In this document: positions 1 through 64,000 of the stretch, one piece after another
How the letters are laid out: each line of letters starts with the position of its first letter
Numbering within the stretch: position 1 is the stretch's first letter
Source: a virus
Length of the DNA stretch: 64,000 nt
Virus record (IMG/VR): IMGVR_UViG_3300009171_000001
Coordinates: 1-64,000 of that record
Direction: 5' to 3' (one strand)
Notes under the pieces: generated by a model
What the model was told of the DNA's origin: nothing
Seen by the model: only the letters and a program-made list of their open reading frames with translations
Databases searched by the model: none
Position numbers and translations under genes: made by a program

Positions 1-358
1 TCTCCAATTCAGTATAATCTTCATCCAATAAATCACTGTTTACAATAGTAATTTTGACCATACTTCCTATACCACCATCAAATTCCTCCAACTTAGACTC
101 AAGTAATCTTGTTACATTAGTCACATGTAATGTCAATGTAGGTATATCCCCCTTGCTCGATTCGGTCATCATCTCAAGAGAAAAATTCATAGCCGTATAA
201 AGAATCCCCCCCGTTCCTCCCCTCACTAAATCTTCATTATTCCGTACCAAATGAAACTCTGTATCATCTGGTAAAGTAATATCAAGAAAAGGTAACCAAC
301 AAGATGTTGTTGAACGCAAGTTCTTTTTTGCAATTAAACTGGTTGGTAATTCTTTCAA
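1..358 (-). CDS. Phage tail protein, DUF1833-like (partial, cut by window edge)
   Basis: The reading frame is open from a TTG at 358 to the window edge, giving 119 codons. The start is chosen because AGGAAG lies about 6 nt upstream and the upstream tail gene stops at 360-362, so the two genes abut. The translation follows the DUF1833 plan as I recall it: an LPFLDITLPDD stretch near residue 22, a VRNNEDLVRGG strand, an ILYTAMNFSLEM strand and a PTLTLHVTNVTRLLESKL segment. DUF1833 proteins lie after the tape measure gene in many siphoviruses and are taken to be distal tail parts. The family call rests on remembered motif pattern; no search was possible. Confidence 0.6.
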   Translation of the reverse strand, partial: MKELPTSLIAKKNLRSTTSCWLPFLDITLPDDTEFHLVRNNEDLVRGGTGGILYTAMNFSLEMMTESSKGDIPTLTLHVTNVTRLLESKLEEFDGGIGSMVKITIVNSDLLDEDYTELE

Positions 359-359
359 C

Positions 360-722
360 TCAATCTTCCTCCATTACAATATGAGCAGACCATAAAGTTG
401 GGTCTTCCTCATCCAATCTATATTCTATAGGTTGAGCAAACCGGACTACAAACACATCCTCCACTCCCTGTTTATTTCGTGTCCAATTGAAAGTCTCACC
501 ACCTACTTTGACCGTAACCTCCTCAAAAATCTCCAACAAAGTCTTATCTTCCTCCCCCATCTTATCAACATTAAATTCAAATTTCTTTTTGGCTAATGTA
601 ACCCTACCCCGTGTCATAATTTTGCCATCTTCAGGCGTAGTACGCAAAGTTGGATCAAACACCCTGGTTTCAATATATCCCTGAATAGATACTCCCCTGG
701 ATAATGAAGGAAAATCAGCCAT
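360..722 (-). CDS. Distal/minor tail protein downstream of tape measure
   Basis: This 120-residue protein begins MADFPSLSRG, a start typical of small tail proteins encoded just after the tape measure in siphoviruses. Other matching features are a charged TRGRVTLAKKKFEF strand near residue 40, an FNWTRNKQG motif near residue 79 and a VRFAQPIEY motif near residue 94, followed by a terminal W...I. plan. Its start overlaps the end of the tape measure gene by 8 nt and its stop abuts the DUF1833-like gene, so translation is probably coupled. The likely role is at the tail tip or distal tail. Family membership is inferred from the motif pattern and position. Confidence 0.65.
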   Translation of the reverse strand: MADFPSLSRGVSIQGYIETRVFDPTLRTTPEDGKIMTRGRVTLAKKKFEFNVDKMGEEDKTLLEIFEEVTVKVGGETFNWTRNKQGVEDVFVVRFAQPIEYRLDEEDPTLWSAHIVMEED

Positions 723-3522
723 TGTTTTTCGTTCCTCCCATTACTTGTCTTATTGGGCCGTTGCTTACCAAATCATTTATTACCGTGTCCGTCACCAATG
801 TAACCACCCATTGCTTACCATCAAATTTTGGTGAACCACTTTGCTTGATATTTTGCCCAGTGTTATTATTAATGACTACTGAAGGAGTACGGGATTTATT
901 TGCATCATATTTAGGTATGATTTGTTCTCCCCGTTGAATGATAGCAGGGAATTCATCTGGACGAAAACCACTGTGCAAGCGTGGGAGATAATCTACTGAG
1001 ATACCCTTATGAGCTACACCAGCCATTGCAGGATTTATGTCACCAATCGGTGCGGTTTTAACTGCACCCATCCCACCAAAAAATCCTGGGAAAAAGGATG
1101 TCATCGCAGCAGCCATTTGCCAACGTATCATCATTTGCAATAAATCTGCTATAATTGCACGGGCAAAATCTTGGAAATTGCCCTTACCTTCCATTATCAT
1201 ATCCGTCAAACTTTTACTCGCCCTATCAAAAGTGCTTACCATTATATCACCCAAATTCTGCCAGATATTTTGTGCATCACTGGCCCACTCGCCCATAGTC
1301 GAATGAAATGCTGCTATCCCCCTGCGGCCTTTTAGTAGTTTATCCAAAGCCTCTGTATATTCTTTTACTTTTTCTGTTCGCCTTTCTATTTCCCCACCAT
1401 AAGCATCGGTTGCCTTTGTTTCAAATTCTAATATGGCTGCAGCTCTCTCCCGTGCTTCATTTGTTTTTCCTAACTGGGTATATTCATTTTTGAGAGCATC
1501 TATCATTCTATTTAATTCTCGTTGATTATCTCTTAAAGATGACAAATCCCCTTTTTCACCCCCCCTCTCCAATCCAATTTTTTCCAATTGAGTTTCGATA
1601 GCATCTATATTTTTTTGTATTTCCTGCTCCACCGTTATGGCTGTGCCTTTTTCTACATACTTACCCACAAAAGTATCTAATTGTGTACTCATAGCCTTAA
1701 AATCTTTTTCAAATTGGGTGGCTATGTCTGTACCAAGCATTTTTGCCCGTTCTTTTACCGCCAAAACGGTAGCCTCAGCATAGGTAGGGATTTTTTTGAA
1801 AGTATCAGCAACTACAACACCCACCCCCTTTATATCCTCTTTCAAAGGTCCAATTGCATCTCTGGATTCCACAAAAGCCGCTGCCATTCTCTCCACAATA
1901 CTGCTATCCCAAAATTCCTGATTTGTCATATTCCACAAACGCTCTGCCGCAGCCCCAGTAGCCACTAAATCAGGAATAAATTCTTTCAATTGTTTTGAAC
2001 CTTCCGCTACCATATAATTGATTGGATATTTCCAAAAACCTGCTTGGCCCTTAGCTATTTCCTCATTAGCCTGTTTCCAAGCATTCTTGAACCAATCCAA
2101 AAATGCCGCAGTCTGATCACCCAACCAAGTGTAGAGATGTTGAAAAACTACTTCCAATCCAAGAATAGAATCTTTGAGCTCCGAAAAAGAACCATTCCAA
2201 GCTGCCCGAAATGTATAAGCCAAAACAATCAAAAGTGTGAAGGGATTCAAAAGTCCAAGAACAACAACACCAAGCATACCAAAAATTTTGACAGCCATTA
2301 CCATAGTAATTAAAGCAGGCCCAAGCACCCCTATAATTGCCGCCCATTTAACAATACTACTCCTCATACTCTCATCCATTCCAAACCACACACGGCTCAG
2401 TGTCTTAAGATAATCAGCCACTTTCTCAATGGACGGTGCTAATAATCTACCTACATCACGGCTTAACCAAGTAACATGATGCCATATCATTACTAATTGT
2501 TCTTTGAAGGAGCTTAAATTTATAGCAGCTATTTCTGCTGTTTTTCCCGTCCCTTCTGTAGCTTTCATCAATTGCTCATAAAATTTACGCATCATGTCTG
2601 CTTTACCCAACAGGGGCATAATGACTTGTTGCGAACGGGCTTCAAAACCCAAGGCTTTGAACATTTTCCCAATATCTTCCGTAGATAACTTTTCGGATAT
2701 TTTAGTCAAATCATCTAAAATATCAAACAGATTACGAAATTCCCCTTCAGCATTAAAAACAGATACACCCAATTCGTCCCAAGCCAATCTATTTTCACGA
2801 AAGCCTTGGGTCATAAGCCGTAACATACGCCCAAAAGCTGTACCAGCCTCCTCACCCTTCATATTCTGGGCATGATAAGCAGCCAACACAGCCATACCCT
2901 CTTCCAATTGTATCCCCCAAACTTTCATAGCTTGTCCAGATTCTTCTGTTAAAGCCTTAGCAAACTGAAAAATTTCACCGCTGGCCATAATGTTAGCCTG
3001 AGAGAAATTATCTGTAACACGTCTTATATTTTTCAAAGTCTGAATGGGGTCATCTGTGGACAATCCCAAAGCTCTGAGTGAATCTGCCATAAAAACAGTA
3101 GCTCTGCCAAGGTCAAAAGAACCTGCCACAGCAAATCTCTCTGCCAAGCTAAGCAAATTCAACGATTGCACAGCATCAAATCCCGCTGAACCCAAATGAC
3201 GATAACCCTCAGCCAACTCAGTAGCTGTCATGGATGAACGTAAAGATATTTCCTCCGCATTCCTTGTCATCTTTTCTTTCATTTCATCCGACAAATTCCC
3301 AAACATAGCAAAGGCTTTGGTCATAGCATCTTGAAAGCTGGCGTAAGATTTTACCATCCCAGTCAAAGGGGCAGTTACAGAAATACTTAACCGGCGTCCA
3401 AGACTTTCCAAATCATGGCCCAATCTTTGAAAACGGGATTTGACTGAATCTAAAGTATTTTGCCATTGGGTGGCATCCACTCGTAAATGAGCTACCAAAT
3501 TACCTAAATCAAGCCCTGTCAT
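715..3522 (-). CDS. Tail tape measure protein (TP901-type)
   Basis: This 935-residue protein sets tail length and is probably ejected with the DNA. Residues about 60-330 match the TP901-1-type tape measure core, with an AMTKAFAMFGNLSD start, a GYRHLGSAGFDAVQSLNLL segment and a GTAFGRMLRLMTQG helix. A hydrophobic stretch at about 390-440 contains several possible membrane helices. A long charged coiled-coil region rich in E, K and Q spans about 600-740. The segment near 760-830, with FQDFARAIIADLLQMMIRWQ, resembles the C-terminal domain of lambda-type tape measures. Its start overlaps the stop of the chaperone extension by 4 nt (ATGA). It is the longest gene in the window, as expected for this role. 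Confidence 0.9.
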   Translation of the reverse strand: MTGLDLGNLVAHLRVDATQWQNTLDSVKSRFQRLGHDLESLGRRLSISVTAPLTGMVKSYASFQDAMTKAFAMFGNLSDEMKEKMTRNAEEISLRSSMTATELAEGYRHLGSAGFDAVQSLNLLSLAERFAVAGSFDLGRATVFMADSLRALGLSTDDPIQTLKNIRRVTDNFSQANIMASGEIFQFAKALTEESGQAMKVWGIQLEEGMAVLAAYHAQNMKGEEAGTAFGRMLRLMTQGFRENRLAWDELGVSVFNAEGEFRNLFDILDDLTKISEKLSTEDIGKMFKALGFEARSQQVIMPLLGKADMMRKFYEQLMKATEGTGKTAEIAAINLSSFKEQLVMIWHHVTWLSRDVGRLLAPSIEKVADYLKTLSRVWFGMDESMRSSIVKWAAIIGVLGPALITMVMAVKIFGMLGVVVLGLLNPFTLLIVLAYTFRAAWNGSFSELKDSILGLEVVFQHLYTWLGDQTAAFLDWFKNAWKQANEEIAKGQAGFWKYPINYMVAEGSKQLKEFIPDLVATGAAAERLWNMTNQEFWDSSIVERMAAAFVESRDAIGPLKEDIKGVGVVVADTFKKIPTYAEATVLAVKERAKMLGTDIATQFEKDFKAMSTQLDTFVGKYVEKGTAITVEQEIQKNIDAIETQLEKIGLERGGEKGDLSSLRDNQRELNRMIDALKNEYTQLGKTNEARERAAAILEFETKATDAYGGEIERRTEKVKEYTEALDKLLKGRRGIAAFHSTMGEWASDAQNIWQNLGDIMVSTFDRASKSLTDMIMEGKGNFQDFARAIIADLLQMMIRWQMAAAMTSFFPGFFGGMGAVKTAPIGDINPAMAGVAHKGISVDYLPRLHSGFRPDEFPAIIQRGEQIIPKYDANKSRTPSVVINNNTGQNIKQSGSPKFDGKQWVVTLVTDTVINDLVSNGPIRQVMGGTKNNG

Positions 3523-3890
3523 TTCTCCCCCCTTTTCTTTCTCTTACCAACTAATCCAGTCAAGGCAAAAAAGAATGCTTTTGTACGATTAGCTTTTGTT
3601 TGAGCTACCATAGCAGATTCCTTTTGTTCTGATTCTTTCCTCGGTGGTTCAAATTTCATAATGAAATCGGCCACTTTTACATTTCGCGGTTCTTTTACAT
3701 TACCACGTCTTATCTCAGCTGCAATTTGAGCTAAATAACATCTGGTGACGTCGAAAGCATTTGTTTCCCATTCAAAAAACTTCATCCATAAAACAAACTG
3801 AGAAGCCGATGTTTCCACCTTCACTCTATCCAAAGACATACCCAAACGGGCGGCGAGCTTTAACCAACCAAGCTCGTCGCTGTTCAGGAG
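3519..3890 (-). CDS. Tail assembly chaperone T extension, made by -1 frameshift (GT product)
   Basis: The frame has no early start of its own: it is open from the slippery site at 3890-3896 and reads LLNSDELGWLKLAARLGMSL onward for 123 residues. Joined to the upstream chaperone G it would give a GT fusion of about 241 residues. A TTG at 3845 could start a 108-residue free protein, but the WLKLAARLG segment before it is conserved in style with GT tails of other phages. The C-terminus is lysine-rich (GKRKKRGEK). The place between tail tube and tape measure genes is the classical G/GT position, where the fusion binds the tape measure protein during tail assembly. Confidence 0.8.
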   Translation of the reverse strand, partial: LLNSDELGWLKLAARLGMSLDRVKVETSASQFVLWMKFFEWETNAFDVTRCYLAQIAAEIRRGNVKEPRNVKVADFIMKFEPPRKESEQKESAMVAQTKANRTKAFFFALTGLVGKRKKRGEK

Positions 3891-4243
3891 TTTTTTGCTT
3901 CAATTTCTTGCTTTTCTTGACCTTTCTTATTTAGACCGCTCAACTCCTGAGCCGCATCAAACAAACCAGATAACATAGTAGCTGGCCAGGTTTGTACTAC
4001 GCTAAGGGGGACGGATTTGCCAGATTCATCAAACAAACACAATGGCAAAAGGTGAAGCTCTGGTGTAACGATGTTCATATCAGTAAGCATCAATTTACCA
4101 TCCCCACCAACAGACACCTTACCACCAAGTGCCTCACGCCACTTTTTCTGTCCCGCACCGTTAAGCTCACGGAGCACATAAGTCTTATCATCAATTGTGA
4201 CAGACAGTTCTTTCAAACTGGTTTGAAATACTAAATTGCCCAT
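3884..4243 (-). CDS. Tail assembly chaperone G
   Basis: This 119-residue protein begins MGNLVFQTSLKEL and ends KNS at a stop lying just after a slippery A-AAA-AAC heptamer. It has the features of phage tail chaperones: small, mixed alpha/beta, encoded between the major tail protein and tape measure genes. The residues LRELNGAGQKKWREALG near position 24 resemble tail chaperone N-termini. Most ribosomes would terminate at 3884; a minority would shift -1 into the T frame. G proteins cover the tape measure during tube polymerisation. The role is assigned from position and the frameshift signal; sequence similarity alone would be weak. Confidence 0.8.
   Translation of the reverse strand: MGNLVFQTSLKELSVTIDDKTYVLRELNGAGQKKWREALGGKVSVGGDGKLMLTDMNIVTPELHLLPLCLFDESGKSVPLSVVQTWPATMLSGLFDAAQELSGLNKKGQEKQEIEAKNS
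3890..3896 (-). promoter_or_regulatory. Programmed -1 ribosomal frameshift site (AAAAAAC)
   Basis: On the minus strand the chaperone G frame reads GCA AAA AAC TCC TGA, so the heptamer A-AAA-AAC stands in the canonical X-XXY-YYZ phase. After a one-base slip backward the frame continues CTC CTG AAC AGC without a stop through 3519. Placement six bases before the zero-frame stop is typical of tail chaperone frameshift sites. No strong downstream stem-loop was worked out. Confidence 0.85.
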
Positions 4244-4299
4244 ATCAAAGTCCTTTCCTACAGTCTAACTTATACTTTAACAAGTAAAACAAGCTGTCT

Positions 4300-4321
4300 A
4301 TCGCAAGGCGGGGCTTGCGAT
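4300..4321 (-). terminator. Perfect hairpin downstream of tail tube gene
   Basis: ATCGCAAG at 4300-4307 pairs exactly with CTTGCGAT at 4314-4321 around a 6-nt GC-rich loop. It lies in the 135-bp gap between the tail tube gene and chaperone G. There is no T-run in either direction, so it may be a processing or pausing hairpin instead of an intrinsic terminator; such a site could keep tail tube levels above those of the chaperone. Confidence 0.45.
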
Positions 4322-4378
4322 TACCCTAAAACGTAGGGGATATTACCCTTAACCGAAAATCGGCCCTTAAATCGCATC

Positions 4379-4816
4379 CTATGCAGCTACCTCATAATCT
4401 GGTGCAATCTCATTACCATCATTATCTTGATTGCTACAATGAATCGTACCAGTAGCCGTTGGCATAGTACCTTCAACACACTCACCAGGAGTGAAGTTGT
4501 TGAGCCACCCGTAAAATTCCAATGTTGAACCATCAGAGAACTCGACGAGGATAATTCCATTCACATTAACAATGGAAAGTATCTGGTCGTAGATAGCAGG
4601 GTCATATTGGAAAGTACAGGATGCATCGGTCAATTCAACCAATGCTTTTGGCTGCTTAGTCCTCCACACAGTGTTCCGCATTGTAGTAGTTACATTTGGC
4701 CCACCACCATCAATGCCTGGAGGGGTGACAGATGTTTCTTTCAAAAGAAGCGTCACTCCTGAACCCAAAGCATCGAATGTGATAGTAGTAGGATGTCCAT
4801 CAGTCAAATAACTCAT
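4379..4816 (-). CDS. Major tail tube protein
   Basis: This 145-residue protein contains an IDGGGPNVTTTMRN segment near residue 35, a TKQPKALVELTDASCTFQYDP segment and a GWLNNFTPGECVEGTMPTATGTI stretch near the C-terminus, a pattern I recognise from siphovirus tail tube proteins. Beta-strand-rich composition and the place directly before the chaperone pair agree. It would polymerise as rings around the tape measure. A ribosome binding site (AAAGGAG) precedes the ATG at 4816. The family call depends on recalled pattern plus position. Confidence 0.7.
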   Translation of the reverse strand: MSYLTDGHPTTITFDALGSGVTLLLKETSVTPPGIDGGGPNVTTTMRNTVWRTKQPKALVELTDASCTFQYDPAIYDQILSIVNVNGIILVEFSDGSTLEFYGWLNNFTPGECVEGTMPTATGTIHCSNQDNDGNEIAPDYEVAA

Positions 4817-4829
4817 TATATTACTCCTT

Positions 4830-5816
4830 TCAAAGTTTGGTCAACGAGACCAGAAAATTCATCGAAAACATTTTACGTCGTTTTGTTGTCATTTCCTCCC
4901 CCAACACATTAACACCACCCATTCTCGATATATTATGCAACCGATAAGTTGAACCATCTTTTATTACATCTACATTCACTACAGAATCAAGTTGGTTGGC
5001 AAGTATGTTACATTTAGCCCATCCCGTTTCTTCCGTCAAAGCTCGGAGAATTATCTGAATGCCATAGTGTTGTAAAATAGAACCATCCACCATCCACCGT
5101 CCATCTTTGACAGGGGTAGTATTATAAATTGCCCCTGCATTATCCTTTACCCCTTGCTCATCCCGTAAATAAGAAATATAAAGGGGCCAATCCCCTGCGG
5201 AAGATGGTACTGTCATCAATGCCACACCCGTTAGGTATGTAGCCACCACAGCAGCAGGGGATTCACCTACTACATCATAGGATTCAAGCAAATCAATCAC
5301 CAAATGTACTGGGACAGCATTAGTAGCTGTTATCATAAATCCTACAATATCATTTGCATCAAAATCTTCTTCCTCTGCCCGAAAAACATATTGTCCATTA
5401 CCCAACTCTACAAAATCACCACTTACACTCTCTTGAACCCCACCATCCAAACAACGGTATGCTGTTGGTAATGCCCCTATCAAGCCCAAACTATCATCAA
5501 CATTAATCAATAAGAAAGGTATATCATAAGATATATCTGGTCTGAAAAATTGCATTTGCATTAAGATATGGACGGGCACAGCACCAGTAGCCACAAACAA
5601 AAATCCTGCTGTAAAATTGGCGTTGAAATCACCAGCCACCCCCGCAAACAGATATTGACCATTACCAAGCTCAGATATTGTCCCCTCAACAGCTTCTTGA
5701 ACCCCACCATCTAAGCAACGATAAGCTGTTACCGTTGCTCCGGTCTTGGGTTGACCACCTAATGCATTAACCAAAGCAAAAGGTATGTCGTGTGCTATGT
5801 TCTTTATTACTGGCAT
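4830..5816 (-). CDS. Virion protein with an internal duplication
   Basis: The N-terminal half of this 328-residue protein contains two copies of an approximately 85-residue unit. The first begins at about residue 8 (HDIPFALVNALGG) and the second at about 95 (YDIPFLLINVDDS); both share TAYRCLDGGVQE, ELGNGQY and TxAVPVH motifs. The C-terminal half (about 185-328) is unrelated and not recognised. The gene lies in the tail module and abuts its upstream neighbour without a gap, so a tail or surface-decoration role is likely. No catalytic motif is seen. The beta-rich paired units suggest an adhesin-like or tail-decoration protein; this is inference. Confidence 0.5.
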   Translation of the reverse strand: MPVIKNIAHDIPFALVNALGGQPKTGATVTAYRCLDGGVQEAVEGTISELGNGQYLFAGVAGDFNANFTAGFLFVATGAVPVHILMQMQFFRPDISYDIPFLLINVDDSLGLIGALPTAYRCLDGGVQESVSGDFVELGNGQYVFRAEEEDFDANDIVGFMITATNAVPVHLVIDLLESYDVVGESPAAVVATYLTGVALMTVPSSAGDWPLYISYLRDEQGVKDNAGAIYNTTPVKDGRWMVDGSILQHYGIQIILRALTEETGWAKCNILANQLDSVVNVDVIKDGSTYRLHNISRMGGVNVLGEEMTTKRRKMFSMNFLVSLTKL

Positions 5817-7307
5817 TTATAATCTCATAACCACCGAATTTAATGAACCTGTATTCACCCCCACCAACCATCCAGGTTTTGGCCTCGCAAGCAATATCAA
5901 CGCACCATTTGTTTCTATTTCTATCATTATTGAACCATGTAAAACCTGATATACAACCATTCGTCCTATAACTGAGGTTAAAATATCTATCGAACCTGTC
6001 AACAGTCGTGTTGAATTCATTACACCAGAAACTATTATATCTACAGGAGAAGCCCCCGTCAAGCTCCTATCCCTGGAAATTTCTCCTAAAGTTTCTATTT
6101 GAATTTGAGTTATAGTTAATACACCCCGTTGACGAATTAAATCCCCAAGACAATCTATCCCAATAACCGACATTCCGACAAGGGGTTGAATTTGACCTGC
6201 TACCAAATCACCAACATTTGTAACGGATATATCTATTTGTCCTGTTAGTTTTCTTTCAATTTCAAGATTGCCAACGCTTTCCGTAGCAATACTAACCACA
6301 CCAACTATATTTTTAGCTACTAAAAGTGAACCGGAAATAACCAATCCAATAACCGACATTCCTACAAGTGGAACACTTGCTTTCATTGTTCCATTTGTTG
6401 AAATTGCTACAATTGATTCACCTATCAAATTTCGTTCAATGGACAAACTGGCATTAGCACCCAAATCTATATCTGCTTGTCCTTGTAATTTGGTGATGCG
6501 ATTCAACACACCCGTAGCAGATATTGCTACGTTGATTTGTCCATCAATTTCCCGTTCTATTGAAGATACAGCCGATGAAGAAATGGTAATAGGTGTAGAA
6601 CCAATTACTGTTTTTTGACAAGATAAATCGCCAGAACAACTCAACCCAATATCTATATCTGCAATTAAATCAATGGTGGGTAATAGGTCAAGGTTCTGGA
6701 CGTAGCCTGTCATCCAGTTGGTTACACCGTCGTCGTAACTATTTAGGCCATGAATATACCTAAAATCATTTTGTTGTGCGGAACTATCCGCTATCAATGT
6801 ATCGACTAAATCGCCGCCATCATCATCATAGTTGGTAGTGGCAATATAGGCGGTGTACCTGCCCTTATTAGTAGCTCCACCATCATCATCCCTTGTTATT
6901 CGTATAAAGTATTCTACATTCAGACTCCAACCATAATAAGGGTCTGAACCTACATTAACACCATCTTCCATAACTCTTAATAGAAAATAATCATCACCCC
7001 CACTGTTCCATCGAACGTAAAAATGCACAAAAGATTTACTTGTACTACCTAAATGGCAAGTATCATTTAAGTCATTAGAAAGCAGCCATACGGACGTTGT
7101 CGGAACAGCCGTCCCTGTATTTACTGCTGTTATTTTGAATGAAAACTTATGCTCGAAGTCACCGGAAAAGTAACCTGCTCCCTTATCTTTATAGACGTAG
7201 GAGGTTACGTTTCTTGGAAGTTCAGTATAGTTAATCTTCGCGGCAGCAACGGATATATCCGCCCCTTCATCAACTTCGGTATAAGTAGTAAAATCTTCAA
7301 TCGCCAT
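5817..7307 (-). CDS. Repeat-containing virion surface protein with lectin-like N-terminus
   Basis: Residues 1 to about 210 form a beta-rich region with acidic, glycine-rich loops (DDDGGATNKGRY, YDDDGGDLVD) that looks like a LamG/concanavalin-like jelly roll. From about 212 to the end there are roughly thirteen tandem units of about 20 residues with the pattern L-x-G-x-I-x-I-x(4)-G-x-L, for example LTGQIDISVTNVGDL and LTGSIDILTSVIGRM. Such repeats suggest a beta-solenoid or stacked-strand stalk. The context is the tail module, so a receptor-binding or decoration role is plausible. The fold and role are inferred; the repeats are directly visible. Confidence 0.5.
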   Translation of the reverse strand: MAIEDFTTYTEVDEGADISVAAAKINYTELPRNVTSYVYKDKGAGYFSGDFEHKFSFKITAVNTGTAVPTTSVWLLSNDLNDTCHLGSTSKSFVHFYVRWNSGGDDYFLLRVMEDGVNVGSDPYYGWSLNVEYFIRITRDDDGGATNKGRYTAYIATTNYDDDGGDLVDTLIADSSAQQNDFRYIHGLNSYDDGVTNWMTGYVQNLDLLPTIDLIADIDIGLSCSGDLSCQKTVIGSTPITISSSAVSSIEREIDGQINVAISATGVLNRITKLQGQADIDLGANASLSIERNLIGESIVAISTNGTMKASVPLVGMSVIGLVISGSLLVAKNIVGVVSIATESVGNLEIERKLTGQIDISVTNVGDLVAGQIQPLVGMSVIGIDCLGDLIRQRGVLTITQIQIETLGEISRDRSLTGASPVDIIVSGVMNSTRLLTGSIDILTSVIGRMVVYQVLHGSIMIEIETNGALILLARPKPGWLVGVNTGSLNSVVMRL

Positions 7308-7332
7308 TTACATCTTCTGGACAAACACGATA

Positions 7333-7740
7333 TTATGTACAAGTTATAGCAAGGTCACCAGCATCGAACTGAGCAGTGTCACCATTATCTATTGCTTTCG
7401 GCGTAGTCAACTCACCATAGGCCAGCATATAACCACCATTGTAACTACCACTGGTCATAATAGCAAAATGTGTCACCGTACCCCATGAATCTGTAGCTTT
7501 TGGAAATGTAATTGGATTAGCATTATCAATTTGTCCACCAGCTGCGGCATTCCAATCACCACCTGCGGTAGCCACACGGGCATAAGAACCGCTATTAGGT
7601 ACTTCCGAAATGTAAGCACCAGAACCTGCTTCACTTGGGTCAGCATCACAAAGTGCTATATAAGCCGTAGGCATTGGAAAAGATGTTTTACCTACAATAT
7701 GCTCCAGAATTTTATTTTCCAAATAATCACTTGCACTCAT
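7333..7740 (-). CDS. Conserved phage tail fibre-like/virion protein
   Basis: This 135-residue protein follows a pattern seen in many phages: an N-terminal MSASDYLENKILEHIVG helix, then PTAYIALCDADPSEAGSG, YARV, ITFPKATDSWGTVTHFAIM, YGELTTPKAI and NGDTAQFDAGDLAIT strands. Homologues are commonly labelled tail fibre proteins and occur among structural genes, though their precise place in the virion is unclear to me. It is complete, with a good ribosome binding site (AAAGGAG) upstream of the ATG at 7740. Confidence 0.65.
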   Translation of the reverse strand: MSASDYLENKILEHIVGKTSFPMPTAYIALCDADPSEAGSGAYISEVPNSGSYARVATAGGDWNAAAGGQIDNANPITFPKATDSWGTVTHFAIMTSGSYNGGYMLAYGELTTPKAIDNGDTAQFDAGDLAITCT

Positions 7741-7761
7741 TTGAACTCCTTTCGTTCAACA

Positions 7762-8268
7762 CTATTTCAACAAACTTTCATTTCTAAGTATTCTCAACAA
7801 AGCATCCCTCCCCTCCCTCATCGGCCTTTCCAAAAACTTATATTGCTCCTCTTTCTTACGTGGAAACATACCACCAGCTGCCGTACCCGCTGCCGTCAAA
7901 GGCTTCCATTTTGTCCGTCCACTTTTGAGTTGAACCATTTTACCCGCTGCCGCGATTTCAGCTGCATGCTTGATATTGAATTCTTCCCCATGAGCCAAAT
8001 ATGGATTTTCATGAACGGTTACAGCATAATCAAGTCCTGAACCATAACTTACCACAACATCCGTAGAAAAACCCACCCCAGATACTTTACGGGTATTACC
8101 AGTAGATTTTAATATCCCCAATTGTACTGGTACTATTTTTTGGGATTCCCTAAACAAATATAATCCACATTTCTTCAATCCAGATTCAACCCGTCCAGCA
8201 AGTCTCCTATCAACATTTTTCAGTCGATTCAAAACCTGCTGAACACCTTCTACTTTCACTACAAGCAT
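7762..8268 (-). CDS. HK97 gp10-like tail completion protein
   Basis: This 168-residue protein shows the HK97-gp10 plan: an N-terminal GVQQVLNRLKNVDRRL helix, a basic segment with RESQKIVPVQLGILKSTGNTR (conserved P-V-x-x-G-x-L-K-x-S), a YAVTVHENPYLAH strand, and a C-terminal FLERPMREGRDALLRIL helix. These proteins sit at the head-tail interface or tail terminator. An extra insertion of about 40 residues (near 100-145) carries AAGTAAGGMFPRKKEEQYKFL. Its start overlaps the stop of the head closure gene by one base, consistent with a connector operon. Confidence 0.8.
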   Translation of the reverse strand: MLVVKVEGVQQVLNRLKNVDRRLAGRVESGLKKCGLYLFRESQKIVPVQLGILKSTGNTRKVSGVGFSTDVVVSYGSGLDYAVTVHENPYLAHGEEFNIKHAAEIAAAGKMVQLKSGRTKWKPLTAAGTAAGGMFPRKKEEQYKFLERPMREGRDALLRILRNESLLK

Positions 8269-8633
8269 TATAATACAGCCGTCCTCAAAAATTCAGTGGC
8301 CTTGAAATTTGGATTTTTCAAAAATGCTCTAATTTCATAAGCCCCATCATTTGCTTTTGGGTCATCCAAATATACTACATCATCCAAAGTACCTAACATC
8401 AACACCCCACCAATAGAAACATCCCTGTCAACATACACTTTAGCCCGTGAAATAAAAACATTATCTTGAGCATCTAACACCTCAACCATTTCATCATCCC
8501 ACCTACAATCTATCTCAACAGCATCACCATAAACAGTTTGTCCATAATCGTCCACAGCCTGCCCACCAGTTTCTTCAGAGGCTAATGGCCAATATACTGC
8601 CGTCTGTTTCAACATTCTGGTTAGGATAGACAT
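8268..8633 (-). CDS. Head closure / head-tail stopper-like protein
   Basis: The 121-residue protein has the beta-rich plan of SPP1 gp16 or similar head-closure proteins: an N-terminal LKQTAVYWPLAS strand, YGQTVYGDAVEIDCRWDD, an AKVYVDRDVSIGGVL strand and a final YEIRAFLKNPNFKATEFLRTAVL strand. It lies between the connector and gp10-like genes and overlaps the latter by one base, the usual order in siphovirus head-tail modules. It should seal the portal channel after packaging. The assignment rests mostly on order and overall pattern. Confidence 0.6.
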   Translation of the reverse strand: MSILTRMLKQTAVYWPLASEETGGQAVDDYGQTVYGDAVEIDCRWDDEMVEVLDAQDNVFISRAKVYVDRDVSIGGVLMLGTLDDVVYLDDPKANDGAYEIRAFLKNPNFKATEFLRTAVL

Positions 8634-8636
8634 AAT

Positions 8637-8942
8637 TTATCCTTTTGGACGTTTGTTCACTATCAATTCTTTAACACTTGCAAATCCAGCATCAACTTTC
8701 TTTTCTAACAAATTCAAAGTTGAATCAAATCTCTTCACTGTTTCTGTACAAGTATCTTTGAATTGAACGGTTCTTTGAAGATGTAAAACTTCTTCTCGAA
8801 TACCCGATTGATTTTCATTAACATCCTTACTATTACGTTTAGAAGCAAAAGCAAACGCCTCTTTCACCACAAGAATGGCGATAATACTTCCCACACCCAC
8901 TTGGGTTATAGAATCACTTTGAGCTAACAAATTATTTATCAT
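8637..8942 (-). CDS. Small membrane protein in the connector module, unknown function
   Basis: This 101-residue protein has one predicted membrane segment near residues 16-33 (VGVGSIIAILVVKEAFAF) followed by a charged tail with heptad-like leucines (VLHLQRTVQFKD, LNLLEKKVDAGF) that may form a coiled coil. It is placed between the head closure and connector genes with 3-nt gaps. Holin-like and XhlA-like proteins can have this form, but no decisive motif is present. I do not recognise it; a lysis role is only one possibility. Confidence 0.5.
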   Translation of the reverse strand: MINNLLAQSDSITQVGVGSIIAILVVKEAFAFASKRNSKDVNENQSGIREEVLHLQRTVQFKDTCTETVKRFDSTLNLLEKKVDAGFASVKELIVNKRPKG

Positions 8943-8945
8943 TAA

Positions 8946-9347
8946 TTATTCCTCTTCATCCTCTAAATCAGTACCTAACCAGGAGATACCCGCTGTAATT
9001 TTTGCCCCGTGTTTGGCTTGTACATTTAGTGCTGACAATCCACCAGCACTATCTAATCTCATCACCATTTGGCCGTAACGTGTGTTGTCAAAACCAAGTG
9101 CAATTACACTTTCAAAACTTTCACTAACCGGCCCACCTTTTTCTTGCGTTACCCGAACATCCCTTTGAGCATAAAAGTGGGCTGAAAGCCAAACAGCTAT
9201 CATATTTAATCGAGTGTCGTCATAATCGTCCGTACTACAATGCTCGGTGACCAATACTACTGCAGCAGCAATAAATGGGGCCAAATTTATGGTAGCATCT
9301 ACCTCAATAATTGCTTCCACATCATCAGATGTTACAGATATACTCAT
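8946..9347 (-). CDS. Head-tail connector (DUF4054-like), intact copy
   Basis: This 133-residue protein resembles DUF4054-type connector proteins: an N-terminal TSDDVEAIIEVDATINLAPFI segment, an LVTEHC segment, then LNMIAVWLSAHFYAQRD with the typical L-x-x-H helix. The C-terminus is acidic (DLEDEEE). Its start overlaps the stop of the upstream homing endonuclease by 4 nt (ATGA). Residues 1-50 have a diverged, truncated relative upstream of the endonuclease (10063-10221), matching at 32 of 50 positions. It should bind the portal or head completion ring. Confidence 0.65.
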   Translation of the reverse strand: MSISVTSDDVEAIIEVDATINLAPFIAAAVVLVTEHCSTDDYDDTRLNMIAVWLSAHFYAQRDVRVTQEKGGPVSESFESVIALGFDNTRYGQMVMRLDSAGGLSALNVQAKHGAKITAGISWLGTDLEDEEE

Positions 9348-10063
9348 GCTAATCTCCTCAAACGGTTATATCCATAAACCTTAAACTGTCTAATTCGCTT
9401 TCGTCTTTTTTCACACCATACTTTTGCTGCTAACCATTTGGCTTTGTTTTGAGGATTATTCCAAGCAAATTCAGGTTTCAATTCTATCAAATCCACTTTA
9501 CCATTTGCATAATAAACGAGAAGGTCTGGTATATAAACGTGAATGATTTTCTTCCATACATAAGAAATAGCAACAGGTTCTGTTTTATATTTCATAACCG
9601 TAGATTGCTTTTCTAAAAGCATATACCAATCCCGTTCAAGGTGGGAACGATAATGTAGCTTCTTTTGATTCTTTTGAGAATAAAACCAACCACCCCTTCC
9701 TCGTCCATTATTACTATGTCCTGCCTGAATTCGTTTTATTGCAACTTTCCTCAATTTTGCTTTTTGTTTCTCAGTAAGATGACCACCTTTATTTGCTCCA
9801 GGATGTCCCATAAGCGAATTACTAATTTTCCTTTTCGTCTCATTTGAAGTTATGTGTCCTTTGAGACCTTCACTAATACGCCTCCGCTCATCTACAGATG
9901 GTATTCTTCCAAATGTTTTACTTGGGGGCATAGTTTGAAATCGAATTTTCTGGGCCTTACTCATTTTTCTTTTCTGTTCTGGAGTTCTCTTTTTACCCCG
10001 TAAAGAGGCTGCCCTTCTTGCTATCCAAATATCAGTATGATGTTTTATATGATTGTTGGCCAT
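9344..10063 (-). CDS. Homing endonuclease with NUMOD3 repeats and TnsA-like nuclease domain
   Basis: This 239-residue basic protein begins with at least three NUMOD3-type DNA-binding repeats (LRGKKRTPEQKRKMSKAQ, SVDERRRISEGLKGH, SNETKRKISNSLMGH). Residues about 135-235 form a PD-(D/E)XK nuclease of TnsA type: SHLERDW supplies the first Glu, YIPDLLV the Asp and LIELKPE the E-x-K pair. NUMOD3 proteins are typical of free-standing or intron-encoded homing endonucleases. The gene overlaps the preceding connector fragment (TAATG) and the following intact connector (ATGA), so it sits exactly within a duplicated connector locus. Function is confident; target specificity is inferred from place. Confidence 0.8.
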   Translation of the reverse strand: MANNHIKHHTDIWIARRAASLRGKKRTPEQKRKMSKAQKIRFQTMPPSKTFGRIPSVDERRRISEGLKGHITSNETKRKISNSLMGHPGANKGGHLTEKQKAKLRKVAIKRIQAGHSNNGRGRGGWFYSQKNQKKLHYRSHLERDWYMLLEKQSTVMKYKTEPVAISYVWKKIIHVYIPDLLVYYANGKVDLIELKPEFAWNNPQNKAKWLAAKVWCEKRRKRIRQFKVYGYNRLRRLA

Positions 10064-10221
10064 TAAAATCCTATTAATTCCAGCCGCGTAGCATCATAAT
10101 CATCTGTACTACAATGTTCGGTAACTAAAGCATTAGCTACTTCAATAAATGGAGTTAAACTTATTGTGGCATCCACCTCAATAATTCCACCCACAGCTTC
10201 AGCCGTTGTTCTCACTGCCAT
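10063..10221 (-). pseudogene. Truncated 5' copy of the connector gene
   Basis: A 52-codon frame starting with ATG at 10221 reads MAVRTTAEAVGGIIEVDATI and ends LELIGF at a TAA overlapping the endonuclease ATG. It matches the first 50 residues of the intact connector gene at 8946-9347 in 32 positions, with an identical LVTEHCSTDDYD core, and then breaks off where the endonuclease gene begins. It is too short to make the connector fold. It is either the disrupted native 5' end left by endonuclease insertion or flanking donor DNA carried along. Confidence 0.75.
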
Positions 10222-10233
10222 AATAATTTCCTC

Positions 10234-10863
10234 TTACATTAACTTGCGGACAGATTCCCTCACACCCGATGTTTCCTGTGATTCCTGGAGAATCGCTTTT
10301 GCTACCACCACATCAGTTACAACCGGATTGGCCAACAGAGTATTTACAGAATGAACAAGGCCGGAGCTCACTTTCTTTGCCCGCTTGGCAAGAATAGTCC
10401 CTATTGTTCCAGCAAGAATACCCCCCAGCGTTATCAAAGGGCCAACGGGAGCTGGTATCAGGGGACCAACCTGAGAAGCCGCTTGACCATACAGAATTAA
10501 CTCATCGGCATAGGTTACGTCTTTGTCTTTAAGTTCAAGGAGTTTGGCTTGCCATATATTTATCTGGGCATCAATCTGTGCCTTCTTCTCGGCCACAACC
10601 GTAGCCTGAGCTATAGCATTAGTAAGTAATGCTTGAATCTTCTCCCGTTCAGGCAAGGCCAAATTTGGGTCTGCCAATACCGTCTGCATTTCAATCATCC
10701 CTTGCCGCAAGGTTGTCAACTGCTCAGTCATCGCGGTCGAGGCTTCGTTAGCTTTTGCCACAATACCTTCAAGCAAGTCCAACCGTTCTCTACTGTCTGT
10801 ACCACAACCACCAATAAGCAGAGAAATCATAAGTATAACCATCATTAAATAACAACGCCGCAT
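10234..10863 (-). CDS. Phage-encoded lipoprotein with coiled coil
   Basis: The 209-residue product has a signal peptide of about 20 residues ending in a lipobox (LLIGGC), so Cys20 is probably lipid-modified. Residues about 28-120 are Q/A/E-rich and helical, likely a coiled coil. A glycine-rich hydrophobic segment (GPLITLGGILAGTIGTILA, near 140-160) could insert into a membrane and is followed by basic KRAKK. It overlaps its upstream neighbour by 19 nt. Candidate roles are spanin-like lysis factor or superinfection-exclusion lipoprotein; nothing in the sequence decides between them. Confidence 0.55.
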   Translation of the reverse strand: MRRCYLMMVILMISLLIGGCGTDSRERLDLLEGIVAKANEASTAMTEQLTTLRQGMIEMQTVLADPNLALPEREKIQALLTNAIAQATVVAEKKAQIDAQINIWQAKLLELKDKDVTYADELILYGQAASQVGPLIPAPVGPLITLGGILAGTIGTILAKRAKKVSSGLVHSVNTLLANPVVTDVVVAKAILQESQETSGVRESVRKLM

Positions 10864-11555
10864 AATTCACTTCCTTTCTGTGCATCTTTAGGTTCGTCAT
10901 CTTTTACAACCCTTTGATGCTTAGCCCAAAATTCTTTTGTTCCAATTTTTGGAAATACAATCAAACTACTATCATCTGTCACATTTACTACTGAACAATT
11001 TGGAAACTTTTCCTTCAAATCCCTATTAACATAACCAAACGCTACCAACATTCTGGCATATACATCTTTAGATGGTTTGTCTATCTGAAAATTGTGCCAG
11101 TTAGGATTATTATTATCGTCAAGGTGCATATCAAAACCAAGCAGATATATGTTATTTGCACCGAACAATAAAGCCAAATTGATAGCCGTGGCACCAGAGC
11201 TGGCATTATATCCTAAAGCATCACGATGAAGGCCACGTGTTTGTCGTTGCATAATCTTAATCCACGGTTCATTGCATCCTATCAACTGGTTGCAATTAGT
11301 AACAACAGGACCAGTAAATTTGGCAAGCTCTTCATATACACCAACTCTTGGCTTTTTACCATCGTATAGAAATTTGCGGTCAACAAAAACACATACCTTG
11401 CAAATCTCAGGCCCCAAACGAAAGGCGTTGTTGCAACCTATCGTATTCTCATCCCGTAACAATTCCCAATCAAAGTTACGAAGTGATGGGCCACCACCTA
11501 TGATAAAAGCATCTTGACCTTGCCAAATTGGCTCTGGATTCCACCAATTGACCAT
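10845..11555 (-). CDS. MptE/DUF115-like enzyme of unknown role
   Basis: This 236-residue protein carries motifs of the DUF115/6-hydroxymethylpterin pyrophosphokinase MptE-like superfamily: IIGGGPSLRNFDWELL near the N-terminus, GCNNAFRLG, a GYNASSGATAINLALLFGA segment around residue 117 and IYLLGFDMHLD with an NPNWHNF tail. Members occur in many phages and polysaccharide loci, but their substrates are uncertain. It lies between the capsid and lipoprotein genes, an accessory position. It may act on the host surface or a nucleotide-linked substrate; this is inference. Starts with ATG at 11555, just after the preceding gene. Confidence 0.65.
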   Translation of the reverse strand: MVNWWNPEPIWQGQDAFIIGGGPSLRNFDWELLRDENTIGCNNAFRLGPEICKVCVFVDRKFLYDGKKPRVGVYEELAKFTGPVVTNCNQLIGCNEPWIKIMQRQTRGLHRDALGYNASSGATAINLALLFGANNIYLLGFDMHLDDNNNPNWHNFQIDKPSKDVYARMLVAFGYVNRDLKEKFPNCSVVNVTDDSSLIVFPKIGTKEFWAKHQRVVKDDEPKDAQKGSELCGVVI

Positions 11556-11558
11556 ATT

Positions 11559-12029
11559 TCACTCCAGACGCTCGGTAATAAAATCATTCACCTGAGACCG
11601 TAATATAGGCCCATTTGTGGTCAAGACTTTCCCTTCCTTATCAGTAATAGTGTACTTGTGGTCTTTATACAGTATATGCAAACCCAATGCACGAGCACGT
11701 GTAAATTTCAGAGTGACATCCTTGCCAGGAAGATTAATAATATCCACAGCACCTTGCTTAACTGCTTCCGCAACGGCGGATTCCTTGGGACACGCTCCCG
11801 TGAGGGCCGTTTGTCCCAAGGTTGTATCCGCTTTCGGGAGGAGGCTTTCTGCTTCCTTATCTGTCAAACGCCGAAATTTATTAGAACCAAACAAGGCTAC
11901 CAAATCCTGTTTTGATTCAACTACAGGCTGCTCAAGGTAAATCCTTTCGCCCTGTTCGTTTCTACCCATCACTGTTTGGTATTTTTTTCCCAACTCAGTA
12001 TGGATTCCATGTAGTAACTGAAAATACAT
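11559..12029 (-). CDS. Hypothetical protein downstream of the capsid gene
   Basis: I do not recognise this 156-residue protein. It starts MYFQLLHGIHTELGKKYQTVM, contains a possible beta-rich N-terminal segment (residues 1-45) reminiscent of short virion-linked proteins, a central DKEAESLLPKADTTLG linker and a C-terminal HKYTITDKEGKVLTTNG hairpin-like segment. It follows the major capsid gene after 67 nt, with a clear ribosome binding site (AAAGGAC). A head-tail or capsid accessory role is suggested only by position. Confidence 0.5.
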   Translation of the reverse strand: MYFQLLHGIHTELGKKYQTVMGRNEQGERIYLEQPVVESKQDLVALFGSNKFRRLTDKEAESLLPKADTTLGQTALTGACPKESAVAEAVKQGAVDIINLPGKDVTLKFTRARALGLHILYKDHKYTITDKEGKVLTTNGPILRSQVNDFITERLE

Positions 12030-12096
12030 AATTTGTCCTTTCCTATTTTTTCATAGGTTAAAAACCAATCCAACCTAACAATACTTAGCCCTATTT

Positions 12097-13179
12097 TTAG
12101 CTGGTGCTACCGTGGACGATGCCAGTATTACCATCAATGTCTGCCCGAAGTTGCGGGATGATAATACACATCACCTTGAAATTCTTCAACAAACCACCAT
12201 GGGTGTCCCATTCCAAGGTCATTATATCCATCCCAATAACCATACGGATGGTGCTACTATCCATTTCAAGCAAAATCACATTGTATGTGCTGTCTGCTGT
12301 ATCCAGATAATCCAGTGTACGAACATCGGAAATACCGTCGATTTCCTTAATTCTATTCCGCAATGTCTTGTTGGGATAATTGGTGTTGAAATCATCATCC
12401 AAATACTTATCCCACGCTGAGGAATAATACAGGACAAATGGCCCATAATGTTTAGCATCTTGAGCGGTCTGCTTCATTGCCAGGATTTCAACCAGATGTG
12501 TAGCAGCCGTCCAACCAGTAGCAGTGGGGGATGTAATAGTGTCTGTGAGTCTGCTTGTAAAATTAGCCATCCCATAAATCGTCCCACCACCATAAGCATA
12601 GGAAGATAGACGGCCCAACGTGAGCTTTTCAACCATCTCAGCAACCTTACGACCAGCCAATTCACCCATCGTAGTATCGAGCGGAGCGCCAGACTGACGC
12701 GAGGTTTGAATCTGTCGCAGCGAGAATTGGAAATCCTTATGGATGATTGGAAGGGGCAAGAAAGCCGATTCAAAGACCGGCCTATCATCCGCACCCAACC
12801 GCAAACCATCCATACTAATGGTGGCATCGTTGATGTCACTCATCTTTTGATATTCCAATACGGTTGTACCCATACCATTAGGCACACCATAAGTCAATCC
12901 AGACCCACGCAAATCAGCTACAACCCGCAGACGATTTCTGGCTGCCCGAAGAACCTGGGTGTCCAAATGTAGCCATGCTTCTTTTGTCAATGTGGCCTGT
13001 GTATTGGTGCGGATTGCTTCCAATTTACCGTTTCGATAAACGGTAACATAGGATTGTCCATTCTCCGCAATATACGGACGCAGTACACCTGGGTCCATAT
13101 TACATGCCATCAATTTAGATGCCATGTCTGGATTGCTGGACATGCCATTGAGGATAAAATCTATTTGAGCATTTTGCAT
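12097..13179 (-). CDS. Major capsid protein
   Basis: This 360-residue protein has the size and plan of HK97-fold major capsid proteins of the encapsulin-like type: an N-terminal helical arm, ATLTKEAWLHLDTQVLRAARNRLRVVADLRGSG in the E-loop/spine region (residues about 62-95), DRPVFESAFLPLPIIHKDFQFS near 130-150, a GRKVAEMVEKLTLG helix near 175 and a C-terminal TIRMVIGMDIMTLEWDTHGGLLKNFKVMCIIIPQLRAD strand region. It follows the decoration and protease-scaffold genes in the expected order. It assembles the procapsid shell. Confidence 0.8.
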   Translation of the reverse strand: MQNAQIDFILNGMSSNPDMASKLMACNMDPGVLRPYIAENGQSYVTVYRNGKLEAIRTNTQATLTKEAWLHLDTQVLRAARNRLRVVADLRGSGLTYGVPNGMGTTVLEYQKMSDINDATISMDGLRLGADDRPVFESAFLPLPIIHKDFQFSLRQIQTSRQSGAPLDTTMGELAGRKVAEMVEKLTLGRLSSYAYGGGTIYGMANFTSRLTDTITSPTATGWTAATHLVEILAMKQTAQDAKHYGPFVLYYSSAWDKYLDDDFNTNYPNKTLRNRIKEIDGISDVRTLDYLDTADSTYNVILLEMDSSTIRMVIGMDIMTLEWDTHGGLLKNFKVMCIIIPQLRADIDGNTGIVHGSTS

Positions 13180-13253
13180 TCTAAAGCTCCTTTCAATTAG
13201 TTTTTATTATTTTTTGTTATTTTTTCTGTTGATATCCTTTTGTACAATCTGAT

Positions 13254-13697
13254 TTATGCAATCTGGATGGCCTTGAGTGTGTCTTCTTCCAATGCATCAA
13301 ATTCTGCTTCAGAGGCATCAATGTGACCAACTATATTGTCCAATTCAGTTGAAGTGGACAAATTGGACACAAGAATAACATGTCCTGTACCATCACTGGC
13401 CACCTCTTGCCCAGGGCTACCAGTCTCTCCCGCAAGCATCAACAGGTTAAAAACTGAACCTGGTGACATCACGGCAATGGAAACGATGTCATCTTCAGAA
13501 TAATCTGTATCAACCCCATTACCCTGCAAAGCATCTTCCACAGCTACCATACGCCCGTGTCGGCCACCTTCATTGGAATGAGCTTGTACTTCGCCATCTG
13601 TAGTCATTTCCAAAATCATTCCAGGCTTAATGGTACCAGCAGCCACCGCCTCTTCATGTCGCCAATCACCTTTGTTATGTATTCTACGATATGCCAT
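13254..13697 (-). CDS. Capsid decoration/stabilisation-like protein
   Basis: This 147-residue protein sits between the protease-scaffold and major capsid genes, where decoration proteins are usual. It is beta-rich, with GTIKPGMILEMTTDGEVQAHSNEGG near residue 22, GRMVAVEDALQGNGVDTDYSEDD and a GSVFNLLMLAGETGSPGQEVASDGTGHVIL stretch, a plan like that of small beta-barrel capsid decoration proteins such as lambda gpD-type or related families. It ends with an acidic helix (EAEFDALEEDT). Role inferred from order and fold-like pattern. Confidence 0.6.
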   Translation of the reverse strand: MAYRRIHNKGDWRHEEAVAAGTIKPGMILEMTTDGEVQAHSNEGGRHGRMVAVEDALQGNGVDTDYSEDDIVSIAVMSPGSVFNLLMLAGETGSPGQEVASDGTGHVILVSNLSTSTELDNIVGHIDASEAEFDALEEDTLKAIQIA

Positions 13698-13770
13698 TCT
13701 GCTATCCTTTCAACAAGTATATTTACTGATTTTTATTTACTTTTTCTACTCAGATGAATAAATGAAAGAA

Positions 13771-15600
13771 TTAACTTGCTTTCTTGTCAAAATTCATCGT
13801 GGGCAAAGCCAATGGTTCAACCGGCTTATCATCTGTCCCCGCACCATTCTGACCGAGGAAAATGGGAATCGTTCTGGGTGCTATATTTTCCTCAGTAGCC
13901 AGGTTTGCAATACCCCGCAAATCTTCAACACTTTTCGTTGCCAAATACTCTTTGGTAAATATGTTGCGTTTGTTCGCTGTGATGGCTTCAATGAGATTCT
14001 TACGAACCTCTGCCGCCGTCCTTTTCGCCTCAAGCATCCCTTCCCTCAATGTAAGGGGAGCATTGGCAATATACTCATCTTCAGTCATTGCCTTCGGAGC
14101 GGCTGCCGGTTGAGCATTAGCTACGGGCAGCGGGGCAGCCGGATTTGGTTTGTCTTCCGGCTTGTTGACATCGGGGGACTTGGTCAACTCGGCCACATCT
14201 GCGTGCATATTCGTTAGCACCACTTCATCGAGAGCCATCAACACTGACCGATGCTCCTCAGTCCACGATGTCCTTTCGTTTTCTATGAGTTCATTTACAA
14301 TTTTCTCTTTGTCCATCTTCTTACCTTTCAAAATAGGATTTTCTTTGTTTGTTGACAATGTTATTTCTTTATATGTAACCTGACGCTCAACACTTACCGA
14401 CAAACCTTCCAACCGCACCTGACCTTTATCTATCTTGTAATTTTGTCGGTACAATTTACCATCCTTTTCATAGATGAAATAAGTATCAAACACATCAGTT
14501 ATCCACGCATTATCCTCTTTAGCTATTAAAGCCCCCCGCAACAAGGTTTGTACAGAATCATAACTTATCTCATTCATTATGATAGTTGAAACATTAGTTA
14601 CACCCTTGTACTTAGCCACCCAAGTTTGGGCTTTGCCAAAATCCCACTTATCCCTCTTAAACAAATAGGCTTGCACAATGGTATTACCCTCCCCCTTCAC
14701 ATTTCCTATCACAACTTTGATGCCTTTGAGCTTATTAAGCCAAATCGTTTTGAAACTACCCTCAACAAAAGGACCTGGTTCTTTTTGTTGCATACGGATG
14801 TATTCTTCCGTAACATCCACATCATTCTCTATAATAATCAAATCATCCCCAGATTGATTCATCCTCAATAATCCTGCCCCATCTGCTATCGAGCAAGCAC
14901 CCTTCAAATCTGGCAACACAGCCAAATGGTCTGGTTGTATATTACGGGCTGTCCCGATGTAACTCTCCCCATTCCATTCGCCTGGTGTCCGCTCCAAATC
15001 CATAAACAAGCCGGTTGAGACTTCCATCACCTCATTATTCTCTATCGCCTCAGCCACCCTATTATCCACTGTTCTTATACGGGATGGGTCCAACCATGCT
15101 TCTGCCCCCAACTTTTTACTTTCATCATTGAAAGTAGTTTTCATCAACACCCCAATTTTCCGTGCAGTCAATTCTACAGGGTCACAAGCCGACACACCTA
15201 TCCCATTCCGTTGTGGATGATAAACCACTACAGGTTTGTGATTCCATACAGCTGTCATTTTAGCCAATTCAGCAGCTGGATAGAATATGGGCCCATCACT
15301 ACCATTATGAACCCCTTCCGTTATCATTTGTACCGGCCCCACCAACCAATCCCTATCCTCCATCGAATCATGCCGCACAACAGGTTTCAAATTAGTGACA
15401 ATGTATTGAAACATTTTATTCGCTCCTTGTTGCAGATTCCCTACATAACCCGCTGCATGAGCAGCACGACCTTGAGCATTAGCTTTTTTAGTAGCTCTAC
15501 TACGGGCGGCATCATCTCCACAAGTATAATAATACTTTTTGCCGTGCCCACCCCACTGCTGGAAGCAACCCTTTGCATCTTTACCCGAATGAGTTGGCAT
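13771..15600 (-). CDS. Prohead protease (DUF2213-like) fused to scaffold
   Basis: The 609-residue product appears modular. Residues about 1-65 are a basic lysine/alanine segment (KDAKGCFQQWGGHGKKYYY) of unknown role. Residues about 66-260 match DUF2213-type phage proteases: DWLVGPVQMITEG, NHKPVVVYHP, AEAIENNEVMEVSTGLF and a NIQPDHLAVLPDLKGACS signature containing the conserved H. Residues about 280-400 hold an inserted mixed alpha/beta domain. The end (about 430-609) is alanine-, glutamate- and lysine-rich and helical, as expected for a scaffold that is cut away. It should template and then process the procapsid. The gene precedes the decoration and capsid genes. Confidence 0.7.
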   Translation of the reverse strand: MPTHSGKDAKGCFQQWGGHGKKYYYTCGDDAARSRATKKANAQGRAAHAAGYVGNLQQGANKMFQYIVTNLKPVVRHDSMEDRDWLVGPVQMITEGVHNGSDGPIFYPAAELAKMTAVWNHKPVVVYHPQRNGIGVSACDPVELTARKIGVLMKTTFNDESKKLGAEAWLDPSRIRTVDNRVAEAIENNEVMEVSTGLFMDLERTPGEWNGESYIGTARNIQPDHLAVLPDLKGACSIADGAGLLRMNQSGDDLIIIENDVDVTEEYIRMQQKEPGPFVEGSFKTIWLNKLKGIKVVIGNVKGEGNTIVQAYLFKRDKWDFGKAQTWVAKYKGVTNVSTIIMNEISYDSVQTLLRGALIAKEDNAWITDVFDTYFIYEKDGKLYRQNYKIDKGQVRLEGLSVSVERQVTYKEITLSTNKENPILKGKKMDKEKIVNELIENERTSWTEEHRSVLMALDEVVLTNMHADVAELTKSPDVNKPEDKPNPAAPLPVANAQPAAAPKAMTEDEYIANAPLTLREGMLEAKRTAAEVRKNLIEAITANKRNIFTKEYLATKSVEDLRGIANLATEENIAPRTIPIFLGQNGAGTDDKPVEPLALPTMNFDKKAS

Positions 15601-15811
15601 TCAAAAACACCAAAACAAAAACTTATTATCGGGCAATCCCCTTACCCTTGCTATAAAAGTATATATCAACAAAGATAAAGTCAAGAGAATTTTGAAAAAT
15701 AGGAATGGAATTTTAGGAAAATAAGGAAGTGAAGTGCTTTATCTCTTTGCCATTATTGAACTTACGGGGGAAATAATTAATTAAAAAATTTTCTAATCAT
15801 TGCAAAAATAT

Positions 15812-15904
15812 CAGTCTGGCGGGCAGGTGCATTATGCGTAGTTTGCGCTAATAGGCTCAGACCTGCCACTGTCCATCGCCACTGACCACGCCGCCACCAG
15901 ACTG
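15812..15904 (-). repeat. Intergenic long-loop hairpin, copy 1
   Basis: CAGTCTGG at one end pairs with CCAGACTG at the other around a loop of more than 60 nt; read as minus-strand RNA the stem extends by a G-U and two G-C pairs. It begins directly after the stop of the 53-codon gene at 15909. The adjacent 200 bp down to 15601 is AT-rich, shows no reading frame I can support and contains only the promoter-less leader of the protease gene. Copies 2 and 3 lie at 16095 and 17050. Confidence 0.5.
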
Positions 15905-15908
15905 TTAT

Positions 15909-16070
15909 TTACTTCATAATTTCGAGCATGACTTTTGATGCTTTGCAAACATTTTCAAATGCTCGAATTGCATCGGTTTTGGCATCATAATATACAAGAA
16001 AACGCCGACGAATCTCTTGTTCGCAGTCTGTACCGGCATCTTTAATAAGCACTATTCTAACCTCGTACAT
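15909..16070 (-). CDS. Small hypothetical protein, 53 residues
   Basis: ATG at 16070 follows AAAGGAG at good spacing (an in-frame-shifted ATG 5 nt upstream is less likely). The product reads MYEVRIVLIKDAGTDCEQEI and continues with RRRFLVYYDAKTDAIRAFEN, an alpha/beta pattern with a basic middle. It is bracketed by two copies of a long-loop hairpin element. I do not recognise a family. Its reality is supported by the ribosome binding site and by the hairpin starting immediately after its stop, as for its neighbours. Confidence 0.55.
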   Translation of the reverse strand: MYEVRIVLIKDAGTDCEQEIRRRFLVYYDAKTDAIRAFENVCKASKVMLEIMK

Positions 16071-16094
16071 TTCATTTTCTCCTTTTCAAAAATA

Positions 16095-16182
16095 AGTCTG
16101 GCGGGCAGGATTCGACCGTTTTGACGCTTCATTGGCAGGTCAAAATCCATCGGCAATTTTCCGGTCTTGCCGCCGCCAGACT
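16095..16182 (-). repeat. Intergenic long-loop hairpin, copy 2
   Basis: AGTCTGGCGG at 16095-16104 pairs perfectly with CCGCCAGACT at 16173-16182. The element fills the space between the stop of the 32-codon gene and the ribosome binding site of the 53-codon gene. The stem sequence is nearly the same as in copy 1 while the loop differs, so the stem is what is conserved. Confidence 0.55.
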
Positions 16183-16183
16183 G

Positions 16184-16282
16184 TTATTCTGGTCGAGATG
16201 CCAACCACCAGATAATAAATATTACTATACTTATTGCAACACCTATACTTAGGGGCAACAACAATATGGTTATGTCGCTCAT
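16184..16282 (-). CDS. Single-span membrane peptide, 32 residues
   Basis: ATG at 16282 follows AAAGGAGAATAG. The product begins MSDITILLLPLSIGVAISIV and continues IFIIWWLASRPE, so nearly the whole chain is one hydrophobic helix with a short basic end. It could be a small holin-like, regulatory or host-membrane peptide. It stands alone between the sigma-like gene and hairpin copy 2. No family is recognised; the call rests on the ribosome binding site, hydrophobic pattern and flanking elements. Confidence 0.5.
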   Translation of the reverse strand: MSDITILLLPLSIGVAISIVIFIIWWLASRPE

Positions 16283-16322
16283 TCTATTCTCCTTTTCAAA
16301 AAATTCAGCAGGATTTCCTTAT

Positions 16323-16805
16323 TCAATGTACCACTGTAAAATCTTTAATTTTATTAACTATTTGATTAACCCGCTTACGAATAGTCTCTTTCGAGACACA
16401 ATACTTTCGAGTCAACTCTAACACCGACAACTGGCATATGTACTTATCATAAAGAAGAACAAAATCCTCTGCTGACACACAATCCCGCAATTCGATAAGA
16501 GTAGCATCATCTGTGGTAACTTGTTCTTCAATTTCTTTATGGATTTGTAACTCATTTTCCTTTTGCCAATATCGTGCCATTGCAAAAGCACAATCTAAAT
16601 ACCCATACTTTTTAGCCTCATCCAAATTTTTAGCATATCGCAACATCTTAAACCAACCAACGCCTATCAATTCACCCTTCTCACACTCCTTTCCTACAAT
16701 TCTACAGGCTTTCTTTTCTGCAGCCTCTAACATCCCCCAACAATCAGGATGCCAAAAATTGGACTTATTTCGTAAAGGCCTTCCCTGAGCTCTACGAGTA
16801 ATCAT
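16323..16805 (-). CDS. Sigma-factor-like protein (regions 2 and 4), tentative
   Basis: In this 160-residue protein the stretch at about 45-80 (GELIGVGWFKMLRYAKNLDE, then YGYLDCAFAMARYW) is like sigma-70 region 2, and residues about 125-158 (YICQLSVLELTRKYCVSKETIRKRVNQIV) are like a region 4 helix-turn-helix. Length matches ECF-type factors. The N-terminus contains an HPDCWGM segment. If it works, it would direct host RNA polymerase to phage promoters, and its place among small genes of the structural strand suggests a late role. A plain DNA-binding regulator is the alternative. Confidence 0.5.
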   Translation of the reverse strand: MITRRAQGRPLRNKSNFWHPDCWGMLEAAEKKACRIVGKECEKGELIGVGWFKMLRYAKNLDEAKKYGYLDCAFAMARYWQKENELQIHKEIEEQVTTDDATLIELRDCVSAEDFVLLYDKYICQLSVLELTRKYCVSKETIRKRVNQIVNKIKDFTVVH

Positions 16806-16809
16806 TTGT

Positions 16810-17022
16810 TCATTTTCCTTTTTTAGTTTTCTTGGCTCTTCTTACGGAGGTAGCCATTTCATACATAGTTTTTAAGTCTTTGTAATCAACCACCCAACCA
16901 CCCCTATCCCCGTGTTTCAGTGAAATCCCATCTGTTATACGTCCACATGCATTTGGCCCAGGACTGAATACCAATCTTGATTCGGAATGACCCGCCACGA
17001 TAAAAGTTATGTCTTTCATCAT
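16810..17022 (-). CDS. Small hypothetical protein, 70 residues
   Basis: It starts MMKDITFIVAGHSESRLVFS with AAGGAG about 9 nt upstream of the ATG, contains a glycine-rich RITDGISLKHGDRGGWVVDY segment and a basic C-terminus (SVRRAKKTKKGK). It lies 4 nt upstream of the sigma-like gene, so the two may be co-translated. I do not recognise a family. Confidence 0.5.
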   Translation of the reverse strand: MMKDITFIVAGHSESRLVFSPGPNACGRITDGISLKHGDRGGWVVDYKDLKTMYEMATSVRRAKKTKKGK

Positions 17023-17049
17023 AGTCTAATTCTCCTTGCTCTAAAATAT

Positions 17050-17143
17050 CAGTCTGGTGGGCAGGATTTTATCCCGTTCACTGTGGCCTTTCACAACACG
17101 CTCGATTGCACGTCTGCATTCCGCCGCCGAGGGCCGAGATAGC
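17050..17143 (-). repeat. Intergenic element, copy 3 (degenerate)
   Basis: The plus-strand end CAGTCTGGTGGGCAGG matches copies 1 and 2, and the other end is GC-rich (CCGCCGCCGAGGGCC) but lacks the matching CAGACTG, so the long stem is lost. A short GGATTTTATCC hairpin remains inside. It again fills the space between a stop codon and the next ribosome binding site. Confidence 0.4.
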
Positions 17144-17377
17144 CTATTCGGAAACATGTAACCGAATCGTTAGCACCAACACATTTGGGTCTTCCACTGC
17201 CGGATGAATTGTCTGCCCAACAATCTCAATCCGCACCGTTCCCCCATATTGCATCTCAACAACATTTGGATCAATGGACGGGACTGACCACACCCCAAAC
17301 GGACGTGCTATAATTGTACTAACCACCATCAATGCCAAAACGGCCAAAACCATACATATCAACCTATTTTTTTTCAT
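17144..17377 (-). CDS. Small membrane-anchored or exported protein
   Basis: The 77-residue product begins MKKNRLICMVLAVLALMVVS, a lysine-rich start followed by a hydrophobic stretch that is either a signal peptide or a membrane anchor. The remainder (EMQYGGTVRIEIVGQTIHPA, VLVLTIRLHVSE) is beta-rich and would lie outside the cytoplasm. There is a ribosome binding site (GGAAAGGAAAT) before the ATG at 17377. Not recognised. Confidence 0.5.
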   Translation of the reverse strand: MKKNRLICMVLAVLALMVVSTIIARPFGVWSVPSIDPNVVEMQYGGTVRIEIVGQTIHPAVEDPNVLVLTIRLHVSE

Positions 17378-17431
17378 TTTTATTTCCTTTCCTAAATAAT
17401 CAGGCCAAAATACCTCTTTTTATCAAGAAGA

Positions 17432-17498
17432 AGAAGGTAGCAAGTTATCATCCTTGAATAGTCTATTAGTCTCGTCCCTGACCACCTTGCTACCTTCT
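17432..17498 (-). repeat. Long-loop perfect inverted repeat (13 bp)
   Basis: AGAAGGTAGCAAG at 17432-17444 pairs without mismatch with CTTGCTACCTTCT at 17486-17498 around a 41-nt loop. It is the first of three perfect hairpins in the 274-bp gap 17378-17651. It is too short and lacks the T arm to be a tRNA. Confidence 0.6.
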
Positions 17499-17520
17499 GC
17501 TGCATATAAACTTTTAAGGT

Positions 17521-17546
17521 GTGTGGGGCAAGGGATAGCCCCACAC
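17521..17546 (-). repeat. Perfect hairpin (9 bp stem, 8 nt loop)
   Basis: GTGTGGGGC and GCCCCACAC face each other around AAGGGATA. A GC-rich stem of this kind could terminate or slow transcription leaving the head morphogenesis gene, but no T-run follows on the minus strand. Confidence 0.55.
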
Positions 17547-17571
17547 CCATCTTAGAAAAGGAGACACTTGG

Positions 17572-17590
17572 TAGAACCCACGGTTCTACT
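17572..17590 (-). repeat. Perfect hairpin (8 bp stem, 3 nt loop)
   Basis: GTAGAACC at 17572-17579 pairs with GGTTCTAC at 17583-17590 across a CAC triloop. It lies just downstream, in minus-strand reading, of the promoter-like motif at 17648-17658. Confidence 0.55.
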
Positions 17591-17647
17591 TGTTGTTCCA
17601 CGCCGGAGTTACTAAGCCACCACCGGCTGGGCTCGTTCCCATTATAC

Positions 17648-17658
17648 TATATTATTGC
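17648..17658 (-). promoter_or_regulatory. Promoter-like motif GCAATAATATA
   Basis: The minus strand reads GGCAATAATATAGTATAATG here, the only minus-strand copy I saw of a motif that occurs in six intergenic places on the plus strand. It lies at the end of the head morphogenesis gene and upstream of the small-gene run, so it may start a transcript for those genes. Confidence 0.4.
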
Positions 17659-18539
17659 CTATCGTTTTTCCGTTTTTCCGTTTTTATTTCTGATGGTATC
17701 CAACAACAACGACAATTTGGATGAAGTGGTATTGTCCCCCTTGCCTCTTCCACAGTAAATGTCTCACCTTCCCTCGCACCACACTCTTCACAAACCAAAG
17801 CATCCCCCGCAGTACTCCATTCAGCCATCAATCCCAATTCATCTACTCCCAACATTTGAAATGAATCCAATTGTCCCTCAGCATGTGCATGAATTATTTC
17901 TGTCCTGGCAATCATTCTGGCCCGTGTACGGGACAAACTACCTATGGACTTTCTCATTTCCCTTGCAATCTGTAATGGGGACGCTCCATGCATCAATCCA
18001 TTTATTAAATGAGTACTCAATTGTTGACTCATTGAAGCAGTAATACCCTTCAATTGTTCAAATGAACGTGAACCCAACAATTGCAATTTACTCATCATTT
18101 CCGGTTGAGCAAAAGCCGTCCTCAAAAATTGTTCCCTACTCCCCAAATAGAAATCTGGTTGGGCCGATGCATACAAAATCCTATTAGCATCAATGTATGC
18201 CCTGGTCATACCCCGATGATAAGCAGATTCTATATATTCATATGTCCATGGTCGCCCATATATTCCCTTTCCAGACACGGTCAAAATACCAGCATTGACT
18301 TGATTGGCCAACCAACTTTGGAAAATCTGTAACTTTTGAGGATTAGTAGCAAAAGCATAATGCCCTGTTGCATGAAGGACCAAAGGCTTTTCGGGTTTTT
18401 TCAAACCCAATGAATCTTCCTCTACCAACCATTTCAATATCTGAACATACAACCAATTGAAACGGCGTTTTATTTCCCCCAAGAATTTCCGTTGTAACAA
18501 GGTTGTCCTTGTAGGGTCATGTCTTATGGTTGTTGTCAT
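17652..18539 (-). CDS. Head morphogenesis protein, SPP1 gp7/Mu F-like
   Basis: This 295-residue minor head protein has the signature of the family in its C-terminal 110 residues: SRTRARMIARTEIIHAHAEG, then AEWSTAGDALVCEECGAREG and IPLHPNCRCCWIPSE, including the conserved Cys pair and the H-P-N-C-R-C motif. The N-terminal half is helical and basic. Such proteins enter the procapsid with the portal and aid assembly or DNA ejection. The portal gene lies directly upstream, as usual. Start is the ATG at 18539. Confidence 0.85.
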   Translation of the reverse strand: MTTTIRHDPTRTTLLQRKFLGEIKRRFNWLYVQILKWLVEEDSLGLKKPEKPLVLHATGHYAFATNPQKLQIFQSWLANQVNAGILTVSGKGIYGRPWTYEYIESAYHRGMTRAYIDANRILYASAQPDFYLGSREQFLRTAFAQPEMMSKLQLLGSRSFEQLKGITASMSQQLSTHLINGLMHGASPLQIAREMRKSIGSLSRTRARMIARTEIIHAHAEGQLDSFQMLGVDELGLMAEWSTAGDALVCEECGAREGETFTVEEARGTIPLHPNCRCCWIPSEIKTEKRKNDRQ

Positions 18540-18556
18540 ACGTATCCTTTCAAAAA

Positions 18557-18609
18557 GTAGAAGGCCCGTTGCTTGGGGATTAATTCAAAACGCTTGGCGG
18601 GCCTTCTAC
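18557..18609 (-). repeat. Long-loop perfect inverted repeat (12 bp)
   Basis: GTAGAAGGCCCG at 18557-18568 pairs exactly with CGGGCCTTCTAC at 18598-18609 around a 29-nt loop. It occupies the whole gap between the portal and head morphogenesis genes and could act as an mRNA processing or stability signal setting portal level. Confidence 0.6.
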
Positions 18610-18624
18610 CTAAATTATCTAATC

Positions 18625-20025
18625 TCATTTCTCATTATCACCTTTGTCCTCATCTTCATCCTCATCCTCATCCAATAAATCACCTTGATATTGGGTTCGT
18701 TCCCCCTCAATCATATTCACCTCAGCCTCAGACATCCGGTGAATAGAGGTTAAATAGGAGCGTGGGGGGAGTAAAGCATCTACTCCACCAGCCACATATT
18801 TAGCAAACGCATCAGTCTTTTTCATTGCTATGTCCGCCACATCCATTTCAGTAGGCGATTCCAAATCTGGCCATTTCACCTTATATTCGGTGGGTTTGGG
18901 CAAACAACCCAAAGCAATCAACCTATCAAAAAATGGACGTATTACCAAAGGTGTCAAGTAACTTTCACGACGCCTGGAAATACGGCTGTTATGTACCTTT
19001 TTATCCTGCACCCCCGCCAACTTCCCCTCCTCTGTCCCCATAAATATCCGGTACGGTATTCCCAAAGCCATTGCTATCAACCGCACATGCCACTCCAAAT
19101 GTCCTGATGGGTTGACCGCCTGTGGCTGTAAAGATTTAGCCGATACCCCAGTCAACATCAACCATCGTTGCAAACCCTGCCCCCATAAAAATAATTGGTC
19201 CTTCATACTTTCCTCATCTATTGTAGCCCCCGCCTTTTCCGCCTCTGGGGTCAATTCAAAGGAGTAACCTGGAAAACCACCTTTCCAAAACATTTCACCA
19301 CTACCGCCACTGATTTTCTTAACATCCAATAAATTATTATATACAGGTTTCATCCTGGGTACACCTAACACATCACTGACGGTACGATTATCTACAAGAT
19401 GAATGATGCGGGACCAATGCACTATTTTTTGTTCCGTAGTATTTGTCCCTTCAAACTTGATTTCATATCGGGTTGGAAAACCATAACGTGGATTAGTGGC
19501 AGTGGTTTCACTTTCTTTTATAGTCACCACAGATTGGTCGAATGTTTGTAAAAACAACAACTCCCTTTTTGTATCACCCTTCCCCCCATTAGCCTCAACC
19601 TCCATAACAGGTTCACTCAAGGGTTTGCCATCATTCAAACCCAACAGTATTACCCCAAATTGACCTATACCACTCAACACATCGGCACGGCTGAGATAAT
19701 ACCAGATGGGTAATCGTTTGAATAAAGCATTCACAGCTTTCTCAAATTCCGTCTCCTCTTTATCTTCAATTTCATAAATTTCCGGCAACAACTTCCAACA
19801 TTCCTCCGGCCACACCTCCACCACCCGTTTGGCTAATCCATGTCTATCAAAAAAGCCCTTGTAATCCTCAATTGTCAAATCTGTAGGATATTGACATTCA
19901 GTATCTATATTTCTGGCTGGACTGAGCAAACGCTGTAAAAGCTCCCGCCTCAATGTAACCGCCTCATTCCTAAATACTTGCTGTAATTGTTCATTTGATG
20001 TAACTGGTTTTTGTTCTTCTGCCAT
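18625..20025 (-). CDS. Portal protein (DUF1073-like)
   Basis: The 466-residue protein shows the DUF1073 portal plan: YKGFFDRHGLAKRVVEVWPEECW near residue 55, a SRADVLSGIGQFGVILLGLNDG segment near 110, HWSRIIHLVDNRT near 215, and an LEWHVRLIAMALGIPYRIFMGTEEGKLAG segment near 320. The last 15 residues are nearly all Asp/Glu. It forms the dodecameric channel through which DNA is packaged. Position between large terminase and head morphogenesis genes fits. Complete, with an ATG at 20025 and a ribosome binding site AAAGG. Confidence 0.85.
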   Translation of the reverse strand: MAEEQKPVTSNEQLQQVFRNEAVTLRRELLQRLLSPARNIDTECQYPTDLTIEDYKGFFDRHGLAKRVVEVWPEECWKLLPEIYEIEDKEETEFEKAVNALFKRLPIWYYLSRADVLSGIGQFGVILLGLNDGKPLSEPVMEVEANGGKGDTKRELLFLQTFDQSVVTIKESETTATNPRYGFPTRYEIKFEGTNTTEQKIVHWSRIIHLVDNRTVSDVLGVPRMKPVYNNLLDVKKISGGSGEMFWKGGFPGYSFELTPEAEKAGATIDEESMKDQLFLWGQGLQRWLMLTGVSAKSLQPQAVNPSGHLEWHVRLIAMALGIPYRIFMGTEEGKLAGVQDKKVHNSRISRRRESYLTPLVIRPFFDRLIALGCLPKPTEYKVKWPDLESPTEMDVADIAMKKTDAFAKYVAGGVDALLPPRSYLTSIHRMSEAEVNMIEGERTQYQGDLLDEDEDEDEDKGDNEK

Positions 20026-20036
20026 AATTTAACCTT

Positions 20037-21545
20037 TCAAGAGTACTTTTTGCTTGTCAATCCGTGAAAAATCCCTTTTGATGTCTGCCATCCACCACCA
20101 GCCCTTACAACTGGTTTGCTCAAAAAATTAAAAGCACCACTACTGGCATCTACTTGATCTTTATACTTGCTACGTGGAAAATGCCTCAATTCATCCAGAT
20201 ATTCTTTATTCCATCCCCCTGGCACCATATAAACATTTCCAATGTTGACTTGGGATGCATATGGTTCAGCCCTCATTTCTTTATTACCAGAGGATTGACC
20301 CACTTTATCTACACTTACAGAATACCCAGCCAGATTACGCACAGTCCATACCGCACTATCTTTCCCACCACTCCCAGGCTCTTGCTCCACCCTTATCCTC
20401 ACATCCTTCCCATCCAATTCAGCCACATCCCTAATCTTTCTCTCCCTCTCATCCACCCCCCACTGTCCTTTCACCACATTCAACACCCAATACCTCCCCT
20501 CTTTATCCTTCCCCATCTCCACCCCCGCCGTCCTGGCCCCACCATCTTTAGTACCCGCCTTATCCCAATAACGTAATCTCGTCACCCATTGTATTTTATC
20601 CGGTATTTCAGACAGGACAATCATATTTGTCTTGAACATCATACCACCTTCAGGTATAGGTTTTTGTAATACCTGGCCGGCATAACCATATTCACCCAAC
20701 TGTCTCCACAAATCCTCCAAATACCCCCTGGGCATCTTAACAGGGTCAAGTAATCCATCTTTGTAATATTTTTTCAATTCAGGTGGTTTTACATCATCTG
20801 TTATTTCACCAGGCAAACATATATGTTGGATATCATCCCCACCCATATCCAACAAAGTTTGTGTAGGGTCATCCTGATGCAACCGCTGCATAATGAGGAT
20901 GATAGGGGCAATACGTTTGTAAGTAGCCACCTTTCGTGTAGGCAACGTCCTGGTCATCCATCGGTTCACCGTTTTCAAATCAGCTTCAGATGCACTGCGT
21001 TCAGGGTCAATAGGGTCATCCACAAGCAAAAAATGCCCGTGCATGCCTTGAACCTGCCCCCCCACACCCACCGTGTACCGGCTGCCACCCAATGTATTTT
21101 TGAAATAGCTTTTGACATGCTGATCCTGCCTCAACACAATTTCAGGGTAACAAGCCCTATATTTCTCACTCCATATCAAATCCCTACTTTTCAAAGCCAA
21201 ATCCAACCCTACACTGTCAGTATAACTGGCGGTAATAAATTGTGCACTGGGCATCCGTGTCCACACCCACGCCGGATACATAATACTACAGATGGTACTT
21301 TTAGTTGTGCCAGGGGGGATATTCACTACAATATCACCTTTTTTGGGCAACCTGTTAAAAACCCGCTCAGCAGCAGTTTGTAATACCCCACACAGATATG
21401 ATATATGCCAGTTGTCAATAAATGGCTCACACAGAAAACTTTCAAAGAATTCCACCACAAACCGATAAAAACTACTCCGGCATATACTACCCACCACAGT
21501 GGCTTCATCCAATTCTAATTCATCCAATACACTCATGTCTATCAT
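20037..21545 (-). CDS. terL: Terminase large subunit
   Basis: The 502-residue ATPase-nuclease drives DNA packaging. Walker A is NIPPGTTKST near residue 89, Walker B is GHFLLVDDPIDPE near 172, and a coupling motif follows (IILIMQRLHQDDPT). The nuclease domain starts near residue 315 with LRYWDKAGTKDGGARTAGVEM, giving the first conserved Asp, and continues through VRIRVEQEPGSGGKDS. An internal ATG at 21536 (MSVLDELELD) may be the true start, because nothing like a ribosome binding site was resolved before 21545. Confidence 0.9.
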   Translation of the reverse strand: MIDMSVLDELELDEATVVGSICRSSFYRFVVEFFESFLCEPFIDNWHISYLCGVLQTAAERVFNRLPKKGDIVVNIPPGTTKSTICSIMYPAWVWTRMPSAQFITASYTDSVGLDLALKSRDLIWSEKYRACYPEIVLRQDQHVKSYFKNTLGGSRYTVGVGGQVQGMHGHFLLVDDPIDPERSASEADLKTVNRWMTRTLPTRKVATYKRIAPIILIMQRLHQDDPTQTLLDMGGDDIQHICLPGEITDDVKPPELKKYYKDGLLDPVKMPRGYLEDLWRQLGEYGYAGQVLQKPIPEGGMMFKTNMIVLSEIPDKIQWVTRLRYWDKAGTKDGGARTAGVEMGKDKEGRYWVLNVVKGQWGVDERERKIRDVAELDGKDVRIRVEQEPGSGGKDSAVWTVRNLAGYSVSVDKVGQSSGNKEMRAEPYASQVNIGNVYMVPGGWNKEYLDELRHFPRSKYKDQVDASSGAFNFLSKPVVRAGGGWQTSKGIFHGLTSKKYS

Positions 21546-22140
21546 ATGACAAATCCCAAAAATTTATACGGGATAAAAAATACACCCGATAGAAAATATA
21601 ATAACGGGGTGGGGTAAGCTAAGCTACTGGAAAATATAGGGGATAATAAATGAACGATATATAGTCTATAAAGTAAATCCCAAAAATTGGATGAATATGA
21701 AAAACCCACCCCGATGAATAATAAATAGGGGGTATAGGGGGATAATATCTGGTTGAAGGGGAGTATCAGGAATATCAAGAATAGTACGATATATAGTCTA
21801 TAAAGTAAATCCCAAAAATTTGGTAATAACCGTGGGATGGCCATTACCCCCCCTTTTACCCCCTCCCCCCCTCTATAGCGGGGTCGTCTAAAAATAAATA
21901 TATACTTTATATCCATAATACATCCTATATATACTATCTATACATCTATACTATATATCCTATAATAGTATATACTTTATATCCTGAATATACTTTGTAT
22001 ATACTATATATCTATACTATACTTATATCCTATTCTGGTATATACTATCTATACTTTTCTTATCCATAATACATCCTATATATACTATATATCTATACTA
22101 TACTTATATCCTATTTTGGTATATACTATATATCCTATTT
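21546..22140. repeat. AT-rich direct-repeat region between terminase genes
   Basis: Two direct-repeat families are visible. A 36-bp unit beginning CGATATATAGTCTATAAAG occurs at about 21656 and 21789, with a partial third copy (AAATCCCAAAAATTT) at 21550. A second family occurs at about 21911-22130: blocks starting ATCCATAATACATCCTATAT (21911, 22062) and ATATCTATACTATACTTATA (about 22008 and 22087). A 124-codon minus frame crosses the first family but is made of the repeats and is not accepted as a gene. Place beside the terminase genes suggests a packaging site or replication origin; this is inference. Confidence 0.5.
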
Positions 22141-22926
22141 CTATTCATTACCTGCACCCCCCTCATTATCTATTTTATCGGGTAATAGGGCCACGGGATT
22201 AGGGGATGGTATATTATCTATAACCGTACTATCGATGGCCCGCCGTCTAATAGTTTCTAATATCTTCTCGCGTACATCCATCGGTAACTCGTCTATAACT
22301 ATCCTTCCTTTTATAGTAGTATTTTTATCTATCTCTATTTTCTCCCCGTACCCTCTATCCTTACACTTTGTTTTTAGCCCGTATAGAATCGCCGTTGTAT
22401 CCATCGCTTTTACTAATTTATAAAATTGACTCTCTATAAAATCCTTCTTTATATCCTCTATTTCTTTTACTAACTTACCGAAATCGCCATCGTTATTTAA
22501 CCACTGGTAATACAACCCTCTACTTATCCCGACTTTCCGGCAAGCCTTCGCTATAGAGAAATTATTAGATATTAGGGCGTAGATAAAAAGATATTGATTA
22601 GCTGCTTTCCCCTTATTAGCCAAAAGGCTTTCTATTTTCCCCGTATCCGTCCCCTCTTTATCATACTGATTTATCTTTTCCCAAACGGATTTTAGGTTAT
22701 CGGGTAGCCGATTATAAACATAGTCTTTTATGCTTAGGTTGTTATTAGTTTTTTTCCGTATAGACTTAGCTGTCTTTATAGCCATTCTAATCTTTTTATA
22801 CTTTTTTCTCCATGTTATCAAGGTTGGCTTAGTCACGCCTATAGTTTTGGCTACGGTATTTAAGGTGGCACCATCCTTCACCAAATCGTATATCGTAAAA
22901 ACTAAACTATCGTTCCATTTTGTCAT
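22141..22926 (-). CDS. terS: Terminase small subunit-like protein
   Basis: The 261-residue protein has an N-terminal helix-turn-helix (TLNTVAKTIGVTKPTLITWRK, about residues 20-40) and a second one in the middle (NFSIAKACRKVGISRGLYYQWL, about 122-143), followed by a helical region and AILYGLKTKCKDRGYGEK, a common small-terminase motif. It would bind the packaging site and feed DNA to the large subunit. It is the first gene of the minus block. Its codon choice (many ATA and CGx codons in an AT-rich gene) differs somewhat from the structural genes downstream. Confidence 0.7.
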   Translation of the reverse strand: MTKWNDSLVFTIYDLVKDGATLNTVAKTIGVTKPTLITWRKKYKKIRMAIKTAKSIRKKTNNNLSIKDYVYNRLPDNLKSVWEKINQYDKEGTDTGKIESLLANKGKAANQYLFIYALISNNFSIAKACRKVGISRGLYYQWLNNDGDFGKLVKEIEDIKKDFIESQFYKLVKAMDTTAILYGLKTKCKDRGYGEKIEIDKNTTIKGRIVIDELPMDVREKILETIRRRAIDSTVIDNIPSPNPVALLPDKIDNEGGAGNE

Positions 22927-23219
22927 ATATCTAATTATATCCTATATATCCTATATATTTATACCCTGATTAGGGATTTTTAGAATATACCGTTGAAACC
23001 TGAAAAAGTCAATAGGCAGGTATAGATTTATAGACGGAAAAAAGTAAAATTTCTTAAGATTTTTTGGCCTTAAAATCTTGGTTTTTAGCGTAAAAACGGG
23101 GTTTTCCAAGATTTTTTCGATATACCCTAAAATTTTCTAAAGATTTCTCTCGCCTTAGCCGATAACGTATAGTATAGTATATATAGTATAGGCTATAAAG
23201 TATAGCCTAAGCATATTTG
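22927..23219. promoter_or_regulatory. Divergent intergenic region, AT-rich with hairpins
   Basis: The minus and plus gene blocks diverge here, so early and packaging promoters should lie inside. I see a hairpin AAGATTTT/AAAATCTT (about 23056-23080) followed by a T-run on the plus strand, resembling a terminator, and a perfect 8-bp hairpin TAGGCTAT/ATAGCCTA at about 23189-23209. Tandem TATAGTATA-like runs stand at 23168-23190. No reading frame is convincing and no promoter can be fixed with confidence. Confidence 0.4.
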
Positions 23220-23535
23220 ACAAGTTTATATCGGAGGCCGGGAAGGGCGGATTTTACTACGGGGTAAGATTACGCGGTCGGCCTAAAATACCGGAAGGAA
23301 TCTAAGTCGATACGCTACGGCTTACCTGGAAGTCCCGCTCCCGAAGAGGGCAGGCGGGTATCTAAGGAAACTACGGGTGGACGGCTTCCAGCTCTATTTC
23401 AACCACGCTTCGGCCTCAGGCCCGATAGGGGTTAAAATAGTATCAAGGCTGGCGGCGGGGCAGGGCGATATATCGTAAGGATTTACGGGCAAGCGGGCGA
23501 TACCAAGCAGATTTATCTGCCGGCAAAAGTCCACA
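23220..23535 (+). ncRNA. Candidate structured non-coding RNA (about 315 nt)
   Basis: This stretch is GC-rich inside very AT-rich flanks, has no open frame and folds by eye into many local helices: AGGCCG/CGGCCT (23236/23279), CTGGAAG/CTTCCAG enclosing CCCGC/GCGGG (about 23326-23391), CTATTTCAACC/GGTTAAAATAG (about 23394-23440, one mismatch), CGTAA/TTACG (about 23473-23487) and GCAGA/TCTGC (about 23507-23520). A GCCGG/CCGGC pair could close the whole. The plus strand is chosen because a tRNA-like element and plus genes follow. It is not RNase P RNA, tmRNA or SRP RNA as far as I can see; phage RNAs such as GOLLD or ROOL are possible comparators. Confidence 0.45.
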
Positions 23536-23609
23536 ATATAATATAAGATATATATACTTTATATATATACTTATATTACCAATTCTCCCTTAGAAAGAAA
23601 ATTAGATTA

Positions 23610-23672
23610 GGGCCTAATCGGATTACCCGACAAAATATATCGGGTATAGCGGTTCAACTCCGCTATAGGCTC
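23610..23672 (+). ncRNA. tRNA-like element 1 (no D arm)
   Basis: GGGCCTA at 23610-23616 pairs with TAGGCTC at 23666-23672 as a 7-bp acceptor-like helix. A T arm with AGCGG, loop TTCAACT and CCGCT lies at 23648-23664, and a central stem ACCCGA/TCGGGT at 23625-23645. There is no D arm and only 63 nt, so it is not a usual tRNA. The central stem resembles the hairpin of the pseudoknot elements nearby. It ends about 50 nt before the first early gene. Confidence 0.6.
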
Positions 23673-23725
23673 TTGTGTTTGTAAGTAAAATATCTAATAA
23701 TTATCTTATTTAAGGAGAACAAAAA

Positions 23726-23992
23726 ATGAAAACCGAAACGAAAACCGAAACGAAAATTACGAACGCCGAAAAAAGGGTAATCTTATCCGCTATTCGGGAA
23801 AAGATAAAAATCGCCTCCGATATTCTTTCCGTCGCCACCGTCGAGGAAAATTACGAGGATGAGGTAGTTATCGATGCGATAACGGACGCGGCGTTAATCA
23901 TCGAAATCGCGTATCTTAATTCGCTCGATGACGGCGGAGCGAGGATTCTTTACCCGCCGAAAGACGGGGAGGCCTACCGGAACGGGGAATAA
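23726..23992 (+). CDS. Early hypothetical protein, 88 residues
   Basis: The start has an AAGGAGAACAAAAA leader shared with six other genes nearby. The product is acidic and helical (EKRVILSAIREKIKIASDIL, EENYEDEVVIDAITDAALII) with a KTETKTETK start. It is not recognised. It is the first gene of the plus block, behind tRNA-like element 1, and is followed by pseudoknot element 1. First position and small size suggest an early host-takeover protein, which is inference. Confidence 0.6.
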   Translation: MKTETKTETKITNAEKRVILSAIREKIKIASDILSVATVEENYEDEVVIDAITDAALIIEIAYLNSLDDGGARILYPPKDGEAYRNGE

Positions 23993-24000
23993 AAGTTGAA

Positions 24001-24069
24001 ATACCCGATAATCTATATCGGGTATATATAGGTGAAAAGCGATAACCTATACTGATGAGACTAATCGCT
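24001..24069 (+). ncRNA. Hairpin plus H-type pseudoknot, copy 1
   Basis: Hairpin ATACCCGATA/TATCGGGTAT (24001-24025, 5-nt loop) is followed by stem 1 TATAGGT (24027-24033)/ACCTATA (24045-24051) and stem 2 AGCGAT (24038-24043)/ATCGCT (24064-24069). The stems interleave with loops of 4, 1 and 12 nt, ideal for an H-type pseudoknot. It lies just after the 23726 gene and about 37 nt before the next start codon. Confidence 0.65.
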
Positions 24070-24106
24070 AAAATATCTATTTAATATCTATTTAAGGAGA
24101 ACAAAA

Positions 24107-24382
24107 ATGAGAACGTCGAGAAAAGCTCCGATTATTCAAGTCCGAACTTTGGCCGAAAGGATAATCGAAATTAGCGAAAATCCACTAAGTGAAGCAGATT
24201 TTGAAGGGAAGACGGGACGCTCTCGGAGCGAGGTATTACTATTTTTAGCGAAGACTATCCTAATGGAATTAGAATCCACCGCTAAGTCTCGCCTCTTATA
24301 TATACCCGCTAAGTCAAGCATTGCCGCTAAGTCAAGCATTGCCGCTAAGTCAAGCATTGCCGCTAAGTCAAGCATCCGCTAA
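24107..24382 (+). CDS. Early hypothetical protein with repeat-made C-terminus
   Basis: The 91-residue product has a helical body (TLAERIIEISENPLSEADF, RSEVLLFLAKTILMELEST) and a tail of AAKSSI units encoded by a direct DNA repeat. The tail length therefore depends on repeat number and is likely unimportant for the fold. It begins after the shared leader and its stop overlaps the first bases of tRNA-like element 2. No family is recognised. Confidence 0.5.
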   Translation: MRTSRKAPIIQVRTLAERIIEISENPLSEADFEGKTGRSRSEVLLFLAKTILMELESTAKSRLLYIPAKSSIAAKSSIAAKSSIAAKSSIR

Positions 24383-24384
24383 GT
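24307..24384 (+). repeat. Tandem 18-bp repeat GCTAAGTCAAGCATTGCC
   Basis: Four near-perfect tandem units, the last shortened to GCTAAGTCAAGCATCC, run up to the stop codon of the host gene; each starts with GCTAAGT, a word that is unusually frequent on this strand. The number is expected to vary between relatives through slippage. Confidence 0.85.
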
Positions 24385-24434
24385 CTCCATCTGAAATAGA
24401 GGTCAGATTTATAGGTTCGACTCCTATGGAGACT
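24382..24434 (+). ncRNA. tRNA-like element 2 (no D arm)
   Basis: AGTCTCC at 24382-24388 pairs with GGAGACT at 24428-24434 (extendable to 8 bp), the T arm is ATAGG-TTCGACT-CCTAT, and the central stem is ATCTGA/TCAGAT (24389-24394/24403-24408). Only 53 nt separate the acceptor ends. The 3' flank TTTTGTAAGTAAAATATC is nearly that of element 1. Confidence 0.65.
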
Positions 24435-24481
24435 TTTGTAAGTAAAATATCTAATAATTATCTTATTTAAGGAGAACAAAA

Positions 24482-24817
24482 ATGAAGACCAAAATAAAAG
24501 ACACATTAAGACCATTCACTAAACAGGATGATCGCGTTTTTTGCAGCACTAAAAAACCTTCGGATGGCTCAACACCACTTATCGGCAGGGTCAAGATAAC
24601 AAATTGGCCTGATTCCGATAAAACTGATGGGTGGGATGACTTTGTGACTGTAATAGTGGATGGCCTCGGAGTATGTTTGTGTGGGACAGATGGTGTATTA
24701 ACAAGAGCCATCCCAGATTTTGAAGATGCTAAGGCCATTGCATATTACATTCTCTCCACTCCCACAGATTACATCCAACTGGTAAATAGCGGCAAGTGGG
24801 AATCCATCAATCTGTAG
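24482..24817 (+). CDS. Early hypothetical protein, 111 residues
   Basis: It follows tRNA-like element 2 and the shared leader. The chain begins MKTKIKDTLRPFTKQDDRVF and has a beta-rich middle (DDFVTVIVDGLGVCLCGTDG) and a helical DFEDAKAIAYYILS segment near the end. No family is recognised. Pseudoknot element 2 follows its stop codon by about 24 nt. Confidence 0.6.
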   Translation: MKTKIKDTLRPFTKQDDRVFCSTKKPSDGSTPLIGRVKITNWPDSDKTDGWDDFVTVIVDGLGVCLCGTDGVLTRAIPDFEDAKAIAYYILSTPTDYIQLVNSGKWESINL

Positions 24818-24840
24818 TAAAAACCGCCCGCTAAGTCGAA

Positions 24841-24909
24841 ATACCCGATATAGATTATCGGGTATATATAGGTCAAAGCGATGAACCTATACTGATGAGA
24901 CTAATCGCT
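24841..24909 (+). ncRNA. Hairpin plus H-type pseudoknot, copy 2
   Basis: Hairpin 24841-24865; stem 1 TATAGGT (24867-24873)/ACCTATA (24885-24891); stem 2 AGCGAT (24877-24882)/ATCGCT (24904-24909). Loop 3 is again 12 nt (CTGATGAGACTA). The hairpin loop differs from copy 1 (TAGAT in place of ATCTA) while the stem is kept. Confidence 0.65.
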
Positions 24910-24946
24910 AAAATATCTAATAATTATCTTATTAAGGAGAACAAAA

Positions 24947-25807
24947 ATGAAGACAGTAAAAACAAACCGATTAAGTGAACGTGCTATGCTGGTACACCTG
25001 CGCATTTTGAGATATGCCGGTCATACCAAAGACAATGAAGTAGTTTTGGACGTTTGTTCGCAAAAACAAGCCACTCAGGACAGCGGTGGATGGTACACCT
25101 ATTTGATTCCAAAAAAGGAATTGAGTGGTGTTAATCACGCTGCTTCCCGATGTCGCGAAATCCACAATCACTATACTTTTCCATGGCTGGATGGTGGGAT
25201 GCGGATATTACCATCTTTGTATTTCTTCAAATACCGCGAAGCCATCGCTACGGCCATCGCTGAGTATGATGAGGCAGTTGAGATATTTCTAACCAGATAC
25301 CCAGACATTGTAACTAAGTCCAAGGAACGTCTGGGTCAACTGAACAGAATAATGCCATCGGTGAAGGAGATTCAAAGCAAGTTTGCAGTTTCACACAGCA
25401 TATTTCCACTGCCTGAGACGGAGGACTTCCGTGTCAAATTGGCGGATGAGGAAAAGGAGTCTGTGAAAGCAACAATCACAGACAGTCTCAATGCCACAAT
25501 GACGGCTGCGGTCAGTGCCGTTTGGGGCAAATTAGCCAAGTCTGTGGAAAAGATTGCTGCAGCCACAAAGGACAAAGACAAACAATTTCGCAATGTCCTT
25601 TTCACAAACTTGGTTCAACTGTGTGAGGATTTGCCTCAACTGAATTTTACTAATGACGTCAAATTAGAAGAGGTGAGACAGCACATCTTAACTACGCTGG
25701 CTAAATTCAATCCAGATGATGTTCGTGAAGACAGTCAAAAACGCAAGGCAGCTGCCAAAGCAGCCAAAGACGTTTTGAACAAGATGAAAGATTATGCAAC
25801 TACATAG
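24947..25807 (+). CDS. DUF3150-like protein
   Basis: The 286-residue protein has a GGWYTYLIPKKELSGVNHAASRCREIHNHYTFPWLDGGMRILP region (residues about 45-90) and a long helical C-terminal half (about 160-286, with EEKESVKATITDSLNATM and a final KAAAKAAKDVLNKM). This plan, and the MoxR ATPase plus VWA genes following, match DUF3150 proteins that accompany MoxR-VWA pairs in phages. It may be the substrate or partner of that pair. The family call is by recalled pattern and neighbourhood. Confidence 0.55.
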   Translation: MKTVKTNRLSERAMLVHLRILRYAGHTKDNEVVLDVCSQKQATQDSGGWYTYLIPKKELSGVNHAASRCREIHNHYTFPWLDGGMRILPSLYFFKYREAIATAIAEYDEAVEIFLTRYPDIVTKSKERLGQLNRIMPSVKEIQSKFAVSHSIFPLPETEDFRVKLADEEKESVKATITDSLNATMTAAVSAVWGKLAKSVEKIAAATKDKDKQFRNVLFTNLVQLCEDLPQLNFTNDVKLEEVRQHILTTLAKFNPDDVREDSQKRKAAAKAAKDVLNKMKDYATT

Positions 25808-25817
25808 CGTGTTCTCC

Positions 25818-25867
25818 GACCACCGCAGGTTTCAGGCCGTTAATGGGTTCAAACCCCATCGGTGGTC
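25818..25867 (+). ncRNA. tRNA-like element 3 (no D arm)
   Basis: GACCACC at 25818-25824 pairs with GGTGGTC at 25861-25867 (8 bp counting G25825-C25860). The T arm is ATGGG-TTCAAAC-CCCAT at 25843-25859, with a textbook T loop. The central part (25826-25842) does not form as clear a stem as in elements 1 and 2. The 3' flank TTGTGTTTGTA is shared with element 1. Confidence 0.6.
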
Positions 25868-25919
25868 TTGTGTTTGTATGTAAAATATCTAATAATTATC
25901 TTATTTAAGGAGAACAAAA

Positions 25920-26159
25920 ATGAACCTGCAAGAAATTAAAAGCCGAGTTGAGGCACTAAAAGCCTCTCTGAAAATTGATGCTGTCGATGCCATTTATGAA
26001 GACAGCTTTGCGCTCGGCTATTTTGGCAATCAAATCCAGCATGAAATTGCCGGCCACGAAGGTTGCTTTGCCTATGCTCGTACATCGAGCAAAGCTCGCA
26101 TCGAGGCGATTGTAAACATGCTTGTGAATGAAGGAGAATGTTTGGCCAAAAAAGACTAA
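25920..26159 (+). CDS. Early hypothetical protein, 79 residues
   Basis: Begins MNLQEIKSRVEALKASLKID after the shared leader; the middle has YFGNQIQHEIAGHEGCFAYAR and the end is helical (SKARIEAIVNMLVNEGE). The H-E-x-x-G-H like segment is not a good zinc site. It lies between tRNA-like element 3 and pseudoknot copy 3, in front of the MoxR gene. No family is recognised. Confidence 0.55.
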   Translation: MNLQEIKSRVEALKASLKIDAVDAIYEDSFALGYFGNQIQHEIAGHEGCFAYARTSSKARIEAIVNMLVNEGECLAKKD

Positions 26160-26165
26160 GTCGAA

Positions 26166-26233
26166 ATACCCGATATAGAATATCGGGTATCTACGGATAA
26201 AAGCGATAATCCGTATCGAAAAGACTAATCGCT
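26166..26233 (+). ncRNA. Hairpin plus H-type pseudoknot, copy 3 (covarying stem)
   Basis: Hairpin 26166-26190 is unchanged in stem, but stem 1 is TACGGAT (26192-26198)/ATCCGTA (26209-26215): three base pairs differ from copy 1 and all three are compensated. Stem 2 AGCGAT/ATCGCT (26202-26207/26228-26233) is kept. Loop 3 is 12 nt with a different sequence (TCGAAAAGACTA). This copy is the best evidence that the pseudoknot is real. Confidence 0.7.
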
Positions 26234-26270
26234 AAAATATCTAATAAATATCTTAAAAAGGAGAACAAAA

Positions 26271-27257
26271 ATGAATGCTAAACAAATGAAAGTTGTACTG
26301 ACTAAGTGCATCAAAAACGGTTTGCCCGTGCTTATCAAAGGAGCGCCAGGTGTTGGCAAGTCTGATGTCGTGACGCAAGTAGCTGCTGAATTGAAGATGG
26401 ATTTAATCATCAGCCATCCAGTGGTAAGTGACCCGACAGACTTCAAAGGTCTGCCAGGGATTGTGGATGGCAAAGCTGAATTTTTGCCGTTTGGTGATTT
26501 GCGCTCGCTAATTCAAGCCAAAAAGCCAACAATTGCTTTCTTGGATGATTTGGGCCAAGCACCAGCCGCAGTACAAGCTGCAGCAATGCAACTAATCCTT
26601 GCTCGCCGAGTGAATGGACATAAAGTGAGTGACAAGGTGGTATTTATTGCCGCCACTAATCGACGGCAAGACAGGGCTGGTGTAACAGGCATCCTTGAAC
26701 CTGTTAAGTCCAGATTTGCCACCATCATTGAGTTGACACCAGATTTAGACAGCTGGTCTGAGTGGGCGTTGGCTAATGATGTTCCACCGCAGATTTTGGG
26801 CTTTTTGAATTTTCGCCCAAATTTGCTTTGCACCAATGAAGCAACAGCCGATATTGTGAACCATCCGTGCCCACGTACTTGGGCTTTTGCAAGCAAATTA
26901 ATCCAAATTGATTTGACGGATATACAAAGTCTGGCTGGAGCTTTGGGCGAAGGTTGTGCGGTTGAGTTTGTGGGATTTATGCGAGTGTTCGACAGTTTGC
27001 CGAACATTCAAACAATCCTATTAGACCCAGAAAATACCACCATCCCAAATGAACCTGCCGCTATGTATGCTGTGGTGTCCGCCTTGGTTAATCGAGTGTC
27101 CGACAAGACATTCAAAGCCATAGTTACATATGCTGACCGTTTGCCAGCTGATTTTGGCACGCTGCTAATCCGTGATTGTGTTAAGTCCAATCCAAACATT
27201 CAAAACACTGCTGCTTTTGGTCAATGGGCCATCAAGCACGCTAATTTGCTAATATGA
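26271..27257 (+). CDS. MoxR-type AAA+ ATPase
   Basis: The 328-residue ATPase shows Walker A GAPGVGKSD near residue 24, Walker B TIAFLDDLGQAP near 85, sensor 1 VFIAATNRRQDRAGV near 125 and an arginine-bearing EPVKSRFATIIEL segment near 145. MoxR ATPases work as chaperones with VWA-domain partners, and such a partner is encoded next. The stop overlaps or abuts the next gene start. Function in the phage is unknown; remodelling of a host or phage complex with the VWA protein is inferred. Preceded by pseudoknot copy 3 and the shared leader. Confidence 0.85.
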   Translation: MNAKQMKVVLTKCIKNGLPVLIKGAPGVGKSDVVTQVAAELKMDLIISHPVVSDPTDFKGLPGIVDGKAEFLPFGDLRSLIQAKKPTIAFLDDLGQAPAAVQAAAMQLILARRVNGHKVSDKVVFIAATNRRQDRAGVTGILEPVKSRFATIIELTPDLDSWSEWALANDVPPQILGFLNFRPNLLCTNEATADIVNHPCPRTWAFASKLIQIDLTDIQSLAGALGEGCAVEFVGFMRVFDSLPNIQTILLDPENTTIPNEPAAMYAVVSALVNRVSDKTFKAIVTYADRLPADFGTLLIRDCVKSNPNIQNTAAFGQWAIKHANLLI

Positions 27258-27265
27258 GGTGTACA

Positions 27266-28372
27266 ATGAATGCTATGGAAATTATGACTAAGGCCAGAAC
27301 TCACTTGTTGCTTGACCATCCATTTTTTGGATGCTTGGCCATGCGATTAAGTCTGGTTGAGGACAATCAGTTTGAAACAGCGGGGACAGATGGCAAGGAA
27401 TTGAGATTCAATTCACAATTCATTCAATCATTACGATTGAATCAAGTGGTTGGATTGTTTGCTCACGAGGTTATGCACTTGGCTTTGGGGCACAACTGGC
27501 GGCAAGGCACACGTGAACATGAACGGTGGAACAACGCTGGCGATTACGCCATCAATTCCAATCTTGTCCGCACTGGGATTCACCTGCCGGATGGTGCTTT
27601 GATTGCTTATCAGTTTGACAAAATGAGTGCAGAAGAAATTTACACTTATCTTCCGTCCAATCCAAACCAAAATCAAAGCTCCGGCTCAAGCCAAACGTCT
27701 GATCCAGGTGGTTGCGGGGCAGTATTACCCACACCCAATGATTCTCAACTGGATGAGACTAAGGCAGAGTGGAAGACAGCAGTGGCTCAAGCCATACAAT
27801 TTGCTGGCATCGGTAATTTGCCTGCGGATTTGGCTCGCCAATTACAATCGGTGATTGACCCATCGTTGCCATGGTATGTATTGCTGCGTGATTTTGTAGA
27901 ACGCTCAGCGCGCAACGATTTCACTTGGCAAAGGCCAAATGCTCGCTACATCAATCAAGGCATTGTTCTGCCAGGATTGATTAGTGAAGAGTTGCCTGAA
28001 GTGATTGTGGCTGTTGATACCAGTGGCTCAATTAGTCAAGCCCAATTGGATTCTTTTGCGGCTGAGGCCAGTGCGGTGCTTAGTGCTTACAAAACAACAA
28101 TCCGTGTGATATATTGCGACAACGAAGTACAAGGCGAGCAAATCTATCAAACAGATGATTTGCCCATCCACTTATCACCGAAAGGTGGTGGCGGGACAAA
28201 GTTTGACCCTGTGTTCCGCTATGTAAACGAGAATGGATATACACCATCCTGCGTGATATATCTGACGGATTTGTTGGGGCCCACACCCCAATGTGAGCCA
28301 GAATGCCCTGTACTTTGGGTAAGTACAAAGCCAGGCAAAATGCCCTTTGGTACAGTGATTCAACTGAATTGA
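27266..28372 (+). CDS. VWA-like metallopeptidase-domain protein (DUF2201-like)
   Basis: The chosen ATG at 27266 has GAGGT 6 nt upstream; an ATG at 27254 overlapping the previous stop is possible. Residues about 40-85 hold a zincin-like motif HEVMHLALGH followed by HERWNNAGDYAIN, as in DUF2201 N-terminal domains. Residues about 240-365 form a VWA-like domain with a metal-ion site (VAVDTSGSIS) and YLTDLLG. A linker rich in S, Q and P separates them. It should pair with the upstream MoxR ATPase. The joint role in infection is not known. Confidence 0.8.
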   Translation: MNAMEIMTKARTHLLLDHPFFGCLAMRLSLVEDNQFETAGTDGKELRFNSQFIQSLRLNQVVGLFAHEVMHLALGHNWRQGTREHERWNNAGDYAINSNLVRTGIHLPDGALIAYQFDKMSAEEIYTYLPSNPNQNQSSGSSQTSDPGGCGAVLPTPNDSQLDETKAEWKTAVAQAIQFAGIGNLPADLARQLQSVIDPSLPWYVLLRDFVERSARNDFTWQRPNARYINQGIVLPGLISEELPEVIVAVDTSGSISQAQLDSFAAEASAVLSAYKTTIRVIYCDNEVQGEQIYQTDDLPIHLSPKGGGGTKFDPVFRYVNENGYTPSCVIYLTDLLGPTPQCEPECPVLWVSTKPGKMPFGTVIQLN

Positions 28373-28380
28373 ATGTCGAA

Positions 28381-28447
28381 ATACCCGATAATCTATATCG
28401 GGTATATATAGGCTAAGGCGATAACCTATACTGATGAGACAATCGCT
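28381..28447 (+). ncRNA. Hairpin plus H-type pseudoknot, copy 4
   Basis: Hairpin 28381-28405; stem 1 TATAGG (28407-28412)/CCTATA (28425-28430); stem 2 GGCGAT (28417-28422)/ATCGCT (28442-28447), where the A-U pair of other copies is a G-U. Loop 3 is 11 nt. It precedes the 28484 gene and follows directly on the VWA gene. Confidence 0.65.
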
Positions 28448-28483
28448 AAAATATCTAATAAATATCTTAAAAGGAGAACAAAA

Positions 28484-28690
28484 ATGGAACTATGGACTAA
28501 AACACGATGGACTCGCTTGCGAAAGAAATCGAAAATAATTCAAACGGGTGGGATTGAAGGTTCACAAATTTACAATCTCATAATCGAAACACCCGAAGGC
28601 AAACACCTGGCTGGAGACTTGATATGGGATGGGTGGGCAGAGCTTGTGCAAGTCTGGACGCCAACACCACAAGAATACAAGCAAACGTAA
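28484..28690 (+). CDS. Small hypothetical protein, 68 residues
   Basis: Starts MELWTKTRWTRLRKKSKIIQ behind pseudoknot copy 4 and the shared leader; a basic N-terminus is followed by a beta-rich segment (IYNLIIETPEGKHLAGDLIW) and a tryptophan-rich end. The segment resembles small phage proteins that bind nucleic acid, but no family is recognised. Confidence 0.55.
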   Translation: MELWTKTRWTRLRKKSKIIQTGGIEGSQIYNLIIETPEGKHLAGDLIWDGWAELVQVWTPTPQEYKQT

Positions 28691-28708
28691 GGAGAACCAA
28701 AATACATC

Positions 28709-28738
28709 CGCTAAGGCTCGCTAAGGCTCGCTAAGGCT
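28709..28738 (+). repeat. Tandem 10-bp repeat CGCTAAGGCT (three copies)
   Basis: Three exact tandem units lie between the 28484 gene and the ribosome binding site of the sigma-like gene. Each contains GCTAAG, the same word that heads the 18-bp repeat at 24307 and is over-represented on this strand. Confidence 0.85.
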
Positions 28739-28761
28739 AACATTTTTTAAGGAGAACAAAA

Positions 28762-29268
28762 ATGAACAACAATAATATAGAAATGACGTATTGTGATTGT
28801 GTTGATTTGATACGCAAAACAGTTTGGGATTTCATCGCTAAGTACAACAAACATCCCGATGAGTTTGATGAACTGATGAGTCAGGCTAATGAATACTTTA
28901 TGACCGCATACAACACGCATGATAAAACGCGAAGCTCATTTACCACGTGGTTGAGGGTAAGGGTATGGTACGGATTAGTGATGGCTAATGGCAAAGAAAT
29001 GAAACACACTCGCAATCAATCCCGTCCACCACGCCCAACAAATCATCAAGACAACATAGGATTATTGGATTTGATAGACAGTTTGAATGAGGATGCCAAA
29101 AATCTAATCTTGCTGGTACGAAGTGTGCCAGCAGATTTGGACCAGCTGTTTCATCGTGCACACCGCAAACCCGCACGCAAGTATGTCTTTCAATACTTGA
29201 AAGATTGTGGATGGACGCGGAGTGAGATATTGAATGCTTTTTCAAGTTTGAAATGCCTATTACAATAA
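28762..29268 (+). CDS. Sigma-factor-like protein, early region (tentative)
   Basis: In this 168-residue protein residues about 32-75 (DEFDELMSQANEYFMTAY, then FTTWLRVRVWYGLV) read like sigma region 2, with the typical F-x-T-W-L helix. The C-terminal 60 residues (LLDLIDSLNEDAKNLILLVR and KDCGWTRSEILNAFSSLK) could be a diverged region 4 helix-turn-helix. The link is a basic, proline-rich segment. It follows an AAGGAGAACAAAAATG start. If active, it could act at middle or late promoters. Identification is by pattern only. Confidence 0.5.
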   Translation: MNNNNIEMTYCDCVDLIRKTVWDFIAKYNKHPDEFDELMSQANEYFMTAYNTHDKTRSSFTTWLRVRVWYGLVMANGKEMKHTRNQSRPPRPTNHQDNIGLLDLIDSLNEDAKNLILLVRSVPADLDQLFHRAHRKPARKYVFQYLKDCGWTRSEILNAFSSLKCLLQ

Positions 29269-29282
29269 AAAAGGGGGACAAA

Positions 29283-29453
29283 ATGGAAACCGACAAGAAG
29301 GAACAAATTGTTTATCTACATATTTGCTTTTTTTGTAACAAACGCTGGTGGACACCTAACAAAGTTGCTAATTGTCCCAAATGTTCCCATCAGCATATTT
29401 GGTTCAGGGGGACAAGTAAAATAGTTGATGTAAAAATGGAGGTACAAAAATGA
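29283..29453 (+). CDS. Small zinc-ribbon protein
   Basis: Start ATG 29283 is chosen for AAGGGGG 6 nt upstream. The 56-residue product carries two Cys pairs (HICFFCNKRW and ANCPKCSHQH), spaced as in a zinc ribbon, and is otherwise basic. It is likely a small nucleic-acid or protein-binding factor. Its stop overlaps the next start by 4 nt. Confidence 0.6.
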   Translation: METDKKEQIVYLHICFFCNKRWWTPNKVANCPKCSHQHIWFRGTSKIVDVKMEVQK

Positions 29454-29692
29454 CTTCATTAAACCGACCAGTTAAGCGTACAAACGCTGGGATGGTGCGT
29501 GAAGGCGGTAAGATGAGGGCCATTATCATTACCATCCGGCCACCTAATATTATTGGATTCAGGGCAAAGGGATGTCACAAGGAGTATCAACTGACTACAG
29601 AGGCTTGTTACATTATGGCTGTACGAGCCCAGGTATTGGATTTACAAAAACAAAAGAAACTCAAAAGAAGACACAAAGGAGAACAAAAATGA
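29450..29692 (+). CDS. Small basic hypothetical protein, 80 residues
   Basis: Begins MTSLNRPVKRTNAGMVREGG, has a beta-rich MRAIIITIRPPNIIGFRAKG segment and a basic C-terminal helix (LQKQKKLKRRHKGEQK). The ribosome binding site for the next gene (AAAGGAG) lies inside its last codons. Members of this kind are common in phage early regions; no function is recognised. Confidence 0.55.
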   Translation: MTSLNRPVKRTNAGMVREGGKMRAIIITIRPPNIIGFRAKGCHKEYQLTTEACYIMAVRAQVLDLQKQKKLKRRHKGEQK

Positions 29693-30246
29693 AAAACATA
29701 TCAAAAAATTGTAAACAGGAGGGGACAATAATCTCCAAAGCACTCGAACCTTTGGCAGTAGAAGCAAGGAAATATAAGACAGTAGAGGAATTTGAGGAAA
29801 AATTATGGGAGATAAAACAATGGGGCGAACAAAGACATAGAACGTCCGGTTTTCCTCAATTAAGCGCAATGCCTGGAGAAGAGGAACGATACAATAAGTG
29901 GTATGAAAATTTATCACCAGAAAAGAAGGCATTAGAAGATTTATACGTTTCTTATAGAAACGTTCCCAATAGGGGAATTACCATATCAGATTTTTACAAG
30001 CAAGCCAAGCAAGCCCCTGCGCCAGAGGGGATAATTAAAGTAGGTGATACAATCACAAATGGAATGGTACGTGGCAAGGTTATTGGTGAAGGCTCTATCA
30101 AATTTGGCAAAAGTCCATTGCCTGCCTACAAAGTCAAAATCCTCACCGGCCATGAAAAAGGTACAATTTCATTGATGATTAAAACCGACTCAAAGTTAGT
30201 ATCAAATGATGCCTTTGTACAGCAGTACGGCAGAAAGAAGAAATGA
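29689..30246 (+). CDS. Hypothetical protein, 185 residues
   Basis: Start ATG 29689 follows AAAGGAGAACAAAA. The N-terminal 120 residues are helical and charged (KYKTVEEFEEKLWEIKQWGE, RYNKWYENLSPEKKALEDLY) and the C-terminal 60 form a beta-rich module (IIKVGDTITNGMVRGKVIGE, YKVKILTGHEKGTISLMIK) reminiscent of small SH3-like barrels. It overlaps the truncated helicase fragment by 4 nt. Not recognised. Confidence 0.55.
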   Translation: MKNISKNCKQEGTIISKALEPLAVEARKYKTVEEFEEKLWEIKQWGEQRHRTSGFPQLSAMPGEEERYNKWYENLSPEKKALEDLYVSYRNVPNRGITISDFYKQAKQAPAPEGIIKVGDTITNGMVRGKVIGEGSIKFGKSPLPAYKVKILTGHEKGTISLMIKTDSKLVSNDAFVQQYGRKKK

Positions 30247-30359
30247 CCAAACTATATCCATTTCAAAAACGTGGTGTCCGCCAAATAATCCGATTTGGTG
30301 GACGTGTGTTGTTGATAAAATATAAAATATCTCTTGACCTTTTCCTATACCCATTATAG
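30243..30359 (+). pseudogene. Truncated 5' copy of the SNF2 helicase gene
   Basis: A 38-codon frame starts MTKLYPFQKRGVRQIIRFGG and matches the start of the intact helicase (MTKLFSYQKESVRQIIRFKG) at 17 of the first 24 positions; it then diverges (LLIKYKIS) just before the helicase Walker A motif and stops. It overlaps the upstream gene by ATGA, as an active gene would. The break lies about 75 nt before the endonuclease gene's ATG-bearing leader. It mirrors the truncated connector copy at 10063-10221. Confidence 0.75.
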
Positions 30360-30408
30360 TATTGGGTTTTGGTAAAAAGAACATTCATTATTAGAAAGGA
30401 ACAAAAAG

Positions 30409-30939
30409 ATGCCAAGAGGTATTTATCCAAGGACAAAAAATCAATTGAAAAATGCGAAGAAAAATCTTGCAATGGGTCGTACTCCCAAAGCACGAGAAAA
30501 AGCAAGACAAAAAATGATTGAGAAGGCAAAAAATATAGAATGGAGAAAGTTAGTATCAGAACAAACTAAAAAGGCCATGCATCAACCAAACATACGAAAA
30601 AACCACCTGAGAGGACTGTTCAAAGCAAGAGCAAAATATGGTATCAATTTTAAGGGAGGTAATGGACAAAAGCCAACCCCTATTATAGAATTAGCTAACA
30701 AATTATTTAGTCAATGTGGATTTGAAAGAGAATATGTAATAGAAACAAAAATAATAAAACAAAACTTTGAAAATATACCAGATTCATATAAAGCTGATTT
30801 TTGTAATCCCAAACAAAAGTTGATAATAGAAATGGATGGACCTTGCCATCGGCCCAGGAAACAAAGAAAACTGGATAGAAAAAAGACAAAAGTATTAAAA
30901 GCTCTTGGTTGGCGGGTTGTGAGGTTGAAACATCAATGA
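30409..30939 (+). CDS. Homing endonuclease-like protein, VSR/DUF559-type nuclease
   Basis: The 176-residue basic protein has an N-terminal region rich in NUMOD3-like basic repeats (RTPKAREKARQKMIEKAKN, SEQTKKAMHQPNIRKNHLRG) and a C-terminal VSR/DUF559-like nuclease: SYKADFCNPKQKLIIEMDG supplies Asp and Glu, then H-R-P-R-K and KTKVLKALGWRVVRLKHQ. It overlaps the intact helicase start by 4 nt and lies after a truncated helicase 5' end. The arrangement argues for homing into the helicase gene. Function is confident, activity unknown. Confidence 0.75.
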   Translation: MPRGIYPRTKNQLKNAKKNLAMGRTPKAREKARQKMIEKAKNIEWRKLVSEQTKKAMHQPNIRKNHLRGLFKARAKYGINFKGGNGQKPTPIIELANKLFSQCGFEREYVIETKIIKQNFENIPDSYKADFCNPKQKLIIEMDGPCHRPRKQRKLDRKKTKVLKALGWRVVRLKHQ

Positions 30940-32288
30940 CAAAATTATTTTCGTACCAAAAAGAATCTGTAAGACAGATCATACGGTTCAAAGGAAGAAC
31001 TTTACTTGCGTTAGAAATGGGTTTGGGTAAGACTTTAGTGGCTCTGTCTTATCTTCGACAACAAACGGGGACAATCCCTGCGATGGTTGTCTGTCCTGCA
31101 TCGGCTAAGTGGGTATGGAAAAACGAAATCAAGAAACATACCCACTTCAAAAGTCAGATTCTAAATGGCAAATCGCCCAGGCCCATCCAATGCAAAGACA
31201 TAACCATTATAAACTATGATATTTTACCACAATGGAAAGATGTTTTGAAAGGGATGAATCATCCTACAATGATATTAGATGAGTGCCAATACATCAAATC
31301 CTGGCAGGCCAAGCGCACTAAGGCTGTGATAAGTCTGGGCCGAAACAAACCTCACATCCTTGCGTTAAGTGGTACACCTTTGACTAATAGGCCAAAGGAA
31401 TTATATAATGTATTACATTTGTTGTTGCCTGAAAGGTTCACCTCATTTGTCCCATATGCTTGGCGGTTTTGTAACAGACGGATAACACCTTGGGGATGGG
31501 ATGATAATGGGGCAAGCCATTTGGATGAGTTGCATAATATACTCAAAGAGACATGTATGATTAGGCGTTGCAAAAAACAAGTGTTGTCTGAATTACCGGA
31601 CAAACAACGCAGTGTAATTTTGTTGCCTGTTAATCTGACCGAATATCGTAGGGCTGAAGATGATTTTATCAACTGGTTAGCTGAGCAGGATGTCGCTAAG
31701 GCTGAAAAAGCTAAGCAAGCAGAGGCTTTGGTCCAATTGGGTTATTTGAAACGATTGGCCGCTAAGTTGAAGATGAAAGCAGTGATGGAATGGATGGATG
31801 ACTATTTTGAATCAACTGACGCTAAGTTGGTTGTTTTTGCATATCATAAATCCATAATCCAAACTTTGCATCAACAATACAAAAAATTCAGTGTGGTATT
31901 AGATGGGAGGACATCTCAGGCGGGAAGGATACAAAGCATCCAAAAATTTCAAGAGGATAAACAAACCCGTTTGTTTATAGGTCAGTTAATTGCAGCAGGC
32001 ACAGCTATTACCCTGACCGCAGCATCGACAGCCGCGTTTGTAGAATTAGATTGGGTGCCAAGCAACCATATACAAGCAGAGGACAGGTTGCATCGTATAG
32101 GTCAAAAAGCCCATACCCAAATATATTATATAGTTAGTAAAGATACTATTGAAGAAGATTTGTGTAATATAATTCAAAAGAAAGCAAAAACGATTACATC
32201 TGTATTAGATGGTCGAAAAAGAAAAGATGAATTAAATATCTTTGATAAATTGAAGAACATTATTTATGAAAGGAAAAACAATGGATAA
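30936..32288 (+). CDS. SNF2-type DNA helicase/translocase
   Basis: The ATG at 30936 is chosen because it matches the start of the truncated relative upstream and forms ATGA with the endonuclease stop. The 450-residue protein has motif I EMGLGKTLVALSYL near residue 32, motif II ILDECQYIKSWQAK near 112, motif III LALSGTPLTNRPKELYN near 150 and a C-terminal helicase lobe with TRLFIGQLIAAGTAITLTAA and EDRLHRIGQKAHTQIYYIV, the typical motifs V-VI of SNF2 enzymes. It probably acts in replication, repair or recombination. Confidence 0.9.
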   Translation: MTKLFSYQKESVRQIIRFKGRTLLALEMGLGKTLVALSYLRQQTGTIPAMVVCPASAKWVWKNEIKKHTHFKSQILNGKSPRPIQCKDITIINYDILPQWKDVLKGMNHPTMILDECQYIKSWQAKRTKAVISLGRNKPHILALSGTPLTNRPKELYNVLHLLLPERFTSFVPYAWRFCNRRITPWGWDDNGASHLDELHNILKETCMIRRCKKQVLSELPDKQRSVILLPVNLTEYRRAEDDFINWLAEQDVAKAEKAKQAEALVQLGYLKRLAAKLKMKAVMEWMDDYFESTDAKLVVFAYHKSIIQTLHQQYKKFSVVLDGRTSQAGRIQSIQKFQEDKQTRLFIGQLIAAGTAITLTAASTAAFVELDWVPSNHIQAEDRLHRIGQKAHTQIYYIVSKDTIEEDLCNIIQKKAKTITSVLDGRKRKDELNIFDKLKNIIYERKNNG

Positions 32289-32460
32289 CAAGCCAAAAAA
32301 ATCAGACCAGACAATGTCAACTATTTTCATCAAGAGCATCCCACGTACACTAAAAAGTAGTTTCAAAGCATACTGTGCCAGACGGGATAAATCGATGACA
32401 CAAGTCTTGCTCCGGTTTATGCGGGATAGTGTGACCAAGAATGAACCTGCAAGTAAATAA
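32281..32460 (+). CDS. Ribbon-helix-helix (Arc-like) regulator
   Basis: The start ATG 32281 overlaps the helicase end. The 59-residue product contains TIFIKSIPRTLKSSFKAYCA and RRDKSMTQVLLRFMRDSV, the strand-helix-helix plan of Arc/CopG repressors. It would bind DNA as a dimer, probably as a phage regulator. A GCTCCGGAGC palindrome follows the stop and could be its operator or a hairpin. Confidence 0.65.
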   Translation: MDNKPKKSDQTMSTIFIKSIPRTLKSSFKAYCARRDKSMTQVLLRFMRDSVTKNEPASK

Positions 32461-32507
32461 GCTCCGGAGCGGTCTTTGTTTTTGCCGAGGCTAAAAAGGC
32501 GTCCAAG

Positions 32508-33377
32508 ATGAAATTCATCGATATACTTGAAGAAAATAATATCCCTACAGCACCACAGGGACATCATCATCGGACACAAGGATGGATACAATTTGATTGT
32601 CCATTTTGTGGGCGGGATAGTGGACGATTCCATATGGGATATAATCTGGGTGGGGGGTTTGCTAATTGCTGGCGGTGTGGCCCCCATTCACTTTATCAAA
32701 TCCTGCAGGAATTGACAGGGTTACACCACAACAAAATAAAATCCATAATCTCACAATTGGATGAAGTTGTAATGGAGGATGAGGAGAAAATACATCACAC
32801 CCTCATCCTCCCCTCCCACTTAGGCCCACTTGGTACAACCCATATAAGATATATCAACAAACGCCATCTACATCATCTTGACTTGGAACGATTATGGCAA
32901 GTGCAGGGCATAGGGTTTTTTGGCAGATTGAAATGGCGGTTGTTCATACCTATAATCTACAAAGGACGGATGGTCAGTTGGACTACACGTACCATTGGTG
33001 AAACAGGATTGAGATATATTAGTGCTCAACCTGGACAAGAATTAATGCCACACAAGACCTTGTTGTATGGACAAGATTATGTAAGGCATACCGTCATTGT
33101 TGTGGAAGGGCCGATGGATGTTTGGGCTATTGGACCTGGGGCTGTGGCTACATTTGGGACGGCTTATACCAAAAGTCAGGTGGCTAAGTTGATAGAAATT
33201 CCACGCCGTATTGTTTGTTATGACAATGAACCAGAGGCTCAAAAACAGGCCCAAAAACTCTGCAACGAATTGGGGGGATTTGGGGGTGAAACTATCAATG
33301 TTGTTTTGAATAGCAAAGACCCAGGTGAAGCAAAACCGGCTGAATTAAATCTATTAAGAACATTTTTAGAAAGATGA
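32508..33377 (+). CDS. DNA primase (zinc-binding and TOPRIM domains)
   Basis: The 289-residue protein begins with a zinc domain (FDCPFCGRDSGRFHMGYNLGGGFANCWRCG, two Cys pairs near residues 27-58) and has a TOPRIM-like C-terminal half: VIVVEGPMDVWAIGPGAVATFGT near 196 supplies the conserved Glu, and RRIVCYDNEPEAQKQAQKL near 234 the Asp-containing motif. It should prime lagging-strand synthesis with the DnaB-like helicase encoded downstream. No fused helicase domain is present, unlike T7 gp4. Confidence 0.85.
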   Translation: MKFIDILEENNIPTAPQGHHHRTQGWIQFDCPFCGRDSGRFHMGYNLGGGFANCWRCGPHSLYQILQELTGLHHNKIKSIISQLDEVVMEDEEKIHHTLILPSHLGPLGTTHIRYINKRHLHHLDLERLWQVQGIGFFGRLKWRLFIPIIYKGRMVSWTTRTIGETGLRYISAQPGQELMPHKTLLYGQDYVRHTVIVVEGPMDVWAIGPGAVATFGTAYTKSQVAKLIEIPRRIVCYDNEPEAQKQAQKLCNELGGFGGETINVVLNSKDPGEAKPAELNLLRTFLER

Positions 33378-33415
33378 ACAAACAAAGACACAATGTTTTG
33401 AAAGGAGAACAACAA

Positions 33416-33631
33416 ATGAACGAAGCACCAGAAAGAATATGGCGACCGGCGAAGAGTCAACGATTTAAGGGCAAACTGCTTGATACTGATATTGAGTACA
33501 TCCGAGTCGATATAGCCAAAGCCGAGAGCGAGCGATTGAGAGGATTACTATTACAATGTATTCCAGCCTTACGAGAATCCAAAAGAGACGTAACGCTTTT
33601 ACCGGAAGTTGAAATAGCTACAATGTTTTGA
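33416..33631 (+). CDS. Small conserved phage protein, 71 residues
   Basis: ATG 33416 follows AAAGGAGAACAAC. The product starts MNEAPERIWRPAKSQRFKGK, includes a YIRVDIAKAESERLRGLLLQ segment, and belongs to a type of small phage protein with an N-E-A-P-E-x-I-W start and a Y-I-R-x-D core whose role I do not know. Longer starts upstream lack a ribosome binding site. Confidence 0.6.
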   Translation: MNEAPERIWRPAKSQRFKGKLLDTDIEYIRVDIAKAESERLRGLLLQCIPALRESKRDVTLLPEVEIATMF

Positions 33632-33645
33632 AAGGAAAATGAAAA

Positions 33646-34320
33646 ATGTTTATCTGTCGAGAATGTTGGGGCGTGAAACGCGATGGTTTTTCCACCACGA
33701 TTTATGCGACTTGCGATTTATGCAACAAAGAAACAGTGTGCAACGACATAGCTTACGGTTTGGTCCCTTCAGATATTTTGGTCAGATACCGTACTGTGGT
33801 AAGAGACGAACTCGTATGTAAACTTCAAGCTGAGAACGCGCGGCTCAAAGAGAAACTCGTCCAGAAGATGAAAATCATATGTTTGTTAAGTATTATTGGA
33901 CTTTGTTTAAGTATTATTGGACTTTGTTTGATGGGTGGATGTACCAAAGCTCAATGGGAAAGATGGAATGACCCTTTTGCTACTCAGAGGGAATGGGAAA
34001 ATAGCCGGATGATGGAAACATTCCGGATAAGAGCGATGGAAGAAGAGGCACGGGATTTGAAATGTAGCAAACCCTATTTGAACATAGAAAAGGCCATTCA
34101 AAATAGTGAAATCAAAGTAGGAATGTCCCAAAGGGAAGTTTTCAACCTATATGGAAGGCCCATCGGGGATAGTTATACTGGAGATTGCATAAATAGTAGT
34201 GTTGGGGTTTGGGGTGTATATGAACAAGTCACATACACCAGATATCAAGGCCCAGACTATAATCGTAAATACATCTATCTGTATTTTGACAATTATGCAC
34301 TCACCGGATGGCAAGATTGA
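33646..34320 (+). CDS. Zinc-finger/lipoprotein/BamE-like composite protein
   Basis: The first 45 residues hold Cys pairs (MFICRECWG, ATCDLCNKE), then a short coiled coil (ENARLKEKLVQ), then at about residue 72 a new signal-like segment (MKIICLLSIIGLCLSIIGLC) with a lipobox LMGGC. The rest is periplasm-like, with a helical part and an IKVGMSQREVFNLYGRPIGD motif near 165 typical of SmpA/BamE-like domains. The frame is open throughout, so it is either one odd protein or a zinc-finger gene fused to a lipoprotein gene whose own start (ATG 33871 region) is still usable. A lipoprotein of this kind could block superinfection or aid lysis. Confidence 0.5.
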   Translation: MFICRECWGVKRDGFSTTIYATCDLCNKETVCNDIAYGLVPSDILVRYRTVVRDELVCKLQAENARLKEKLVQKMKIICLLSIIGLCLSIIGLCLMGGCTKAQWERWNDPFATQREWENSRMMETFRIRAMEEEARDLKCSKPYLNIEKAIQNSEIKVGMSQREVFNLYGRPIGDSYTGDCINSSVGVWGVYEQVTYTRYQGPDYNRKYIYLYFDNYALTGWQD

Positions 34321-34372
34321 AAAAGAAAAATTTTTAGAAAATTAAAAGATTTTTCTTTACCTAAAACCGTAT

Positions 34373-34387
34373 GGGCAATAATATATA
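34373..34387 (+). promoter_or_regulatory. Promoter-like motif GGGCAATAATATATA
   Basis: TAATAT lies 17 nt after TTTACC (a weak -35-like hexamer). The motif recurs upstream of other genes in this block and here precedes a terminator-like hairpin and the initiator gene. Confidence 0.4.
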
Positions 34388-34463
34388 CGGCGTTCGCAGT
34401 ACAAAAACAAAGTTAGAATAGAAGCAAAAAGGTAAAAGTGGTATCTTATTATTTTTGACTATG

Positions 34464-34511
34464 GCCGCCCATTGTAGCTTCTATTTTAATAGGCGAACTA
34501 CAATGGGCGGC
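34464..34511 (+). terminator. 14-bp perfect hairpin followed by T-run
   Basis: GCCGCCCATTGTAG at 34464-34477 pairs exactly with CTACAATGGGCGGC at 34498-34511 around a 20-nt loop; GTTTTTATT follows. This is terminator-like, but it stands between a promoter-like motif and the initiator gene, so it may attenuate transcription into the replication genes. Confidence 0.65.
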
Positions 34512-34536
34512 GTTTTTATTGGAAAAGGTATATAGG

Positions 34537-35382
34537 ATGACAAAACAAAAACCCTACCAGACAAAAGACTACAAAAAGCATCCCCCTGTTATTAACATAA
34601 CCAAAACAACTATGGATATTTTGAAGGAGAGAGAAAAAAGTGGGGAATTAATGGGATTATATATATGGTATTGTTATGTAACTATTTGGCAGAATACCAC
34701 GACCATTTGGGCTGGAGTAAAATATATGAGTGCCTTGACCAAATGGTCTATGGAAAAGATACGACAATTGAGGAAAATTTTGTTAGATATTGGTTTGATT
34801 GAAGATGTACAAAATCGAGAGGAAGGCGGAAATTTTGGCAGACGATATGTACGTGTGCATTACATATCCGCACTCTCAACCACCGTCGTACCGAAAACCC
34901 GTAGTACGGCAAACCGTAGTGCTAAGTACTTAGTAAGAGATAAGAAGTGCTTAGGAATAAATAACTATCGTCAGCCACAAAAAGTGGCTGGTATAAATAA
35001 TAAAAATTCTTTGGTAGGAAAAGACAACTCATTCATTACCCGCCATGCTGAGAAATTACAAAGATTACTTAATATCCGTAGTAGATACCACCCTGTTACA
35101 ATAGCCACCTGGTCCAAACAAATATCTTATTTACTTCATCATGATAATATATCACCCAAACGATATGCCCGTGTAATTCGATGGTACTTGAAAAACAAAG
35201 ATACCTATGACTATTGTCCCCAAATTCGTAAGGCCACCGATTTGGTGGACAAATTCTTAACCATAGAACAAATGATGAAAAAACAAACCAAAGTCAAGCA
35301 TAAAGAAGACAACATACATTACCATGATGATCCAGACCCACGTAAGGCAGGATATTTTGATGATAGTTTGGGGGATGACTAA
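34537..35382 (+). CDS. Replication initiator-like protein (winged helix)
   Basis: The ATG at 34537 (TATAGG ahead) is preferred to an upstream TTG. The 281-residue protein has an N-terminal winged helix region (about residues 15-100; IWAGVKYMSALTKWSMEKIRQLRKILLDIGLIEDV), a lysine-rich linker and a C-terminal helical part (AEKLQRLLNIRSRY, RYARVIRWYLKNKD). Such a plan next to a DnaB-like helicase gene suggests an initiator or helicase loader. No origin iterons were found inside the gene. Assigned by position and helix-turn-helix pattern. Confidence 0.55.
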   Translation: MTKQKPYQTKDYKKHPPVINITKTTMDILKEREKSGELMGLYIWYCYVTIWQNTTTIWAGVKYMSALTKWSMEKIRQLRKILLDIGLIEDVQNREEGGNFGRRYVRVHYISALSTTVVPKTRSTANRSAKYLVRDKKCLGINNYRQPQKVAGINNKNSLVGKDNSFITRHAEKLQRLLNIRSRYHPVTIATWSKQISYLLHHDNISPKRYARVIRWYLKNKDTYDYCPQIRKATDLVDKFLTIEQMMKKQTKVKHKEDNIHYHDDPDPRKAGYFDDSLGDD

Positions 35383-35384
35383 TC

Positions 35385-36770
35385 GTGAAGATACAGCACC
35401 AAACATTTGATGAGGAGCGGGTGGTGTTGATAGGCATGATAGTAGATAAAACTGTTTTGGGTAGAATATCAACCAAATGGCAGCCACCCATGTTTTTATC
35501 ACCACATGCTAACAAGGTGGGTCAATGGTGTATAGATTATTTTCATCAATATGAAAAAGCCCCAGGCCGACACATTCAATCCCTATATGAAAGTTGGGCT
35601 GTTGATAGTCGAAACAAAGACAGTACAGAAATAATAGGTTCATTTCTTGACAGTCTAAACAAACAATATAAAAGGCTGTCCCAAGATAGCAATAGTCAAT
35701 ATGTAGTGGATTTGGCTGCCAAGCATTTTAATCGGGTGAAGTTGAATCAACTGACAGATGCTATAAGTGGGGATTTAATTCAAGGTAAGACAGACAAAGC
35801 TGTAAGCAGAGCTTTGAATTACCATAAGGTGGAAATGGGTGTGGGTGAGGGGATTAAGGTTTTTCAAGATAAGGATGTTATATGTGAGGCGTTTGAAGAG
35901 AGTCATGAACCATTGATAAAGTACACAGATGGATTGGGTAAGTTTTTTGGGGATACATTAGAGCGGGATGGATTCATAGCATTTCAAGGCCCAGAAAAAC
36001 GCGGCAAATCTTTTTGGTTGTTAGATGTGGCATTTCGAGCGGTGATTCAAAAACGCCGTGTAGCCTTTTTTGAGTGTGGGGATTTAAGCCGCAATCAAAT
36101 AATGAGACGATTTATGGTACGAGTATCACGCCAACCGCTATATCCTTGCGATGTACGTTACCCATTGTCTATCAAACACAAACCCAAACGACCACCAATT
36201 ATCCGTACAAAACATAAACATTACAAAAAGGGATTGACTTGGCGGGCATCCTATAAAGCGTGTAGGATGATTACCAAACACCGCAAACTCAAGGATGCTT
36301 TACGATTATCCGTTCATTTTAATGATACTTTGAATGTTGAAGGTATTAGGGGGATGTTGGAGGAGTGGGAGAGGGATGGGTGGATACCGGATGTGATTGT
36401 GATAGATTATGCCGATATTCTCAATATGGACCATACGGGTTTGGAGGGGCGGGATAGGATAGATTACACGTGGAAACAATTGAGACGGTTGAGCCAGGAA
36501 AGACACTGCCTTGTGGTAACAGCCACCCAAACAGCTGCACGTGGATATGATGTATTGACACAAAGCCAAAAACATTTTAGTGAAGACAAGCGTAAAAATG
36601 CCCACGTGACTGGGATGGTGGGATTGAATCAGACGGTGAAGGAGAAAGAAAAGGGTATTATGAGGCTCAATTGGATTGAGTTGCGTGAAGGGTGGTATAG
36701 CGAACGGCAATGTTGTTATGTAGCCACTTGTTTTGAGTTAGCTAATATGGCTGTGAAAAGTTGTTTCTAA
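35385..36770 (+). CDS. DnaB-like replicative helicase
   Basis: GTG at 35385 is the start; the initiator gene ends two bases before. The 461-residue protein shows an N-terminal helical domain and a RecA-type core: Walker A FQGPEKRGKSFWLLD near residue 205, FECGDLSRNQIMRRFM near 235, Walker B PDVIVIDYADILN near 335, and a LSQERHCLVVTATQTAARG motif near 370 followed by HVTGMVGLNQTVKEK. It should unwind DNA ahead of the split DNA polymerase and work with the primase at 32508. Confidence 0.8.
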   Translation: MKIQHQTFDEERVVLIGMIVDKTVLGRISTKWQPPMFLSPHANKVGQWCIDYFHQYEKAPGRHIQSLYESWAVDSRNKDSTEIIGSFLDSLNKQYKRLSQDSNSQYVVDLAAKHFNRVKLNQLTDAISGDLIQGKTDKAVSRALNYHKVEMGVGEGIKVFQDKDVICEAFEESHEPLIKYTDGLGKFFGDTLERDGFIAFQGPEKRGKSFWLLDVAFRAVIQKRRVAFFECGDLSRNQIMRRFMVRVSRQPLYPCDVRYPLSIKHKPKRPPIIRTKHKHYKKGLTWRASYKACRMITKHRKLKDALRLSVHFNDTLNVEGIRGMLEEWERDGWIPDVIVIDYADILNMDHTGLEGRDRIDYTWKQLRRLSQERHCLVVTATQTAARGYDVLTQSQKHFSEDKRKNAHVTGMVGLNQTVKEKEKGIMRLNWIELREGWYSERQCCYVATCFELANMAVKSCF

Positions 36771-36780
36771 AATGAGATGA

Positions 36781-36791
36781 ACAATAATATA
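36781..36791 (+). promoter_or_regulatory. Promoter-like motif ACAATAATATA
   Basis: TAATAT lies 18 nt after TTGTTT, which ends the helicase gene. It may start the transcript carrying the duplicated RNA-like element at 36831 and the small gene at 36974. Confidence 0.4.
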
Positions 36792-36830
36792 GTGAAGAAA
36801 GGTGATTAAGTGCTATTAGATTACCCTATA

Positions 36831-36951
36831 AAACCGTCGAATCTATTGCTACCGCAAGCTACAGCCTGCGAAGTACTTGCGGGAGGTATAAAACCCCGTA
36901 CTTTTAATAATCGCCTGTCTAATCGTCGCACGGTAGTAGATTCACAAATAG
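36831..36951 (+). ncRNA. Duplicated structured element, copy A
   Basis: This non-coding stretch shares with a region at 60656-60767 the words GCTACAGCCTGYG (36858-36870) and a 31-bp block beginning CCCGTACTTTTAATAATCGC (36895-36925), then CACGGT. Stems visible: GAATCTA/TAGATTC (36839-36845/36937-36943) continuing as CTACC/GGTAG after a bulge, and CCGCAAG/CTTGCGG. A minus-strand frame of 64 codons overlaps it but length differences between copies break a shared frame. I do not recognise a riboswitch class. Confidence 0.5.
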
Positions 36952-36973
36952 AATTGATGAAAGGAGATTGAAA

Positions 36974-37135
36974 ATGAGAACGTGGGAAGATTTTGTTGAA
37001 GATATGATAAGTCAAGGCCGGTCATTGAGACAAATATATGCAGTTTGTTTGGGTACGCATTGGTGGGATAATTGTCAGGAGATAATGGATAGGGCCAGAC
37101 AGTTGAGAAAATTTTTCAAAAAACCGAAAAAATAA
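36974..37135 (+). CDS. Small hypothetical protein, 53 residues
   Basis: ATG 36974 follows AAAGGAG. The product reads MRTWEDFVEDMISQGRSLRQ and continues with WWDNCQEIMDRARQLRKFF, a helical, basic protein with a possible helix-turn-helix-like SLRQIYAVCLGTHWW turn. It lies between the duplicated element and the promoter-like motif at 37158. Not recognised. Confidence 0.55.
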   Translation: MRTWEDFVEDMISQGRSLRQIYAVCLGTHWWDNCQEIMDRARQLRKFFKKPKK

Positions 37136-37157
37136 TCATTGAATTACAAGATGATTA

Positions 37158-37168
37158 GCAATAATATA
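37158..37168 (+). promoter_or_regulatory. Promoter-like motif GCAATAATATA with -35-like TTGAAT
   Basis: TTGAAT at about 37139 stands 17 nt before TAATAT, the best sigma-70-like spacing among copies of this motif. It precedes the gene at 37217 by about 50 nt. Confidence 0.5.
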
Positions 37169-37216
37169 ACAGTGAAACATATTTATCAACTTTTTATGAT
37201 ATGAAAGGACAAGAAA

Positions 37217-37768
37217 ATGGCAAAGGTAATGAAAGTAGAAAAGAGTAAGGCTGTGGCTTTGTTTGTGGCGATGGGCTTCAAGACTGCCGGAAAGTGGGAT
37301 GCTGAAAAGCTGACCGAAAAGATTAACCTGATTGAGGATGCCCCAGAAAAGCCGCTGGAGGATGAGGCTTTGGATGGCCTTTTGGATGAAATCCTGGGGG
37401 CAGCGGGGGACATCGTGGTTGTGGACGACGAGGCCGAGGGTGACGAAGAGGAAGAGCCTGAGGCCGATGATGAGGATGAAAAGCCCAAAAAGGGCAAAAA
37501 GGACAAAAAGGCAAAGGCAACCAAAAAGCCTGTGAAGAAGAACCTGAACCGAATCCACGCCGTCACGGACATTTTGAGAAAGCTGAAGAAGAGTGGTGCT
37601 ACAGCTGAGGACATCATCAAAGCAGCGGATGATGCCTATGTTGCAGATGGTGGCAACAGCAATCTGAAAGAAGCCGGATACAGCACTCACAGGGTCATTC
37701 AGGTAATGGAACGGCTTGGGATGGTGTCTGTGGAAGATGGTAAAGTCCGTCCGGTCAATCCTGTCTAA
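37217..37768 (+). CDS. Acidic/basic linker protein with C-terminal helical domain
   Basis: The 183-residue protein starts with an MAKVMKVEKSKAVALFVAMG helix, has an acidic run (about 77-96; EAEGDEEEEPEADDEDE) followed by a lysine run (about 97-117; KPKKGKKDKKAKATKKP) and a C-terminal helical domain (about 120-183; AVTDILRKLKKSGATAEDII). The DNA encoding the start of the lysine run is the same over about 30 bp as the end of the SSB-like gene at 52715. Its function is not known; a DNA- or RNA-binding role fits the composition. Confidence 0.6.
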   Translation: MAKVMKVEKSKAVALFVAMGFKTAGKWDAEKLTEKINLIEDAPEKPLEDEALDGLLDEILGAAGDIVVVDDEAEGDEEEEPEADDEDEKPKKGKKDKKAKATKKPVKKNLNRIHAVTDILRKLKKSGATAEDIIKAADDAYVADGGNSNLKEAGYSTHRVIQVMERLGMVSVEDGKVRPVNPV

Positions 37769-37788
37769 ACAGCACAGCGGGGATTTTG

Positions 37789-38844
37789 ATGAAACGATAC
37801 CAAAGTGCAATTGGGGTAAGGGGTGATTGTTTATATTGCCCCTTGCCTTTGTCTATTGATACCTATTGGAATTGTGAACCTGATTGTTATCATTGTTATA
37901 GCCGCCGCCTTAATCGGATATGGGGGATGGATTTGCGGCCTGCTGACCCTGATGCTATCGCCCACAAATTACATAATGGATTGAAATGCAAAAATCCACG
38001 TAGTAGTTTGGCTTGGGCTTTATATCATAAGAAAACCTTGCGGGTGGGAAATCGTACAGACCCATATCAACCAGCTGAATTGAAACATCAAGTTACTCAT
38101 CAGGTATTAAATATCTTGATTGATTTGAAATGGACGTTTGTTATTCAAACGCGATTTACAAATAATATGTCTAATGATGAAGAGGCCATACTCAAAGCAA
38201 AGGATAAACAACTCATTACTTTGCTGCCCATTATTAGTCCAGGGGGGGAGTGGGATAGGACTGTTTTGGAAAAAGGGGCAACACCATCAATTCATAGCCG
38301 ATTACAAATCATCCGTCGATATATCAAAAAAGGTGTGCCTGTAGGTGTGGGGGGTGAACCTTTCATTCCTGGTTTGCATACGCCTAAAATGTTTGAAGAT
38401 ACTTTGAAGTCATTAAAATCAGTAGGGGTAAAAAGTTATAATACATATAATTTGCATTTCAACGACCATGTAGCCAAACAACTGGTTGGTATTGGATTAG
38501 ATATTGAAAGGATTTGGCATTATAATCAGGACAAACAATGGCGTCCAATTTTGCATAGGTTGTGCGAAATGGCTGATAGGCTGGGGATAGTATTGGGTTG
38601 CCCGGACTTTGTCAACGTACCGTACAGTTATACAACAAAATCTAACACTTGCTGCGGTATATCGGTAACAAACCCCAGCCGATTTAACACAGACACTTGG
38701 CGAAGGTTGTTGATGGATGGGAAAAAACCAGGATGGGTGTTGAAAAAGACGTGGGAGGGGATTGGGAATAAGGAGATGGGATGGAAAATCTTGTTTGGCA
38801 AACCGTGTGAATTTTATACGATGAAAGATGCAGGGATTATATGA
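37789..38844 (+). CDS. Radical SAM protein, SPL-like (first)
   Basis: Start at ATG 37789. The 351-residue protein has a radical SAM cysteine triad CEPDCYHC near residue 30, inside GDCLYCPLPLSIDTYWN, plus two extra Cys (DCLYC) just before it. The rest follows COG1533/SPL-like proteins: LRVGNRTDPYQPAE, LKWTFVIQTRFTNN, HSRLQIIRRYIKKGVPVGVGGEPFIPG. Spore photoproduct lyase relatives act on nucleic acid or peptides. It overlaps the next gene by 4 nt. In context, it may take part in modification of phage DNA; no direct proof. Confidence 0.75.
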   Translation: MKRYQSAIGVRGDCLYCPLPLSIDTYWNCEPDCYHCYSRRLNRIWGMDLRPADPDAIAHKLHNGLKCKNPRSSLAWALYHKKTLRVGNRTDPYQPAELKHQVTHQVLNILIDLKWTFVIQTRFTNNMSNDEEAILKAKDKQLITLLPIISPGGEWDRTVLEKGATPSIHSRLQIIRRYIKKGVPVGVGGEPFIPGLHTPKMFEDTLKSLKSVGVKSYNTYNLHFNDHVAKQLVGIGLDIERIWHYNQDKQWRPILHRLCEMADRLGIVLGCPDFVNVPYSYTTKSNTCCGISVTNPSRFNTDTWRRLLMDGKKPGWVLKKTWEGIGNKEMGWKILFGKPCEFYTMKDAGII

Positions 38845-39560
38845 AAAGAAGAAAAGACCGGATATTACCAAAAGATAAATGGAAATTTGATGATGCTGTT
38901 GCTAATTGTTTTGATAATATGTTGGAACGTAGCATACCTCAATATGAAGTAATGAGGAAGGCGGTTGTTGATATTGCTTGTGAATTTCAATCGGATAATA
39001 CTTGCATTATGGATTTGGGAACGTCTTTGGGGGGGAGTTTATCTCCTCTGATAGAAAAGTTTGGAAATAGAAATCATTATGTAGGGATGGAAATGTCTAT
39101 TCCCATGATTGAAAAAGCGAATCGAAGATTTGAAAAAGAGGTAAAAGAGGGGTATGTAATAATAAAAGAACATGATTTAAGAAAAGGGGTGCCCCAATCC
39201 CCCACGTGCATTGCTATGTCTATATTGACAATTCAATTTACACCAATAGAATATCGTCCTCATATCATTAGTTCTGTTTTTGAAACACTAATATCTGGTG
39301 GGGTTTTCATTTTGGTAGAGAAGATATTGGGTCAGACAAGTCATATAGATAAGTTGATGACCAAATTGTACTATAATATGAAAGGCAAGGCTGGGTATTC
39401 TCAAAAACAGATAGAGAGAAAACGATTGAGTTTAGAAGGAGTGTTGGTGCCTGTGACGGCTAAGTGGAATGAAGAGCTTTTGTGTTGGGCTGGATTCAAA
39501 GAGGTGGAATGTTTCTGGCGATGGATGAACTTTGCGGGATGGGTGGGGATAAAAAGATGA
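38841..39560 (+). CDS. SAM-dependent methyltransferase (Rossmann), first
   Basis: The 239-residue protein starts MKRRKDRILPKDKWKFDDAV and has motif I CIMDLGTSLGGSLSPLIEKFG near residue 56, an acidic end-of-strand-2 motif (YVGMEMS), and a motif IV region (CIAMSILTIQFTPIEYRPHI) with the pattern of TehB/CmoA-like small-molecule or tRNA methyltransferases. A GVFILVEKILG strand follows. The stop overlaps the next methyltransferase by ATGA. Substrate unknown; probably part of the same pathway as the flanking radical SAM genes. Confidence 0.7.
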   Translation: MKRRKDRILPKDKWKFDDAVANCFDNMLERSIPQYEVMRKAVVDIACEFQSDNTCIMDLGTSLGGSLSPLIEKFGNRNHYVGMEMSIPMIEKANRRFEKEVKEGYVIIKEHDLRKGVPQSPTCIAMSILTIQFTPIEYRPHIISSVFETLISGGVFILVEKILGQTSHIDKLMTKLYYNMKGKAGYSQKQIERKRLSLEGVLVPVTAKWNEELLCWAGFKEVECFWRWMNFAGWVGIKR

Positions 39561-40300
39561 AAGATTTATGGATATGTCAAAAATGGAAGATGAAAAATGT
39601 GGGGAGCACTTTGTCGGAAATTATCGAAGTGGGAGGAAAGAGGACTGTCTGGCATGAACATAGAATTAAACACCTAAGTGAAAATGTATGGTGTTTATAT
39701 CAAGCACTTCAAATAGTGGGGGGTGTAAAATCAGTGATAGACCTTTGTGCTGGAATAGGATTGTGGGCGAAGGTGATAGAACAGGAAATAAAACCTTTGC
39801 GATTGACTTTGATAGATTTGGATTATGCTTGTTGTGAAAGATTGAAAACACAATTTCCAACAGCTGATGTTCTCTCAGATAATTATTGGAACATATCTTG
39901 TAGAGGTTATGATTTAGTTTGTATGGATGTTACTATTAGCACGGCTCATAGGATATTTGATAATAATCCTGATATTCCATTAATGAAAGTGTTGGGGGAA
40001 GGAGTTACTTGGATCATAATATCGGATTGTGCTGCCCCTAAATTACACCTCAACAAAAAATCTTATGAAAATGTACTTAAAGGTGAAATTGATTCTTATG
40101 AAGACTACATAAGATTATATTCAAAAAGACTTTTGAACAAAACAGGAAAATCCATTCATACCGTTTTTCTAAGTGGCGGTTCTAAACGTCCACATTCAAG
40201 TTACTTTTTAATCAAAAATGATGCGAGAGATTTTGAGATTAAAAGGGTAGAGAATGTTCCTGAATCTTCTTTTTATCGGGGGGATTTATTGAATGATTAA
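39557..40300 (+). CDS. Methyltransferase-like Rossmann protein, second
   Basis: Start ATG 39557 (overlap ATGA) is preferred to an internal-frame ATG upstream. The 247-residue protein has SVIDLCAGIGLWAKVIEQEI (motif I) near residue 58 and LTLIDLDYACCERLKTQF (motif II) near 82, DLVCMDVTISTAHRIF near 115 replacing the usual motif IV, and a C-terminal half with GKSIHTVFLSGGSKRPHSS. Lack of a clear NPPY motif argues against an adenine methyltransferase. It overlaps the PLP enzyme gene by 8 nt. Confidence 0.6.
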   Translation: MKDLWICQKWKMKNVGSTLSEIIEVGGKRTVWHEHRIKHLSENVWCLYQALQIVGGVKSVIDLCAGIGLWAKVIEQEIKPLRLTLIDLDYACCERLKTQFPTADVLSDNYWNISCRGYDLVCMDVTISTAHRIFDNNPDIPLMKVLGEGVTWIIISDCAAPKLHLNKKSYENVLKGEIDSYEDYIRLYSKRLLNKTGKSIHTVFLSGGSKRPHSSYFLIKNDARDFEIKRVENVPESSFYRGDLLND

Positions 40301-41144
40301 AATTGATACTCCCGTAGAAAGTCACTATATAAAGGGGAGGGAGATTTGGGTGAAAAGAGAAGATTTATGCACCCAAATCCCAGGCCCACCTTTTAGCAAA
40401 TGTCGGGGATTGTATCCTCATATGAAAAGGTTGCGGGATGAAGAGAAAGTACATATAGTGGGTTATGTTGAAACACCCATATCAATGGCTGGATGGGGTG
40501 TGGCTTGGTGTGCTAAGGCTTTGGGAATGACTGCGGTAATATATGAACCCCAATATAAACATGGCGCACCAAAAATGTTGATTAAGCATAAACAACATTG
40601 GGAAAAGTTTGGAGTGATAATCGAACATATCCCAGCAGGCATGACTTGTATTAATCAACACATAGCCAAAAAACATTTGTTGAAAAAATACGGTGCCAAA
40701 ACACATTTGTTACCCATAGGGATACCTTCAATAGAAACGGTGGAAGAAACAGCTGCCGAATGGCGGAGGACAATATACCAATATGGTAAATTTGAAAATG
40801 TTATCGTTCCTGTAGGCAGTGGTACCATTTGTGCAGGTGTATTAAAGGGGATGTTACCTGAAGATGGGTGTTTGACTGGAGTAATGGTTTATTCTAAAAA
40901 CATTCCAAAAAAATTCAAATCCATTTGTAATAAAGCGGGCAAACAAAATCTTCCCTTGTTAGAAAACAATCTTAATTTTAGATTGATTGATCCTGGATGG
41001 AGTTATACAGAAATGGCAACCATACAAGCACCATTCCCTTGCCACCGATATTATGATTTGAAAGGCTGGCAGTGGTTATTAGAAATGTTGCCTACAATGA
41101 AAGATAGAGTGTTGTTTTGGAATATAGGCTCAGAAGGTCAATAA
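40293..41144 (+). CDS. PLP-dependent enzyme, fold type II (ACC deaminase/desulfhydrase-like)
   Basis: The 283-residue protein has the fold-II start VKREDLCTQIPGPPFSKCRGLYPHMK with Lys in FSKCR as likely PLP lysine, a GYVETPISMAGWGVAWCAKALGM segment near residue 55, and a phosphate-binding loop VIVPVGSGTICAGVLKGM near 172. The asparagine usually following the Lys-adjacent Gly-Asn pair is not seen, so reaction type is uncertain. PLP enzymes with radical SAM and methyltransferase genes occur in thymidine hypermodification loci of some phages, which is the basis of the pathway guess. Confidence 0.65.
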   Translation: MIKIDTPVESHYIKGREIWVKREDLCTQIPGPPFSKCRGLYPHMKRLRDEEKVHIVGYVETPISMAGWGVAWCAKALGMTAVIYEPQYKHGAPKMLIKHKQHWEKFGVIIEHIPAGMTCINQHIAKKHLLKKYGAKTHLLPIGIPSIETVEETAAEWRRTIYQYGKFENVIVPVGSGTICAGVLKGMLPEDGCLTGVMVYSKNIPKKFKSICNKAGKQNLPLLENNLNFRLIDPGWSYTEMATIQAPFPCHRYYDLKGWQWLLEMLPTMKDRVLFWNIGSEGQ

Positions 41145-41154
41145 GCAATAATAT
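41145..41154 (+). promoter_or_regulatory. Promoter-like motif GCAATAATAT
   Basis: The motif begins just after the PLP enzyme stop and ends 33 nt before the second radical SAM gene, separating the modification-like cluster into two transcripts if it is a promoter. Confidence 0.35.
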
Positions 41155-41187
41155 CTTATACGGTTAAGTTAATAGGATTTTATTTTA

Positions 41188-42615
41188 ATGAATTACTACG
41201 AGTTGAGAAAAGCTGTGGCTCAAGTCATCCCGCATAGTCACCGGATTACGGGGGAGAGGATGAGAGTACGGGCGGTGAAAGAAAAGGGACGCAAAAGTGG
41301 ATATGCTGAGTACAAATTGTCTCAACAGGAGTGGGTAAAACAAGAGCGGTTGTTAAATGTAGATGAAGTGAGTAGTTTTATTGAAGTTAGTTGCAGGGCA
41401 CAGGCTTGCCCAATGCCATTAAACATCGACATTTGGGATGGATTGATTTGTCCCTACAATTGTTGTTATTGTTTTGCTAATAGTTTTAGGGCATCTTTGT
41501 ACACAGCATTTTTTGATAATAGCAAAACTATGGGTATGCGGCATTGTAACACTGCTAAGTACAAAAAGGATTTGGACAAACTATTCCTTCAATATCGTGG
41601 TAAAAATTCTCATGACATAAACAATCCTGTTGCTAAGGCTATAGCTATAGGAATACCTATACGATTTGGCATCCGGTTTGAGGATTTTTTGAAGCAAGAG
41701 GAGAAAAGCGGGGTGAGTTTGGAAATGTTGAAATACCTTGCTAAGTGCAAATATCCTTTGATGGTCAATACCAAGTCTGTATTGATAGGTCATGAAGAAT
41801 ATGTTCATGCATTAAGTCATAACAAAGGCAAAACGGCAGTACATATCACTTTAATAAGTAGTAACAATGGTTTGTTGAAGGCTTTAGAACCTGGGGCACC
41901 ATCCTATGAGGATAGAATAGGGGCTATGAAAAATTTGGTGTCTGCTGGGGTGAGGGTAGTAGCCAGGATTGAACCGTGGATGCCTTTTGTGAATGACGAC
42001 CCTGACCATACCGAAAAATATATGCAAGATTTGAAAGATATTGGGGTAAAACATTTGACCTTTGATACATACTCCTACAGCGCCAACAATCCAGGTATTG
42101 CCCAGGCTTTCCGAAATCTCAATATGGATTGGGATAGGATTTTCTCCATGGGTTGTGAAAGTCAAGGTTTTGGCAGCATCCTGTTAGGTTACTATATGAA
42201 ATTGTGGCAAGACAAAGGATTTCATTGTTCAACTTTCGATATGGGTAATATGCCCACTAATTCTCAATCTATCTGTTGTGAAGTGGGGGATTTGTTTGAA
42301 ACTACGGGTGGCTTTAATTACGGTTGTACTGTGATGGCTGCCAGATATATCATTGGTAAAAAAGGTTCATCGGTAAGTTGGGGGGAATTTTGTGCCCATG
42401 TAAATAAACATGGTGGATTTTTGTCCAAAGCCTTAAAAGATGAAGTATTATTGTTATGGGACTTTTTGGGTAAAGATGCTTATAGTCATGGTTGGAGTGC
42501 GGGGATGGAAATAGATGGGTGTGATGAAAATGGACATATGGTGTGGAAATATAATTCCGATTTAGATTTTCGTCAAGATTTGTTAAAAGGAGTAGGCATT
42601 GAGTTACAAAGCTAA
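41188..42615 (+). CDS. Radical SAM protein, SPL-like (second)
   Basis: The 475-residue protein has the triad CPYNCCYC near residue 90, preceded by CRAQACPMPLNIDIWDGLI, closely resembling the first radical SAM protein's CPLPLSIDTYWN. A long central part has FGIRFEDFLKQEEKSG and YPLMVNTKSVLIGHEEYV, and RVVARIEPWMPFVNDDPD matches the SPL-like core strand pattern; the C-terminal 150 residues are extra, with Cys-containing SQSICCEVGDLFETTGGFNYGC that may bind a second cluster. The two radical SAM proteins are likely paralogues with different roles. Confidence 0.75.
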   Translation: MNYYELRKAVAQVIPHSHRITGERMRVRAVKEKGRKSGYAEYKLSQQEWVKQERLLNVDEVSSFIEVSCRAQACPMPLNIDIWDGLICPYNCCYCFANSFRASLYTAFFDNSKTMGMRHCNTAKYKKDLDKLFLQYRGKNSHDINNPVAKAIAIGIPIRFGIRFEDFLKQEEKSGVSLEMLKYLAKCKYPLMVNTKSVLIGHEEYVHALSHNKGKTAVHITLISSNNGLLKALEPGAPSYEDRIGAMKNLVSAGVRVVARIEPWMPFVNDDPDHTEKYMQDLKDIGVKHLTFDTYSYSANNPGIAQAFRNLNMDWDRIFSMGCESQGFGSILLGYYMKLWQDKGFHCSTFDMGNMPTNSQSICCEVGDLFETTGGFNYGCTVMAARYIIGKKGSSVSWGEFCAHVNKHGGFLSKALKDEVLLLWDFLGKDAYSHGWSAGMEIDGCDENGHMVWKYNSDLDFRQDLLKGVGIELQS

Positions 42616-43309
42616 TAAACGCATTGAAGATATATTTGCTCATGCGGTAGCATTACAACAAAATGGACGTATGCGCAATACTATATATTGTAGAAAAAAT
42701 TATATTTATATCTTGAATCAAGATGATACAATTTTGCTACGATTTTGTTTAAGGCTCAGTGAGGTAGTATTTGCTCATCCAGTATCTTTTTATGCTAATG
42801 ATTATGATAGCAACAAGTTTTATGAAGAGGATGGAAAAATCCATTTTGTAATTGAAAATGAATTTCATCAAAGAATCAAACAATGTGGGACACCTAAGCG
42901 AAATCCCTTGCAGGTTCATAAATTATTTCAACAAATAAAACCGTTGATGGAAAATGCTGTGGATATAGGGGAATCTCTATTAGGATTTCTTGATGAGGAT
43001 TTGACCCATATAGAATTTTCTGCTTCAAAAGGCAAACTCAAGATTGTCCAACGTAATATCTATACAGGTTCAATAATAACCATCCAGGAAAAAACAGGGC
43101 AAGAACAAGGATTGGTACAAATATCCCCCCATCTAAAAGATTTTGTCCCAATAGCTATTCGTACCAAAGATTTTTTAGCCTTGTTTAGTTTTGCCAATAT
43201 TGTATCCTTTTGTTTTGGTGATCATTATATATGGGTAGAAAATAAAGACCATAAAATACCTTTTATGGGTATAATAGGATTATGTAGATATAATGAGTTG
43301 CAAGGATGA
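42599..43309 (+). CDS. Sliding-clamp-like protein (partial similarity)
   Basis: Start is TTG at 42599, justified by AAAAGGAGTAGGCA in front, inside the last codons of the radical SAM gene. The 236-residue product has beta-rich segments and an end region (FVPIAIRTKDFLALFSFANI, FCFGDHYIWVENKDHKIPFM) reminiscent of the last domain of beta clamps. It may be a diverged clamp domain or an unrelated beta protein. The other clamp-like gene is at 45038. Confidence in function is low. Confidence 0.4.
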   Translation: MSYKANKRIEDIFAHAVALQQNGRMRNTIYCRKNYIYILNQDDTILLRFCLRLSEVVFAHPVSFYANDYDSNKFYEEDGKIHFVIENEFHQRIKQCGTPKRNPLQVHKLFQQIKPLMENAVDIGESLLGFLDEDLTHIEFSASKGKLKIVQRNIYTGSIITIQEKTGQEQGLVQISPHLKDFVPIAIRTKDFLALFSFANIVSFCFGDHYIWVENKDHKIPFMGIIGLCRYNELQG

Positions 43310-44181
43310 AAGATTTGTTGGGACAACCCATTTCTCTTAAATTGCGTGAGAGGTATGTTGAACCACCTTTCACAGTTTTATCCACTTACTCTTCCTTTTG
43401 GATAAATCGACGGCGACAATGGTTGCGTTTGGGCATTCAAAGTGAATTGGGACGGACAAGTTCTACATTTAGTGGAGGATTGCCTAATTTCATAACCAAA
43501 ACCAAAAAATCAAAAAGTTTGAAACAACGTACTTCTATTTTTGATCCAGTTTTGTGTGAATTAATATATCAGTGGTTTTGTTTTGAAAATGGAAAAGTGT
43601 TGGACCCATTTGCGGGTGGAAGTGTGCGGGGGATTGTAGCGGGATATTTGGGTTATCCCTATGTTGGGATAGAATTGAGTGAACCCCAAGTAAAAGCTAA
43701 TGAGAAACAGGCCCATCATATTCTATCATCAAACATAAAAACATATCCACAATGGATAGTGGGGGATGCTGAAACCGTTTTGCCCACATTAAAAGAAAAA
43801 GTATCACTAATTTTTTCCTGTCCACCTTATATGAATTTGGAAAAGTTTAGTAATCATCCAGAGGATTTGAGTAATATGGATGATGAGCATTTTATTGCTA
43901 AATATAACCGGATTATACAATATGCCTGCAAATTGTTAAAACCAAATGGTTTTGCTTGTTTTGTGGTGGGGGATTTGCGAGATAAAAAAGGATATTTCAA
44001 AGATTTCCCCATGATAACTAAGCAGGCTTTTTATGGGTGTGGTTTGAAATTGTACAATGAAGCTATTTTGTTAAACAGTTTGGGTAGTGCTGCTATACGG
44101 GCTAAGTGTCAGTTTGATAGAGGGAGAAAGTTGGTGAAGGTACATCAAACAGTTCTGGTTTTCAAAAAGGTAAAGGATTGA
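43306..44181 (+). CDS. DNA methyltransferase (SPPY-type)
   Basis: The 291-residue protein has FDPVLCELIYQWFCFENGKVLDPFAGGSVRGIVAGYLGYPYVGIELS (residues about 80-125), giving the D-P-F-A-G-G motif, and IFSCPPYMNLEKFSNHPEDLSNM near 168, an S-C-P-P-Y catalytic motif. The N-terminal ERYVEPPFTVLSTYSSFWINRRRQWLRLGIQSELG is the well-known phage methylase start. It likely methylates an exocyclic amine of C or A in phage DNA. It follows the clamp-like gene with a 4-nt overlap. Confidence 0.8.
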   Translation: MKDLLGQPISLKLRERYVEPPFTVLSTYSSFWINRRRQWLRLGIQSELGRTSSTFSGGLPNFITKTKKSKSLKQRTSIFDPVLCELIYQWFCFENGKVLDPFAGGSVRGIVAGYLGYPYVGIELSEPQVKANEKQAHHILSSNIKTYPQWIVGDAETVLPTLKEKVSLIFSCPPYMNLEKFSNHPEDLSNMDDEHFIAKYNRIIQYACKLLKPNGFACFVVGDLRDKKGYFKDFPMITKQAFYGCGLKLYNEAILLNSLGSAAIRAKCQFDRGRKLVKVHQTVLVFKKVKD

Positions 44182-44183
44182 TT

Positions 44184-44339
44184 ATGGGTGGCAAAAGTCG
44201 CAAATCAGGCGGTATTAGTAAAACACTGGTTCAACGTCTATCCCGTGAACATCGACAAAATCAAAAGGTGAAAAAAGATGAACGAATATCTACAAGCAGT
44301 GGAAAAAGCCGGTCAAAACCCCAACTTTTGGATGAGTGA
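44184..44339 (+). CDS. Small basic protein downstream of the methyltransferase
   Basis: The 51-codon frame starts MGGKSRKSGGISKTLVQRLS two bases after the methyltransferase stop and overlaps the next gene by about 60 nt in another frame. Basic proteins with this M-G-G-K-S-R-K start follow phage methyltransferase genes, but their role is unknown to me. A ribosome binding site (AAAGGA) is inside the previous gene. Confidence 0.5.
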   Translation: MGGKSRKSGGISKTLVQRLSREHRQNQKVKKDERISTSSGKSRSKPQLLDE

Positions 44340-45054
44340 AGAATACATCCAAAAAGCTAATTTGGTTTGGGTATATGAAAATGAACTTTTAGGATATAAA
44401 ATGAATCCAAAAGATGATGAATGGTTTTTTCCACCTATTGATAAAGATAGACAATTTGATTTGAAAAGGAACATTTTCTGCGGATTTGTTTTATCAGATT
44501 CAGATTGTGAGGAAGGTTCATTTTTGGATTTTCAATTTTTCTACAATCCCCCAGCATTTCTATCAATGCAAGGTAGTCATTGGGATGTGTTTCGTAAAAA
44601 CATTCGCAAAATTCCCAAACGTACCAAAGGTGAATTAATATATAAACCAATTTGTGGAAAAAGTTATTCTCAAGAAATATCCCAACTGATAATTGAGTGG
44701 TCTGACAGAATGGGAGAAGTGCAAGACCATATAGTTTGTATCAAATATGCTTTGAGTGGATGCAATCGTTGGGGTTTGTTTTTGGAAAACCAATTGATAG
44801 GATTAAATGTTTGGGATGAAAATTTTAAGTATATCAATTTTCGTTATTGTATAGATAATGGGATGCCTTTTCTACAAGAATATCTCCGTTATCGTTTTTA
44901 TCTTCGTATTATGCATATTCAAAAGTGGGTAAATGATGGTGGTGTTTTAGATAATGCTGGATTAAAACGGTTCAAAGAAAAACTGAACCCTATAACTATA
45001 GGAAAAGTTTGTCAATATAAAGGAAAGGATATGATTTATGCAAGTAGTACGTGA
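44278..45054 (+). CDS. GNAT/DUF2156-like acyltransferase (tentative)
   Basis: The 258-residue protein has SHWDVFRKNIRKIPKRTKGE near residue 102 and ends with HIQKWVNDGGVLDNAGLKRFKEKLNP, a motif frequent at the end of DUF2156-like GNAT folds. Middle strands (RWGLFLENQLIGLNVWDENF, INFRYCIDNGMPFLQEYLRY) suit the acetyl-CoA fold. It overlaps the clamp gene by 17 nt. Next to methyltransferase and radical SAM genes, it could acylate a modified base. The call rests on motif memory. Confidence 0.45.
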   Translation: MNEYLQAVEKAGQNPNFWMSEEYIQKANLVWVYENELLGYKMNPKDDEWFFPPIDKDRQFDLKRNIFCGFVLSDSDCEEGSFLDFQFFYNPPAFLSMQGSHWDVFRKNIRKIPKRTKGELIYKPICGKSYSQEISQLIIEWSDRMGEVQDHIVCIKYALSGCNRWGLFLENQLIGLNVWDENFKYINFRYCIDNGMPFLQEYLRYRFYLRIMHIQKWVNDGGVLDNAGLKRFKEKLNPITIGKVCQYKGKDMIYASST

Positions 45055-46060
45055 ACAATTAAACAAAGAATTGAAAGCTGTTATGGCCGGATTATCCCCA
45101 CAAGAAACAATTGAACAAAGTGATTGTTTTGTTTTTCAAGATGGTAAGGTGATAACATTTAACGATGAGATTGCTTGTCATTCACCTTGTTGCTTACCCA
45201 TCACAGGGGCCATAAAAGCTACCAAGTTGTTGGGGATGATAGAACAATGGCCGGAAGATAATATCGAATTTGAAGTGGAAAAGGACAAACTCAAATTCCA
45301 AGGGAGAAATCGGCATGGTTATTTTGTTATGCAAAAACAAATTACTTTGCCTATTAAGGATATTGAAGTGGCGGGTAAATGGAATAAACTGCCTGAAGAT
45401 TTTCTAACAGCCGTATCTCTAATAGAAAAGAGCGCCAGTCATGATGAAACCAAGTTGCAATTTACCTGTTTGCATTTATCCAGCCAATGGATAGAATCCA
45501 GTGATGGTTTTCAAGCTGGACGATATTCTATGAAGTTGCCTTTTTGTAAATCCCTTTTACTTCATAAAAAAATAGTCAGATGGTTAGGTGAAATAAATGC
45601 CAATCAAATGAATGAAACCTTACATTGGATTCATTTTCGCAACAGTGAAGAAAAGGATATGATAATCAGTTGTCGCAAACGGGACCAAGGTCAAAATTAT
45701 CCCAGTGATGCATTGACGGATATATTCAAAACAAAAGGTACACCTATAAAACTACCCAAAAACTTGAAAAATCTGACAAACCGTCTTAAAGTATTTTTGG
45801 ATGAGGCGAATGTAATTCAATCATCTTTGATTATTCAATTGAACAAAAACCGCATATATATTACAGGTAGTGGAACGTATGGTGCTCAAACGGAGAGAGC
45901 TAAAATTTGTTATGATGGAAAGCCCTTCAAATTTAATATCAATCCTGAATTATTACAGGAATTTAGTACACAACATGATGAATGTATGATTTCTGACAAA
46001 AATATAAAAATACGAAAAGGGAATTATCAATTTGTATCTTGTTTGTGGCTGACTGAATGA
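45038..46060 (+). CDS. DNA polymerase III beta-like sliding clamp
   Basis: The 340-residue protein has beta-clamp-like organisation: an N-terminal MQVVREQLNKELKAVMAGLS helix-strand, a domain with QSDCFVFQDGKVITFNDEIA near 23, an LHLSSQWIESSDGFQAGRYS motif near 146 resembling the S-D-G-x-R motif of DnaN, and a final IYITGSGTYGAQTERAKICY region. The length fits a three-domain monomer. It is encoded just before the polymerase exonuclease half, so it probably serves as its processivity factor. Confidence 0.65.
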   Translation: MQVVREQLNKELKAVMAGLSPQETIEQSDCFVFQDGKVITFNDEIACHSPCCLPITGAIKATKLLGMIEQWPEDNIEFEVEKDKLKFQGRNRHGYFVMQKQITLPIKDIEVAGKWNKLPEDFLTAVSLIEKSASHDETKLQFTCLHLSSQWIESSDGFQAGRYSMKLPFCKSLLLHKKIVRWLGEINANQMNETLHWIHFRNSEEKDMIISCRKRDQGQNYPSDALTDIFKTKGTPIKLPKNLKNLTNRLKVFLDEANVIQSSLIIQLNKNRIYITGSGTYGAQTERAKICYDGKPFKFNINPELLQEFSTQHDECMISDKNIKIRKGNYQFVSCLWLTE

Positions 46061-47274
46061 TGCACGGTTTTCTTCTCAATACTAATACAGATAACCGAAT
46101 AGGTTTGGCTCATAATCCACAATGTGGTAGTTGTGGTTTGGCCCGCAAGTGCAAATCCCCTAAGATGAAATATACTGGTAAGGGGGAGAGGAAAATACTC
46201 ATTGTGGGGGAGGCTCCTGGGGTGGAAGAAGATAAAGTCAATGAACAATTTGTGGGTAAGGCTGGCAAACGATTGAAGCAAGAGTTGAAAAGGCAGGGTG
46301 TAGATTTATTTAGGGATTGTTGGAAAACCAACGCCATACGTTGCCGCCCACCAGAAAACAAAAAGCCCGATAACAAGCAAATTGCCTATTGTCGGCCAGC
46401 TTTGTTTTCCGAAATAGAACAACTCAAGCCTATTTCTATCTTGTTATTTGGTAATGTGGCGGCTAAGTCTGTGCTTGGTCATTTGTGGGATAATAGTGAA
46501 GGTTATGAAATGTCCACTTGGACAGATTGGTTGATACCTAATCGCAAACCCAATAGTTGGATTAGTGTTCACTATCATCCATCGTATTTAGAGCGACAGG
46601 GGGATGGTTTGTTGGATTTATTGTTTCAGCGGCATTTGAAACGGGCGTTGAAAAAGACAGAACGCCCGTGGGATAAAATCCCTAATTATGAAAATGATAT
46701 TGATATATTATATACACCCAAAACAATTATCCCTTGCATTCAGGGATTGATAAATTGGGGGGAACCAATTGCTTTTGATTATGAAACCAATTGTCTCAAA
46801 CCAGAATATGAGGGGGCAGAAATTGTTAGTTGTTCTATTTGTTGGGGGGAAGATGGGGAAGATAAGGTAATAGCCTTCCCCTGGATGAAAGAAATCCTAA
46901 AAGCAATGGATTTGTTGCTCAAAAGTCCTGTCCCAAAAATAGCCAGCAATATGAAATTTGAGGAGCGGTGGACAAAATATGTATTTGGACATCCTGTAAA
47001 GAATTGGGCGTGGGATACAATGCTGGCTGCCCATACTTTGAATAATAATGGCGGTGTAACTGGTTTGAAATTCCAAGCATTTACCCGTTTGGGTCAACCC
47101 CCATATGATAAACACATTGAATCTTATTTGAAACCTGCCCGCAAGCAATACTTGAATAGAATACGAGAAATACCATTGAAGGATTTGCTCTTGTATAATG
47201 GGATGGATTCATTATGTGAGTACCTTGTAATGCAAAAACAAAAGAAAATCGTAATGAAAGGACACAATCCTTGA
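46057..47274 (+). CDS. DNA polymerase N-terminal half: UDG-like plus 3'-5' exonuclease domains
   Basis: Residues about 17-195 look like a family 4/5 uracil-DNA glycosylase: four Cys (CGSCGLARKC and further), KILIVGEAPGVEEDKVNEQFVGKAG, KTNAIRCRPPENKKPDN and the H-P-S motif VHYHPSYL. Residues about 220-400 form a DnaQ-type exonuclease: IAFDYETNCLKP (D-x-E), KIASNMKFEERW and LLLYNGMDSLCEYLVM. The frame then ends where family A polymerases would continue into the palm, at an HNH gene. A UDG-like domain is also found on phage SPO1's polymerase as far as I recall. Confidence 0.75.
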   Translation: MMHGFLLNTNTDNRIGLAHNPQCGSCGLARKCKSPKMKYTGKGERKILIVGEAPGVEEDKVNEQFVGKAGKRLKQELKRQGVDLFRDCWKTNAIRCRPPENKKPDNKQIAYCRPALFSEIEQLKPISILLFGNVAAKSVLGHLWDNSEGYEMSTWTDWLIPNRKPNSWISVHYHPSYLERQGDGLLDLLFQRHLKRALKKTERPWDKIPNYENDIDILYTPKTIIPCIQGLINWGEPIAFDYETNCLKPEYEGAEIVSCSICWGEDGEDKVIAFPWMKEILKAMDLLLKSPVPKIASNMKFEERWTKYVFGHPVKNWAWDTMLAAHTLNNNGGVTGLKFQAFTRLGQPPYDKHIESYLKPARKQYLNRIREIPLKDLLLYNGMDSLCEYLVMQKQKKIVMKGHNP

Positions 47275-47600
47275 AGGTATTAAAAGTTCAAGATTGTGAA
47301 GTGTTATTAGATGATTATGATTGGTTACGATTATGTCGAATCAAATGGAAAATCCGAACACCCAAAGATGGGGCTAAGTATATTTGTTGTAACAAATGGG
47401 TTACTTTACAAGATGGTTGTAGGGCAAAAAAAACTATCTATCTACACCGAGCTATTTCTTGTCCGCCGTATGGATTAGATTTGCCACCTGATATTGAAGT
47501 ACATCATAAAAATAGTAATCCCTTGGATAATCAACAATGTAATTTGGAACGGTTAAATCGAGTTGCTCATGGTAAAATGACACGGAATAATCATCAATGA
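47271..47600 (+). CDS. HNH homing endonuclease inserted between polymerase halves
   Basis: Start TTG at 47271 overlaps the exonuclease stop (TTGA) and its stop overlaps the polymerase start (ATGA). The 109-residue protein has the HNH_3 pattern IYLHRAISCPP, DIEVHHKNSNPLDNQQCNLERL with catalytic H-H and N residues, and a preceding DDYDWLRLCRIKWKI segment typical of phage HNH proteins. No splicing motifs of an intein and no intron sequence flank it. It therefore divides the polymerase gene instead of interrupting it. Confidence 0.8.
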   Translation: MKVLKVQDCEVLLDDYDWLRLCRIKWKIRTPKDGAKYICCNKWVTLQDGCRAKKTIYLHRAISCPPYGLDLPPDIEVHHKNSNPLDNQQCNLERLNRVAHGKMTRNNHQ

Positions 47601-48982
47601 TAAAAGCCACCACACAAGATGCTTATAGATTGCTTCATGAAGGCTTATTAGTTATGGCTGAAATGGAGGCGAACGGAATCTGTGTAGATGTAGATTATAT
47701 AAAACGGACACAAAGAAAAATAGATGTTCGTATTAAGTATCTTACTGAACAGTTGCAAGAAGATAAGATATACAGGGTATGGAAAAAGACATTTGGTTGG
47801 AAGACGAAACTTGGCAGCCGAGCGCAATTAGCTAATGTATTGTTTGATAAAATGGGAATACGTTCGGAGAGACAAACTAATACACGACAGGCGGCTGATG
47901 CAGAGGCTTTAGAGGGATTGAACATACCATTTGTTAAACAATATCTACATATCGAAAAGTTGAAGAAAGCCCGCAGTACATATCTTGCTAATATCCTGTA
48001 TGAAACGGTAAATGGATTTATTCATCCCAATTTTAATTTGCATATTGCAAGAACTTTTAGAGGTTCATCTGACCATCCCAATTTTCAGAATATACCTATG
48101 CGGGATGTTCTCATCAAAAAGTTAATAAGACGTAGTTTTATTGCTCGGCCAGGACATTGCTTGGTTGACTTGGACTTCAAGGGCAGTGAAGTCAACGCAG
48201 CCAGTTGGTATCATAAAGACCCAGTGATGCTAAAATATATTGCTACTAATCCAGGCAAGATGCATTTTGATGCCGCTAAACAAATCTACAAGTTGCCCAG
48301 CAAATTGATGACGCCAGAAATACGATATTGTGCAAAGAATAAGTTTGTATTCCCTCAATTTTATGGTGATTGGTGGTTAAGTTGTGCACACAATTTATGG
48401 AATGCTATTGATAGGATGAAATTGAAAACCGCTAATGGCATCCCATTGAAAGAATGGCTTGAAAGAAAGGGCATAGTATGTTTGGGGACAGGTGATACAA
48501 AAAATATAAATCCTAAATCTTTTGAAGCCCATTTGAAGGAGGTAGAATATGACTTTTGGCATAATCGTTTTGCTGTATATCAAGAATGGAAAGAAGAGTG
48601 GTGGGAACAATATCAAGAACGTGGGTGGTTTCAAATGTTATCGGGTTTTAGGGTGTCGGGATATTTGAATCGTAAAGAGGTCATCAATTATCCAGTACAA
48701 GGTACAGCATTTCATGCTTTGCTTTGGTGTCTCATTCGTATTAGCCAATTGTTAAAAAAGTATAATATGAAAACAAAACTGGTTGGGCAAATCCATGATG
48801 ATGCTGTGAGTGATGTACCGGAAAAGGAGTTAAGCAATTATATAGAAATAGCATTAGATGTAATTATGGTACAGTTGAAAAAACATTGGCATTGGATAAT
48901 CACGCCCATGCAAGTGGAGATTGAGACAACTGAAATAGGTGGTTCGTGGTATGGTAAAAAGGAATACAAAATTACCAATTAA
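47597..48982 (+). CDS. DNA polymerase family A, C-terminal polymerase half
   Basis: The 461-residue protein starts TTQDAYRLLHEGLLVMAEME and has family A motif A CLVDLDFKGSEVNAASWYH near 195, an atypical O-helix/motif B region with IRYCAKNKFVFPQFYGDWWL near 245, KEVINYPVQGTAFHALLW near 365 and motif C LVGQIHDDAVSDVPEKE near 396. Asp residues in motifs A and C are present, so catalysis is plausible. The N-terminal exonuclease is encoded by the separate 46057 gene, so function would need assembly of the two halves. Confidence 0.8.
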   Translation: MIKATTQDAYRLLHEGLLVMAEMEANGICVDVDYIKRTQRKIDVRIKYLTEQLQEDKIYRVWKKTFGWKTKLGSRAQLANVLFDKMGIRSERQTNTRQAADAEALEGLNIPFVKQYLHIEKLKKARSTYLANILYETVNGFIHPNFNLHIARTFRGSSDHPNFQNIPMRDVLIKKLIRRSFIARPGHCLVDLDFKGSEVNAASWYHKDPVMLKYIATNPGKMHFDAAKQIYKLPSKLMTPEIRYCAKNKFVFPQFYGDWWLSCAHNLWNAIDRMKLKTANGIPLKEWLERKGIVCLGTGDTKNINPKSFEAHLKEVEYDFWHNRFAVYQEWKEEWWEQYQERGWFQMLSGFRVSGYLNRKEVINYPVQGTAFHALLWCLIRISQLLKKYNMKTKLVGQIHDDAVSDVPEKELSNYIEIALDVIMVQLKKHWHWIITPMQVEIETTEIGGSWYGKKEYKITN

Positions 48983-49616
48983 TCAAATCATCTGCGGTGA
49001 TTGTAGAGAAATCATCAAGGATTGGCCAGATGGATGTATTGACTTAATCCTTACTGACCCACCGTATGGTATTGATTATGCAAAGATTCAAGGGACAAGG
49101 CCCAATGAGAAAAAGAGAAAAGTGTTTGAAGGTGATAAAATTCCAATAGATATGACCTTTTTGTTTAATCGGCCCGAACCTAAAATCATTTTTGGTGCAA
49201 ACAACTTTTGGAAACAAATACCTACACGTGGTCGATGGTTATGTTGGGACAAAAGAACAAAAATAAGTGCTGATAAGACTCTGGGCTCGCCATTTGAATT
49301 AGCTTGGATAAATCGAGAACACGGTTATAATAGAATCTATCGTGTGATGCATGGAGGTGTTATTAATAATGACCAGTATTATGGCGAAAGAAAAAGATGG
49401 CATCCAACACAAAAGCCCATCAATTTAATGAGATTGATATTGGAAGATTTTAGCAAACCCAACGACATAATCCTTGACCCATTTTGTGGTAGTGGTACTA
49501 CCTGTATAGCCGCCGCCTTAATAGGCCGTCGATACATTGGTATTGATATTGATGAACAGTATTGTGAAATAAGTAGGAAAAGAATTAAACGAATAACAAG
49601 TGGGATGTTAATATGA
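48951..49616 (+). CDS. DNA methyltransferase (DPPY type)
   Basis: ATG 48951 lies inside the polymerase end; a GTG at 48939 is less likely. The 221-residue protein has the motif IV LILTDPPYGIDYAK near 35, GRWLCWDKRTK near 98, the recurring HPTQKPINLMRLIL near 148 and DPFCGSGTTCIAAALIGRRYIGIDID near 175 (motif I). This order is typical of beta-class adenine or cytosine N-methyltransferases. It may protect phage DNA or regulate packaging. Its stop forms ATGA with the next gene. Confidence 0.85.
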   Translation: MVKRNTKLPINQIICGDCREIIKDWPDGCIDLILTDPPYGIDYAKIQGTRPNEKKRKVFEGDKIPIDMTFLFNRPEPKIIFGANNFWKQIPTRGRWLCWDKRTKISADKTLGSPFELAWINREHGYNRIYRVMHGGVINNDQYYGERKRWHPTQKPINLMRLILEDFSKPNDIILDPFCGSGTTCIAAALIGRRYIGIDIDEQYCEISRKRIKRITSGMLI

Positions 49617-49957
49617 GTTGGTGGATTAGTCTAAGAGATTCTCAAGGTGATTATCTGGAAACAGATACTATTTGTTGCGAAGGTGGTACGCAAGTTGTAG
49701 GTGGTACGAGTGAAGCAGTATTGAATGTTACCTACAACTATGGCAAACATTTTTGCTTTCCAAAACTTCAAGGATTGACAGCCATAGAAGCCAAACCCAT
49801 TTTATCTGAAGCAATTAAACAACTTAAAGATGACACCGATGAAGATTATTGGAAAGCTACGGAAGGCAATGCCAAGCGAGCTATACAAACTCTGTTGGAT
49901 TTTTGCGAATTTGCTATCCGTACCAACCGGACAGATGCAAAGTTTGTAGTGAACTAA
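49613..49957 (+). CDS. Conserved phage protein of unknown function, 114 residues
   Basis: Begins MSWWISLRDSQGDYLETDTI, then GGTQVVGGTSEAVLNVTYNY and TEGNAKRAIQTLLDFCEFA. These segments match a family of small phage proteins with an EGGT..G...A.LNVTYNY motif that I know from siphovirus replication regions, without a known function. It lies between the methyltransferase and clamp loader genes, with a 4-nt overlap upstream. Confidence 0.6.
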   Translation: MSWWISLRDSQGDYLETDTICCEGGTQVVGGTSEAVLNVTYNYGKHFCFPKLQGLTAIEAKPILSEAIKQLKDDTDEDYWKATEGNAKRAIQTLLDFCEFAIRTNRTDAKFVVN

Positions 49958-49971
49958 AAGGAGATGATGCA

Positions 49972-50889
49972 ATGATGGAATTGTACCGTAAATATCGCCC
50001 GACACGTTTGAAGGATGTTTTGGGACAACCTGAAGCTGTAAACATTCTTCGCAAGAAAATCAAAAGTGAATCCGTACCCCACGCCATCTTATTTCATGGC
50101 CCCCCAGGTACGGGCAAAACCACCTTAGCACGTATAATAGCTAAGCACGTTAAGTGTAGTGATTATGATTTGCAAGAAAAGAATACTGCCGATTATAGGG
50201 GGATTGATAGTATTAGGGAAATCCGCAATAGTGTAAATCAAGCACCTATGAGTGGTGAATCCCGCGTATGGATATTAGATGAAGTACATAAGGCTACTAA
50301 TGATGCCCAAAATGCAATGCTCAAATTATTAGAAGAGCCACCTGACCATGTTTATTTTATCTTGTGCACTACTGACCCCCAAAAACTACTTTCAACCATC
50401 CTACAGCGGTGTACTGTTATCCGTTTGTTACCCATCCCGTTTGAAGATATTAGGGATATAGTAAAGAATGTTTGTCATCAAGAAAATATCAAATTATCGA
50501 AAAAGGTTTTTGAGCGGCTGATAGAATATGCGGAAGGTTCTGCCCGTGAAGCCCTACAAATCCTGGACAAAATATATCAATTGGAAGATGAACGGGAACA
50601 ATTAGATGCTATTGAAAAAGCATCTGTCAAAACTCAAGCTATCACTATTGCCAGGATGTTGTTGAATACAAAAACAAAATGGAAACAAATATCCCCTATT
50701 TTGAAAGAATTAGAAAATGAGGATGCTGAACAAATCCGATATATGATATTGGGTTATGGACGGGCAGTTTTGTTAAGTAAAGATACCCCACGGGCATTCA
50801 GAATGATTGAATCATTCCGTGATAATTTTTATGATAGCAAATTTAGTGGTGTGGTGGCAGCTTGTTATGAGGTGATTCAAGGTGGATAA
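49972..50889 (+). CDS. Clamp loader subunit, DnaX/RFC-like AAA+ ATPase
   Basis: ATG 49972 follows AAAAGGAG; an upstream extension in the same frame overlaps the previous gene and is not accepted. The 305-residue protein has LYRKYRPTRLKDVLGQPEAV, Walker A HGPPGTGKTTLARI near 47, Walker B VWILDEVHKATND near 100, and YFILCTTDPQKLLSTILQRC (sensor 1 and Arg finger region) near 132, then SAREALQILDKIYQL. It should load the clamp(s) encoded at 45038 (and possibly 42599). Only one loader subunit gene is visible here. Confidence 0.85.
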   Translation: MMELYRKYRPTRLKDVLGQPEAVNILRKKIKSESVPHAILFHGPPGTGKTTLARIIAKHVKCSDYDLQEKNTADYRGIDSIREIRNSVNQAPMSGESRVWILDEVHKATNDAQNAMLKLLEEPPDHVYFILCTTDPQKLLSTILQRCTVIRLLPIPFEDIRDIVKNVCHQENIKLSKKVFERLIEYAEGSAREALQILDKIYQLEDEREQLDAIEKASVKTQAITIARMLLNTKTKWKQISPILKELENEDAEQIRYMILGYGRAVLLSKDTPRAFRMIESFRDNFYDSKFSGVVAACYEVIQGG

Positions 50890-50913
50890 ATTAACGGGTT
50901 GTTAGAAAACAAT

Positions 50914-50927
50914 GGGCAATAATATAG
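50914..50927 (+). promoter_or_regulatory. Promoter-like motif GGGCAATAATATAG
   Basis: It lies in the short gap after the clamp loader gene, about 25 nt before the next ATG. A TTGTTA stands 15 nt ahead of TAATAT. Confidence 0.4.
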
Positions 50928-50949
50928 TAAAAGGAAAGGTTTATTTTTT

Positions 50950-51420
50950 ATGAATAAAAGTGAACAAAAAGAATTTGAAGGTTTGTTAGATATTGATAAG
51001 ACACGATTGGATGAGGAATGTGAAAGACAACCATATCTTGTTTGGGAATATGGCCGTATGTCAGCTAAGGCTCTGCGGGATGTAGATGATGCTTTGTCTA
51101 ATCTCAAATTGGTTGAAGCTGATGTAGATGCGGCTGTAAGGGATGCCCCTGCTAAATTTGGGCTGGACAAGATAAATGAAACTGCTATCAAACGTGCTAT
51201 TTTACGCAGCGAGGAGTTTCAGGAGGCTCAAGAACAATTGAATAAGGCAAAATACCGAGTGAATGTTCTTGAAGCAGCTAATAGGTCATTGGATCATCGT
51301 AGAACATCCTTAACAATGTTGGACAAACAAGATGAACGTGGTTACTTTGCCCGCCCCACACAAAAGGTACGGACAGATACCGGCAAATCACCTCATCGCA
51401 AAACTTTGAAAAAGCAATAA
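50950..51420 (+). CDS. Coiled-coil phage protein, possible recombination mediator
   Basis: The 156-residue protein is mostly helical: LLDIDKTRLDEECERQPYLV, ALSNLKLVEADVDAAVRDAP, KFGLDKINETAIKRAILRSE, LNKAKYRVNVLEAANRSLDH, then a basic tail. This series is like a family next to SSB and RecA genes in many phages that is sometimes compared with T4 UvsY. It probably helps load the RecA-like recombinase on SSB-coated DNA. Family likeness is from memory; the genomic neighbourhood supports it. Confidence 0.55.
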   Translation: MNKSEQKEFEGLLDIDKTRLDEECERQPYLVWEYGRMSAKALRDVDDALSNLKLVEADVDAAVRDAPAKFGLDKINETAIKRAILRSEEFQEAQEQLNKAKYRVNVLEAANRSLDHRRTSLTMLDKQDERGYFARPTQKVRTDTGKSPHRKTLKKQ

Positions 51421-51421
51421 T

Positions 51422-51595
51422 ATGAACAACCCAGTAAATGATATTATTACTTTTGGAATAATTGTAGTAGTATTACCTATTTTGACTTATTTCATAGTCA
51501 AATTTGGTGCGGCAGGTTATTATAGTGCTAAGCGTATATGGGATAAATCATCCCAAAATGATAGTAAAGATGAACAAGATGAAATAAAGGAGTAG
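51422..51595 (+). CDS. Small membrane protein, 57 residues
   Basis: Starts at ATG 51422 directly after the previous stop. One hydrophobic helix (IITFGIIVVVLPILTYFIV, residues 8-26) is followed by a charged cytoplasmic tail (KSSQNDSKDEQDEIKE). The terminal codons carry the AAAGGAG site of the SSB-like gene. Role unknown; it is translated with its neighbours in a tight operon. Confidence 0.55.
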   Translation: MNNPVNDIITFGIIVVVLPILTYFIVKFGAAGYYSAKRIWDKSSQNDSKDEQDEIKE

Positions 51596-51599
51596 TAGT

Positions 51600-52745
51600 A
51601 TGAGCAGACAAAGTAAGAAACGTGAAAAGAGAAGTGTGGCCGGAGCAACGGCTAAAAGGAGGGAGAAGGCTGGACAGGGATTTTCTGATATGTTCAACTT
51701 TCCCAAAGGGACGGAAACCTTTGGTATAGATTCCTCCGGTGTCAAACGTATCGACATTGTGCCTTACGTGGTAGGCAAAGGCAACCCCAATGCGGAAGAT
51801 GGGGCTTTTTATTGGGAGAGGACGTTCTTTGCTCATCGTGGCATCGGGGTGAACAACGATTGGGTTGTGTGTCCTGCCCGCACGGTTAAAAAGCCTTGTC
51901 CAATTTGTGAGTTGGCTGCCAAGATGCAAAAGGATGCTGATGCTGATGAGGATGCAGTCAAAGCTCTCTCCCCCAGCAAACGCATGCTTGTAAATGTACG
52001 CGACCTCAAGAAAGACCCTGACAAAGTAAAAGTCTGGCATGTATCTCATTGGTACTTTGGCAAGGCTCTTGATGAAGCACTCGCATCGGCGTATGAAGAC
52101 CACGAAGACAACATGGACAATTTCTGCGACCCTGAAGGTGGTCATTATCTCAAGTGTATGGCTGAGACTGGTTGGGAGGGGCAAGGTTATCAAATTGCCC
52201 GTGTGGACTTCGTTCCGCGTAAAGAGGATTTGACTGATGAAATCCTTGAAAAAGCAGTATGCCTCGATGACGCACTCAATATCAAGAGCTATGAGGAAAT
52301 AAAAGAAATGCTTTATGCGGGGGAAGATGAAGATGAAAAGCCGGCAAAAAAGTCCAAATCTAAATCGGACGATGATGATGAGGACGATGAGGATGAGGAT
52401 GAAAAGCCGGCAAAAAAGTCCAAATCTAAATCCAAATCAAAGGATGATGATGATGAAGATGATGACGAAGAGGCCGATGATGATGATGATGATGATGATG
52501 AAGATGATGATGATGATGATGATGAAGAGGCCGATGATGATGATGAAGAGGCCGATGACGAGGACGATGAGGATGAAAAGCCGGCAAAAAAGCCCAAGCC
52601 CAAGCCCAAATCCAAATCCAAATCTAAATCTAAATTAGATGATGATGAGGAGGAGGAGGAAGACGAGGAGGACGACGATACCGAAGACGAGGACGATGAT
52701 TGGGATGATGATGAGGATGAAAAGCCCAAAAAGGGCAAAAAGTAA
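51600..52745 (+). CDS. SSB-like protein with extreme acidic/basic C-terminal tail
   Basis: Residues 1 to about 240 resemble gp32-type single-strand DNA-binding proteins: a basic start (SRQSKKREKRSVAGATAKRR), YWERTFFAHRGIGVNNDWVVCPA, a Cys cluster CPICELAAKM near 99 that may bind zinc, KVWHVSHWYFGKALDEAL. The rest (about 140 residues) alternates blocks of D/E with KPAKKSKSK-like basic blocks, far longer than the acidic tails of known SSBs. The DNA has internal repeats GATGAAAAGCCGGCAAAAAA (three copies). It should protect single strands and recruit replication partners. Confidence 0.65.
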   Translation: MSRQSKKREKRSVAGATAKRREKAGQGFSDMFNFPKGTETFGIDSSGVKRIDIVPYVVGKGNPNAEDGAFYWERTFFAHRGIGVNNDWVVCPARTVKKPCPICELAAKMQKDADADEDAVKALSPSKRMLVNVRDLKKDPDKVKVWHVSHWYFGKALDEALASAYEDHEDNMDNFCDPEGGHYLKCMAETGWEGQGYQIARVDFVPRKEDLTDEILEKAVCLDDALNIKSYEEIKEMLYAGEDEDEKPAKKSKSKSDDDDEDDEDEDEKPAKKSKSKSKSKDDDDEDDDEEADDDDDDDDEDDDDDDDEEADDDDEEADDEDDEDEKPAKKPKPKPKSKSKSKSKLDDDEEEEEDEEDDDTEDEDDDWDDDEDEKPKKGKK

Positions 52746-52760
52746 ATTCTCTTAAATTTT

Positions 52761-52825
52761 GGTGGGCAGGTACATTAAACAGTAACTATTGGGTCTGGTT
52801 TGATTGCCTAAAAATCCTGCCCACC
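52761..52825 (+). terminator. Long-loop hairpin after the SSB-like gene
   Basis: GGTGGGCAGG at 52761-52770 pairs with CCTGCCCACC at 52816-52825, followed by TATTTTTG. The stem word GGYGGGCAGG is shared with hairpin copies 1-3 on the minus strand. It may terminate part of the transcript before the recombinase gene. Confidence 0.55.
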
Positions 52826-52847
52826 TATTTTTGACTTCCAGGTAAAT

Positions 52848-53894
52848 ATGAAAACTGAAGAAATAAAACGACGCTTGAAACATCGTAAAGAAAACAAAGA
52901 ATTGACTGCCGGTGATTTTGTAAGTACCGGCAGTTCAATGCTCAATCTTGCCTGTACAGACAACCCAAACAAAGGCTTTGCTAAGGGATATTACTACCTA
53001 TTAGTTGGCACAAGCCAATCGGGCAAAACCTTTTTATCGTTGACCTGTTTGGCAGAGGCTACACGTAATCCCTGTTTTCAGAATCATCAATTCATTTATG
53101 ATGATGTGGAACGGGGAGCTTTAATGGACATCGAAAAGTTTTTTGGCAAGGCGGTAAAAGAAAGGTTGAAGGTCATTCATTCTCATACTATAGAGGAGTT
53201 TTATTATCGGTTGGACAATCTTGCCAAAAAGGGCAAACCATTTATTTATATATTGGATTCTATGGATGGTTTGACCAGCCAGGCAGAGCTCAAGAAATTT
53301 GGTCAGCAAAAGAAAGCATATCGAGAGGAGCGTGAAGCACCTGGTAGTTATGGGGATGGCAAGGCAAAAATCAATAGTCAAAATTTGCGATGTGTCCTCA
53401 ATCCACTTCAAGAAACAGGTAGCATACTCATCATTATAAATCAAACACGGGACAAATTGACGGGTTTTGGGGGTAAGACACGGAGTGGGGGGAATGCCTT
53501 ACAATTCTATGCTTGTTTAGAAATATGGAGTGATGTTAAGAAACATATCACCAAAGTGTACAAAGGCAAACCACGGGCTCAGGGTGTATTGTGTACTTTG
53601 CGGGTGAAAAAGAACCGATTCAAAGGCAAAGACAGGATGATTGAAATACCCATCTATTATAGTTATGGTATAGATGATGTGGGTTCCTGCATAGATTATT
53701 TGGTGAGTGAAAAACATTGGAAAAAACGGGATGGGAGTATCATAGCCCCTGAATTTGATTTCAAAGGCAAACGTAATAGCCTCATTCAACATATAATCAA
53801 TAATAATATGGAAAAAGATTTGGGGGAGGTGGTGATGGATGCTTGGCAGGAAATAGAGAGGGCAATTGATATAAAAAGAAAACCAAGATATTGA
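52848..53894 (+). CDS. RecA/UvsX-like recombinase
   Basis: The 348-residue protein has Walker A LVGTSQSGKTFLSL near residue 52, a Walker-B-like FIYILDSMDGLTSQ near 128, an L2-like stretch with ILIIINQTRDKLTGFGGKTRSGGNALQFYACLEIW near 193, and the order seen in UvsX-type phage recombinases. The catalytic Glu after Walker A is not obvious. It should promote strand exchange with the SSB-like and mediator proteins just upstream. Confidence 0.8.
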   Translation: MKTEEIKRRLKHRKENKELTAGDFVSTGSSMLNLACTDNPNKGFAKGYYYLLVGTSQSGKTFLSLTCLAEATRNPCFQNHQFIYDDVERGALMDIEKFFGKAVKERLKVIHSHTIEEFYYRLDNLAKKGKPFIYILDSMDGLTSQAELKKFGQQKKAYREEREAPGSYGDGKAKINSQNLRCVLNPLQETGSILIIINQTRDKLTGFGGKTRSGGNALQFYACLEIWSDVKKHITKVYKGKPRAQGVLCTLRVKKNRFKGKDRMIEIPIYYSYGIDDVGSCIDYLVSEKHWKKRDGSIIAPEFDFKGKRNSLIQHIINNNMEKDLGEVVMDAWQEIERAIDIKRKPRY

Positions 53895-53917
53895 CGGATA
53901 GTAAAAAGGATTTTTTG

Positions 53918-54082
53918 ATGGACAAGGATAGAATTATCAGGATATTAGAATGGATGATATATTCCCTCAAAGTATATTATACCAACGCTTTTGGGGATGA
54001 GGATTTACCAGACGATCAAATCAACTGGAGTCCTGAAATGAAAGAGGCTATGGATGTATTGGAGGAGTTGAAAAGGGAATGA
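53918..54082 (+). CDS. Small hypothetical protein, 54 residues
   Basis: ATG 53918 has AAAAGGA ahead; a TTG overlapping the recombinase stop is the alternative start. The product is helical (RIIRILEWMIYSLKVYYTNA, SPEMKEAMDVLEELKRE) and acidic. The stop forms ATGA with the exonuclease gene. Not recognised. Confidence 0.55.
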   Translation: MDKDRIIRILEWMIYSLKVYYTNAFGDEDLPDDQINWSPEMKEAMDVLEELKRE

Positions 54083-54921
54083 ACCAACGTCATCTCATTC
54101 TTGATAGTAACTACCTGGCCCATCGTGCTAAGTATGTGTTTGGTAATTTGTCTGACAAAGGCTCTGCTACGGGTGTTATATATGGATTTCTAAAAGATTT
54201 GTTGATATTAAGAGATAAGTTTCAAACCAACCATTTTGTGTTTTGTTGGGACCATCCATTTTCCAAACGCCAAAATTTGTTACCTGCATATAAACAGCAT
54301 CGAGAGAAAGAGTTTGATAGTAAAGAGGAGCAGGAGTTTGAATTAGAATTTCAAAGACAAATTATTGCATTGCGAGATACTTATTTACCTATCATCGGAT
54401 TTTGTAATATCTTTTGGCAAGTGGGATATGAAGCTGATGATATAATTGCTATGGTTTGTAAAAATCTCAATCCTGCTACAGAAGAAGGAATTATAGTAAC
54501 AGCAGACCAGGATTTATATCAACTCCTTCGGATAAATATCACTTGGTATAATCCGAGAACAAAAGAACATTTGAATGTTTCTAAATTCAAAAAGAAATAT
54601 GGTATCAAACCTAAACAATGGATAAAAGTCAAAGCTATTGCTGGTTGTCATAGTGATAATGTACCTGGTGTGCCAGGTGTGGGTGAGAAAACTGCTATCA
54701 AGTATTTGCGGGGTGAATTGAATCCCTCTTACAAAACATATCAAGCCATTAAAAATCATTGGCAAGATATTGTGCTACGAAATCGGCCTTTGGTAGAATT
54801 ACCTTTGAATGGTACAATATCCCGTAGTCTAAAAGAAGCAGACAATGTGACACAAGAGGGTTGGAACGAAGTTACTAAAGCATTGGGAATGAAAAGCATA
54901 CGGTACAAAAATATAATGTGA
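54079..54921 (+). CDS. 5'-3' exonuclease (flap endonuclease/RNase H-like)
   Basis: The 280-residue protein has the PIN/FEN plan: HLILDSNYLAHRA with the first Asp, FVFCWDHPFSKRQNLLPAYKQHR near 55, VGYEADDIIAMVCKNL near 116 (catalytic acidic pair), GIIVTADQDLYQLL near 140, and a helix-hairpin-helix HSDNVPGVPGVGEKTAIKYL near 191. It removes RNA primers and flaps. As the split family A polymerase lacks this domain, the gene supplies it in trans. Confidence 0.85.
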   Translation: MNQRHLILDSNYLAHRAKYVFGNLSDKGSATGVIYGFLKDLLILRDKFQTNHFVFCWDHPFSKRQNLLPAYKQHREKEFDSKEEQEFELEFQRQIIALRDTYLPIIGFCNIFWQVGYEADDIIAMVCKNLNPATEEGIIVTADQDLYQLLRINITWYNPRTKEHLNVSKFKKKYGIKPKQWIKVKAIAGCHSDNVPGVPGVGEKTAIKYLRGELNPSYKTYQAIKNHWQDIVLRNRPLVELPLNGTISRSLKEADNVTQEGWNEVTKALGMKSIRYKNIM

Positions 54922-54931
54922 AAGGAAAAAG

Positions 54932-55228
54932 ATGTTTATCACAAAGATGCCCATCACAGGTAATTTCAAAATCAGTTTTCAAAGACAGGATAGTCACATT
55001 AGAGGGAAAGTAGATACTTTGTGTGAAATTCGTCGGATCAATTCAGAAAATTCACTCATTTCGTCTGCAACAGCACATCTTCATCCTAAAGATAAATATG
55101 ACAAAGTTAAGGGTAAGAAAGTTGCTTTAACCAAAGCACTTGCCAAATGTCTTCTTTTTGACAAGATAGACCGAGGATGTTTTTGGCTGGATTTTCGGCA
55201 TTGGGTAAATAGTTGGAAGGCAAAATAA
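54932..55228 (+). CDS. Conserved small phage protein, 98 residues
   Basis: Starts MFITKMPITGNFKISFQRQD and has a LHPKDKYDKVKGKKVALTKALAKC motif near residue 50, seen in phage proteins of several groups as a regulatory or inhibitor-like module (D-K-x-x-K-x-x-G-R/K-K-x-A-L-x-x-A-L). Function is unknown. It overlaps the nuclease start by one base (TAATG). Confidence 0.55.
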   Translation: MFITKMPITGNFKISFQRQDSHIRGKVDTLCEIRRINSENSLISSATAHLHPKDKYDKVKGKKVALTKALAKCLLFDKIDRGCFWLDFRHWVNSWKAK

Positions 55229-55824
55229 TGAAAACCAAGCGTAAAGGCAGAGGAATGAAAAAAGGCTCTGCATTTGAAAGAGAGATTTGCAAACAACTAA
55301 GTTTGTGGTGGACGGGTAGTGAACGAGATGATGTGTTTTGGCGGACCAGTGGTAGTGGGGCCAGGGCCAAAACCAGGGCTAAGACTGGCGGACAAACCTT
55401 TGGTCAATACGGGGATGTTCAAGCTACTGACCCAATAGGCCAACCACTTTTGGATTTATTCTCTATTGAAATCAAACGTGGTTATAGTAAAGCAACCTTG
55501 TCTGATTTTGTGGATAGCAAACAAAAAGCCAAACCCCAACTACAAAAGTTTTTGGAGCAGACAATAAAAGACAGCCAGCTAAAAGGGGGAATGTGTAGTT
55601 GGATGTTATTAGTAAAACGGGATTACAAAAACACTCTTCTTTTTACCCCCTACAACCCCTTCAAAATAATGACCTCCTATCAAGATAAACAAAAAACCGA
55701 AATGGGGTGTGTGTTATTAAAATGTAAATTATTAGGTATAAAACAAACCATACTCATTTGTAGTTTGGACTGGTTTTTCAAACGGATAACTTCAAAGGAT
55801 ATTAAACATTATGAAAAAGGGTAG
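55228..55824 (+). CDS. PD-(D/E)XK nuclease, Holliday junction resolvase-like
   Basis: ATG 55228 overlaps the previous stop (TAATG). The 198-residue protein has KGSAFEREICKQLSLWW (conserved Glu), WRTSGSGARAKTRAKTGG, QYGDVQATD (catalytic Asp), and LFSIEIKRGYSKA (E-x-K), as in Hjc-like or phage resolvase-like nucleases. The rest is basic with FLEQTIKDSQLKGGMCSWML. Next to recombinase and exonuclease genes it may resolve joint molecules before packaging. Confidence 0.7.
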   Translation: MKTKRKGRGMKKGSAFEREICKQLSLWWTGSERDDVFWRTSGSGARAKTRAKTGGQTFGQYGDVQATDPIGQPLLDLFSIEIKRGYSKATLSDFVDSKQKAKPQLQKFLEQTIKDSQLKGGMCSWMLLVKRDYKNTLLFTPYNPFKIMTSYQDKQKTEMGCVLLKCKLLGIKQTILICSLDWFFKRITSKDIKHYEKG

Positions 55825-55948
55825 ATACAAAGGTAATGAATTTGATACTTTATTGCTGTGTCCTAATTGTGGGGAGCGTACATTGCGACGGAAAAGAAAA
55901 AAGCGAACCTGGATTTGTCCACTTTGTAAATATAGGGAAGAGAGATAA
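55811..55948 (+). CDS. Small zinc-ribbon protein, 45 residues
   Basis: The frame starts MKKGRYKGNEFDTLLLCPNC and ends WICPLCKYREER, with two C-P-x-C pairs separated by a basic stretch, a classical zinc ribbon. It overlaps the end of the nuclease gene by 14 nt. Likely binds nucleic acid or RNA polymerase; unproven. Confidence 0.6.
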   Translation: MKKGRYKGNEFDTLLLCPNCGERTLRRKRKKRTWICPLCKYREER

Positions 55949-56007
55949 CAATGAAAATTCCAATTCAAACTGAAAGGTTCGAGGCCAACCGATAAAGGAC
56001 TGACTGA

Positions 56008-56193
56008 ATGACAGATAAAGATTATCGCAATATGATGGAGGAATTACTTGCACAAGATTCCGGTTTGACGGCTTGGGAAATAGATTTTCTCGATAGTTTG
56101 TGCAACAAGGGCTTTCAGAACGAAGAATACTGGCATTTTACCGAGAAACAGTTGGCTTGCTTTGAAAAGATTTACAATAGGATTTTCAGATGA
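56008..56193 (+). CDS. Small conserved phage protein, 61 residues
   Basis: Begins MTDKDYRNMMEELLAQDSGL and continues TAWEIDFLDSLCNKGFQNEEYW, a helical acidic protein of a type common near phage replication genes. A short direct repeat (ACTGAATGACAGATAAAG-like) occurs before and after it. Between 55949 and 56307 I otherwise see only possible peptides of 14 and 22 codons (55951-55995 and 56213-56281) that I do not count as genes. Confidence 0.55.
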   Translation: MTDKDYRNMMEELLAQDSGLTAWEIDFLDSLCNKGFQNEEYWHFTEKQLACFEKIYNRIFR

Positions 56194-56306
56194 CAGATAA
56201 AGGAATGACTGAATGAAGCGTATCTGCATATCAAAAACTAACACAATGTCCCCCAGCGACAAAATCAGATATAAAGAATAAATTTAACAAAACGATGTAA
56301 ACCATT

Positions 56307-56531
56307 ATGATATCATCAGATAATATATCCCGCAAACAAGCCCGCAAACTTGTCAAATTATTAGAACGATGGACCAGAGCAGATGTAATGAGCCGTCTGG
56401 GACAGTTTGACAATTTGGAATATCTGGATTATGCCCAACATAAAATAGATTATGAAGATAAAATACGAAAAATGTTATTTGATACTTCAAACTTTGCAGA
56501 GTTAGCAAAACTGTGGGGTATTAGAAAATAG
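56307..56531 (+). CDS. Small hypothetical protein, 74 residues
   Basis: The helical, basic product reads MISSDNISRKQARKLVKLLE and ends FAELAKLWGIRK. The frame ends at a TAG; one base back, the -1 frame encodes a SEC-C-like tail (next entry), so the natural protein may be longer. A ribosome binding site is not evident before the ATG; TTG or upstream codons may be used. Not recognised. Confidence 0.45.
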   Translation: MISSDNISRKQARKLVKLLERWTRADVMSRLGQFDNLEYLDYAQHKIDYEDKIRKMLFDTSNFAELAKLWGIRK

Positions 56532-56602
56532 CCAGGAATGAACCTTGCCCTTGTGGTAGCGGTAAAAAGTTCAAAAAGTATTATTGGCTTGAAGCAATAT
56601 AA
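56528..56602 (+). other. SEC-C-like tail in the -1 frame of the preceding gene
   Basis: From 56528 the frame reads IARNEPCPCGSGKKFKKYYW and stops at 56602. PCPCGSGKKFKK is the SEC-C core; the usual terminal Cys or His pair is replaced by Tyr-Tyr. The frame has no start codon of its own, because a TAG stands at 56522-56524. It would join the 74-residue protein if ribosomes slip back one base at AGA-AAA-TAG, or if the gene has suffered an indel. Confidence 0.5.
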
Positions 56603-56617
56603 TGAAAAAATGGATAA

Positions 56618-56629
56618 GCAATAATATAT
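56618..56629 (+). promoter_or_regulatory. Promoter-like motif GCAATAATATA
   Basis: It lies 20 nt before the 3D-domain protein ATG at 56649, in a 46-nt gap. No convincing -35 is seen at this copy. Confidence 0.35.
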
Positions 56630-56648
56630 AGAAAGGATTAATCGAAAA

Positions 56649-57188
56649 ATGAAAAACGAATCGCCCATACATATAACCATCCCATTTTGGGGTTTGTTAC
56701 TTTCTTTGGTTGTATTTTTCTTTGTAGGATTAGGCATTCCCGTAGTTATTAATACGAGCAAACCACTCTTGACCGGAATCGAGACCGAACCCAATCTTCT
56801 CTCCACTCCTCCTTTTCATCAAAAAGGGCAAAGTCTCGATTCCATTATTACTAATCCCAACCCTATCAACATAAAATCCCTGGGCAAATATACAGTAACC
56901 GCCTATTGTCCTTGTGAGAAATGTTGTGGGGTTTGGGCCACTAAACCAGGCCCAAGAGTTACTGCTAATGGACATAGTATTGAACCTAATGACCGTTTTG
57001 TAGCAGCACCAAAAAACATGCCTTTCAAAACAAAGTTGATTATTGAAGGGTACACAGATGGTTTGGTTTTTGTATATGACAGGGGAGGGGCCATCAAAAA
57101 CAAAAAACTTGATGTATTTTTTCCTACTCATCAAGAGGCATTAAATTGGGGTGTCAAAGAGATTGAAGTGTTTGAGGTGAAAGAATAA
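56649..57188 (+). CDS. Membrane-anchored 3D-domain cell-wall protein
   Basis: Residues about 10-36 are a membrane helix (FWGLLLSLVVFFFVGLGIPV). Residues about 85-177 form a 3D domain: YTVTAYCPCEKCCGVWATKPGPRVTANG, RFVAAPKNMPFKTKL, VFVYDRGGAIKNKKLDVFFPTHQEAL with the three Asp-containing motifs. 3D domains occur in lytic transglycosylase-like and resuscitation-factor-like enzymes. It may open the cell wall at lysis or during infection. Its stop overlaps the next ATG by one base. Confidence 0.7.
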   Translation: MKNESPIHITIPFWGLLLSLVVFFFVGLGIPVVINTSKPLLTGIETEPNLLSTPPFHQKGQSLDSIITNPNPINIKSLGKYTVTAYCPCEKCCGVWATKPGPRVTANGHSIEPNDRFVAAPKNMPFKTKLIIEGYTDGLVFVYDRGGAIKNKKLDVFFPTHQEALNWGVKEIEVFEVKE

Positions 57189-57652
57189 TGTGGCCATATA
57201 GGGGAAGACGATTAGATAACGGTGAGTGGGCCTATGGCTATTATCTGGTGGTAGAAAGCCGTAGTTTTATTTGGAATGGTTATCATGAGGCAAGTAGATG
57301 TGGTGAAGATTCTTGCATACACCTGTCTTTCTATAACAGCCTTATTGAGGTTGACCCTGCCACAGTGGGCCAGTCCACCGGCAAGAGGGACTGCAAGCGG
57401 ACGGCGGAATATCCAGAGGGGCAGGAGATATATAAGGGAGATAAACTTAGAGACGACACGGGCGAAATCGGGATTGTTCGGTTCGGAGAGTTGCCCCTGG
57501 ATAAATCAGGTGATTGTGTGTGTCGTTATTTGACGTTTTATGTCGAATGTCTTGGCAAATTAGGCCAAGCACCGTTTTATGCTTGTGTAGATATAGGCGA
57601 TTGGATGGAGGTTATCGGCACAATCCACGACAAGGAGAAGGAACAATACTAA
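57188..57652 (+). CDS. YopX-family protein
   Basis: The 154-residue protein shows the YopX plan: RGRRLDNGEWAYGYYLVVES near the start, SLIEVDPATVGQSTGKRD near 55, EIYKGDKLRDDTGEIGIVRF near 80 and DWMEVIGTIHDKEKEQ at the end. YopX proteins are frequent in phages of Firmicutes and others, with unknown function. The SbcC-N ribosome binding site lies inside the last codons, so translation is likely coupled. Confidence 0.7.
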   Translation: MWPYRGRRLDNGEWAYGYYLVVESRSFIWNGYHEASRCGEDSCIHLSFYNSLIEVDPATVGQSTGKRDCKRTAEYPEGQEIYKGDKLRDDTGEIGIVRFGELPLDKSGDCVCRYLTFYVECLGKLGQAPFYACVDIGDWMEVIGTIHDKEKEQY

Positions 57653-58536
57653 CCAAACTTCAAATCCGCAACTTTCGCAAACATAAGCGATTAGATGTCC
57701 CCTTGTCCCGTATTACTACTATACGTGGGGCAAGTGGGGCGGGCAAGAGTGCTTTGATAGGAGCATTCAAATGGTTAGCCCTCAATCAACCGGCTGGTGA
57801 TGGATTCATCAATTGGGAGGCAAGACAAGCAGCAATCCGCTTACATGTAGATGGTCATGACATCCGCCGCAAACGTGGCCCCACAGACAATAAATATCAA
57901 CTAGATGGGAAAACTTTCAAAGCATTTGGTCCAAATGTACCTGCCCCCATAATAGATATATTAAACATAAACCATCTAAATTTTCAACAGCAACATATAG
58001 GCCCATTTTGGTTCAGAGAAACAGCTGGTGAAGTATCCCGTCAATTAAATACCATTATCAATTTAGACTTGATAGACAGCACCTTAGCCAACTTAGGCAA
58101 ACGTCAACGACAAGCCCAATATCAAATCAAAGATACTCAACAACGAATATCTACTGCAACTCAACAAAAGGCTTCCTTACGATTCATTTTGATATTAGAT
58201 AAAAAGCTGATTGCTCTGGAAGATCAACAAACTCAACTTGTTGAGGATAATCATACAATAAATGTATTATCCGGTTTGATTGAACAAGGTAAATTATATG
58301 AAATAGCAAGCAGTCAAACCATCCCCAATATCCAACCATTATTAACCCTTCATGAGCAATGGAAAGTTCAACAAACATCCTATAAACGATTGAACCAACT
58401 ATATGAACAGGCAAAAGATTATGAAGAAAGTTTTATTCAATTGGGCAATAATATAGATAAGGATGAACAAAAACTGAAACATATGTTGGGTAAACAATGT
58501 CCTTTGTGTGGTAGTATTTTAGGAAAAGCAAAATGA
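57646..58536 (+). CDS. SbcC/Rad50-like ATPase, N-terminal half ending at the zinc hook
   Basis: The best start is ATA at 57646, with AGGAG ending 8 nt before it and no ATG, GTG or TTG nearby; the 296-residue product then begins ILTKLQIRNFRKHKRLDVPL. Walker A is GASGAGKSALIGAF near residue 28, followed by a coiled coil (GKRQRQAQYQIKDTQQRIST and later). The protein ends LGKQCPLCGSILGKAK, i.e. just past a C-P-x-C zinc hook. Signature and Walker B are missing here and are encoded at 59732. It overlaps the SbcD-like gene by 4 nt. Confidence 0.75.
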   Translation: MLTKLQIRNFRKHKRLDVPLSRITTIRGASGAGKSALIGAFKWLALNQPAGDGFINWEARQAAIRLHVDGHDIRRKRGPTDNKYQLDGKTFKAFGPNVPAPIIDILNINHLNFQQQHIGPFWFRETAGEVSRQLNTIINLDLIDSTLANLGKRQRQAQYQIKDTQQRISTATQQKASLRFILILDKKLIALEDQQTQLVEDNHTINVLSGLIEQGKLYEIASSQTIPNIQPLLTLHEQWKVQQTSYKRLNQLYEQAKDYEESFIQLGNNIDKDEQKLKHMLGKQCPLCGSILGKAK

Positions 58537-59516
58537 AAATGGCCTCAGCACAACAAATCTATCCCATAGCCATATGTACTGCGGACTGGCATCTATCTCA
58601 CAATCCCCCTATTTTCCGTTCTGCCGAACCAAATTGGTATGCTGCTATGCAAAGAGTCTTGGAGGAAATAGTCAAGTTATCTGTAACTTTTGATGGCCCA
58701 ATTTTGTGTGCTGGGGATATGTTTCACAAATGGAATAGCCCCCCAGAATTGATAAATTTTGCTATGAGAAGGCCCAATCGGGGCAAAACATTGGCGATAG
58801 CAGGTCAACATGATTTACCCAATCATAATTTTAATGAGATAGAACGGAGTGCTTATTGGACTTTGTGTTATGGAAATGCCATCCATCATATAGATGCTAA
58901 AATACCATCAAATTGGGGGGAGATGAAAATTTATGGATTCTCATATGGCTCTCCTTTGAAACCCTTACCAAAAGAGAAAGTATCTAATAAATTGATAAAT
59001 GTAGCCCTTGTTCATGATTATGTATGGACAGCAGCAGCTGGATGCTCTTATCCCCATGCTCCAAAGAACAAGGAAATCAAAAATCAATCACATAGCAAAC
59101 ATCTTATTAATGGTAAGTATTATGGATATGATGTAATTGTCTATGGGGATAATCACCGAGGATTCAAAAGGCAAATAGGTGAAACTGTCATTTTTAATTG
59201 TGGTACTTTAATGCGCCGCAATTCGGACGAAATAAATTATTGTCCACAAGTGGGTTTGCTTATGTCTGACGGTTCGGTGGAAATTCATCTTTTAGATATA
59301 TCTCAAGACAAATGTTTGCCAGTGGAGGAGGCTAAAGTTGCTGAACGAGAAGATGAATTAAATATGGAGAAATTGGCAGCGGAGCTACACCAGTTGGGCT
59401 CATCTGCTTTAGATTTTGCCGCCGCCCTTGAATCCTATTGTGAGGCTAATAGTATAAAGGAATCAGTGAAAAAGATTTTGCTTGAGGCTATGAATACAGA
59501 TGAAAGACCTGACTGA
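58533..59516 (+). CDS. SbcD/Mre11-like metallophosphoesterase
   Basis: The 327-residue protein has the metallophosphoesterase motifs AICTADWHLS (D-x-H), ILCAGDMFHKWN (G-D), TLAIAGQHDLPNHN (G-x-H-D, with Gln for the usual Asn), INVALVHDYVW and VIVYGDNHRGFKR (G-D-x-H). The C-terminus is acidic and helical, probably the site binding the Rad50-like partner. It lies between the two ATPase halves, as though the three pieces form one nuclease complex for DNA ends or recombination. Confidence 0.8.
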   Translation: MKMASAQQIYPIAICTADWHLSHNPPIFRSAEPNWYAAMQRVLEEIVKLSVTFDGPILCAGDMFHKWNSPPELINFAMRRPNRGKTLAIAGQHDLPNHNFNEIERSAYWTLCYGNAIHHIDAKIPSNWGEMKIYGFSYGSPLKPLPKEKVSNKLINVALVHDYVWTAAAGCSYPHAPKNKEIKNQSHSKHLINGKYYGYDVIVYGDNHRGFKRQIGETVIFNCGTLMRRNSDEINYCPQVGLLMSDGSVEIHLLDISQDKCLPVEEAKVAEREDELNMEKLAAELHQLGSSALDFAAALESYCEANSIKESVKKILLEAMNTDERPD

Positions 59517-59748
59517 CCAACTGCTGGAAATCAAACGTAATGTTGAGCGGATGAAACAAAATAAGGAACAAGCCTGTGGTGCTTTGAGCCAGGTGATGAA
59601 ACAAATACGGGCAGAATTCAAATGTGAAAATTTGGATGATGCGGAAGAACTATTATCCAAAATGAAAAAACAATTGAAACAAGACAAAGAACAATTGGAA
59701 AAATCGGTTATTGTATTAAAACGGGAGTTGGATGAACATGCTTCTTGA
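59500..59748 (+). CDS. Coiled-coil piece of the split Rad50-like protein
   Basis: The 82-residue protein is an uninterrupted heptad helix (LLEIKRNVERMKQNKEQACG, LLSKMKKQLKQDKEQLEKSV) and overlaps both neighbours by 17 nt, in other frames. It sits where the descending coil after the hook should be, so it likely supplies part of that coil; alternatively it is a separate regulator. Confidence 0.6.
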   Translation: MKDLTDQLLEIKRNVERMKQNKEQACGALSQVMKQIRAEFKCENLDDAEELLSKMKKQLKQDKEQLEKSVIVLKRELDEHAS

Positions 59749-60310
59749 TGCCTTACGCTCCAAAATCAACACTATCAAAGGGCAATACATCACAGCCAAA
59801 TCCCTGTTGCAAAGTGAGACTGAAAATTTACAAAGGATAGAACAGGAACAAGGTTACATAGAGCATGCCTTACAAATAGCTCAAAGTGTAGCCCAAACTA
59901 TACAACAACAAGCCCATGAGAAGATTGCCCGCGTAGTATCTGCCTGTTTACAAACGGTCTTTTATGACCAGGATTATACATTTAAGATACGGTTTGAACG
60001 CAAACGTAAAAAGACAGAGGCCAAGTTGTTACTTATCAAGGATGGCCACGAAATAGAAAATCCAATGGAAGAAGATAGTGGTGGGGTGGTAGATGTATCT
60101 GCTTTCGCTTTGCAATTATCGGCCTTAATGCTGAGCAAACCACCTGTCCGCCGTCTATTTGTTATGGATGAACCGTTCAAATATGTTAGTGCCGAATATC
60201 GGGATAATGTACGACAAATGTTAGAAAAACTGGCTGAGGATTTTGATGTGCAATTTTTGATGGTTACGCATATTGAAGAATTGATGACAGGAGAGGAAAT
60301 ACAATTATGA
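59732..60310 (+). CDS. SbcC/Rad50-like ATPase, C-terminal half
   Basis: The 192-residue protein begins with a coiled coil (LQSETENLQRIEQEQGYIEH) and carries the ABC-ATPase C-lobe: FKIRFERKRKKTEAKLLLIK, signature-like MEEDSGGVVDVSAFALQLSALML near 113, Walker B RRLFVMDEPFKYVS near 141 with catalytic Glu, and a switch-like QFLMVTHIEELM. Together with 57646 it would form a full ATPase head. Its start uses ATG within the coil gene. Confidence 0.75.
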   Translation: MNMLLDALRSKINTIKGQYITAKSLLQSETENLQRIEQEQGYIEHALQIAQSVAQTIQQQAHEKIARVVSACLQTVFYDQDYTFKIRFERKRKKTEAKLLLIKDGHEIENPMEEDSGGVVDVSAFALQLSALMLSKPPVRRLFVMDEPFKYVSAEYRDNVRQMLEKLAEDFDVQFLMVTHIEELMTGEEIQL

Positions 60311-60555
60311 AAAAACCATTTGTACCTGATGAATATGCTCATATTGTGAAATTGATACTTCCTACTGTGATAGAATTAGCTGAAGAACGGGATGGTTTGG
60401 TTGCTGATGAGGAGACTTGTAGAATAATATATTACTGTTTGGGTACTGGATTTTCGTTGGGTATGGCCTATAATCAAACAGATAAAACCAAACCTTGGGA
60501 GCTGAGAGTGTATGAAGCCTTAGAGATAGTCAAATCAGGAAAATTGAATTCATAA
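60307..60555 (+). CDS. Small hypothetical protein, 82 residues
   Basis: It overlaps the ATPase half by 4 nt, begins MKKPFVPDEYAHIVKLILPT and has helical, acidic segments (ELAEERDGLVADEETCRIIY, RVYEALEIVKSGKL). The last gene of the plus block; no family is recognised. A long-loop hairpin follows its stop. Confidence 0.55.
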   Translation: MKKPFVPDEYAHIVKLILPTVIELAEERDGLVADEETCRIIYYCLGTGFSLGMAYNQTDKTKPWELRVYEALEIVKSGKLNS

Positions 60556-60559
60556 AAGG

Positions 60560-60618
60560 TGGGGTGTGTCATTGGTTGGGCTAAGGTCTTTTCGGAAAGG
60601 ACACCAAAACACACCCCA
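60560..60618 (+). terminator. Long-loop hairpin at end of plus block
   Basis: TGGGGTGTGT at 60560-60569 pairs exactly with ACACACCCCA at 60609-60618. It directly follows the last plus-strand gene, where convergent transcripts meet. No T-run is present. Confidence 0.5.
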
Positions 60619-60655
60619 TTACGCATACCACTGGAGAAACACACCTAAAGTAATC

Positions 60656-60767
60656 TATATAGCCGTTAAATTCGTTTCTACGCACGCTACAGCCTGTGTA
60701 TTTCCCCCGAGTAGGGGGGGAAACCCGTACTTTTAATAATCGCCTGTCTAATCGCACGGTGGTGGTT
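60656..60767 (+). ncRNA. Duplicated structured element, copy B
   Basis: It repeats copy A (36831) in GCTACAGCCTGTG (60686-60698) and in the block beginning CCCGTACTTTTAATAATCGC (60724-60754) plus CACGGT. Its internal hairpin differs: TTTCCCCC/GGGGGAAA at 60701-60723. GCCGT at 60662 can pair with ACGGT at 60756. It lies between convergent gene blocks; the rest of the gap 60556-60788 shows no gene. Confidence 0.5.
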
Positions 60768-60788
60768 TTTTGCAATTCCATAGAAATA

Positions 60789-61388
60789 TCACGTTTTCCT
60801 TTTCATACCTACCCGCAAATTACCATTATGAATCCTAACTGTGCGGGATGCCTGGTAATGTACGATGATTGGACTTTTTATATATTTCATCTTATCCATA
60901 ATCTTACAGTATTCGCCTGGCAACAATTCAAAATCCTTTTTCAACACAGCCTCCAAATGTTTTTGGTCCCATATTTTAGGTTGCTCTTTACACAGCTTCT
61001 CCCATTGTTCTACAATAGCAAAAACTTTTGGACTATTACGAAAATAAACCGTGCCACTCAATAATTCTGGTATCCAATCAGCCTTATTATATTCCTTACC
61101 ATCATATACATAAGCAGCAACATCACAGGATAGATTATCAAACAAAATAGGATATGCAAAGAACTCAGCATCACAATCCACCCAAACAATGTTTGTTTCA
61201 GGAAATTTTAATAACATATTCTTTACGAAGGTTGGCTTATATCCAGTATTTTTCTGCCAATTCCCCAAACTTTCAATCCCCTCTACATGATAAGGTATAT
61301 TGAATTTTTGAAGGGATTGAACAAATTTTTGGGCCTTCCCTTCATATATGGTATTGTGGGTGTAATAAGAGACAATTAGATAACTCAT
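60789..61388 (-). CDS. Glycosyltransferase-like protein (GT-A, DxD motif)
   Basis: The 199-residue protein begins MSYLIVSYYTHNTIYEGKAQ and has NIVWVDCDAEFFAYP (D-C-D, a DxD-type motif) near 68, WIPELLSGTVYFRNSPKVFA near 104 and IIVHYQASRTVRI near 172. This is like small nucleotide-sugar transferases. It overlaps the next glycosyltransferase gene by 4 nt. It may decorate the virion, phage DNA or host surface. Confidence 0.65.
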   Translation of the reverse strand: MSYLIVSYYTHNTIYEGKAQKFVQSLQKFNIPYHVEGIESLGNWQKNTGYKPTFVKNMLLKFPETNIVWVDCDAEFFAYPILFDNLSCDVAAYVYDGKEYNKADWIPELLSGTVYFRNSPKVFAIVEQWEKLCKEQPKIWDQKHLEAVLKKDFELLPGEYCKIMDKMKYIKSPIIVHYQASRTVRIHNGNLRVGMKRKT

Positions 61389-62263
61389 ACAACCTCAAAA
61401 ATCTCTGCATATTTTTTTGCTACTTTGGTTATATCATGATTTTGAACAGCAAATTCCCTCGCCTCTTTTTTCATCCGTTCATATAATTCTTTATCCTTGC
61501 TCATCCATATCATTCTCTCCTGTACCTCCCGTATATTTTTCTCTACAAGGAATCCTTGTTTCCCATCTATTAGGGCGTGACTATGAAATCCAACTTTTGT
61601 AATAATAACGGGAATGCCGCAGGCCAAAGCCTCTGTCACGACATTAGAACATCCCTCACCATCACTCAATAAGATGAGACAGTGGATTTTGTTATAGAAT
61701 TCACTAACCATCTTATCTGCTGATAATTGGTTCACCCCATATATTACATTGAATTGAGCAACTTCATTAAGAAGTTCTTTGATGGCTGCCTGATACACAT
61801 TCCATCCCTTGTAAATAGAGTACGCACCAGATATGTTACCCGCAAACCCAAATGTGAATATGTTGGATTGTTTGCTATAATCCGGCTTATAGTATTCCAA
61901 ATCAACTCCATTTGTCTGCATGATGACATTCTGATTGTATTTTGAAGCCTTATCAAAAAGCATCTTATTTGTACAGATAATCCCAGACACCTGAGACAAT
62001 TTACTTTTGTCTGAATCAGTCAATGCCCGCATGCTATCCAGGACGGATATGACTTTATGAAAATCTGAATACATATAAAAACTCAAAGGATTCATTGCCA
62101 CAATAATATCCATTTTTGGAGTGATCAAATCGGCCTGTTCCCGATTAGTAGAAACGGTATAAATAAAATGATGTTCATATTGTGGCATTTGAGTAGCCAA
62201 GGCTTTTGCATTCACATCATATGCCCATCCAGGCTCATCACTAATCCATAAAACCTTTTTCAT
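61385..62263 (-). CDS. Glycosyltransferase, GT-B (group 1) type
   Basis: The 292-residue protein has a GT-B architecture: KKVLWISDEPGWAYDVNAKA at the start, FTFGFAGNISGAYSIYKGW near 135 and the diagnostic SDGEGCSNVVTEALACGIPVIITKVGFHSHALIDGKQGFLVE region (E-x(7)-E type) near 200. It is encoded between two other glycosyltransferases with 4-nt overlaps, so they form one operon for a short glycan or related transfer. Confidence 0.8.
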   Translation of the reverse strand: MKKVLWISDEPGWAYDVNAKALATQMPQYEHHFIYTVSTNREQADLITPKMDIIVAMNPLSFYMYSDFHKVISVLDSMRALTDSDKSKLSQVSGIICTNKMLFDKASKYNQNVIMQTNGVDLEYYKPDYSKQSNIFTFGFAGNISGAYSIYKGWNVYQAAIKELLNEVAQFNVIYGVNQLSADKMVSEFYNKIHCLILLSDGEGCSNVVTEALACGIPVIITKVGFHSHALIDGKQGFLVEKNIREVQERMIWMSKDKELYERMKKEAREFAVQNHDITKVAKKYAEIFEVV

Positions 62264-62967
62264 AATCTCTTTTCCTTAATAATTGTATGAGATAATGCTC
62301 TTTGATTGGCAAGAGCAAAAATATCAATTCCATCTTGTCTTGGGGCAATACTTGACCCTACACGCCGAGTGTACAAAACTTCACAACACACCCATCCTTT
62401 GTAAAATTGTTGAATCCGCCGACAGTAATTATATGACTCCCCATGAAACGTGCCAAGGTCATAATATCCTATTTTATTAAAAACCTCACGGGTGAACATT
62501 ATAGAGGCATCTATCATACAATGAGTATAAGGATAAATCTTCTCCAAATCCTCATTAGTACATCTACAATGGGTATCGACATAGTGAATTATTGGATTGC
62601 CTTTGATATCAATAGAATTACCCCAACAACCCACAAAACCAACTCCCTTTTCAAACAAATGTAATTGTTTTTCCAACCGCATCGGATGACTTATATCATC
62701 ACCATCCATCCTAACAATAAAATCACCCCTAACTAAGTCAAGACAATCATTCAATCGGGTAGTTAATCCCTCATTTTTATCACTTCGATATGCCCTTATC
62801 CGAGAGTCTTGGCATGATTGTATTTTACCAAGTACGGGCTCAGTCGAACCATCATCCATAATAATGAATTCAAAATCCGTCTCCGTTTGATTAAGAATAC
62901 TTTCAATAGCTTCTCCCAAAAAACGGATTCCATTATACACAGGCATTATCACGGATATTTTAGGCAT
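62260..62967 (-). CDS. Glycosyltransferase family 2
   Basis: The 235-residue protein is a typical GT2: ISVIMPVYNGIRFLGEAIESILNQTETDFEFIIMDDGSTE (residues 4-43), RAYRSDKNEGLTTRLNDCL, and FIVRMDGDDISHPMRLEKQL (D-G-D-D). The C-terminus has YTHCMIDASIMFTREVFNKIGYYD. It should transfer a sugar from an NDP-sugar and lies in the glycan operon. Confidence 0.85.
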   Translation of the reverse strand: MPKISVIMPVYNGIRFLGEAIESILNQTETDFEFIIMDDGSTEPVLGKIQSCQDSRIRAYRSDKNEGLTTRLNDCLDLVRGDFIVRMDGDDISHPMRLEKQLHLFEKGVGFVGCWGNSIDIKGNPIIHYVDTHCRCTNEDLEKIYPYTHCMIDASIMFTREVFNKIGYYDLGTFHGESYNYCRRIQQFYKGWVCCEVLYTRRVGSSIAPRQDGIDIFALANQRALSHTIIKEKRL

Positions 62968-62970
62968 ATA

Positions 62971-64000
62971 TTATCTCATATAATAAACTGTTGATTTTCT
63001 CAGAATCGCCCGATTGTTATGTAATAACTCATAAGCATTTGGTTCCGCCATACCAACAGCCATAGCACTCAGATATTCTACATTTTCATTTTGGATATTG
63101 ATAGATTTCAAAAACTCTTGCATATCCGGTATAAAATAAGACAACCAACAACAAGACAATCCGATTGATTCACAATAGAGCAACATATTTTGAATAGTTG
63201 CAGCAATATCTTGAAACTTCAACACTTCCCATGCAGGATTTTTATGCTGAAAATTAACCGTCTGCGGTTCACCAAAATCATAACCAACAAAAATAATAGC
63301 TGGTGGAAAGCACGATGTGTACTTATGCTTGGCATAAATACTTGCTAATATCTTTTTGTCTGTAACTATCTTAAATCTTATACATTGTGAATTTGCACCG
63401 GAGGGGGCATCTATCCCAATTTGAATGATATCATTCAAAACATTATTTGGGATTATAGTTGGCCTCCATTTTCTAATTGTTCTCCTATGATAAATAACAT
63501 CTTTAACCATATTCAGATTTGGAACAACCCCAGTATGAATTACGGATGAAATTGTTTGGTAGTATAATGCAATAGCTTTGGACGGATTATAGGTGAAGGG
63601 TTTTGAAATGTTTTGAAGACTTTTAGAAAAAGAGGAAACATCCATACATATGGAAGTATTTGTATCCAGATATTTGTACCAATAGGTTGAACTGATGATT
63701 TTATGATTTATGGTAGGAAATGCTATACAAGGTGTCCCCGCTACACCAGCAAATACCGTACCATGAAATCTATCAGTTACCACCAACCGATAGTGGGAGA
63801 TATGGTCCAATAATTCTGGCAACTTTTTGTCGATGTTAAGAATTGGTTTTCGATTACCATCAACATGCCCCTCAGTATCTATAATATCAACCTTTGAATC
63901 TATATCCTTACATTGTTTGATAACATCTTGTTTTTGCATTTTCAGCCAATCTTCTTTGTCCTCACGGAAAATACAAAGGATACCTTGTCTATCATACTTT
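62971..64000 (-). CDS. Polysaccharide pyruvyl transferase-nitroreductase fusion (partial)
   Basis: The frame is open to the window edge, so the start lies outside. From the edge, GILCIFREDKEDW and then HYRLVVTDRFHGTVFAGVAGTPCIAFP (D-R-F-H-G) identify the C-terminal part of a polysaccharide pyruvyl transferase. About 170 residues before the end a nitroreductase-like domain starts: IYHRRTIRKWRPTIIPNNVL, APSGANSQCIRFKIV and LKFQDIAATIQNMLLYCESIGLSCCWLSYF. The nitroreductase should bind FMN. The pair would act on surface glycan, but why a redox domain is attached is unclear. Confidence 0.8.
   Translation of the reverse strand, partial: KYDRQGILCIFREDKEDWLKMQKQDVIKQCKDIDSKVDIIDTEGHVDGNRKPILNIDKKLPELLDHISHYRLVVTDRFHGTVFAGVAGTPCIAFPTINHKIISSTYWYKYLDTNTSICMDVSSFSKSLQNISKPFTYNPSKAIALYYQTISSVIHTGVVPNLNMVKDVIYHRRTIRKWRPTIIPNNVLNDIIQIGIDAPSGANSQCIRFKIVTDKKILASIYAKHKYTSCFPPAIIFVGYDFGEPQTVNFQHKNPAWEVLKFQDIAATIQNMLLYCESIGLSCCWLSYFIPDMQEFLKSINIQNENVEYLSAMAVGMAEPNAYELLHNNRAILRKSTVYYMR

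What the first reader, a model, noticed from the sequence alone, without database searches (positions are those of the whole stretch)
8946..10221. Homing endonuclease flanked by a broken and an intact connector gene
A 52-codon, diverged 5' fragment of the connector gene is followed by a NUMOD3/TnsA-type endonuclease, then the intact connector, all overlapping by 1-4 nt. The endonuclease seems to have entered the 5' part of the gene while bringing a replacement 5' end, so the gene stays functional. A comparable strategy with replaced gene ends is known, as I recall, for mobile endonuclease genes in fungal mitochondrial atp6, at the 3' end; a 5' version in phage would be new to me.
Basis: partly seen in the sequence, partly recalled or inferred. 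Interest (0 to 1): 0.75.

Follow-up and report, generated by a model that had tools for sequence, protein, structure and literature searches.

The report
Phage homing endonuclease replacing gene starts
A selfish DNA-cutting gene appears to have inserted itself into the start of a phage gene and brought a spare, altered copy of that start so the gene can still work, and the same phage carries a second, unrelated cutter that did the same to its helicase gene, where an uninvaded sister phage shows the 'before' state.

Summary
On the minus strand, a 52-codon 5' stub of a head-tail-connector-like gene (10221-10063) is followed by a NUMOD3/TnsA-type nuclease (10063-9344) and a complete connector (9347-8946), overlapping by 1 and 4 nt.

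Fifty-two endonuclease-free relatives have one copy only. Forty-seven of them resemble the stub more than the start of the complete copy. The complete copy has lost two invariant residues, one (E51) exactly at the junction.

Beyond the given coordinates I found an independent second case in the same phage: helicase stub (30243-30359), EDxHD-type endonuclease (30409-30939), complete SNF2 helicase (30936-32288). A 97%-identical endonuclease-free sister (L082) settles its history. The stub equals the native start (71/72 nt). The window's complete helicase differs from native at 41 of 105 nt in codons 1-35, then at 22 of 1,245, switching at codon 35/36.

Best reading: a splicing-free homing endonuclease carrying a foreign, probably cleavage-resistant 5' end, so the invaded gene keeps working. 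Gene-end replacement is known at 3' ends of fungal mitochondrial genes; 'home-and-rescue' gene drives are a synthetic analogue. I found no report of a 5' or phage version. Cleavage and homing are inferred, and no further cases turned up in 2.77 Mb screened.

The parts
10063..10221 (-). Orphaned native 5' stub of the connector gene; codons 1-50 (10072-10221) look native, then the reading runs into the inserted cassette and stops (TAA shared with the endonuclease ATG)
   Evidence: keeps every residue conserved in >=85% of 52 relatives; 82% identical to native L064 over 50 aa
9344..10063 (-). Endonuclease 1: repeated NUMOD3 DNA-binding motifs plus TnsA/T7-endonuclease-I-like PD-(D/E)XK nuclease domain
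   Evidence: Pfam, invariant E143/D180/E194/K196, PDB profile hits to TnsA and T7 endonuclease I
9192..9347 (-). Foreign replacement 5' end (codons 1-52) of the intact connector; lacks invariant R4 and E51
8946..9191 (-). Presumed native 3' part of the connector gene (codons 53-133)
   Evidence: Inferred; conserved WLxAHFY motif intact. No near-identical empty allele to prove the switch
9354..9359 (-). Shine-Dalgarno-like GAGGAG inside the end of endonuclease 1, serving the replacement start codon
   Evidence: Sequence
30243..30359 (+). Second case: orphaned native 5' stub of an SNF2-type helicase gene; codons 1-24 (30243-30314) identical to native L082 except 1 nt
30315..30408 (+). Cassette leader between stub and endonuclease 2, with a weak promoter-like site (30334-30362) and an SD-like AGAAAGGA
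   Evidence: consensus match only
30409..30939 (+). Endonuclease 2: EDxHD (Vsr-like, DUF559) homing-endonuclease type
   Evidence: Pfam DUF559 E 1.4e-10; invariant E141, D143, H147, D156 with intein-nested relatives; PDB 3hrl and, weakly, 3r3p 'mobile intron protein'
30936..31040 (+). Foreign replacement 5' end (codons 1-35) of the intact helicase, carrying D26L next to the Walker A motif
   Evidence: 41 of 105 nt differ from native L082; breakpoint at nt 104, Fisher P 1e-33
31041..32288 (+). Native 3' part of the helicase gene (codons 36-450)
   Evidence: 98.2% identical to L082, dS 0.08, dN 0.002

Best explanation
Each locus is a homing endonuclease gene that uses gene-end replacement instead of splicing. 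Inferred steps: the endonuclease lies directly 5' of its target gene in a donor phage and is translationally coupled to it. It cuts endonuclease-free alleles in the best conserved motif near the 5' end (connector around codon 51; helicase around codons 25-35, at Walker A). Repair leaves the native 5' stub on the left and installs the endonuclease plus the donor's own diverged 5' end, fused in frame to the native 3' part. Shown steps: in the helicase case the stub equals the native start, the downstream start is foreign, the rest is native, and the native sequence across the insertion point is gone. The rebuilt gene is complete, and the residue at the junction is changed from a near-invariant one, as expected if the new start is immune to cutting. 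The stub and the native 3' part can then act as homology arms for further homing.
For: Helicase: 97%-identical empty allele L082; stub 71/72 nt identical to native; complete copy 41/105 nt different from native before the breakpoint and 22/1245 after; flanks 96.6-97.4% identical. Connector: only single copies in relatives; 47/52 relatives closer to the stub; all >=85%-conserved residues kept in the stub, while R4 and E51 (52/52 each) are lost in the intact copy. Both: near-invariant residue at the junction changed (E51A; D26L, where 16 of 17 related helicases and L082 have D); synonymous sites near saturation between native and replacement start (pS 0.68 and 0.83; codon choice as different as random draws), so the replacement is not a recent local copy; two unrelated nuclease families with complete active-site motifs; ATGA overlap with the rebuilt gene in both.
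Against: No cleavage or homing measured. No donor of either replacement end found. For the connector the switch at codon 52 is not statistically visible in conservation scores alone (z -0.64), and the two starts share the unusual stretch HCSTDDYD. The helicase empty allele rests on one 5-kb contig. No further case in 78 EDxHD endonuclease loci or in 2.77 Mb of phage DNA screened, so the unit has not been seen at the same site in a second phage.
Confidence: 0.76

Rival explanations
1. One-off ectopic repair rather than an established mobile cassette: an ordinary free-standing endonuclease upstream of a diverged homologue cut the gene, one end was repaired by homology inside the target gene, the other was joined illegitimately, leaving the stub as debris. 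The unit never moves again as a unit.
For: The left junction in the helicase case is non-homologous sequence; the same unit was not found in any other phage; free-standing phage endonucleases next to their targets are common (PMC2988022).
Against: The same layout arose twice in one phage with unrelated nucleases, both with exact ATGA coupling and a changed junction residue, which fits a recurrent strategy better than two accidents.
Confidence: 0.14
2. Simple tandem duplication of the 5' end, followed by insertion of an endonuclease between the copies and divergence of the downstream copy.
For: In the connector the two copies are each other's closest relatives (63%; best other relative of the intact start 57%).
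Against: Relatives with both copies and no endonuclease do not occur in the sample. In the helicase case the lineage dS is 0.08 but the replacement start is saturated, so it cannot have arisen by duplication since the split from L082. A stub left over from an old duplication would have decayed, yet it keeps all conserved residues.
Confidence: 0.05
3. A splicing element (group I/II intron, intein or trans-splicing split gene) with the stub as first exon.
For: The insertion sites are conserved motifs, as for introns and inteins; relatives of endonuclease 2 lie inside inteins.
Against: No Rfam match at E<=1 in the connector locus (not run for the helicase). The downstream genes are complete with their own start and SD. 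Splicing the connector stub to the 3' part would not restore the invariant E51-R52. Stop codons separate all parts.
Confidence: 0.02
4. Assembly chimera joining two phage variants.
For: Metagenomic record; a diverse population is plausible.
Against: The connector arrangement is present at 100% identity in a separate IMG/VR record, although possibly from the same sample. Tight 1-nt and 4-nt gene overlaps and intact reading frames at two unlinked sites are not expected from misjoins.
Confidence: 0.03

Closest known systems
Fungal mitochondrial mobile-ORF gene hybrids (Allomyces atp6; Glomus atp6, atp9, cox2, nad3; Rhizopus atp9; Mortierella cox2), PMC3630166
   Same: Endonuclease ORF between a native gene end and a foreign, diverged replacement end; native end matches close relatives (91-98% nt), inserted end does not (64-81%); the gene stays complete as a hybrid
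   Different: Those replace the 3' end and use LAGLIDADG/GIY-YIG enzymes in mitochondria; here the 5' end, in a phage, with PD-(D/E)XK and EDxHD-type nucleases; the foreign end lies downstream of the endonuclease and the native stub upstream
T4-type free-standing homing endonucleases (seg/mob genes), PMC2988022
   Same: Freestanding phage endonuclease next to the gene it presumably cuts, no splicing element
   Different: Those sit between genes, or split a gene into two cooperating pieces (mobE/nrdA of Aeh1, mobA/gene 60); no replacement end that restores a single complete gene
EDxHD (I-Bth0305I-like) homing endonucleases, reviewed in PMC3943268
   Same: Endonuclease 2 has the E-D-x-H-D residues
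   Different: The founding member lies in a group I intron (my recollection); here freestanding with gene-end replacement
Synthetic home-and-rescue drive HomeR (PMC7968924)
   Same: Works alike: cuts an essential gene and carries a re-coded, uncuttable end that rescues it
   Different: Engineered Cas9 drive with a re-coded 3' end in Drosophila; only a functional analogy

Membership tests
Homing endonuclease gene | Intact nuclease active site with DNA-binding modules | tested here: met
   Endo 1 NUMOD3 + PD-(D/E)XK residues; endo 2 EDxHD residues; no DNA-binding module identified in endo 2
Homing endonuclease gene | Closely related empty allele at the same site | tested here: met
   Endo 2: L082, 97% identical, empty. 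Endo 1: only distant empty relatives
Homing endonuclease gene | Site-specific cleavage of the empty allele and super-Mendelian inheritance | not testable with these tools
   Needs purified enzyme and mixed infection
Gene-end-replacing mobile ORF (Allomyces atp6 type) | Native end displaced, matching close relatives | tested here: met
   Helicase stub 71/72 nt; connector stub closer in 47/52 relatives
Gene-end-replacing mobile ORF (Allomyces atp6 type) | Inserted end foreign and fused in frame to the native remainder | tested here: met
   Helicase breakpoint at nt 104, P 1e-33; connector only indirect
Gene-end-replacing mobile ORF (Allomyces atp6 type) | Replacement of the 3' end of the host gene | tested here: not met
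   Here the 5' end is replaced, so filed as a new variant, not a member
EDxHD homing endonuclease family (endo 2) | E-D-x-H-D catalytic residues in a Vsr-like domain | tested here: met
   Invariant E141 D143 H147 D156; PDB 3r3p matched weakly (E 0.055)
Group I/II intron | Conserved ribozyme core | tested here: not met
   No Rfam match up to E 1 in 8600-10900; helicase locus not searched
Split gene by endonuclease (mobE/nrdA type) | Two complementary gene pieces, neither complete | tested here: not met
   The downstream gene is complete in both cases

The most novel reading that the evidence does not exclude
Phages host a recurrent, so far undescribed class of splicing-free 'home-and-rescue' endonuclease genes that invade conserved motifs near gene starts and replace the 5' end with a foreign, cleavage-resistant one; unrelated nucleases have adopted it independently, twice in one genome.
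Probability: 0.55. Interest if true: 0.82.

Novelty: new variant of a known kind. Interest (0 to 1): 0.73.

Why it matters
Phage endonucleases are thought to survive either between genes or inside genes behind an intron or intein. This points to a third route: enter the coding sequence at its most conserved point and repay the damage with a foreign gene start. It would explain otherwise puzzling 'broken copy plus divergent copy' gene pairs, create chimeric genes in one step, and be a natural, phage counterpart of synthetic home-and-rescue gene drives, with a ready empty allele (L082) for a direct cleavage test.

Tried and rejected
Splicing: no Rfam hit in the connector locus, and splicing would not restore E51-R52. 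Tandem duplication: no relative with two copies, synonymous saturation. Selection for excess codon recoding: not supported, codon differences equal random draws. N- versus C-half conservation test for the connector: not significant (z -0.64). Close relatives of endonuclease 1: none in IMG/VR, only gp4-like head-completion and similar proteins in GenBank phages. Genome-contig scans empty. Donor of the helicase start: only about 50% identical phage helicases. Screen for the same layout in 78 EDxHD loci and in 245 loci, 2.77 Mb: only the two window cases have an endonuclease between; other hits are leader repeats or chance. PF08722 search of 45 relatives' records: no match, but nothing rang in controls either, so not proof of absence. 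Structure of endonuclease 1 alone: pLDDT 46, not usable. PDB fold search with the connector: nothing significant. The endo 2 tblastn hits labelled 'DNA helicase' looked at first like the same arrangement but are intein-nested genes in a different frame.

Full report
WHAT IS THERE. The window is most of a 73,759-base virus record. On the minus strand, three reading frames lie head to tail: a 52-codon stub (10221-10063), a 239-aa endonuclease (10063-9344) and a complete 133-aa gene (9347-8946), with overlaps of 1 and 4 nt. The stub and the start of the complete gene match over 123 nt at 73%. The endonuclease combines NUMOD3 repeats with a TnsA-like nuclease domain; E143, D180 and E194-x-K196 are invariant with distant relatives, and a profile finds TnsA and T7 endonuclease I among solved structures. 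The complete gene is probably a head-tail connector: weak DUF7370/DUF4054 matches, an all-helical model, distant predicted-structure matches to viral connector proteins, and its place after the major capsid gene.

CONNECTOR RELATIVES. Scans of IMG/VR gave dozens of relatives. Every one has a single complete gene; none has a second copy or fragment. In 52 distinct relatives R4 and E51 are invariant. The stub keeps R4 and every other residue conserved in at least 85% of relatives, and stops at codon 50, just before E51. The complete window copy has S4 and A51. Over codons 2-50, 47 of 52 relatives are closer to the stub, 3 to the complete copy and 2 tie; mean identities are 59% and 46%. Synonymous sites between stub and complete copy are close to saturated (pS 0.68) while pN is 0.23. 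An old duplicate left as debris would not have kept all conserved residues, so the stub looks like a recently orphaned native start. The weakness is that no near-identical empty allele was found, and a conservation test comparing the N and C halves of the complete copy is not significant (z -0.64). In this gene the ancestry switch is therefore indirect.

SECOND CASE IN THE SAME PHAGE. A self-comparison of all window reading frames found one other such pair. On the plus strand, a 38-codon stub (30243-30359) matches the start of an SNF2-type helicase (30936-32288), and a 176-aa endonuclease (30409-30939) lies between them and overlaps the helicase start by 4 nt. This endonuclease belongs to a different family, DUF559/Vsr-like with the EDxHD residues invariant, and its profile matches 3hrl and, weakly, the 'mobile intron protein' 3r3p (I take 3r3p to be I-Bth0305I from memory).

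THE EMPTY ALLELE. The IMG/VR contig L082 is 96.6-97.4% identical to the window on both sides and lacks the endonuclease and the duplication. Its helicase starts [37 protein letters not shown]. The window stub reads [24 protein letters not shown] and then departs: 71 of 72 nt are native. The window's complete helicase reads MTKLFSYQKESVRQIIRFKGRTLLALEMGLGKTLVAL and differs from native at 41 of the first 105 nt, but at only 22 of the remaining 1,245 (dS 0.08, dN 0.002). The best breakpoint is nt 104, Fisher P 1e-33. The native DNA of codons 25-35, the Walker A motif, no longer exists in the window phage.

WHAT THE TWO CASES SHARE. Both insertions hit the best conserved motif near the gene start. 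In both rebuilt genes the near-invariant residue at the junction is changed: E51A (52/52 relatives have E) and D26L (16 of 17 related helicases, and L082, have D). In both, the replacement start is near saturation at synonymous sites; codon differences equal random draws from the phage's codon usage (15/31 against 18.2 expected; 15/23 against 14.2). This points to old, foreign lineages and gives no sign of selection for extra recoding. In both, the endonuclease ends in an ATGA overlap with the rebuilt gene's start; the native helicase in L082 has the same kind of overlap with its own upstream gene.

MECHANISM. Shown: insertion in the coding sequence, displacement of the native start, a foreign start, a native remainder, and loss of the native sequence across the insertion point (helicase). 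Inferred: the endonuclease cuts that sequence; the donor had the endonuclease directly upstream of a diverged homologue; the rebuilt gene is immune; and stub plus native remainder serve as homology arms in later homing. The main rival is a one-sided, non-recurring repair event that leaves the same anatomy. I commit to the homing cassette at 0.76 and give the one-off version 0.14; gene-end replacement by an endonuclease, in one form or the other, is therefore about 0.9.

HOW COMMON. None of 78 other EDxHD endonuclease loci shows the layout, nor does a screen of 245 loci (2.77 Mb), in which the two window cases were recovered as positives. The 17 related helicases have no detected insertion. The layout is rare in what could be sampled, yet occurs twice here.

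COMPARISON WITH THE KNOWN. Fungal mitochondrial mobile ORFs replace gene 3' ends in the same way, with native ends 91-98% and inserted ends 64-81% identical to a relative (PMC3630166). A Tremella study speaks of 'N-terminal duplication' by introns, but its description, an insert whose 5' part resembles the following exon, reads to me as the 3' type (PMC7315562). In T4-like phages endonucleases sit between genes or split a gene into two cooperating pieces (PMC2988022). A recent survey of phage nucleases lists introns, inteins, split genes and free-standing genes (PMC10448857); the passages I searched name no gene-end replacement. The engineered HomeR drive carries a re-coded 3' end (PMC7968924). 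A 5' version, or any version in phage, was not found in the library; the library is open-access only, so absence there is weak evidence. Verdict: new variant of a known kind.

Noticed in passing
L083:2267-2899, L084:2342-2977, L085:2312-2905, L086:2189-2956, L087:2345-2971 (Pseudomonas phage MR14, Corynebacterium phage phi673, Vibrio phages CP-T1, K391, 159E43-1b): EDxHD endonuclease genes lie in the +1 frame inside inteins of SF2 helicase genes and appear unannotated; over the same DNA the endonuclease frame is more conserved than the intein/helicase frame (37-60% against 20-38%).
   Followed up: partly
window 24024, 24443, 24864, 25881, 26200, 28404 (+ strand): A roughly 40-90-nt sequence is repeated at several spots of the 23.7-28.4 kb region and also in L082; it may be a dispersed promoter or leader.
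   Followed up: no
window 21640-22420: Short repeats around the space between the large terminase gene (20037-21545) and the gene at 22141-22926; a packaging site is possible.
   Followed up: no
window 37786-38844 and 41188-42615: Two distant paralogues (24% identity) that look like radical-SAM proteins by their cysteine motifs, in one phage.
   Followed up: no
window 10845-11555 against L003, L005, L006: The gene after the connector in relatives (IGGG.SL motif protein) lies before the connector in the window phage, with an extra lipoprotein-like gene (10234-10863) between.
   Followed up: no
L082:3380-4114 against window 32463-32508: The sister phage has about 730 nt with three small ORFs downstream of the helicase that the window phage lacks.
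   Followed up: no
L177 and L178 (related helicase loci): One in-frame TGA lies within the helicase match reported by the genome search.
   Followed up: no

What the first reader, a model, noticed from the sequence alone, without database searches (positions are those of the whole stretch)
23220..23535. Unassigned GC-rich structured RNA candidate
A 315-nt GC-rich island in a very AT-rich divergent region has no reading frame and at least five strong helices, one an 11-bp stem with one mismatch. It directly precedes tRNA-like element 1. Large ornate phage RNAs (GOLLD, ROOL) are known near tRNA genes, so a related or new class is possible.
Basis: partly seen in the sequence, partly recalled or inferred. 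Interest (0 to 1): 0.7.

Follow-up and report, generated by a model that had tools for sequence, protein, structure and literature searches.

The report
Phage early-operon leader RNA with boxA
The GC-rich island is most likely the untranslated start of the phage's early transcript: it opens with a copy of the boxA signal that bacteria use to keep RNA polymerase running through ribosomal RNA genes, and related phages carry different structured RNAs behind the same signal at the same place.

Summary
The island is real: 23,231-23,535 is 55% GC against a window mean of 40%, with no coding signal and no Rfam match. Its helices are not stronger than chance for that composition (whole-island fold z -1.2). 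The new evidence comes from context. The island is the untranslated leader of the early operon. Its 5' edge carries TTTGACAAGTTTATA (23,216-23,230), the same 15-mer found at boxA about 200 nt upstream of 16S rRNA in Azospirillum. At least nine related phage contigs have a boxA-like block at the head of the early region, followed by 200-860 nt of mostly non-coding sequence. Five relatives share a structured RNA domain with strong covariation (11 of 19 pairs compensated, 0/500 shuffles). The window's RNA is not detectably a member of that family. Best explanation: an rRNA-type boxA antitermination leader with a lineage-specific structured RNA, perhaps released by processing at the downstream tRNA-like element. 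Location and boxA similarity are shown; antitermination and RNA function are inferred.

The parts
23166..23173 (+). CGTATAGT, putative -10 region of the early promoter
   Evidence: Resembles CGTATTAT at the same place in L020 and L021. Not found by the sigma-70 scan at its threshold. Weak.
23189..23209 (+). Perfect 9-bp hairpin TAGGCTATA-AAG-TATAGCCTA just upstream of boxA (boxB-like position)
   Evidence: Sequence; 23180-23299 folds with z -3.7. L024 and L072 also have a strong hairpin directly upstream of their boxA.
23210..23230 (+). boxA-like element AGCATATTTGACAAGTTTATA
   Evidence: Top-scoring place of 127,972 in the window with a 15-nt matrix from six relatives' leaders; rank 1, 2-3 or 5 with a five-member family matrix of 15, 13 or 19 nt. 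TTTGACAAGTTTATA is exact in 16S rRNA leaders of Azospirillum.
23231..23535 (+). GC-rich non-coding leader RNA (the reported island)
   Evidence: GC outlier, no coding signal, no Rfam or nucleotide relative.
23235..23284 (+). 5' hairpin domain of the island: AGGCCGG/CGGCCT stem with an inner hairpin
   Evidence: Minimum-energy and centroid fold; local z -3.7 for 23180-23299, which also includes the upstream hairpin.
23394..23440 (+). 11-bp stem with one C-A mismatch (CTATTTCAACC/GGTTAAAATAG)
   Evidence: Present, but found in 15 of 200 shuffles.
23610..23672 (+). tRNA-like element 1: 7-bp acceptor-like stem GGGCCTA/TAGGCTC, T-arm AGCGG-TTCAACT-CCGCT, no D-arm; possible processing site ending the leader RNA
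   Evidence: Sequence. Similar elements at 24382-24434 and 25819-25866. Processing is inferred.
23726..23992 (+). First early gene (88 aa, unknown), preceded by AAGGAG
   Evidence: ORF list; no Pfam or PHROGs match.

Best explanation
The island is the untranslated leader of the phage's early (rightward) operon. Transcription starts just upstream (about 23180, inferred), passes a small hairpin and then a boxA element like the one in ribosomal RNA leaders. By analogy with rRNA operons, the host NusB/NusE (and NusA/NusG/SuhB where present) would bind boxA in the nascent RNA and make RNA polymerase resistant to Rho, so that a long untranslated GC-rich RNA and the string of small early genes behind it are transcribed. 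The GC-rich part is a lineage-specific structured RNA that rides behind boxA; it either tunes the antitermination complex or is a separate RNA, possibly released by cleavage at tRNA-like element 1. Shown: position, non-coding nature, boxA-like sequence, the same layout in related phages, and covariation in five of the relatives. Inferred: antitermination, processing, and any separate function of the RNA.
For: A 15-nt matrix from six relatives' leaders puts 23215 first of 127,972 positions in the window. The window's TTTGACAAGTTTATA is identical to the sequence at boxA about 200 nt upstream of 16S rRNA in Azospirillum; a Nomurabacteria contig has TTTGACAAGTTAATA 174 nt upstream of 16S. Relatives found through the early ATPase or a shared RNA pattern have boxA-like blocks followed by 200-860 nt of mostly non-coding sequence: L020, L021, L023, L024, L025, L029, L053, L070, L072. 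With a general boxA consensus not fitted to these leaders (YGCTCTTTRAYA, at most 1 mismatch) 7 of 126 non-coding gaps match on the coding strand against 1.2 (sd 1.1) in shuffles and 1 on the other strand. L020, L021, L023, L029 and L230 share a boxA-linked RNA domain with 11 of 19 pairs compensated, 0 of 500 shuffles. boxA in non-rRNA transcripts is known to act through Nus factors (PMC5725501).
Against: The window's boxA has two differences from CTCTTTGACAA, and at that looseness boxA-like words are common in the window (32 found, 24 expected). The rank of the site depends on matrix length. Relatives' sites were partly picked by eye. L022, a close relative, has no long leader RNA: its first early gene follows the promoter directly. 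The promoter is not a good sigma-70 match. The window's own RNA has no homologue, so its fold is unsupported by covariation. The host is unknown.
Confidence: 0.5

Rival explanations
1. The RNA itself acts on RNA polymerase, like HK022 put RNA: the folded leader binds the polymerase and suppresses pausing and termination, with boxA as a secondary feature or a chance match.
For: Same position as putL, right behind an early promoter (PMC9378689). Leaders in relatives are structured and, in five phages, covary including a pseudoknot-like helix.
Against: put RNAs are about 70 nt with two stem-loops; these leaders are 200-860 nt. The part best conserved across very different relatives is the boxA block, not a fold.
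Confidence: 0.15
2. The island is an independent regulatory or structural non-coding RNA made during infection; boxA only protects its untranslated transcript from Rho, as for rRNA. Cleavage at the tRNA-like element frees it.
For: GC-rich non-coding island in an AT-rich genome, T-arm/acceptor element directly behind it, covarying RNA family at the same place in relatives.
Against: No conserved sequence or fold between the window's RNA and those of relatives; none in L022.
Confidence: 0.2
3. It is a decayed or frameshifted protein gene with higher GC than its surroundings.
For: Three overlapping open stretches read like protein by eye.
Against: Codon usage of the best frame is far from this phage's genes; open length is below chance. 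No tblastn, Pfam, PHROGs or viral-contig relative of the pieces searched.
Confidence: 0.05
4. A replication origin or packaging site: a non-coding DNA element at the divergent early/late junction, not an RNA.
For: Lies between divergently transcribed early and late (terminase) genes; AT-rich repeats and inverted repeats on both sides.
Against: Relatives conserve an RNA-type signal in one orientation and covarying pairs.
Confidence: 0.1

Closest known systems
rRNA operon leader (boxB-boxA-boxC antitermination)
   Same: Promoter, small hairpin, boxA, then a long untranslated structured RNA; the 15-mer TTTGACAAGTTTATA is identical in Azospirillum 16S leaders.
   Different: The RNA behind boxA is not rRNA (no Rfam match), and phage genes follow.
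Lambda nut site (boxA + boxB + N protein)
   Same: boxA at the start of an early phage transcript.
   Different: No N-like protein recognised among the first early genes; the hairpin, where present, lies upstream of boxA as in rRNA, not downstream as in nut (established knowledge).
HK022 put RNA
   Same: Structured RNA at the start of a phage early transcript.
   Different: put is about 70 nt with two stem-loops (PMC9378689); here 300 nt with a boxA in front.
GOLLD and ROOL RNAs
   Same: Phage-encoded, near tRNA-like sequences.
   Different: No Rfam match; much shorter; no tRNA genes.
Rfam freshwater-2 (RF02980)
   Same: Weak match (25.2 bits, E 0.17) over the tRNA-like element and ribosome-binding site just downstream, 23626-23728.
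   Different: Below the gathering score of 49.9, and it does not touch the island.

Membership tests
boxA antitermination leader | boxA sequence near the 5' end of an untranslated leader | tested here: met
   23216-23230; first of 127,972 positions with the six-relative matrix; exact 15-mer in 16S leaders. Two differences from CTCTTTGACAA.
boxA antitermination leader | Conserved in relatives at the same place | tested here: met
   absent in L022.
boxA antitermination leader | NusB/NusE binding and Rho resistance | not testable with these tools
   Needs an experiment.
GOLLD / ROOL | Match to the family covariance model | tested here: not met
   No match at gathering score over the window, none to these families at E up to 10 in 22900-23800.
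GOLLD / ROOL | Length well above 300 nt and tRNA genes nearby | tested here: not met
   About 305 nt; ARAGORN finds no tRNA; GOLLD size and tRNA islands from PMC12286853.
boxA-linked RNA domain of L020/L021/L023/L029/L230 | Match to model R1 | tested here: not met
   No credible hit on the island with filters off; all scores in 20000-30000 are chance-level, 9.6 bits or less.
HK022 put RNA | About 70 nt with two stem-loops | tested here: not met
   Size and layout differ (PMC9378689).
HK022 put RNA | Direct binding to RNA polymerase | not testable with these tools
   Needs an experiment.
Protein-coding gene | Open frame with this phage's codon usage or a protein relative | tested here: not met

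The most novel reading that the evidence does not exclude
A group of phages has turned the ribosomal RNA antitermination signal into the head of its early operon and attached to it a fast-evolving class of structured RNAs, made like rRNA behind boxA and cut free at tRNA-like elements, which do something of their own during infection. The window's island would be one such RNA, and the L020/L021/L023/L029/L230 family another.
Probability: 0.2. Interest if true: 0.75.

Novelty: new variant of a known kind. Interest (0 to 1): 0.48.

Why it matters
Phage antitermination is known mostly from lambda-like phages of enteric bacteria. An rRNA-type boxA leader in uncultivated phages known only from metagenomes, with no recognised N-like protein and a long structured RNA behind it, would widen that picture and give a direct reporter test. 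The relatives' RNA family has covariation support and matches no Rfam 15 family at gathering score (which covered L020, L021 and L023).

Tried and rejected
Frameshifted gene: looked protein-like by eye, but codon score, open length and searches gave no support. ROOL, GOLLD and other Rfam families: no match. Nucleotide relatives of the island in phages, plasmids, 110 related loci and by a 19-nt pattern in viral contigs: none. Terminase-side relatives: the closest contigs (L002, L003) end before the island. TerS query found no relative. Folding energy as proof of structure: rejected, z only -1.2. Model R1 did not find the window's RNA.

Full report
What is there. The window is bases 1-64000 of a 73,759-base virus record. 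To the left of the island, late genes run leftward: terminase small subunit-like 22141-22926, terminase large subunit 20037-21545, portal 18625-20025. To the right, a string of small early genes runs rightward to an ATPase (26271-27257) and a DUF2201/VWA protein (27254-28372). The island 23231-23535 lies in the divergent gap. It is a clear GC outlier: 55% over 300 nt against 40% (sd 4.4) for the window.

Coding test. No frame of the island looks coding. The longest open stretch is 63 codons, shorter than the mean of 75 in shuffles of the same letters, and its codon score is -0.45 bits per codon against +0.19 (sd 0.13) for this phage's own genes. The protein pieces have no relative in phages, Pfam or PHROGs, and the longest piece has none in viral contigs.

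Structure test. The energy fold has many helices, but 14 of 100 shuffles fold as well (z -1.16), and the reverse strand has nearly the same z. The 11-bp stem with one mismatch exists; 15 of 200 shuffles have one too. Only the 5' edge (23180-23299, z -3.7) and the stretch past the 3' edge are unusually stable. No Rfam family matches.

The lead. Relatives were fetched through the early ATPase. Several have a long non-coding stretch at the head of the same operon. Aligned at their 5' ends they share a block: window TTTGACAAGTTTATA, L023 TTTGATAAGTTAATA, L029 TTTAACAAGTTAATA, L021 ATTGACAATTGAATA, L025 TTTGACAACCTGATG, L024 TTTAATACGCGAATA, L020 AGTTACAAGTTAATA. A 15-nt matrix made from the six relatives without the window puts the window's site first of 127,972 positions. 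With the five mutually homologous leaders only, it is first at 15 nt, second to third at 13 nt and fifth at 19 nt; by the ORF list the higher-scoring competitors lie within open reading frames. Leave-one-out ranks in the relatives' own loci were 1 (L021, L023, L029), 2 (L025), 5 (L024) and 6 (L020).

What the block is. It reads like boxA, the site in nascent rRNA that NusB/NusE bind (PMC5725501). The window's 15-mer is exact there. This does not name the host; it shows that the sequence is a natural rRNA-leader boxA. Most of the 80 hits are not near rRNA, as expected for a 17-nt word.

Enrichment. Apart from the matrix, the consensus YGCTCTTTRAYA with at most one mismatch occurs in 7 of 126 non-coding gaps upstream of the ATPase on the coding strand; shuffles give 1.2 (sd 1.1, maximum 3 in 30 runs) and the other strand 1. 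Five of the seven are candidate leaders (L021, L024, L053, L070, L072); L046 and L109 were not examined further. At two mismatches 27 gaps match against 14.1 (sd 3.4); at three there is no excess.

RNA behind boxA. L020, L021 and L029 share about 130 nt. A covariance model from these three finds L023 at E 2.7e-5 and L230 at 133 bits, neither used to build it; L230 had been fetched by a pattern for the boxA block. On the five-sequence alignment 98.9% of cells pair, 11 of 19 pairs have a change on both sides, none of 500 shuffles reaches either value, and sliding the partners destroys both. One helix (GGCT/AGCC) crosses another, so the domain is probably a pseudoknot; that helix has only one compensated pair, from L023, where the alignment is least certain. 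The alignment is fitted to three of the four helices, which favours them. The model does not find the window's island, and no nucleotide similarity links them. The relation is therefore one of position and boxA, not of shown descent of the folded part. L022, a 63% ATPase relative, has no such RNA: its first early gene follows directly, so the RNA is not needed by every member.

Downstream elements. Directly behind the island, 23610-23672 can form a 7-bp acceptor-like stem and a T-arm with a canonical TTCAACT loop but no D-arm. Two more lie at 24382-24434 and 25819-25866; the scan finds none in ten shuffles of the window. L034 and L035 have similar elements between the 286-aa gene and the ATPase. 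They alternate with three copies of a pseudoknot-like leader. RNase P or RNase Z could cut at such elements and free the leader RNA; this is inference.

How it most likely works. Shown: a non-coding leader, boxA-like sequence at its 5' edge, and the same layout in relatives. Inferred by analogy with rRNA leaders: host Nus factors load at boxA and protect the untranslated GC-rich RNA and the early operon from Rho. Not known: what the GC-rich part does. I put 0.5 on the boxA-leader explanation as a whole.

Novelty. A search of open papers for boxA with phage, early operon and non-coding RNA found rRNA, lambda-type and LoaP work but, by titles and abstracts, nothing like this layout; the library lacks most subscription journals, so this is weak evidence of novelty. 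I file it as a new variant of a known kind.

Noticed in passing
window 23610-23672, 24382-24434, 25819-25866: tRNA-like elements with acceptor-like stem and canonical T-arm but no D-arm, between early genes; the strict scan finds the last two and none in ten shuffled windows. Similar ones in L034 (about 2315-2405) and L035 (about 65-170), between the 286-aa gene and the ATPase. Possible processing signals in a polycistronic mRNA.
   Followed up: partly
window 24004-24072, 24838-24911, 26163-26235: Three copies of a leader with an invariant ATACCCGATA/TATCGGGTAT hairpin and a pseudoknot-like part; TATAGGT/ACCTATA in two copies is replaced by TACGGAT/ATCCGTA in the third, and loop GCGAT can pair with ATCGC downstream.
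   Followed up: partly
window 21900-22140: Very AT-rich tract (about 20% GC) of repeat-like TATACTATATATC sequence between the terminase-region genes.
   Followed up: no
window 24300-24380: Direct repeat GCTAAGTCAAGCATTGCC in the 3' part of a small early gene, just upstream of tRNA-like element 2.
   Followed up: no
L024 4640-4900 and 5540-5720: Arrays of short direct repeats (ACTCTATACGCTTTTCGAGTA and GACGAATCGATTAAA) between early genes of a related phage.
   Followed up: no
L072 7700-7760: rRNA-like order in a distant relative: GGTTACTTCGGTAACC hairpin followed by TGATCTTTGACAATTGCATAAG.
   Followed up: partly
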